Below are positions 1-21,538 of a DNA stretch of 21,538 nt, piece by piece. The notes beneath the pieces were generated by a model. That model had not been told where the DNA came from. It saw only the letters and a list, made by a program, of their open reading frames with translations, and made no database searches. The number at the start of each line of letters is the position of its first letter. Within the stretch, counting starts at the first letter, position 1. This stretch comes from a virus. The position numbers and the translations under genes are program-made. The DNA is taken from positions 1 through 21,538 of IMG/VR virus record IMGVR_UViG_3300047564_004647; one strand, given 5' to 3'.

Positions 1-240
1 ACAAGAACAAACTTCGTAAATACAATTGAACCATTCTTGCGTGATGTTCAAGCAAAGAGAGGTATCTTTGATTATGTGGTTGTTTGTGATGAAACAAACA
101 ACACTGCAGCAGTTATTGATGCTAATGAATTCAGAGCAGACATTTACATTAAACCCGCAAGATCAATTAACTTCATTGGTCTTACCTTTATTGCCACCAA
201 GACTGGTGTTGATTTTGAAGAAGTAATCGGAAACTTTTAA
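1..240 (+). CDS. 18: Tail sheath protein gp18, C-terminal end (partial)
   Basis: The open frame enters from the left edge in frame 1 and ends at TAA 238-240, so only the last 79 residues are visible. The sequence (FLRDVQAKRGIFDYVVVCD, then ADIYIKPARSINFIGLTFIA) reads like the conserved C-terminal domain of T4-type contractile sheath proteins, which polymerise around the tail tube and contract on infection. The call rests on that resemblance and on position: the next genes are tail tube and portal, the T4 order 18-19-20. An internal ATG at 37 is not a start, because the frame is open and conserved upstream of it. Confidence 0.88.
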   Translation, partial: TRTNFVNTIEPFLRDVQAKRGIFDYVVVCDETNNTAAVIDANEFRADIYIKPARSINFIGLTFIATKTGVDFEEVIGNF

Positions 241-262
241 TTAATCAAGAGGTTTTAAAGCT

Positions 263-853
263 ATGGCAACCAGAAATCAATTAAATCCACCTCCTTTAAG
301 GAAGATTACAGACTTCAAGAGCAAGCTGTCTGGTGGTGGTGCTAGAAGCAACCTCTTTGAGGTTGTCCTTTCCTTCCCCGATGCAGCTCCAGCTGATACC
401 AATGTTCTTGATAAGTCAAGATTTTTGGTCAAGTCTGCCGCACTTCCAGCTTCCACAGTAACTCCATTAGAGGTTGCTTTCAGAGGAAGAACTTTGAAAT
501 TGGCAGGAGATCGTACTTTTGAAACTTGGACTATCACGATTATCAACGATACCGATTTCTCGATTCGTTCTGCTTTTGAAAAGTGGATGAATACGATTAA
601 TAGAGTTTCCGATAATACCGGTATTACTGATCCAGCGCTGTATCAAGCAGATGCATTTGTATACCAGTTAGATCGTGATGGATCTACTCTAAGAGCATAT
701 CATTTCTATGATCTGTTCCCTACAAATATTAGTCCAATTAACTTAGCATACGAAACAGATTCTATTCAAGAATTTACGGTAGAGATGCAGGTTCTTTGGT
801 GGGAAGCAGTCAAAGGTAATTCACCTGCTGCTGGCGGTGAAGATATTAACTAA
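263..853 (+). CDS. 19: Tail tube protein gp19
   Basis: This 196-residue protein matches the usual size of T4-like gp19 (about 160-200 residues), which stacks as hexameric rings to form the inner tail tube. The diagnostic segment is at residues 81-115: AGDRTFETWTITIINDTDFS followed by IRSAFEKWMN, close to the gp19 family pattern. The tail (about residues 170-185, EFTVEMQVLWWEAV) ends on the long beta strand typical of tube proteins. The start is ATG 263, 22 bases after the sheath stop, with a purine-rich AAGAGG about 10 bases upstream as a weak ribosome site. It lies between sheath and portal genes as in T4. Confidence 0.93.
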   Translation: MATRNQLNPPPLRKITDFKSKLSGGGARSNLFEVVLSFPDAAPADTNVLDKSRFLVKSAALPASTVTPLEVAFRGRTLKLAGDRTFETWTITIINDTDFSIRSAFEKWMNTINRVSDNTGITDPALYQADAFVYQLDRDGSTLRAYHFYDLFPTNISPINLAYETDSIQEFTVEMQVLWWEAVKGNSPAAGGEDIN

Positions 854-856
854 ATA
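849..856 (+). promoter_or_regulatory. Possible weak late promoter for gene 20
   Basis: ACTAAATA is a 6 of 8 match to the T4 late promoter TATAAATA. It overlaps the gene 19 stop codon and lies 29 bases before the portal start. It is weaker than the exact matches elsewhere in the window and could be chance in AT-rich sequence. Confidence 0.35.
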
Positions 857-884
857 GAACATATTAAGAGTTTAAATTTATAAA

Positions 885-2561
885 ATGGCGAAACTTTTTG
901 GTTTTTCGATTGAAGATAATGAGAAAAAATCCAAATCAATAGTCTCCCCCGTTCCTCCTAATAATGAGGACGGGGTTGATTATTATATTCAATCTGGATT
1001 TTATGGACAAACTATCGACATTGAAGGTGTCTATAGAACCGAATATGACTTGATTCGTAGATACCGTGAAATGTCGTTGCATCCAGAATGCGACGGTGCA
1101 ATCGAAGATGTTGTGAATGAAGCAATCGTTAGTGATCTATACGATTCTCCAGTAGAAATTGAACTGTCAAATTTAAACGCTAGTGATAAACTCAAGAAAA
1201 TTATAAGAGACGAATTTAAATATATCAAAGAAATTATGGACTTTGATAGAAAGTCCCATGAAATATTTAGAAATTGGTATATTGACGGTAGATTATTTTA
1301 TCTTAAAGTTATCGATACAAAAAGACCTGAAGATGGGATTCAGGAATTAAGATATATCGATCCCATGAAGATGAAGCATGTTCGTCAAGAAAAAAGAACG
1401 AATAATAATTCAGGTCCAAATCTATCAGCACTTACCAATTTTAATGTAAATCAAGTTACATACCCAGAAATAGAAGAGTATTTTATTTACACTCCAACTG
1501 CAAATTATCCATCAGGAACACTTGGATCTTCTGCAAAAGGTGCAGTAAAAATAGCGAGAGATTCAATTACATATTGCACATCCGGATTAATAGATAGAAA
1601 TAAGGGTACCGTATTATCATATCTTCACAAGGCAATTAAGGCACTTAATCAATTAAGAATGATTGAGGATTCTCTCGTCATTTACAGATTATCTCGTGCT
1701 CCAGAGCGTCGTATTTTCTACATTGACGTTGGTAATCTTCCAAAAGTAAAGGCAGAACAATACCTCAAAGAGGTTATGAGTCGTTATCGTAATAAGTTAG
1801 TTTACGATGCGAACACCGGAGAGGTTCGTGATGACCGCAAGTTTATGAGTATGCTTGAGGATTTTTGGCTTCCAAGAAGAGAGGGTGGTAGAGGAACTGA
1901 AATCACTACTCTTCCTGGTGGTCAAAATCTAGGAGAACTTTCTGATATTGAGTATTTCCAGAAAAAACTTTATAGAGCATTAGGAGTTCCAGAATCAAGA
2001 ATTGCCGGGGGTGGTGATGGATTTAATCTGGGTCGTTCATCAGAAATTCTAAGAGATGAACTTAAGTTTTCTAAGTTTGTTGGACGTTTAAGAAAGCGTT
2101 TTGCAAATATGTTTAATGATATGCTTCGTACTCAATTACTACTGAAGAATATTGTTACTCCAGAAGATTGGAATAGAATGAGTGATCATATTCAATATGA
2201 TTTCTTATATGACAATCATTTTGCAGAACTTAAAGAAGCAGAACTACTTACAAATCGTTTAACACTTGTTACAACGATGGAACCTTATATTGGTAAGTAT
2301 TTCTCAACCGAATATGTTCGTAAAAAGATTCTTCGTCAAACAGATAGTGAGATTATTGAAATTGATGAGCAAATTGATGATGAGATTGAAAAAGGCATTC
2401 TTCCAGATCCAAATGCCCCAGTAGATGAGATGGGAAATCCTATTCCTGAGGGTGGTGGAGAGGTTCCACCACAAGAAGGGGAAGGACCGGCGTTAGGAGA
2501 AGTTCCTGAAGAACCACTTGCACCAGAACCTCCTCCAGAGCCTAAAGGTGGCAAGATATAA
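885..2561 (+). CDS. 20: Portal vertex protein gp20
   Basis: At 558 residues this is in the normal range for T4-like portal proteins (T4 gp20 is 524). The portal dodecamer sits at one capsid vertex, nucleates prohead assembly, and is the channel through which DNA is packaged and ejected. Recognisable family segments are RRYREMSLHPECDGAIEDV near residue 60, the FRNWYIDGRLFYLKVID stretch near 130, the LSRAPERRIFYIDVGNLPK stretch near 270, and YRALGVPESRIAGG near 365. The C-terminus after about residue 500 is an acidic, proline-rich tail, variable in this family. The gene is widely used as a cyanophage marker. A late promoter overlaps its 3' end and drives the next gene. Confidence 0.97.
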   Translation: MAKLFGFSIEDNEKKSKSIVSPVPPNNEDGVDYYIQSGFYGQTIDIEGVYRTEYDLIRRYREMSLHPECDGAIEDVVNEAIVSDLYDSPVEIELSNLNASDKLKKIIRDEFKYIKEIMDFDRKSHEIFRNWYIDGRLFYLKVIDTKRPEDGIQELRYIDPMKMKHVRQEKRTNNNSGPNLSALTNFNVNQVTYPEIEEYFIYTPTANYPSGTLGSSAKGAVKIARDSITYCTSGLIDRNKGTVLSYLHKAIKALNQLRMIEDSLVIYRLSRAPERRIFYIDVGNLPKVKAEQYLKEVMSRYRNKLVYDANTGEVRDDRKFMSMLEDFWLPRREGGRGTEITTLPGGQNLGELSDIEYFQKKLYRALGVPESRIAGGGDGFNLGRSSEILRDELKFSKFVGRLRKRFANMFNDMLRTQLLLKNIVTPEDWNRMSDHIQYDFLYDNHFAELKEAELLTNRLTLVTTMEPYIGKYFSTEYVRKKILRQTDSEIIEIDEQIDDEIEKGILPDPNAPVDEMGNPIPEGGGEVPPQEGEGPALGEVPEEPLAPEPPPEPKGGKI

Positions 2562-2564
2562 ATA
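2557..2564 (+). promoter_or_regulatory. Late promoter (TATAAATA) upstream of gene 67
   Basis: An exact match to the T4 late promoter TATAAATA overlaps the last codons and stop of gene 20 and ends 25 bases before the gene 67 ATG. In T4 this element is read by host RNA polymerase carrying gp55 with gp33 and the gp45 clamp. gp55 and gp45 are both encoded in this window. It should drive 67, the 175-residue protein and 21. Confidence 0.8.
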
Positions 2565-2588
2565 ATCTTATAGTAATACATTATTTTT

Positions 2589-2756
2589 ATGGAAGAACTT
2601 ATCGATTTGATTGCAACAGATGGAAATGCATCTGATGTATCTGATAAAATTAAAGAAATATTATATACCAAAGCAGCAGAAAGAGTTGATTCAGCTCGAC
2701 CCTATGTTGCATCATCCATGTTTGGTGATGAAGATACCACCGAGGACCAAGAATAA
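2589..2756 (+). CDS. 67: Small prohead core protein, gp67-like
   Basis: A 55-residue ORF starts with MEELIDLIATDGNASDVSDK and ends in an acidic tail (DEDTTEDQE). T4 gp67 is a small acidic prohead core protein encoded between portal and protease and cut to peptides by gp21. Position, size and acidity all agree here. The middle (DKIKEILYTKAAERVDSARP, then YVASSMFG) resembles gp67-type proteins of cyanomyoviruses. The start is 25 bases after an exact late promoter. The stop overlaps the next ATG by one base (TAATG), implying translational coupling. Without an alignment, the assignment relies partly on synteny. Confidence 0.75.
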   Translation: MEELIDLIATDGNASDVSDKIKEILYTKAAERVDSARPYVASSMFGDEDTTEDQE

Positions 2757-3283
2757 TGGCAATTAAGGTTGTTCAAAATGTAAATAGAATTACTGCAAAT
2801 GTGTCTACTGCCACAACCAGTGATCCTATTGCTCTCAAAAGTGGATATTTAAGAGTATCTACCGGATTAACCTCAGTTTATGTTGAGACTGGTGGAGTTC
2901 CTGTTGCCACTGTAAATTCGTTCCAAATTAGCCCATATGGTAATGAGGTTTTGAAGGAAAGAATTGCCAGACAAAGGATTGCAGGAATTACTACAGGGAC
3001 ATCAACTGTTATTTCATTTGGTGAAAATTCGGGAAATCCATTTTTGGTTGGTGATTATGTTACCATTCAAAATGCCGAACCAGCAGGAATTAATACCGAA
3101 CATAAATTAGTTACGGCAATATCAGATGATTCAGTAACAATTTCACACAATAGTTCTTCTATTGTTGGAGTAATTACAGCAACTAATGCAAATCTTGCAA
3201 GAAGTGTGAAAGTGAGTGTGATTGCAGCATCAGATACTCAGAATGTAAGCATTACAGAAATCGTTCAGTTAGTAACAGAATAA
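2756..3283 (+). CDS. Unidentified beta-rich, probably virion or prohead protein
   Basis: A 175-residue protein lies between gp67 and the prohead protease, where T4 has gene 68 (a prohead core protein). It does not look like the helical T4 gp68. It is rich in V, T, S and I with short alternating strands (GYLRVSTGLTSVYVETGG, then VPVATVNSFQISP), and its C-terminal third (KVSVIAASDTQNVSITEIVQ) suggests a beta-sandwich or decoration-like fold. The start is one-base coupled to gp67 (TAATG), and gene 21 begins two bases after its stop, so it is made with the prohead proteins. A structural or decoration role is inferred from context only. I cannot assign a known family. Confidence 0.7.
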   Translation: MAIKVVQNVNRITANVSTATTSDPIALKSGYLRVSTGLTSVYVETGGVPVATVNSFQISPYGNEVLKERIARQRIAGITTGTSTVISFGENSGNPFLVGDYVTIQNAEPAGINTEHKLVTAISDDSVTISHNSSSIVGVITATNANLARSVKVSVIAASDTQNVSITEIVQLVTE

Positions 3284-3285
3284 CA

Positions 3286-3936
3286 ATGAAACTCATCACA
3301 GAAGAAGTCTCACAAGTTAAATTCATTACCGAAGGTAGGGGTGCAGAAAAGAAAATGTATATTGAAGGAGTTTTCCTTCAAGGTGATATCTGCAACCGTA
3401 ACGGAAGAATGTATCCTATGGATACTCTTTCCCGCGAGGTAAAGAGATATAACGAAGCATTCGTTGCAAAGGGTCGTGCTCTTGGAGAACTCGGTCATCC
3501 GGATGGACCAACTGTCAATCTTGATCGTGTTTCTCATAAGATTGTTTCTCTTGAACAAAAAGGAACAAACTTCATTGGCAAAGCACAACTCCTAGAAACT
3601 CCTATGGGTAAGATTGCCAAGTCTCTTATTAGTGAAGGTGTTTGTCTCGGTGTTTCTTCTCGTGGTGTCGGTTCACTCAAGATGACCAATGAAGGTCACA
3701 AAGTTGTTGGTGAAGATTTTATGCTTGCAACTGCAGCAGATATCGTAGCCGACCCTTCCGCTCCTGATGCATTTGTTCAGGGAATTATGGAAGGTAAAGA
3801 GTGGGTTTGGGAAGGAGGAATTCTTCGTGAAAGACTTGCTGAACAAACAAAACGCAGAATTAACACTCTTGTAGATGAAAAAACTCTTCAAGAGCATAAA
3901 ATTCAATTGTTTCAAGAATTCTTAGGAAATCTTTAA
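3286..3936 (+). CDS. 21: Prohead core scaffold protease gp21
   Basis: A 216-residue protein of the herpesvirus-assemblin-like phage prohead protease family (T4 gp21 is 212). This serine protease sits inside the prohead and, after assembly, cleaves scaffold and capsid proteins after glutamate. The likely catalytic histidine is His71 in GELGHPDGP. The nucleophile is Ser124 or Ser125 in LGVSSRGVGS. Residues 35-45 (ICNRNGRMYP) are a conserved substrate-site segment of the family. It starts two bases after the preceding stop, in the 67-x-21 transcript, and is followed by a late promoter for scaffold gene 22. Cleavage after Glu within (I/L)-x-Glu bears on gp23 and the CTS proteins downstream. Confidence 0.95.
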   Translation: MKLITEEVSQVKFITEGRGAEKKMYIEGVFLQGDICNRNGRMYPMDTLSREVKRYNEAFVAKGRALGELGHPDGPTVNLDRVSHKIVSLEQKGTNFIGKAQLLETPMGKIAKSLISEGVCLGVSSRGVGSLKMTNEGHKVVGEDFMLATAADIVADPSAPDAFVQGIMEGKEWVWEGGILRERLAEQTKRRINTLVDEKTLQEHKIQLFQEFLGNL

Positions 3937-3938
3937 TT

Positions 3939-3946
3939 TATAAATA
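3939..3946 (+). promoter_or_regulatory. Late promoter (TATAAATA) upstream of gene 22
   Basis: An exact TATAAATA begins three bases after the gene 21 stop and ends 30 bases before the gene 22 ATG. It is followed by a partial second copy (AAATA). It matches the T4 late promoter and would provide high scaffold and capsid expression. Confidence 0.82.
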
Positions 3947-3976
3947 AATATAGATTATAACACAAGATCTAAAAAA

Positions 3977-5188
3977 ATGTCCGTTGGTAGAAATTTACAA
4001 GAAATGGAAAACGTAGTAACCAAAGGGGCTGCACCTGCCGAACCAATGCAATCCGGTAACAAGTCTGGAGTAGTTACTCCAGGTCAAACTGGTGCTTGGG
4101 AAGATTTGGGTGGACCAACCCCAGATAATTATCGTCCCGATGACGATTCGGCAAAACTCAAAGATCCTGCCACAACTCTTTCACAAGTTAAAGATGTTGT
4201 AAATGCAAAGGCAGCTGCAGCAGAATCTTCTCATTCTTCAGCAACTCCTGTTCCAACTCCTGGTCAAGGAGTAAAGGAAGAAGTAGAAGAAGATGAGGAT
4301 CTTGTTACCGATGAGGAGATTATCTCTGAAGCAGAAATGAGCGCCGAAGAAGATGATGAAGATTCTGCCGAAGAAAAAGGTGAGCATAAGGGTGTTAAAG
4401 GTAAAAAAGGAGCTCCTGCAAAGGAAGAAGAGGATGAAGAAGTAAAAGAAGAGTTTGATATCGAAGAAGATGTCAATGCACTTCTAGCAGGAGAGGAGCT
4501 TTCCGAGGAATTCCAAGAGAAAGCACGCACAATTTTCGAAGCAGCAATTAAATCGAAGGTTGCTGAAATCAAAGAAGAGCTTCAGGCATCCTACGAGGCA
4601 ACCCTCGTAGAAGAGATCGAAGCAATTAAAGAAGGTCTTGTTGATCGTGTTGATGCATACCTTGAGTATGTTGCTGATGAGTGGATTGCTGAAAATGCAC
4701 TCGCAGTTGAGCACGGTCTCAAGACTGAAATGACCGAATCATTCCTCCAAGGAATGAAGAGTCTTTTTGAAGATCATTATGTAACAATCCCTGAAGATAA
4801 ATATAATGTTATCGAGAGTATGGTAGATAAACTTGATGAAATGGAAGGAAAACTCAACGAGCAAATCGAAAAGAATGTTGCTCTGAATAGAAGATTAGCA
4901 GAGTCGGTTGCTGATGTAATCTTTGCCGATGTCACTGAGGGTCTTGCACTTTCTCAGAAGGACAAACTCGCTTCTCTTGCCGAAAATGTTGAGTTTGATA
5001 GTGAAGAGAGCTATCGTGAGAAGCTGGTAACTCTGAGGGAATCTTATTTCCCAACCAGAACAACTGGTACTCAAAAAGACGACTCGGAAACTTTATCTGA
5101 AAGCACCGATGTCCAATCCCAGCAACCTATGGTTGATGGAAGAATGGCAACGTATCTTCAGACTCTAGGTAGAGTCGCTAAACTGTGA
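3977..5188 (+). CDS. 22: Prohead core scaffolding protein gp22
   Basis: A 403-residue acidic, helical protein between the protease and capsid genes, as in T4 (gp22 is 269 residues). gp22 forms the inner core on which gp23 assembles and is then destroyed by gp21. Residues about 95-165 are dominated by E, D and K repeats (EEVEEDEDLVTDEEIISEAE), followed by long amphipathic helices to about residue 360. The extra length compared with T4 lies mostly in this N-terminal acidic region. The C-terminus (MATYLQTLGRVAKL) resembles the conserved gp22 end. It is driven by an exact late promoter. A perfect 6-base inverted repeat spans its last codons (5161-5176). Confidence 0.9.
   Translation: MSVGRNLQEMENVVTKGAAPAEPMQSGNKSGVVTPGQTGAWEDLGGPTPDNYRPDDDSAKLKDPATTLSQVKDVVNAKAAAAESSHSSATPVPTPGQGVKEEVEEDEDLVTDEEIISEAEMSAEEDDEDSAEEKGEHKGVKGKKGAPAKEEEDEEVKEEFDIEEDVNALLAGEELSEEFQEKARTIFEAAIKSKVAEIKEELQASYEATLVEEIEAIKEGLVDRVDAYLEYVADEWIAENALAVEHGLKTEMTESFLQGMKSLFEDHYVTIPEDKYNVIESMVDKLDEMEGKLNEQIEKNVALNRRLAESVADVIFADVTEGLALSQKDKLASLAENVEFDSEESYREKLVTLRESYFPTRTTGTQKDDSETLSESTDVQSQQPMVDGRMATYLQTLGRVAKL
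5161..5176 (+). repeat. Small inverted repeat at the end of gene 22
   Basis: GACTCT-AGGT-AGAGTC is a perfect 6-base stem with a 4-base loop ending 12 bases before the gene 22 stop. There is no T tract, so it is not a standard terminator. It could affect mRNA stability or processing between scaffold and capsid genes, or be chance. Confidence 0.4.
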
Positions 5189-5197
5189 TTTTTAAAT

Positions 5198-5205
5198 TAT
5201 AAACA
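5198..5205 (+). promoter_or_regulatory. Probable late promoter for gene 23
   Basis: TATAAACA differs from the T4 late promoter by one base and lies 32 bases before the gene 23 ATG, similar to the spacing of the exact copies upstream of genes 67 and 22. Major capsid genes normally have their own strong late promoter, which favours it being real. Confidence 0.55.
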
Positions 5206-5237
5206 ATCAAACAAAAACTTTTAAATAGGTAAAACAA

Positions 5238-6653
5238 ATGCAAATGTTCAATGCGGAATATTTGCAGGAGAAGTGGGCACCCATTCTAGATTACTCCGGA
5301 ATGGATCAGATCAAAGATGCACATCGTAGATCTGTAACCGCTATCCTGCTCGAAAACCAAGAGAGAGAACTACGTGAAGAGCGTGAGTTCCTCTACGAGT
5401 CTCCAACTAACGGAACCGCTTCTGGTGCTTCTGGTGCTGGATTCGGTGGCAGCGCACAAGGATTCAGCGCTGGTCCTACCGCAGGTTTCGACCCCGTTCT
5501 GATTTCTCTAATCAGACGTTCAATGCCTAACCTGATCGCTTACGATCTGTGCGGCGTTCAGCCAATGAATGGTCCTACTGGACTCATCTTTGCAATGCGT
5601 TCACGTTACACCAATCAGAGTGGCGTTGAAGCATTCTACAACGAAGCAAATTCTGCATTCTCTGGTCAGGATGCTGGATTCGATGTAACCACCGGATTTA
5701 CTGGCGCTAGCGTCGGTATGGGTACTACCGCTCAGGGTGGTCTTAATCCTTCGATTCTCGATGTTTCTAACCAAGCTAACAATGCTCTTGGTGCTGATCA
5801 ATATAACGTTGGTCAGGGTATGCGTACCGATAGTGCAGAAGCACTTGGTGATGCTGCTGGAAACAACTTCAACGAGATGGCATTCTCAATCGAGAAAGTC
5901 ACCGTTACTGCAAAGTCACGCGCACTCAAGGCTGAGTACTCACTTGAGCTAGCTCAGGACCTCAAGGCAATCCACGGTCTGAATGCTGAAGCGGAATTAG
6001 CAAACATTCTCTCAACAGAGATTCTTGCTGAAATCAACCGCGAAGTTATTCGTACCATCTACAAGATTGCTAAGCCTGGTGCTCAAGCAAACACCGCTAC
6101 CGCTGGTACTTTTGACCTTGACGTTGACTCCAACGGTCGTTGGTCGGTTGAGAAGTTCAAGGGTCTTATCTTCCAAATTGAGCGTGATGCAAACGCAATT
6201 GCACAGCAAACTCGTAGAGGGAAGGGTAACACGATCCTCTGCTCTGCAGACGTTGCTTCGGCACTTGCAATGGCAGGAGTTCTTGATTACACCCCAGCAC
6301 TCAACGCTAACCTCAACGTTGATGACACCGGTAACACCTTCGCTGGTGTTCTCCAAGGTAAGTACAGAGTCTACATTGACCCATATTCGGCAAACGTATC
6401 ACCTAATCAGTTCTACGTTGTTGGTTATAAGGGTTCTTCACCTTATGATGCAGGTCTCTTCTATTGCCCATATGTTCCCCTCCAAATGGTTCGTGCCGTT
6501 GGGGAGAACACCTTCCAGCCTAAGATCGGCTTTAAGACCCGCTACGGCATGGTCGCCAATCCATTCGCTGAAGGTTCGACTCAGGGTCAGGGTCTGCTCA
6601 CAACCAACGCTAACACTTACTACAGAAGAGTTAAGGTAGCTAATCTGATGTGA
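5238..6653 (+). CDS. 23: Major capsid protein gp23
   Basis: A 471-residue HK97-fold major capsid protein, slightly shorter than T4 gp23 (521), as is usual in cyanomyoviruses. It forms the hexameric capsid lattice. The helical N-terminal scaffold-binding region (residues 1-54, ending EREFLYE) should be removed by gp21. FLYE-SPT at residues 51-57 fits the (I/L)-x-Glu rule, giving a mature protein starting near Ser55. A glycine/alanine/serine-rich stretch follows (60-80). Conserved core segments include RRSMPNLIAYDLCGVQPMNG near 90-110 and PFAEGSTQGQ with NANTYYRRVKVANLM at the end. The GC content is visibly higher than in neighbours, as expected for very high expression. No gp24-like vertex gene follows. 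Confidence 0.97.
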   Translation: MQMFNAEYLQEKWAPILDYSGMDQIKDAHRRSVTAILLENQERELREEREFLYESPTNGTASGASGAGFGGSAQGFSAGPTAGFDPVLISLIRRSMPNLIAYDLCGVQPMNGPTGLIFAMRSRYTNQSGVEAFYNEANSAFSGQDAGFDVTTGFTGASVGMGTTAQGGLNPSILDVSNQANNALGADQYNVGQGMRTDSAEALGDAAGNNFNEMAFSIEKVTVTAKSRALKAEYSLELAQDLKAIHGLNAEAELANILSTEILAEINREVIRTIYKIAKPGAQANTATAGTFDLDVDSNGRWSVEKFKGLIFQIERDANAIAQQTRRGKGNTILCSADVASALAMAGVLDYTPALNANLNVDDTGNTFAGVLQGKYRVYIDPYSANVSPNQFYVVGYKGSSPYDAGLFYCPYVPLQMVRAVGENTFQPKIGFKTRYGMVANPFAEGSTQGQGLLTTNANTYYRRVKVANLM

Positions 6654-6672
6654 GTCTTTCTCACATTCTCTG

Positions 6673-6699
6673 GAGGGTCTTTCGAGACCCTCTTTTTTT
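6673..6699 (+). terminator. Rho-independent terminator after gene 23
   Basis: An 8-base perfect stem GAGGGTCT / AGACCCTC with the very stable TTCG tetraloop is followed by seven Ts. It starts 20 bases after the capsid stop and closes the virion transcript. Confidence 0.93.
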
Positions 6700-6700
6700 A

Positions 6701-6708
6701 TCTAAATA
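6701..6708 (+). promoter_or_regulatory. Possible late promoter for the gene 3-like ORF
   Basis: TCTAAATA, with 6 of 8 matches to TATAAATA, directly follows the capsid terminator and lies 10 bases before the next ATG. If used, the leader would be only a few bases long. The position right after a terminator argues that some promoter is needed here. Confidence 0.45.
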
Positions 6709-6717
6709 AAAATAAAA

Positions 6718-7272
6718 ATGTCCTGCTCATTTCCCAACCAGATTGATAATCGCAACTTTCTATCTCCAGTTGGGTTTAAGTTTTCACTAGCAAAAGAACC
6801 TAAAGTTGCTTTTTTCTGCAATACGGCAAGAATACCAGAAATAACATTATCGATTAATAATCAACCATCATATCTAAAGGATCTTGATATTCCTGGAGAT
6901 AAGTTAACCTATGGAGATTTGTCATTAAGGTTCATGGTTGATGAAAATATGGAAAATTACATGGCAATCCATAACTGGTTAACTGGTCTTGGATTTCCAG
7001 AATCGACACAACAGTATAAAGATTTAATATCAATTGTTGATGACGTAACTCAACCACAAGATCCAAAAAGAGCATTCAGTGATGGTAGTCTTTACATTTT
7101 AAATAGCAATTACAATACAACTGCTGTAGTAAAATTCAAGGATTTATTTCCAGTATCATTGAGTTCTTTAGAGTTCGATGCAACACAAACTGATATTCAA
7201 TACTTTACAGCAGACGTAGCTTTCAAGTATACTGTCTATAATATCCTAGGAACAAACGGGCAACCCTTATGA
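6718..7272 (+). CDS. 3: Probable tail completion and sheath stabiliser protein (gp3-like)
   Basis: A 184-residue protein with the layout of T4-like tail-tube-fold and terminator proteins: SPVGFKFSLAKEPKVAFFCN (16-35), a proline-flanked loop RIPEITL, the core IPGDKLTYGDLSLRFMVDEN (58-77), and a C-terminal strand (YFTADVAFKYTVYNI). I recall this gene after 23 in cyanomyoviruses, where it is called gp3, the protein that caps the tail tube and stabilises the sheath. The alternative is another baseplate or tube protein such as gp48 or gp54, or a gp19 paralogue. It overlaps uvsY by four bases (ATGA), an unusual coupling of a structural gene to a recombination gene. Confidence 0.65.
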   Translation: MSCSFPNQIDNRNFLSPVGFKFSLAKEPKVAFFCNTARIPEITLSINNQPSYLKDLDIPGDKLTYGDLSLRFMVDENMENYMAIHNWLTGLGFPESTQQYKDLISIVDDVTQPQDPKRAFSDGSLYILNSNYNTTAVVKFKDLFPVSLSSLEFDATQTDIQYFTADVAFKYTVYNILGTNGQPL

Positions 7273-7700
7273 ATCTTGATGAGATTCAGGACATGTGGCA
7301 GAGAGATTCTGTCATTGATCCTGATAATTTACACGATGAATCTTTAAAAATTCCACAACTACACTCAAAATATTATACTCTTTATAATACCATCACTCTT
7401 CTTCGTGAAAAGGCAAGAGAAACTTATAATAGGGTTAAGTTAGAACGCTACAACTACTACACAGGAAAGGCGCCAGCAGAGGTCTATGTTGAGGAACCAT
7501 TTCCGTATAAGGTGAGGGAGAAGGACGCCATACAGAGGTATATGGATGCTGATGAGAGATTATCCAAGATCGATTTAAAAATTAGATATTATGATATTAT
7601 GTTGAAATTTTTGGAAGAGATTATTAAGACGGTTTCGAACAGAACATATCAAATCAAAAACGCAATTGAATGGCATCGCTTTCAATCTGGATTCAACTGA
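7269..7700 (+). CDS. uvsY: Recombination mediator UvsY
   Basis: A 143-residue helical protein matching T4 UvsY (137 residues) in length and pattern: an N-terminal MNLDEIQDMWQRDSVID segment, a basic central stretch containing ERYNYYTGKAP (near residue 60, compare the LDYYSGR segment I recall from T4), and a C-terminal segment (RTYQIKNAIEWHRFQSG). UvsY displaces gp32 from single-stranded DNA and loads the UvsX recombinase. The ATG overlaps the upstream stop (ATGA). The TGA sits inside the first stem of the terminator that follows, so translation termination and transcription termination coincide. No uvsX is in this window. Confidence 0.9.
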   Translation: MNLDEIQDMWQRDSVIDPDNLHDESLKIPQLHSKYYTLYNTITLLREKARETYNRVKLERYNYYTGKAPAEVYVEEPFPYKVREKDAIQRYMDADERLSKIDLKIRYYDIMLKFLEEIIKTVSNRTYQIKNAIEWHRFQSGFN

Positions 7701-7720
7701 GGCAGAAATGCCTCTTTTTT
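7699..7720 (+). terminator. Rho-independent terminator after uvsY
   Basis: The stem GAGGCA / TGCCTC with a GAAA tetraloop is followed by six Ts. The 5' arm begins in the uvsY stop codon. Confidence 0.88.
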
Positions 7721-7726
7721 ATTGTC

Positions 7727-7734
7727 AATAAATA
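7727..7734 (+). promoter_or_regulatory. Probable late promoter upstream of uvsW
   Basis: AATAAATA (7 of 8 to TATAAATA) lies six bases after the uvsY terminator and ends 21 bases before the uvsW ATG. T4 uvsW is a late gene with its own late promoter, so a late element here fits known biology. Confidence 0.7.
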
Positions 7735-7755
7735 TTTGTAACTGATACTTTATGA

Positions 7756-9219
7756 ATGTCTCATTTGATCATATCAAAAAAGAATGAGGTATATCTGCAT
7801 ATTCAGGCAGAACCTCATGTGTACTATGAACTTGCAGACCAATTTACATTTGATGTACCAAATGCAAAGTTTGCTCCGGCATATCGTAATAAGTATTGGG
7901 ACGGAAAAATTCGCCTCTTCTCTACACAAACGGGCGAAATCTATGTCGGTCTTTTAGATAGAATTATAAGGTTTTGTGAGAATCACAATTACACTTATGA
8001 GTTCAAAGATAATAAATTTTACGGTCTTCCTTTTGAAATAAACGAAAGAATTTCAAAGGAAGGTGTGAAAGATTATATGACAGCAATTAGTAAACACTCC
8101 CCGCGTGATTACCAAATTGAGGGAGTATACGACGCTTTACGACATAATCGAAAGTTATTGATATCTCCAACTGCTTCTGGAAAGTCGATGATGATATATT
8201 CTCTCGTGAGATATTATGTTGAGAAACGACAAAATATTCTTGTAGTTGTCCCAACGACTTCCCTTGTAGAACAAATGTATAAAGATTTTGCAGATTATGG
8301 ATGGGATGTTGGTTCATACTGTCACAAAATCTATGCGGGAAAGGAGAGAGAAACTGATTCTCAAGTGATTATCACTACTTGGCAGTCCATCTATAAACTT
8401 CCCAAGCAATATTTTTCTAGATTTAATGTTGTTGTAGGAGATGAAGCCCATCAATTTAAATCTAAATCATTAATATCTATAATGACTAAACTTTGTGATG
8501 CAAAATACCGTTTTGGATTTACTGGAACACTAGATGGATCTCAGACTCATAAGTGGGTCTTGGAAGGTTTATTTGGACCTTCATATAAGATTATTAAAAC
8601 TGATGAACTTATGCAAAAAGGTCATCTGGCAAAATTAGACATTAAAATTTTACTTCTCAAACATCCACCAAATAGGTTTGAAACTTTTGAAGATGAAGTT
8701 CAGTATATTATCAATCATCAAAAGAGAAATAACTTTATAAAAAATCTTGCATTGGATTTAAAAGGAAATACTTTGATTCTTTTTAGTAGAGTTGAAGGGC
8801 ATGGGCAACCTCTTTATGAACTCATAAATAATAGCAAAACTGACGATAGGCATGTATTTTTTGTCCATGGTGGCATTGACACTGAACAACGAGAATTAGT
8901 CAGAGAAATTACCGAGAGAGAAAATAATGCTATTATCGTTGCCTCTTACGGTACTTTTTCTACTGGTGTCAATATTAGAAATTTGCATAATGTTATATTT
9001 GCTTCCCCTAGCAAGTCGAGAATCAGAAATCTCCAATCAATCGGAAGAGTTCTCAGAAAAGGTGAAAACAAAGTAAAAGCAACCTTATATGATATTGCAG
9101 ATGATATCAGTTACAAATCAAGAAAAAATTATACTCTCAATCATTTAATTGAAAGAATTAAAATCTATAATGAAGAAAATTTTAATTACGATATTGTAAA
9201 CATACCGCTTAAAGACTAA
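7756..9219 (+). CDS. uvsW: UvsW DNA/RNA helicase
   Basis: A 487-residue superfamily 2 helicase (T4 UvsW is 503). UvsW unwinds R-loops and branched DNA, ending origin-dependent initiation and promoting recombination-dependent replication late in infection. Motifs visible: an N-terminal double-stranded-DNA-binding domain with WDGKIRLFS (48-56), Q-motif-like SPRDYQIEGVYDAL (115-128), Walker A SPTASGKS (137-144), DEAH box GDEAHQF (228-234), motif III FTGTL (255-259), and motif VI QSIGRVLRKG near residue 430. The start at ATG 7756 is preferred over the nearby ATG 7752, which is in another frame and stops after a few codons. The stop overlaps the next ATG (TAATG). Confidence 0.95.
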   Translation: MSHLIISKKNEVYLHIQAEPHVYYELADQFTFDVPNAKFAPAYRNKYWDGKIRLFSTQTGEIYVGLLDRIIRFCENHNYTYEFKDNKFYGLPFEINERISKEGVKDYMTAISKHSPRDYQIEGVYDALRHNRKLLISPTASGKSMMIYSLVRYYVEKRQNILVVVPTTSLVEQMYKDFADYGWDVGSYCHKIYAGKERETDSQVIITTWQSIYKLPKQYFSRFNVVVGDEAHQFKSKSLISIMTKLCDAKYRFGFTGTLDGSQTHKWVLEGLFGPSYKIIKTDELMQKGHLAKLDIKILLLKHPPNRFETFEDEVQYIINHQKRNNFIKNLALDLKGNTLILFSRVEGHGQPLYELINNSKTDDRHVFFVHGGIDTEQRELVREITERENNAIIVASYGTFSTGVNIRNLHNVIFASPSKSRIRNLQSIGRVLRKGENKVKATLYDIADDISYKSRKNYTLNHLIERIKIYNEENFNYDIVNIPLKD

Positions 9220-9626
9220 TGGGAGATGAATTTTATTGCATTTTAAAATTAATATCTGGTGAGGAAATATTGTCTCTCATTATGATTGATGATAATGATG
9301 ATGACCCTGTAATCATCTTACAAAATCCAGTGATTATGAAACCCATAACGAACTCTACCGGAGATCCTTATGTGAAGATTAAACCTTGGATGGAAATGTC
9401 TAATGATGATATGTTCATTATCAAGCTTGATAAAGTTATAACAATGACTGAAACAAAGGATACTAAACTAATTCAGTTATATGAATACTATCTCAATGAT
9501 GATTCTATTGAAGTATACAAACCATCAGGTCAAGTCAAACCATCATCATTAATGGGATATGTCTCTTCGGTAGAAGAAGCAAGAAAAACTTTGGAGAATA
9601 TCTTTAAAGGTAATAAAGAAAGCTAA
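9219..9626 (+). CDS. Small protein with possible LSm-like fold
   Basis: A 135-residue protein, coupled to uvsW by a one-base overlap and ending just before the gene 55 promoter. The opening FYCILKLISGEEILSLIMID, then DDDPVIILQNPVIM, looks like the first strands of an Sm/LSm barrel (strand, SGEEI turn, strand, then NP), a pattern seen in small phage proteins. The rest is acidic. LSm proteins bind RNA, so a role in mRNA or sRNA handling is possible, but that is inference and conserved RNA-contact residues cannot be confirmed by eye. I see no other family resemblance. T4 uvsW.1 holds the same position but is shorter. Confidence 0.75.
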   Translation: MGDEFYCILKLISGEEILSLIMIDDNDDDPVIILQNPVIMKPITNSTGDPYVKIKPWMEMSNDDMFIIKLDKVITMTETKDTKLIQLYEYYLNDDSIEVYKPSGQVKPSSLMGYVSSVEEARKTLENIFKGNKES

Positions 9627-9674
9627 AACTTATCTTCAACCGAGACAAACCTAGTCTACACATGTTTTTGATAC

Positions 9675-9703
9675 TTGTCAAGCCCTAAAACCTATGGTAT
9701 AAT
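9675..9703 (+). promoter_or_regulatory. Sigma-70 promoter for the 55-47-46 operon
   Basis: TTGTCA (9675-9680) and TATAAT (9698-9703) are separated by exactly 17 bases, a near-consensus vegetative promoter. Transcription should start near 9710, 24 bases before the gene 55 ATG. The host polymerase could therefore make the late sigma factor and recombination nuclease before late transcription begins. Confidence 0.85.
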
Positions 9704-9733
9704 AATTACAACTTATACTAAAAGACCAATGTT

Positions 9734-10255
9734 ATGCCTAAAAAGAAATCAGAACATTATGTAAACAATAAAGAGCTATTAGAAGCACTTATTGTTTATA
9801 AATCTAAAATTGCGAAGGCAGAGCAAAAATACTTTGAGAAGTATGATAAGTATCCTCCTAAAAATGGTAACTGGGAAGGAAAACCCAAAATTCCAGACTA
9901 TCTTGGAGAGTGCTTTTTAAAGATTGCTACTCACCTCTCATATAAACCAAATTTTGTGAATTACATGTTCCGTGAGGATATGTGTTCCGATGGTATTGAA
10001 AATTGTGTTCAGTACATTCATAACTTCAATCCAGAAAAGTCTCAAAATCCCTTTGCATATTTTACTCAGATTATTCACTACGCATTTCTGAGAAGAATTC
10101 AAAAAGAAAAGAAGCAGTTGGATATTAAGACGAAGATTATTGAAAGAACAGGATTTGATGAAGTTATGACAGTTGATGATGGGTTGCTTTCTGGCAGCAA
10201 TTCGGACTATAATACGATGAAGGACAATATTCAATACAGAAACGGAAATCGATGA
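9734..10255 (+). CDS. 55: Late-transcription sigma factor gp55
   Basis: A 173-residue divergent sigma factor (T4 gp55 is 185). It replaces the host sigma on RNA polymerase and recognises the late -10 element TATAAATA. The family-defining sigma region 2 lies at residues about 74-130: FVNYMFREDMCSDGIENCVQ, then NPEKSQNPFAYFTQIIHYAF and LRRIQKEKKQ. The N-terminal 70 residues are basic and variable. Transcription is from the sigma-70 promoter directly upstream. The stop overlaps the gene 47 ATG (ATGA). Its targets are visible across the window as TATAAATA-like elements before structural genes. Confidence 0.96.
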   Translation: MPKKKSEHYVNNKELLEALIVYKSKIAKAEQKYFEKYDKYPPKNGNWEGKPKIPDYLGECFLKIATHLSYKPNFVNYMFREDMCSDGIENCVQYIHNFNPEKSQNPFAYFTQIIHYAFLRRIQKEKKQLDIKTKIIERTGFDEVMTVDDGLLSGSNSDYNTMKDNIQYRNGNR

Positions 10256-11289
10256 AGGTAGCAATTCTTACCGATACTCATTATGGTTGCAAGAAAGGTT
10301 CAAAGCATATTCATGATTACTTTGAACTTTTTTATAAGAATGTATTTTTTCCTGCACTTGAAGAGAACGGTGTAGAAGCAGTCATTCATATGGGAGATGC
10401 TTTTGATAGTCGTAAGTCAATTGACTATCAAAGTCTTGAATGGGCAAAAAGAGTTGTTTTTGAACCTCTCAAAAAGTATGATGTTCATATGATTGTTGGT
10501 AATCATGATTGTTATTATAAAAATACTAACAATGTGAACTCCCCAGCACTTCTCCTTAAAGATTATCAAAACATTAAAACTTATAGTTCCCCAACCAACA
10601 CTAAGGTTGGTGGAGCAGATATGACCTTTATTCCTTGGATTTGTAGTGAGAACTATGATGAAACTTTAAAGGTTATTAAAAAATCCAAGGCAAAGGTTGC
10701 TTTCGGGCATCTTGAACTCAAAGGATTTCGTGTCAATAAACACCTTGTAATGGAAGAGCATGGACTGGAAGCGGATCTTTTTTCAAACTTCACAAAGGTA
10801 TTTTCTGGTCATTACCACACTCGTTCTGATAATGGAACTGTGTTCTATCTCGGTAATCCTTATGAAATGTATTGGACGGATGTAAACGACACTCGTGGAT
10901 TTCATATTTTTGATACTGAAACTCTAGAGCATACTCCAATTAACAATCCTTATAAATTATTTTATAATATCTATTATGAGGACACGCCGCATCAAACATT
11001 TGATGCATCTCAATACTCTAATAAAATTGTCAAGGTGATTGTTCGTAAAAAATCTAAACAAAAAGATTTTGAAAAATTTATTGACAAACTTTATAAGGTC
11101 GGCATCCAAGATTTAAAAATCGTTGAAAATTTTGAAATTCAAGAAAATGAAAACTTTGCAGTTGATGAAGAAGAGAATACAATTTCAATTCTAAATCGTT
11201 ATATTGATGAATCGGAATTTGATTTTGATAAAAATATTATAAAAGGTATATTCCAAGATCTCTATAAACAAGCTTGCGAAGTGGAGTAA
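10252..11289 (+). CDS. 47: Recombination nuclease subunit gp47 (Mre11-like)
   Basis: A 345-residue metallophosphoesterase, like T4 gp47 (339). With gp46 it processes DNA ends for recombination-dependent replication and degrades host DNA. The metal-binding motifs are all present: DTH (residues 8-10), GDAFDS (48-53), GNHD (83-86), FGH (151-153) and GHYH (186-189). The C-terminal part after about residue 230 is the capping and gp46-binding region. It is coupled to gene 55 by a four-base overlap. A small DUF3110-like gene sits between it and gene 46. Confidence 0.96.
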   Translation: MKVAILTDTHYGCKKGSKHIHDYFELFYKNVFFPALEENGVEAVIHMGDAFDSRKSIDYQSLEWAKRVVFEPLKKYDVHMIVGNHDCYYKNTNNVNSPALLLKDYQNIKTYSSPTNTKVGGADMTFIPWICSENYDETLKVIKKSKAKVAFGHLELKGFRVNKHLVMEEHGLEADLFSNFTKVFSGHYHTRSDNGTVFYLGNPYEMYWTDVNDTRGFHIFDTETLEHTPINNPYKLFYNIYYEDTPHQTFDASQYSNKIVKVIVRKKSKQKDFEKFIDKLYKVGIQDLKIVENFEIQENENFAVDEEENTISILNRYIDESEFDFDKNIIKGIFQDLYKQACEVE

Positions 11290-11290
11290 A

Positions 11291-11563
11291 ATGTTTCTTC
11301 TTACACTTAAGGGTCGTAAAGATGATGGGGCATATGCGGTTCAAGATCAGTATGGAGAAAAAGTTTTGTTCTTATTTGAAGAAGAAGATGATGCTGCTCG
11401 TTATGCTATGATGTTGGAAGAAGATGTGGATTATGAAAAGGAAATGGAAGTTGTAGAAGTTGATGATGAACTTGCCATAAAAACCTGTAAGACTTATAAT
11501 TACAAATACGCTGTAATTACTCCTGACGATATTGTGATTCCTCCTAAAAATGATAGTATTTAA
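11291..11563 (+). CDS. DUF3110-like small protein
   Basis: A 90-residue acidic protein inserted between genes 47 and 46. The segment VLFLFEEEDDAARYAMMLEE (residues 25-44), followed by VVEVDDELAIKTCKTYNYKY and a proline-rich end, matches what I recall of DUF3110, a family of short proteins in cyanobacteria and plastid lineages with the hallmark F-E-x-E-D-D-A-x-R-(F/Y)-A-x-x-L-E. Its function is unknown. It begins one base after the gene 47 stop and overlaps gene 46 by 14 bases, so it is co-translated with the nuclease. A host-derived cofactor of gp46/gp47 is possible but unproven. Confidence 0.78.
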   Translation: MFLLTLKGRKDDGAYAVQDQYGEKVLFLFEEEDDAARYAMMLEEDVDYEKEMEVVEVDDELAIKTCKTYNYKYAVITPDDIVIPPKNDSI

Positions 11564-13265
11564 AAAAATTAAATGGAAAAACTTTTTAAGTACTGGTAAT
11601 AACTGGACTGAAGTTGATTTCCAAAAAAATCACACGAATTTGATTATCGGAACAAACGGTGCTGGAAAATCCACTGTTCTTGATGCTCTAACATTCGTTC
11701 TGTTCAACAAACCATTCCGCAAGATTAATAAACCTCAATTGGTTAATACTACCAATGAGAAAGACTGTCTTGTTGAGATTGAGTTTTCTGTTAACAACCG
11801 CGAATACTTGGTTCGTCGTGGAATTAAACCAAATGTTTTTGATATTGAAGTAAATGGAAAGCAACTTCATAAAGAATCTGATGATAGGTTAAATCAAAAA
11901 ATTCTTGAGGAAAATATTCTTAAAGTAAATTACAAGTCTTTTACTCAGATTGTGATTTTGGGTTCAAGTACCTTTGTACCTTTTATGCAACTTACGACTG
12001 CAAATCGTCGTGAGGTAATTGAAGATTTGCTGGACATTCGTATTTTTTCTGCAATGAATGCCCTAATTAAGGAGAAGATTCGTCTTCAGAAAGATGAGAT
12101 CAAATCTCTTCAATTAAAAAAAGAAAACCTTAAGGATAAGGTTGAGATGCAGAAAAGTTTTATTGAAGAACTTGAGAATCGTGGAAATGCCAATATAAAT
12201 GCCAATCAAGAAAAGATCACCAAGTTAGATACTGAAGTTGGCGTTTATATGAATGAGAATGCCAAAATTGAGGAAGACATTTTTAAATATATTAAAGACC
12301 AAGAAGAAGTTACTGGTGCTGCAGAAAAGTTAGGAAAACTTAACAACCTTAAAGGAAAAATTTCACAAAAAGTATCTTCCATTACCAAAGAGCATAAGTT
12401 TTTTACCGAAAATACGGTATGCCCCACTTGCACTCAGGACATTGATGAAAGATTTCGCCTAGATAGAATTGCAGATGCTCAAACTAAGGCAAAAGAACTC
12501 CAGAAAGGTTTTCAGGAACTTGAGGAGACTATGAAGTTAGAACAAGAACGAGAGCGTCAATTCACTGTCCTATCTAAGGAGATTACGAAACTCAATCATG
12601 AGATTTCTCAAAACAATACTCGAATATCACTCAATCAGAGGCAAATCCGAGACCTTGAATCTGAAATTCAAACTATTACCGAACAACTTGAAAACCGAAA
12701 TACTGAACATGAGAAGTTAGAAGAATTCAGAGAAAATCTCCAAAAAACATTTGAAGACCTTTCAAAGAAAAAAGAAGAAATCGTACATTACGATTTTGCC
12801 TATTCCTTACTCAAGGACGATGGCGTAAAAACGAAGATCATCAAGAAGTATCTTCCGTTCATAAATCAGCAGGTGAATCGTTATTTGCAGATGATGGATT
12901 TTTATATTAATTTCCATCTTGATGAAGAATTTAACGAAAGTATTAAGTCTCCTATTCACGAAAACTTTTCATATTCATCTTTCTCGGAAGGTGAAAAAAT
13001 GAGAGTTGACTTATCTCTTCTCTTCACTTGGAGAGAAGTTGCAAGACTTAAGAACTCCGTAAATACTAATCTGCTGATTATGGATGAAGTGTTTGATAGT
13101 TCTCTTGATGGTTTCGGCACTGATGAATTCCTTAAGATTATTCGGTACGTGATTAAGGATGCTAATATTTTCGTAATTTCCCATAAGACCGGACTTGAGG
13201 ACAAATTTGAAAGTGTCATACGCTTTGATAAGAGAAGCGGATTCTCGTATAAAGTAGAATCATAA
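11550..13265 (+). CDS. 46: Recombination nuclease subunit gp46 (Rad50-like)
   Basis: A 571-residue SMC/Rad50-type ATPase (T4 gp46 is 560). Domains in order: Walker A GTNGAGKST (34-42); a first coiled coil from about 165; a zinc hook CPTC (291-294) that dimerises the arms; a second coiled coil to about 410; an ABC signature SFSEGEKMR (477-485, with FSEGE instead of LSGGE); Walker B LLIMDE (508-513); D-loop SSLD (517-520); and switch histidine in VISHK (His545). It powers the gp47 nuclease at DNA ends. The start at ATG 11550 lies inside the DUF3110-like gene and gives the expected FKKIKWKNFLSTG N-terminus. Confidence 0.96.
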   Translation: MIVFKKIKWKNFLSTGNNWTEVDFQKNHTNLIIGTNGAGKSTVLDALTFVLFNKPFRKINKPQLVNTTNEKDCLVEIEFSVNNREYLVRRGIKPNVFDIEVNGKQLHKESDDRLNQKILEENILKVNYKSFTQIVILGSSTFVPFMQLTTANRREVIEDLLDIRIFSAMNALIKEKIRLQKDEIKSLQLKKENLKDKVEMQKSFIEELENRGNANINANQEKITKLDTEVGVYMNENAKIEEDIFKYIKDQEEVTGAAEKLGKLNNLKGKISQKVSSITKEHKFFTENTVCPTCTQDIDERFRLDRIADAQTKAKELQKGFQELEETMKLEQERERQFTVLSKEITKLNHEISQNNTRISLNQRQIRDLESEIQTITEQLENRNTEHEKLEEFRENLQKTFEDLSKKKEEIVHYDFAYSLLKDDGVKTKIIKKYLPFINQQVNRYLQMMDFYINFHLDEEFNESIKSPIHENFSYSSFSEGEKMRVDLSLLFTWREVARLKNSVNTNLLIMDEVFDSSLDGFGTDEFLKIIRYVIKDANIFVISHKTGLEDKFESVIRFDKRSGFSYKVES

Positions 13266-13276
13266 ACAACAGGAAA

Positions 13277-13423
13277 ATGAAACTTCCCAACTGGCAACAC
13301 CACTCCAAGAAGGAGCAGAAGCGGAAACTTAAACCGCAGGCACTCCGACAAGCAAAGGCACGTCGCCAAGCACTCAAGAAGCGTCTCCAGCACGGGGACG
13401 CTTCTTTTTTTATAAATAACTAA
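13277..13423 (+). CDS. Small basic ORF whose 3' end encodes a terminator
   Basis: A 48-residue ORF starts MKLPNWQHHSKKEQKRK and is strongly basic (K, R, Q-rich) through QALRQAKARRQALKKR, then ends in DASFFINN. It begins 11 bases after gene 46 with AGGA just upstream. The last codons run through a terminator hairpin and its T tract and through the late promoter of the next gene, so most transcripts that encode the whole ORF may stop inside it. Composition suggests a helical nucleic-acid-binding peptide. No family is recognised. It could be a real cyanophage small gene or a fortuitous frame, but the biased amino-acid use argues for coding. Confidence 0.55.
   Translation: MKLPNWQHHSKKEQKRKLKPQALRQAKARRQALKKRLQHGDASFFINN
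13379..13410 (+). terminator. Rho-independent terminator after the gene 46 operon
   Basis: The stem AAGCGTCTCC / GGGGACGCTT (10 pairs, one G-T wobble) has a five-base loop and is followed by C and six or more Ts. It closes the 55-47-46 transcript and is immediately followed by a late promoter. Confidence 0.88.
13411..13418 (+). promoter_or_regulatory. Late promoter (TATAAATA) for the 274-residue protein
   Basis: An exact match to the T4 late promoter directly abuts the T tract of the preceding terminator and ends 22 bases before the ATG at 13441. Confidence 0.82.
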
Positions 13424-13440
13424 AAAGTATTTGTAGAAAA

Positions 13441-14265
13441 ATGAGAGAACAAGAAGTTAGAGAGCTTTATGAAGCTTATATGCAGGTTCATCAATCTCAA
13501 GAAGAAGTAGAGCAACTTGATGAGAATGTACAAGGTGCCGTTGCCGGTGCTCTCAAGAAGGGTGCTGATTTTATGAAGACAAATCCTGTTGGTAAAGCAG
13601 TTAGTTCGGTTATTGCCCCTGTCGGTAAGGGTAAAGGTACTGTTACTGCATCTCAACAGAAGCAAACAATCTCTCAGAATGAAGAATTTGAGCAAGTTGA
13701 TGAAGATGCAAACTACGATAGAAATCGTAGGAGAGCGGCACAGAGAGCTGCTGCAAGAAACGAAGCAAGAAGACAAGGAAAAACCGGCAGTGTTCCTGGT
13801 GTAGGTTATGTATCACCAAGACCTGAAAGAGAAACCTATAGAGATTCTGCTGGTGTGGAGCGTCATACTTCCGGTGCTAGAATGCCTAAAAGAGAAGATC
13901 AAAAAGAATCATATGATCTCTTTGATGTCATCCTAGAGCACCTAATTGCCGAAGGTTATGCCGATACAAATGAAGCGGCACTTGCTATTATGGCAAATAT
14001 GAGTGAGGAGTGGAGAGAGAGTATTGTTGAAGAACTTGAGCAACTTGCTGAAATCTCACAGAAGACTGCTACAAGAGCATATGCTGCCAGCTCAACAGGT
14101 GAGTTTGAAGGAATGGATTCTCCACGCGATGTAAAAAGAACTGATAGACTAAGAGGTCATATTGAAAGAAAGTTTGGTAAAAAAGCAGCAAAACATGCTG
14201 ATAGAGCAGCGCACTCCATGACATTTGGGCGTAAAGGTGCTGGTGGTATGGGACCTAAACCATAA
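13441..14265 (+). CDS. Putative virion or packaged protein, late-expressed
   Basis: A 274-residue protein with an exact late promoter. The N-terminus MREQEVRELYEAYMQVH contains LYE-A at residues 9-12, matching the LYE-S site proposed for gp23, so cleavage by the prohead protease is plausible. The middle (about 85-165) is basic and R/A-rich (RNRRRAAQRAAARNEARRQG). A helical block follows at about 160-200 (LFDVILEHLIAEGYADTNEA, then IMANMSEEWRESIVEELEQ), a motif I recall in several cyanomyovirus structural proteins. The C-terminus is basic, ending GRKGAGGMGPKP. I infer a DNA-associated head protein. No enzyme motif is visible. Confidence 0.75.
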   Translation: MREQEVRELYEAYMQVHQSQEEVEQLDENVQGAVAGALKKGADFMKTNPVGKAVSSVIAPVGKGKGTVTASQQKQTISQNEEFEQVDEDANYDRNRRRAAQRAAARNEARRQGKTGSVPGVGYVSPRPERETYRDSAGVERHTSGARMPKREDQKESYDLFDVILEHLIAEGYADTNEAALAIMANMSEEWRESIVEELEQLAEISQKTATRAYAASSTGEFEGMDSPRDVKRTDRLRGHIERKFGKKAAKHADRAAHSMTFGRKGAGGMGPKP

Positions 14266-14268
14266 CAA

Positions 14269-14324
14269 ACCACTTTCTAAACTGGCACACAAGAGGGTCT
14301 CACCACCCTCTTTTTTTGTATAAT
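14269..14324 (+). promoter_or_regulatory. Repeated box-hairpin-TATAAT regulatory unit, copy 1
   Basis: A 21-base box at 14269-14289 (ACCACTTT..AAAC.GGCACA) is followed by a terminator hairpin and then TATAAT at 14319-14324. A second copy lies before the CobS-like gene at 17694-17750, with 18 of 21 box bases identical and the -10 element 50 versus 51 bases from the box start. There is no good -35 at normal spacing, so the box may be an activator site. The predicted start is near 14331, leaving a short leader with no Shine-Dalgarno. Confidence 0.65.
14291..14317 (+). terminator. Rho-independent terminator after the 274-residue protein gene
   Basis: The stem AAGAGGGT / ACCCTCTT has a six-base loop, and the 3' arm merges into a seven-T tract. 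The T tract runs straight into TGTATAAT of the next promoter. Confidence 0.88.
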
Positions 14325-14346
14325 ACGTTCATAAGAAATCAAATCT

Positions 14347-16506
14347 ATGACCGTCAACCACGAAATCAAGTCCCACCTTGCCCGACTGCTTGCCACCGAA
14401 GACCTTGTAGTTGAACATAAGAAAGTAGAGACTGCTTGCTTTAATGTTCATACCCGTGTACTCACTCTGCCGATGTGGGAACGAGCTAGTAATACCGTCT
14501 ATGACCTTCTGGTGGGTCATGAAGTTGGTCATGCTCTCTATACTCCTGATGAGGACTGGTTGAAGGATCATCGGATTCCACCACAGTTTGTAAATGTGGT
14601 TGAGGATGCTCGTATTGAGAAATTGATGAAGCGTCGGTATGCCGGTCTTGCCAAGACCTTCTATGCCGGTTATAAGGAACTTTCTGATGATGATTTCTTC
14701 CAGATTGCTGATGATGACCTGGAAACCTATAATCTTGCTGACCGTGCAAATCTTTACTTCAAGGTTGGTAATTTCACGACTCTTGAGTTTAACTCGGAAG
14801 AGAAGGAAATTATCAATTTGATTAGTGTGGCAGAAACTTTTGCTGATACTTTGGTTGCAGCAGAAGAACTTTACAAGTATTGCAAGAAGAAGCAAGAAGA
14901 AGAAACCAAAATCAATCTAGATTCTCACGAAAATCAAACCAGTGGTTCTGGAGATTCCAGTGCTTCTGATTTCTCGGAAGAGTCTGAAAGTGAGAATGGA
15001 CATCCTGAGTCTGAGGGTGATGATGGTTCTGAATCTGATCAGGGTCCTCAGCAACAGGGGCAACAGCAACCTCAACAGAAAACTTCTAATGAGGGTGGTG
15101 ATAATTCTGATCCTGAAGTGAAAACGATGGATTCTCTTGAGGATGCACTTAAAAAACTTGTATCTAACGATGGGTATGAAAATGTTTATCTAGAACTTCC
15201 TGAACTCGATCTCAAAAAGATCATTATTCCCAACTCTGAGATTCACTCTGTTTGCAAAACGCAGTGGGATTGTCATGTCCAAGTACACGATTTTACTAAT
15301 GAACGTGTTTTTGGTGAAGTTGATAAGATGTTTGTCGAATTTAAGCGTTCGGCACAAAAGGAAGTCAATTATCTGGTGAAGGAGTTTGAGTGTCGTAAGG
15401 CAGCAGATTCCTATGCTCGTGCCACAACTGCACGTACTGGTGTTCTGGACTGTTCCAAACTTCATACCTACAAGTTTAACGAAGATCTTTTCAAGAAAGT
15501 TACCACTCTTGCCGATGGTAAAAACCATGGTCTGGTATTCGTTCTGGATTGGTCTGGTTCTATGGCAAATGTGATGTTGGATACTGTGAAGCAACTTTAT
15601 AATCTTGTTTGGTTCTGTAGGAAAGTTTCTATTCCTTTTGAGGTCTTTGCCTTTACAAATGAATATCCTCACGTCACTTATGATGAAAATGGAAAGGCAA
15701 TTTTTCGTGATATTGCGTATACGCCAAAAGAGGGACATATTCAAGTTGGTAACTGGTTCTCTATGATGCATCTACTCACTAGCAAAATTAATACCAACAC
15801 TCTTGATGAGCAGATGAAGAATATTTTTCGTCTTGCTTGCTCTTTTGGTAATAATTACCGTTGCTATTTTCCTATTCCTTCTGGATTAAATCTTTCAGGA
15901 ACTCCTTTGAATGAGGCACTTATTTCTCTTCATCAAATTCTTCCAAAATTTCAGAAAGATAACAAACTGCAAAAAGTTCAGTGTGTTGTTTTGACTGATG
16001 GTGAAGGTTCTGGAGTTAAATGTCATAAAGAAGTTCGTCGTCACTGGGAAGCGGAACCCTATCTTGGCACTTCTTATATTGGAAGTAATTCATTTCTACG
16101 TGACCGCAAGACTGGAAACACTTATTCTTTGAATGTGGAGCACCACGAGTTCACTGATATTCTTCTGAAAAATCTGAAGGATAGGTTTACCAACACTAAC
16201 TTTATTGGTATTCGGGTGATTGAATCTCGTGAAGCTGGTTATTTCATTCGTCGTTATTGTGGTTATTATGGACCTAATTTTGATAAGGTAATGGCATCTT
16301 GGAAAAAAGAAAAATCTTTCTCTATCAAAAATTCCGGATACGATACTTACTTCGGTCTTTCTGCGAGTGCTCTTTCTCAAGATACTGAATTTGAGGTGTC
16401 CAATGATGCTTCCAAATCTCAAATTAAAACTGCATTCGTTAAGAGTCTTAAGAATAAAAAAATGAATAAGAAGGTTCTTGGAGAATTTATTGAACTTGTT
16501 GCCTGA
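14347..16506 (+). CDS. HExxH plus von Willebrand A domain protein (CobT-like)
   Basis: A 719-residue protein with three parts. The N-terminal helical domain (1-185) carries the zincin motif HEVGH (58-62), followed by NVVEDARIEKL (83-93), the E-D-A-R-x-E pattern seen in CobT-like and similar VWA proteins. Residues 190-262 are a low-complexity S/E/D/Q linker. The C-terminal VWA domain (about 390-700) has a complete MIDAS: DWSGS (401-405), Thr519 in SGTPLNEA and Asp551 in LTDGEGSG. Such proteins usually partner a MoxR/CobS AAA+ ATPase. One is encoded at 17784 behind the same repeated regulatory unit. The likely role is an ATPase-assisted metal- or protein-remodelling machine. Active protease function and cobalamin synthesis are both unproven. 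Confidence 0.85.
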   Translation: MTVNHEIKSHLARLLATEDLVVEHKKVETACFNVHTRVLTLPMWERASNTVYDLLVGHEVGHALYTPDEDWLKDHRIPPQFVNVVEDARIEKLMKRRYAGLAKTFYAGYKELSDDDFFQIADDDLETYNLADRANLYFKVGNFTTLEFNSEEKEIINLISVAETFADTLVAAEELYKYCKKKQEEETKINLDSHENQTSGSGDSSASDFSEESESENGHPESEGDDGSESDQGPQQQGQQQPQQKTSNEGGDNSDPEVKTMDSLEDALKKLVSNDGYENVYLELPELDLKKIIIPNSEIHSVCKTQWDCHVQVHDFTNERVFGEVDKMFVEFKRSAQKEVNYLVKEFECRKAADSYARATTARTGVLDCSKLHTYKFNEDLFKKVTTLADGKNHGLVFVLDWSGSMANVMLDTVKQLYNLVWFCRKVSIPFEVFAFTNEYPHVTYDENGKAIFRDIAYTPKEGHIQVGNWFSMMHLLTSKINTNTLDEQMKNIFRLACSFGNNYRCYFPIPSGLNLSGTPLNEALISLHQILPKFQKDNKLQKVQCVVLTDGEGSGVKCHKEVRRHWEAEPYLGTSYIGSNSFLRDRKTGNTYSLNVEHHEFTDILLKNLKDRFTNTNFIGIRVIESREAGYFIRRYCGYYGPNFDKVMASWKKEKSFSIKNSGYDTYFGLSASALSQDTEFEVSNDASKSQIKTAFVKSLKNKKMNKKVLGEFIELVA

Positions 16507-16513
16507 ATAAATA
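16506..16513 (+). promoter_or_regulatory. Late promoter for the small-protein cluster
   Basis: AATAAATA (7 of 8) overlaps the final base of the upstream TGA and ends 22 bases before the ATG at 16536. It should drive the 53-residue, 186-residue and 63-residue ORFs as a late transcript. Confidence 0.65.
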
Positions 16514-16535
16514 AAAAAAGATACCTAGTAAGAAA

Positions 16536-16697
16536 ATGAGCAGATTTTTAGATCTTATCAATGGTAAACCAGAATCTCCTGCACCAGTTGCCGCTCCTGT
16601 AGTAGCACCAGTTGCAAAAGTAGTGGTAGAAAAACCAAAAGTAGTTGCTGTAGGACCAAAAGTAGAGAAAGTAGAAACTGTTTCTGACTCCAAGTGA
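16536..16697 (+). CDS. Small Pro/Val/Lys-rich protein
   Basis: A 53-residue ORF opens MSRFLDLINGKPESPAP and is followed by alternating PV, AP, KV and EK units (PVVAPVAKVVVEKPK). The composition resembles an extended, histone-H1-tail-like linker. A late promoter lies just upstream, and the next ATG begins one base after its TGA. The MSRFLDLI-GKPE start seems familiar from small cyanophage ORFs, though I cannot name a family. A virion-associated or DNA-binding role is a guess from composition and company. Confidence 0.65.
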   Translation: MSRFLDLINGKPESPAPVAAPVVAPVAKVVVEKPKVVAVGPKVEKVETVSDSK

Positions 16698-16698
16698 A

Positions 16699-17259
16699 AT
16701 GAAAACATTTCAGGAATTTATGATAGAATGTTATTCTATCCAAGAAACTTCTCTTACTCGTGTAATGAGCAAGTCTGAAAAGGGTGGAATGGCAATTCTT
16801 TCGGGTCAAAGAGGAGATAAATCAAAGTCCGAAAATAAGGCAAGGTCTGCAAGAACCGAAAGAAGAATTAGAGGTGCTGGTCTTCCAGGACCTACTAAAG
16901 TTTCTGGACGTTATACAGAAAACCCAGGTACACCAGATGAGAAAAAGGTGGGTGAAAAATCTCACGTAGTTTCTTCTGGTAAAATGGGTAAGAGAAAGTT
17001 CAAGAAGACAATCGAGAAACTTGGAACCGAAGGAGGATTGAAGCATAAGCGTAATGCTCCAGAAGGTTCATCTAAGGACGACCAAGATTCTGTATTGATT
17101 CAACGCAAACCAAAAGGATCTGCTACACTCAAAGGAACTTCAAAAACATCTTGGCCAGGCAAAGGAAAGAATGTTGGAGTTGGTAAAATGAAACCAGGAA
17201 GAACTGGTGAGTTTGATACAAAAGTCAAGAACAAAACATTTACTTATGAAGAAGACTAA
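16699..17259 (+). CDS. Probable capsid-packaged internal protein with MKTFQEFM targeting peptide
   Basis: A 186-residue basic protein. It begins MKTFQEFMIE, nearly identical to the capsid-targeting sequence MKTYQEFIAE of T4 internal proteins IPII and IPIII, which sends them into the prohead and is removed by gp21 after Glu10. Glu10 is conserved here. The body (from about residue 20) reads SLTRVMSKSEKGGMAILSGQ, then SENKARSARTERRIRGAG and VSGRYTEN..EKSHVV, resembling a small phage domain related to DUF3293 (uncertain). The C-terminal half is K/G-rich and ends TGEFDTKVKNKTFTYEED. I infer that it is packaged with DNA and delivered to the cell. It overlaps the next ORF by 14 bases. Confidence 0.75.
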   Translation: MKTFQEFMIECYSIQETSLTRVMSKSEKGGMAILSGQRGDKSKSENKARSARTERRIRGAGLPGPTKVSGRYTENPGTPDEKKVGEKSHVVSSGKMGKRKFKKTIEKLGTEGGLKHKRNAPEGSSKDDQDSVLIQRKPKGSATLKGTSKTSWPGKGKNVGVGKMKPGRTGEFDTKVKNKTFTYEED

Positions 17260-17437
17260 ATTTCCATTTGACCACGTAGTCAAATATGATACCAAAGAAG
17301 TTTGGGTAAAGTGTGACAGTGCAATTACTGCTATGGGTATTCCTGCAATGGTGAATGAATATTATCCAGGATACAAGGGTCATATTGGAAGTGAAGAATA
17401 CCTGAATAAACTACGTAATGAATTGGTGAAACCATAA
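17246..17437 (+). CDS. Small unidentified protein
   Basis: A 63-residue ORF starts at ATG 17246, inside the end of the preceding gene (14-base overlap), and reads MKKTKFPFDHVVKYDTKEVW, then KCDSAITAMGIPAMVNEYYP and a basic end. A longer GTG-started frame from 17207 is possible but would overlap the upstream gene much more. It has no transmembrane segment or known motif. A late promoter overlaps its stop codon. Confidence 0.65.
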   Translation: MKKTKFPFDHVVKYDTKEVWVKCDSAITAMGIPAMVNEYYPGYKGHIGSEEYLNKLRNELVKP

Positions 17438-17440
17438 ATA
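17433..17440 (+). promoter_or_regulatory. Late promoter for the 77-residue CTS protein
   Basis: CATAAATA (7 of 8 to TATAAATA) overlaps the preceding stop and ends 19 bases before ATG 17460. Confidence 0.7.
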
Positions 17441-17459
17441 TCTAAAAAAGTCTGTAAAG

Positions 17460-17693
17460 ATGAAAACATTTCAAGAGTTTATGATGGTTTTTGAAGGTAT
17501 GGATATGCCTGCATTTAAAAAAAGGCGTAGAGAACTTCAACGTAAAGCAGACTCTGATGATGCTAAAAAGAGAGGGCATGTTGATAGATTAACTGGAAAA
17601 CCATATGGAACGGCAGAAGCAGAATCTAGAAGAAAAAATTTAAATCCTGCTGAAAGGGAGTCCAGACGCAAGTTTGCTGAAGACCCAGACTGA
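17460..17693 (+). CDS. Small basic probable internal protein with MKTFQEFM targeting peptide
   Basis: A 77-residue protein shares its first eight residues, MKTFQEFM, with the 186-residue protein upstream, again matching the T4 internal-protein targeting peptide. A gp21-type site follows at VFE-G (residues 10-13). The mature remainder is very basic (FKKRRRELQRKADSDDAKKR, then ESRRKNLNPAERESRRKF), like a DNA-condensing or DNA-co-packaged peptide. It has its own late promoter. After the TGA comes the repeated regulatory unit of the CobS-like gene. Confidence 0.75.
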   Translation: MKTFQEFMMVFEGMDMPAFKKRRRELQRKADSDDAKKRGHVDRLTGKPYGTAEAESRRKNLNPAERESRRKFAEDPD

Positions 17694-17750
17694 ACCACTT
17701 TTCAAACCGGCACATAGGGGGTCCCACGACCCCCTTTTTTCTTGTATAAT
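17694..17750 (+). promoter_or_regulatory. Repeated box-hairpin-TATAAT regulatory unit, copy 2
   Basis: A 21-base box at 17694-17714 matches the copy at 14269-14289 at 18 of 21 positions. It is followed by a terminator hairpin and TATAAT at 17745-17750. As in copy 1, there is no good -35 at 17 bases. The predicted start near 17757 gives a 27-base leader. The box begins directly after the TGA of the small CTS protein, so it is not coding. Confidence 0.65.
17716..17740 (+). terminator. Rho-independent terminator before the CobS-like gene
   Basis: The stem GGGGGTC / GACCCCC has a CCAC loop and is followed by six Ts. It ends the late small-protein transcripts and sits inside the repeated regulatory unit. 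Confidence 0.92.
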
Positions 17751-17783
17751 AACTTCAGTTAAACAAAACGACCTAACTACATC

Positions 17784-18920
17784 ATGCCCCGCAAAACTGC
17801 CGTGAATGACGCCCAACTGATCGAATCTATCAAAGAACTCTATGGTACTGAAATTACCTCTGGTGACCTCAAGGGTTTCTGTGCCTCTCGTTCGCTCAAC
17901 TACCAAACCGTAAGCAATAAACTGTCTCAATACAAAACTTCTCGTGGTAAATGGAATCTTGAGGTGACTCAAGAAAAAGTGGAAGAGATTGAACGCTCTT
18001 TCAACAATGTTGCCGTTCTTCCCGAACATCACCAAAACCTTGTTCCTGAAAAAGATGATACCTTCGTCAAGTTTGGTAATTTTAACGATATCAAAAAAAT
18101 TATTCAGTCCCGTCTCTTTTACCCTACGTTCATTACGGGTCTGTCGGGTAATGGTAAAACGTTCAGTGTGGAGCAAGCGTGTGCTCAACTGAAGCGTGAA
18201 CTGATTCGTGTGAACATCACCATCGAAACTGATGAAGACGACCTGATTGGCGGTTTCCGTCTTGTGAATGGTGAAACTGCCTGGCACAATGGACCTGTGA
18301 TTGAGGCTCTTGAGCGTGGTGCAATTCTGCTGCTTGACGAAATTGACCTTGCTTCTAACAAAATCCTGTGCTTGCAATCTGTTCTTGAGGGTAAGGGTGT
18401 CTTCCTGAAGAAGATTGGTCGTTTCGTCAAACCTTCCGCTGGATTCAACGTGATTGCCACCGCAAACACCAAGGGTAAGGGTTCTGATGACGGTAGGTTC
18501 ATTGGCACCAACGTGCTTAATGAGGCGTTCCTGGAGCGTTTCCCCGTGACCTTTGAGCAGTCCTATCCTGTTCCTGCAACCGAACAGAAAATCCTTGAAG
18601 GCATCGCTCTGGACCTTGGCGTAGAGGACCGTGACTTCTGCAAGCGTCTGGTTGATTGGTCGGACGTGATCCGTAAGACGTTCTATGATGGTGGTATTGA
18701 GGAAATCATTAGCACCCGTCGTCTGGTGCATATTATCCGTGCCTACAGTATCTTTAAAGATAAAGCAAAGGCACTCCAAGTTTGCATCAATCGGTTTGAT
18801 GATGAAACTAAACAAGCATTTATGGAACTCTATGACAAAATTGATGCTGACTTTGTGATGCCAACTAAAAACTCTGAACCTGAACTGACTATTGAGGGTG
18901 GTAAAGAAGTCATCTTCTGA
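17784..18920 (+). CDS. cobS: CobS/MoxR-like AAA+ ATPase
   Basis: A 378-residue AAA+ protein of the kind annotated as cobS in cyanomyoviruses. The N-terminal 60 residues have a helix-turn-helix-like segment (SGDLKGFCASRSLNYQTVSN). Then come Walker A GLSGNGKT (119-126), Walker B ILLLDEID (181-188), sensor 1 ATANT (225-229), an arginine finger in ERFPV (Arg252) and a sensor 2 segment ISTRRL near 310. In bacteria CobS works with CobT and CobN to insert cobalt into the corrin ring. No CobN is visible here, so a MoxR-type remodelling role with the VWA protein at 14347 is at least as likely. Most of the gene is GC-richer than its surroundings. Confidence 0.9.
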   Translation: MPRKTAVNDAQLIESIKELYGTEITSGDLKGFCASRSLNYQTVSNKLSQYKTSRGKWNLEVTQEKVEEIERSFNNVAVLPEHHQNLVPEKDDTFVKFGNFNDIKKIIQSRLFYPTFITGLSGNGKTFSVEQACAQLKRELIRVNITIETDEDDLIGGFRLVNGETAWHNGPVIEALERGAILLLDEIDLASNKILCLQSVLEGKGVFLKKIGRFVKPSAGFNVIATANTKGKGSDDGRFIGTNVLNEAFLERFPVTFEQSYPVPATEQKILEGIALDLGVEDRDFCKRLVDWSDVIRKTFYDGGIEEIISTRRLVHIIRAYSIFKDKAKALQVCINRFDDETKQAFMELYDKIDADFVMPTKNSEPELTIEGGKEVIF

Positions 18921-18949
18921 TTGACTAACAAGAAGTAACCTGCTATAAT
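18921..18949 (+). promoter_or_regulatory. Sigma-70 promoter with extended -10 for the replication block
   Basis: TTGACT (18921-18926) begins directly after the CobS stop. A 17-base spacer and TGC-TATAAT (18941-18949) follow, giving near-consensus -35, extended -10 and -10. The start is predicted near 18956. It probably drives the DUF3310-like, gp45 and gp44 genes early in infection. Confidence 0.88.
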
Positions 18950-18951
18950 TG

Positions 18952-18976
18952 GGGGAAGGTAAATTATGACTTCCCC
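18952..18976 (+). repeat. Inverted repeat at the transcription start of the replication block
   Basis: GGGGAAG (18952-18958) and CTTCCCC (18970-18976) form a perfect 7-base dyad with an 11-base loop. It overlaps the predicted start point and ends five bases before the ATG. It could be an operator or a 5' mRNA hairpin that occludes translation initiation. No T tract follows. Confidence 0.6.
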
Positions 18977-18981
18977 TTATT

Positions 18982-19404
18982 ATGTTTGGTCCAGAAGACG
19001 AAAAAAACCTAGTTGAATATACAGTGACTATGAATGAAAATAGTCAAATGCTTAATCTTACAAAAACACCAGTAACTATGAGTGAATCAAAAAATCATCT
19101 TTGGAAATACAATGAAGATAAAATCCTGAAAGATATTCAGGATTATGTAACCAGCACCTATCACGGTCATTATTGTGGTGATGAATCTGGTTATGGTGAT
19201 ATTCAAACAATTGATCTGATGGCAGCAAAGAAACTGGCAGCAGGTTTTTGTCAGGCAAACATCCTGAAGTATGGTTCTCGTTATGGAGACAAGGATGGGC
19301 GTAACAAGCGTGATTTGCTGAAAGTGATTCACTATGCTATGCTTCTACTTCACTTTGATGGGCACTATACCCGTCAAGATAATGGACTTACTGAATTCCG
19401 TTGA
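18982..19404 (+). CDS. DUF3310-like conserved phage protein
   Basis: A 140-residue protein whose C-terminal part (about 50-125) matches the pattern of DUF3310-type phage proteins: HYCGDESGYGDIQTIDLMAA, then GFCQANILKYGSRYGDKDG and NKRDLLKVIHYAMLLLHF. The family is widespread in phages and is sometimes called nucleotide-kinase-related. Its function is not established. The first 45 residues are an extra N-terminal arm, and internal ATGs (19030, 19048, 19078) are alternative starts. The first ATG is kept because it follows the promoter with a short leader. There is no clear ribosome site. Confidence 0.8.
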   Translation: MFGPEDEKNLVEYTVTMNENSQMLNLTKTPVTMSESKNHLWKYNEDKILKDIQDYVTSTYHGHYCGDESGYGDIQTIDLMAAKKLAAGFCQANILKYGSRYGDKDGRNKRDLLKVIHYAMLLLHFDGHYTRQDNGLTEFR

Positions 19405-19430
19405 TTATTATGAAACTTAAAGAAAACTCT

Positions 19431-20096
19431 ATGAAACTGTCAGAAAACACTCTTACTGTTCTTAAAAACTTTGCAGGAATTAACAACTCTATTTTGGTAA
19501 AGCAAGGTAATCGTCTTCGCACTATTTCTGTTGCTAAGAATATTCTTGCCGAGGCAGATATTACTGAGGAGTTTCCTCGTGAGTTTGCTATCTACGATTT
19601 GAATCAATTTCTAAATGGTCTGAGTCTTCATCAGGATCCTGATCTTGATTTTGCCGAAGATTCGCATATTACTATTCGTGAAGGTAAGCGTAGGGTGAAG
19701 TATTTCTATGCTGATCCTAACGTCATTATTTCTCCTCCAGAAAAGGAAATCAAACTTCCTTCTCAAGATGTTTGCTTCCAATTGGAAACTGGATCTCTTG
19801 AAAAGTTGCTGAAGGCAGCAGCAGTTTATCAACTTCCTGACCTTTCTGCCGTTGGTGGTGCGGGTGTGATTCGACTTGTTGTTCGTGACAAGAAGAATGA
19901 TACTTCTAATGAATACTCCATTGTGGTTGGGGAAACTGACAAGGAGTTTACCTTCAACTTCAAGGTCGAGAATATTAAAATCATTCCTGGCGCCTATGAT
20001 GTGGTTGTGTCGGAAAAACTTCTTTCTCAATTTACAAATACTAAATTTGGCGTGACTTACTACATTGCTCTTGAACCTGATAGTACTTTTGGTTGA
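19431..20096 (+). CDS. 45: DNA polymerase sliding clamp gp45
   Basis: A 221-residue clamp (T4 gp45 is 228), a trimeric ring that tethers the polymerase to DNA and, in T4, activates late transcription through gp33 and gp55. The start at 19431 gives MKLSENTLTVLKNFAGINNS, which aligns with the T4 N-terminus MKLSKDTTALLKNFATINSG. An in-frame ATG at 19410 would add seven residues. Other landmarks are FAIYDLNQFLNGLSL (near 55), YFYADPNVIISPP (near 95), FTFNFKVENIKIIPGAYDVVV (near 185) and the C-terminal YYIALEPDSTFG. The stop overlaps the next gene (TGATG). Confidence 0.95.
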   Translation: MKLSENTLTVLKNFAGINNSILVKQGNRLRTISVAKNILAEADITEEFPREFAIYDLNQFLNGLSLHQDPDLDFAEDSHITIREGKRRVKYFYADPNVIISPPEKEIKLPSQDVCFQLETGSLEKLLKAAAVYQLPDLSAVGGAGVIRLVVRDKKNDTSNEYSIVVGETDKEFTFNFKVENIKIIPGAYDVVVSEKLLSQFTNTKFGVTYYIALEPDSTFG

Positions 20097-20500
20097 TGGA
20101 ATTTCTTCTTTATCTCACTCCTGCTGGTCAAGAAATTATCAGCATGATTATGCAAAAAAACTATACTATCAAACAAAATTCTGCTATTTGTAGAAATAAG
20201 GAAATGTTTGGGGTTGTACAATCTCCTGATTTTGTAATTTGTTTGAACAACATTAAAAACACTATCAGTCCAGTTAAGCATTATGTGAATGAAACTGTCT
20301 ATCACGAAGCAGTACACGTTGCACAATCCTGCAAGCGGGGTAAACTGGGTGTAACTGCTACTTTAGATCAGTATAAACTGAATGATGTTATGAGATCTGT
20401 AAAGGCAACTGGTTCTTATGCCGCTTATGAAATGGAGGCATATTACCTTGAAGATAAACCTGAACAAGTAGTGCATTATCTAAAAAAATATTGTTTCTGA
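20096..20500 (+). CDS. Small HExxH protein, possible zinc metallopeptidase
   Basis: A 134-residue protein with YHEAVHVAQSC at residues 69-79, a clear HExxH zinc-binding motif (His70, Glu71, His74). YEMEAYYLED (111-120) could supply the third ligand (Glu112 or Glu114), in the E-x-E-A-Y style of minimal zincins. The start is ATG 20096, one base inside the gp45 stop. A TTG three bases earlier is less likely. It has no signal peptide, so it would act in the cytoplasm. It is tightly coupled on both sides (the next ATG overlaps its TGA), in the middle of the clamp and clamp-loader operon. Substrate and activity are unknown. Confidence 0.78.
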   Translation: MEFLLYLTPAGQEIISMIMQKNYTIKQNSAICRNKEMFGVVQSPDFVICLNNIKNTISPVKHYVNETVYHEAVHVAQSCKRGKLGVTATLDQYKLNDVMRSVKATGSYAAYEMEAYYLEDKPEQVVHYLKKYCF

Positions 20501-20646
20501 TGAAATATCAAGTGAGATATCAACTACCGCCAGATACTCGGTATTTGGAAATGGTTGTTGAGGCAACAACTCAATCTCAGGCAAAGAAAATTGCCCAATC
20601 TCAGGTTCCTTCTGCTAGAATCGTAGGAGGACCACAACCACTTTAA
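20500..20646 (+). CDS. Small conserved-looking hypothetical protein
   Basis: A 48-residue ORF, MKYQVRYQLPPDTRYLEMVV, then EATTQSQAKKIAQSQVPSAR and IVGGPQPL. The pattern strand-V-E-A-T-s-Q-A-helix-strand suggests a small beta-alpha-beta module like those in short phage proteins. Its ATG overlaps the upstream TGA (TGATG), and the next gene begins two bases after its TAA, so it fits the coupled operon and is likely real. Function unknown. Confidence 0.7.
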   Translation: MKYQVRYQLPPDTRYLEMVVEATTQSQAKKIAQSQVPSARIVGGPQPL

Positions 20647-20648
20647 TT

Positions 20649-21158
20649 ATGAACATCTTTGTAACAAGTGAATTTCCTGCCGAGAGTGCTGTCTGCCTTC
20701 CAGACAAGCACATAGTTAAAATGCCCCTTGAGTGCTGCCAGATGCTCTCTATCGTGGCATCCAAGTGGTATCACAACTATGGACCCCTCCTCAAGGCAGA
20801 CAGCACTCCATACAGCACAGAGAAGGGTGCATTCCGCAATCATCCTTGCACCAAATGGGCAGCGGAGAGCATTCACAATGCCTATTGGTTAATCAAGCAT
20901 GGGTTGAATTTGTGTGATGAATACACTCTCCGTTATGGTAAGGTTCATTCCTGTTACAAGACTCTTGTAGATGCCTATTATTTGTTCCCTCGTGGTAAAA
21001 TTAATAAGGTAGAAAACTTCGTTCGTGCTATGCCAGATGAGTATAAACTTGACGACAGCATTGACACTTTTACTGCTTACAAGATGTATATCGCATCCAA
21101 ACCTTGGGTTGCATCTAATTATCTTCGTATGCCGCAACGCAAACCTGATTGGATTTAA
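20649..21158 (+). CDS. Conserved phage protein of unknown function (DKHxVKM / NHPC family)
   Basis: A 169-residue protein whose motifs I recognise from many phages: an MNIFV start, DKHIVKMPLECCQML (19-33), NHPCTKWAAESI (64-75) with a tryptophan-rich LIKHGLNLCDEY, and RYGKVHSCY (95-103). The conserved His, Lys, Cys and Glu residues suggest an enzyme. Database entries of this type are sometimes labelled as DNA glycosylase-related, which I cannot confirm. It lies between the clamp and clamp-loader genes, consistent with a role in DNA metabolism. A 16-base exact inverted repeat (20684-20699 and 20793-20808) lies within its coding sequence. Confidence 0.75.
   Translation: MNIFVTSEFPAESAVCLPDKHIVKMPLECCQMLSIVASKWYHNYGPLLKADSTPYSTEKGAFRNHPCTKWAAESIHNAYWLIKHGLNLCDEYTLRYGKVHSCYKTLVDAYYLFPRGKINKVENFVRAMPDEYKLDDSIDTFTAYKMYIASKPWVASNYLRMPQRKPDWI
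20684..20808 (+). repeat. 16-base exact inverted repeat within a coding region
   Basis: GAGTGCTGTCTGCCTT (20684-20699) is the exact reverse complement of 20793-20808, with 93 bases between the arms. It lies in the first third of the 169-residue gene. The mRNA could form a long stem here. An additional GAGTGCTG copy occurs at 20729-20736 inside the loop. Confidence 0.8.
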
Positions 21159-21165
21159 ATAAATT

Positions 21166-21538
21166 ATGACAAGTGAATTTCTTTTTGTGGAAAAGTACCG
21201 TCCTCAAGTAATTGATGACTGTATTCTTCCTGATGAAACTAAAAAAACCTTTAAGGAGTTTGTGGAGAAGGGTGAGATTCCAAATCTTCTTCTTGCGGGT
21301 CCTCCTGGAATTGGTAAAACTACAATCGCAAAAGCATTATGTAACGAATTGGGGGCAGATTTTTATGTCATCAACGGATCCGACGAAGGGCGTTTCCTGG
21401 ATACTGTACGGAACCAAGCAAAGAACTTTGCTTCGACCGTCTCACTTACGGGATCTTCTAAACACAAAGTCATCATCATCGATGAGGCTGATAACACAGG
21501 CAACGACGTACAACTCCTTCTACGGGCAAATATTGAGG
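21166..21538 (+). CDS. 44: Clamp loader large subunit gp44 (partial, 5' end)
   Basis: The first 124 residues of an AAA+ clamp loader ATPase. gp44 (four copies) with gp62 opens the gp45 ring and loads it on primed DNA. Visible features are the N-terminal FLFVEKYRPQVIDDCILPDE typical of clamp loaders, Walker A GPPGIGKT (45-52) and Walker B VIIIDEAD (102-109). The frame is open at the right edge. The start ATG 21166 lies seven bases after the preceding stop, and the gene is probably read from the promoter at 18921. Confidence 0.95.
   Translation, partial: MTSEFLFVEKYRPQVIDDCILPDETKKTFKEFVEKGEIPNLLLAGPPGIGKTTIAKALCNELGADFYVINGSDEGRFLDTVRNQAKNFASTVSLTGSSKHKVIIIDEADNTGNDVQLLLRANIE

Follow-up and report, generated by a model that had tools for sequence, protein, structure and literature searches.

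Two open reading frames of a viral DNA record begin with the same eight residues, MKTFQEFM. This raises the question of whether their products, here called P1 and P2, are carried in the phage head in the manner of the internal proteins (IPs) of phage T4 and, if so, what they would do in the host. The record (IMG/VR entry IMGVR_UViG_3300047564_004647) was analyzed over its positions 1 to 21,538, and this stretch of 21,538 nucleotides is referred to below as the window. Its DNA relatives are T4-like phages of Synechococcus and Prochlorococcus, the nearest being S-SRM01 (76%). We consider it reasonably probable that P1 is a SAM-lyase-like enzyme that is made late, carries a T4-type capsid-targeting leader, is loaded into the head and injected, and destroys SAM early in infection.

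The two reading frames and their surroundings

The shared start, the basic bodies and a late promoter upstream of each frame had been pointed out in the initial annotation, and these observations were confirmed, the promoters in the form of late-promoter-like words (Table 1). The mature P1 domain has a pI of 10.3. When the 21.5-kb record was scanned for exact matches, the DNA motif for MKTFQEFM was found at two sites, i.e., the starts of P1 and P2 only, and a reversed control pattern gave no match. Searches of Pfam, PHROGs, NCBIfam and PADLOC assigned no family to P2, and PADLOC and NCBIfam also gave no match for P1.

As had been proposed, the prohead protease gp21 is encoded in the window, and it is found together with gp22, i.e., both genes are present in the same record as P1 and P2. 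The open reading frame after these genes is presumably gp23, an assignment made by its place and known sequence rather than by a family search; a scan of its product for L-x-E↓[AGST] gave a single site, located at residue 54 (LYE↓S; here and below, the arrow marks a cleavage position).

A role as a dedicated partner or inhibitor of P1 was weighed for the 63-aa frame at the end of P1, and this assignment was rejected. Because the frame occurs at 88 P1 loci as well as at five loci that lack a P1 match, and is missing beside distant P1 homologues, it seems rather to go with the adjacent MoxR/CobS gene. Elsewhere in the window, a 274-aa open reading frame (13441-14265) displays another leader-like start (MREQEVRELYEAYMQVH). 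In L022, a protein similar to that encoded by this frame is fused directly to a P2-like segment, and the virion-annotated gp89 of S-SCSM1 begins with MDSKTFNSLSEAYAAVY. This type of start may represent another class of leader for head targeting.

Table 1. Features of the window that are discussed in the text.
Feature	Position	Strand	Basis
gp21 prohead protease homologue	3286..3936	+	Pfam Peptidase_S77 E=5e-36; PHROG 207
gp22 scaffold homologue (prohead core)	3977..5188	+	Pfam T4_CASP E=4e-81
gp23 major capsid homologue (presumed)	5238..6653	+	ORF; site scan
ATAAATA, late-promoter-like, before a 53-aa ORF, about 190 nt 5' of P1	16507..16513	+	sequence
P1: leader and SAM-lyase-like domain, 186 aa, pI 10.1	16699..17259	+	ORF; Pfam PF23780; fold search; relatives
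P1 predicted capsid-targeting leader, residues 1-16 (MKTFQEFMIECYSIQE)	16699..16746	+	F4, F7, E16 conservation; T4 CTS rules; T4 IP sequences
P1 SAM-lyase-like core, residues 33-137, with G70/Y72/E86/Q129	16795..17109	+	Pfam 33-105; model; conservation
63-aa ORF, start overlapping the P1 stop	17246-17437		
ATAAATA, late-promoter-like, 20 nt 5' of P2	17434..17440	+	motif class enriched at tagged genes
P2: leader and small basic protein, 77 aa, pI 9.8	17460..17693	+	ORF; relatives with E↓GMxMKDF
P2 predicted leader, residues 1-12 (MKTFQEFMMVFE), predicted cut before G13	17460..17495	+	sequence; E-G junction recurrent in relatives

Comparison with the leaders of T4 internal proteins

In the public T4 record, ipII and ipIII start with MKTYQEFIAEA, as the initial annotation had stated, and ipI starts with MKTFKEFTSTTTPVSTITEA, i.e., MKTFKEF. 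The T4 leaders are 10-19 residues long and gp21 cleaves after L/I-X-E; in the IPIII leader, targeting resides mainly in residues 4 and 7, and processing in residues 8 and 10 (PMC9026906). With IPI, IPII and IPIII, P1 shares the N-terminal MKT[FY].EF with its two aromatic residues (F4 and F7), an L/I-x-E motif 10-19 residues in (I14-Q15-E16↓T17), a basic mature protein, and a virus that also encodes gp21 and gp22; the layout of the longer IPI leader resembles that of P1. The body of P1, in contrast, is a SAM-lyase-like domain unrelated to the T4 internal proteins, its host is cyanobacterial, and its packaging and cleavage are predicted. P2 also has F4 and F7, and the VFE-G site assigned to it is present as V-F-E12↓G13, which is near to the gp21 rule but not an exact match; the E-G junction recurs among P2 relatives.

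Conservation of P1 was assessed in 21 diverse relatives, clustered at 85% identity. In this set K/R2, F/Y4 and F7 are kept (F/Y4 and F7 in 21/21). Glu10, which had been described as a conserved cleavage residue of P1, is found in only nine of the 21, whereas Glu16 is invariant. The length of the leader varies within the family (MKTFKEFIHE↓SSL, MRTFAEFVELQE↓TSL, MKTFQEFMIECYSIQE↓TSL), and because a Glu before (S/T)SL is common to these leaders, Glu16 is a better predicted site than Glu10, i.e., P1 would be cut at IQE↓TSL.

The motif as an N-terminal signal

Upon scanning IMG/VR with a back-translated MKTFQEF-type motif, at least 113 distinct starts were obtained. Among the matches listed, an upstream in-frame stop is found at all sites, at a median distance of six codons and in 101 of 113 cases within 20 codons, and the bodies of the tagged proteins are mostly unrelated, 43 representatives having in common only M1, K2, T3, F4, E6 and F7. 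Because of this proximity to upstream stops and the dissimilarity of the bodies, the motif is a signal at the N-termini of proteins that otherwise have little in common. Among the same matches, the late-promoter-like word CTAAATA is located upstream, within 60 nt, of 37% of the tagged starts compared to 4% of 536 controls (p=5e-20), where the controls are gene starts of the same loci and related sequences were merged only if their first 40 residues were identical. In phage S-CREM2, a looser motif is found at four of 219 N-termini and at two of 933 internal Met residues. The enrichment at N-termini in related phages that the initial annotation had anticipated is seen both in the IMG/VR scan and in S-CREM2. 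The cytidylyltransferase of Pelagibacter phage HTVC008M has only a weak leader (MKTLKELL) and, therefore, the tag does not extend to all phages of the T4 type.

The domain of P1

The folded-looking domain noted in the initial annotation is best matched by a phage SAM-lyase family. Over residues 33-105, P1 matches the SAM lyase family of Pfam (PF23780) with E=2.2e-6 and 28.1 bits, at a cutoff of 28, and P1 relatives with the same leader reach 59-70 bits (1e-16 to 1e-19). The earlier suggestion of DUF3293 (PF11697) is not supported: P1 gave no match to this family, and its relative L139 scored 20.5 bits against a cutoff of 25. An AlphaFold model of moderate confidence (pLDDT 61.8), built from 22 window and IMG/VR sequences, displays a beta-alpha-beta-beta-alpha-beta core, consistent with the alpha-beta (GlnB-like) fold of Svi3-3. 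The top PDB fold matches of the model are the two known SAM lyases of phages, i.e., Svi3-3 (6zm9, E=0.011) and, with a target TM of 0.65, T3 SAMase (7ock, E=0.05), and T3-type SAM hydrolases are found among the viral-library fold matches (E 1e-5 to 1e-3). PDB sequence-profile searches with P1 identified no SAM lyase; their sole match, a photosystem subunit (E=0.086), was attributed to chance.

The catalytic residues of Svi3-3 are G56, Y58, E69 and Q104 (PMC7877911), and the T3 SAMase equivalent of E69 is E68. In a local hhalign alignment with T3 SAMase, of low probability but in a sensible register, G70-x-Y72 of P1 falls on GCY and Q129-D130-S-V on Q-D-C-V, while the equivalence of E86 was read by eye from an E-K-S/T motif. 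The resulting Gly-x-Tyr, Glu, Gln pattern is the same as that of Svi3-3 and T3 SAMase. Because G70, E86 and Q129 are found in 21/21 and Y72 in 19/21 of the diverse relatives, P1 is likely to have SAM lyase activity; DNA condensing, which had also been suggested, is unlikely to be its main role. T3 SAMase differs in that it lacks such a leader and is made post-entry as an early protein, whereas P1, for which activity is predicted, combines a packaging-type leader with late-promoter-like signals.

P1 could also be packaged and injected with a fold that is no longer enzymatic, serving as a basic internal protein associated with DNA or binding a partner, e.g., host methionine adenosyltransferase (MAT). 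Such a role would agree with the very basic mature domain, the modest model and borderline Pfam score, and with the heteropolymers that MAT and T3 SAMase form together (PMC8406200; structure 7ock). However, a dead enzyme is not expected because the catalytic residues are kept across P1 relatives that share as little as about 30% identity (Gly, Glu and Gln in all, Tyr in nearly all), and we regard this explanation as unlikely.

The P1 domain is also found inside longer proteins: in the open reading frames from 7377 in L030 and from 3649 in L044, the domain and its leader (GKTFEQFMVECYSIQETSL) are preceded by another basic region, beginning with MQFQEELLDERTL.

Proteins found in virions of related phages

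Mass spectrometry of virions has been published for leader-bearing proteins of several relatives (PMC10665884, PMC9602691, PMC3037559). For S-CREM2, 52 of 219 proteins are listed as detected in CsCl-purified virions (Table 3 in PMC10665884), including gp6 (WNL50925.1) with 19 unique peptides. This protein is homologous to P1 over both leader (MKDFDSFLEE) and domain, with 44% identity, but is longer (414 aa) as a result of an additional C-terminal part. The N-terminal pattern M[KR].[FYL]..[FYL][ILMVF] is carried by gp6, gp13, gp14 (kinase) and gp154 (cytidylyltransferase), all four of which are in the virion list, and by none of the 167 proteins outside this list (Fisher p=0.003, an indicative value because the pattern was picked after seeing the family; looser variants give p=0.01-0.03). 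Of the six virion proteins that the same paper classifies as "non-structural", three begin in this way, and in a fourth, the Cas9-like gp12, KPLRFASFMAEAA is found close to the N-terminal end.

These data bear on the possibility that the MKTFQEF leader has another role, e.g., in translation initiation or as a mobile gene-start cassette. The leader DNA is almost identical between P1 and P2, so that it could be moved as DNA, but the divergent forms MKKFSAFLNEA, MKNFSSFLTEA and MRTFAEFVELQE keep protein-level features only. The residues retained here are those to which T4 mutagenesis mainly assigns targeting, i.e., 4 and 7 (PMC9026906), and the finding that all four S-CREM2 proteins with such an N-terminus are in the virion list also argues against this role, which we consider highly improbable.

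The NMNAT/cytidylyltransferase of S-SM1, S-SCSM1 and S-CREM2 virions bears the leader. That of S-SM1, reported from virions (PMC3037559), begins with MKKFSAFLNEA, and the same type of start is found in the orthologues of P-SSM3, S-RIM2 and S-CRM01; the virion-annotated S-SCSM1 NMNAT begins with MKSFLQFLKEAA. The S-CRM01 kinase was compared at the level of its sequence (MISFDQFLSEKK). S-SCSM1 gp30 is tagged without being annotated as a virion protein, which counts against the interpretation favoured here.

Two further observations concern individual proteins of these phages. The S-CREM2 gp12 "Cas9" (L088:7704-10313) and its S-H34 homologue (L085:965-3898) have the leader-like stretches KPLRFASFMAEAA and AGFSSFLKEAEE about 15-28 residues in, and the Cas9 name looks doubtful for both. 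A small conserved protein starts with MKTFKQFMSESVNISGDFNGNLYVN in S-SCSM1 (gp30, L224:44215-44535) and with MKSFKSFLSESVNISGDFNGNLYIN in S-SZBM1 (L087:7583-7900).

The initial annotation described P1 and P2 as packaged, injected proteins for host take-over. Capsid targeting is supported by the T4 likeness, the restriction of the motif to N-termini and, above all, the published virion data for a P1 homologue and for other proteins with this N-terminus, and the predicted packaging of P1 is well supported; injection and host take-over are steps that we infer.

Alternatively, P1 may function only in the producing cell, late in infection, by lowering SAM, in which case its presence in virions would be incidental carry-over. 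The late-promoter-like words 5' of the tagged genes fit this explanation, as does the caveat of the S-CREM2 authors that carry-over in CsCl preparations cannot be excluded (PMC10665884). It leaves unexplained, however, both the leader common to unrelated virion-associated proteins and the invariant L/I-x-E site; moreover, according to the same paper many highly expressed non-structural proteins went undetected in S-CREM2 virions (PMC10665884). We consider such a function quite improbable. None of the three alternatives accounts at once for the tag, the virion data and the conservation of the active site.

The S-CREM2 authors proposed that the virion SAM hydrolase enters the host and protects incoming DNA from restriction (PMC10665884); the available part of that article does not discuss a capsid-targeting leader for gp6. 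A search of full-text literature, in which subscription journals are thinly covered, yielded no paper linking a cyanophage SAM lyase to a capsid-targeting leader.

Distribution and a wider set of cargo proteins

Relatives of P1 were found in at least 490 IMG/VR stretches and in 16 phage records. In the closest relatives the gene is located between the peptidase and MoxR/CobS genes, while a divergent branch of the domain (33 records) is found near neck and terminase genes in P-SSM2, P-SSM4, S-WAM1, P-TIM40 and S-SZBM1. Here, the domain is preceded by a leader or leader-like stretch (e.g., MRTFQEFLQLCE↓GG, ESFSDFLNE↓GN, GKSFKEFLEE↓GN, FITYREFIAE↓GN). In S-SZBM1 gp194 (708 aa), P2-like, "DFWHPD" and SAM-lyase-like modules are joined in one chain; P2-like, similar "DWWHPD" and SAM-lyase modules are also found as separate tagged genes, and pieces of gp194 are present in 337 phage records in differing combinations.

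Long mosaic proteins are encoded beside gp16 in S-SZBM1 (gp194, L087:4836-6959), P-TIM40 (113, L222:713-3022), S-WAM1 (099, L219:2540-3958) and syn9 (gp114, L221:1997-3328). Their modules are elsewhere separate tagged genes, and they contain internal leader-like stretches and Glu sites. These mosaics are possible cargo polyproteins that would be cut by gp21.

ADP-ribosyltransferase-like domains are found in further proteins with MKTFKEF or MKTFQEF tags (L120:6037-6816, L165:5389-5841, L170, L148 and L185); L120 matches ART-PolyVal (E=1e-23) and L165 gives a weak RNA 2'-phosphotransferase match. Such tagged genes, e.g., that in L120, and the use of an injected head enzyme recall T4 Alt, a packaged and injected ADP-ribosyltransferase; T4 Alt has, however, no counterpart in the window, and P1 belongs to another enzyme class.

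A broader interpretation, which we put forward tentatively and at somewhat less than even odds, is that one T4-type leader of cyanomyoviruses loads a large, exchangeable set of injected effectors. This set would comprise SAM lyases, ADP-ribosyltransferases, kinases, NMNAT and small basic proteins, and the long proteins in which several such modules are fused in many genomes, e.g., S-SZBM1 gp194, P-TIM40 113 and S-WAM1 099, would be cut by gp21 into individual effectors inside the head.

Proposed mechanism

The simplest account of the mechanism and ALTERNATIVES would be T4-type loading, starting with late expression. The leader of P1, with its aromatic residues 4 and 7, would dock into the gp22 prohead core, and gp21 would cut after Glu16 such that a basic domain of 170 residues is kept among the packaged DNA. 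At infection, mature P1 would enter the host together with the DNA and, presumably as a trimer like Svi3-3, split SAM into MTA and homoserine lactone. The loss of SAM would cut off the supply for restriction and further methylation reactions that depend on it, ahead of the expression of the first phage gene. P2 would be a second small basic cargo with the same tag. Docking, cleavage, injection, catalysis and the anti-defence role of P1 are all inferred steps. What looks new is a T4 CTS that carries a SAM-lyase-like domain, within an apparently wide set of cyanophage cargo.

Implications

The tag may mark proteins that these viruses inject with their DNA. If the leader is a packaging tag, sequence alone would suffice to draw up a list of the injected proteins, and this list could be compared with virion mass-spectrometry data that are already available. 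Such a list addresses the question of which of the hundreds of uncharacterised genes of cyanophages have their effect just as infection begins. If true, a packaging role of the leader would explain the repeated and puzzling detection of NMNAT, kinase and SAM hydrolase in cyanophage virions, and a pre-loaded SAM lyase would act before phage genes are read, in contrast to the early-expressed T3 SAMase.
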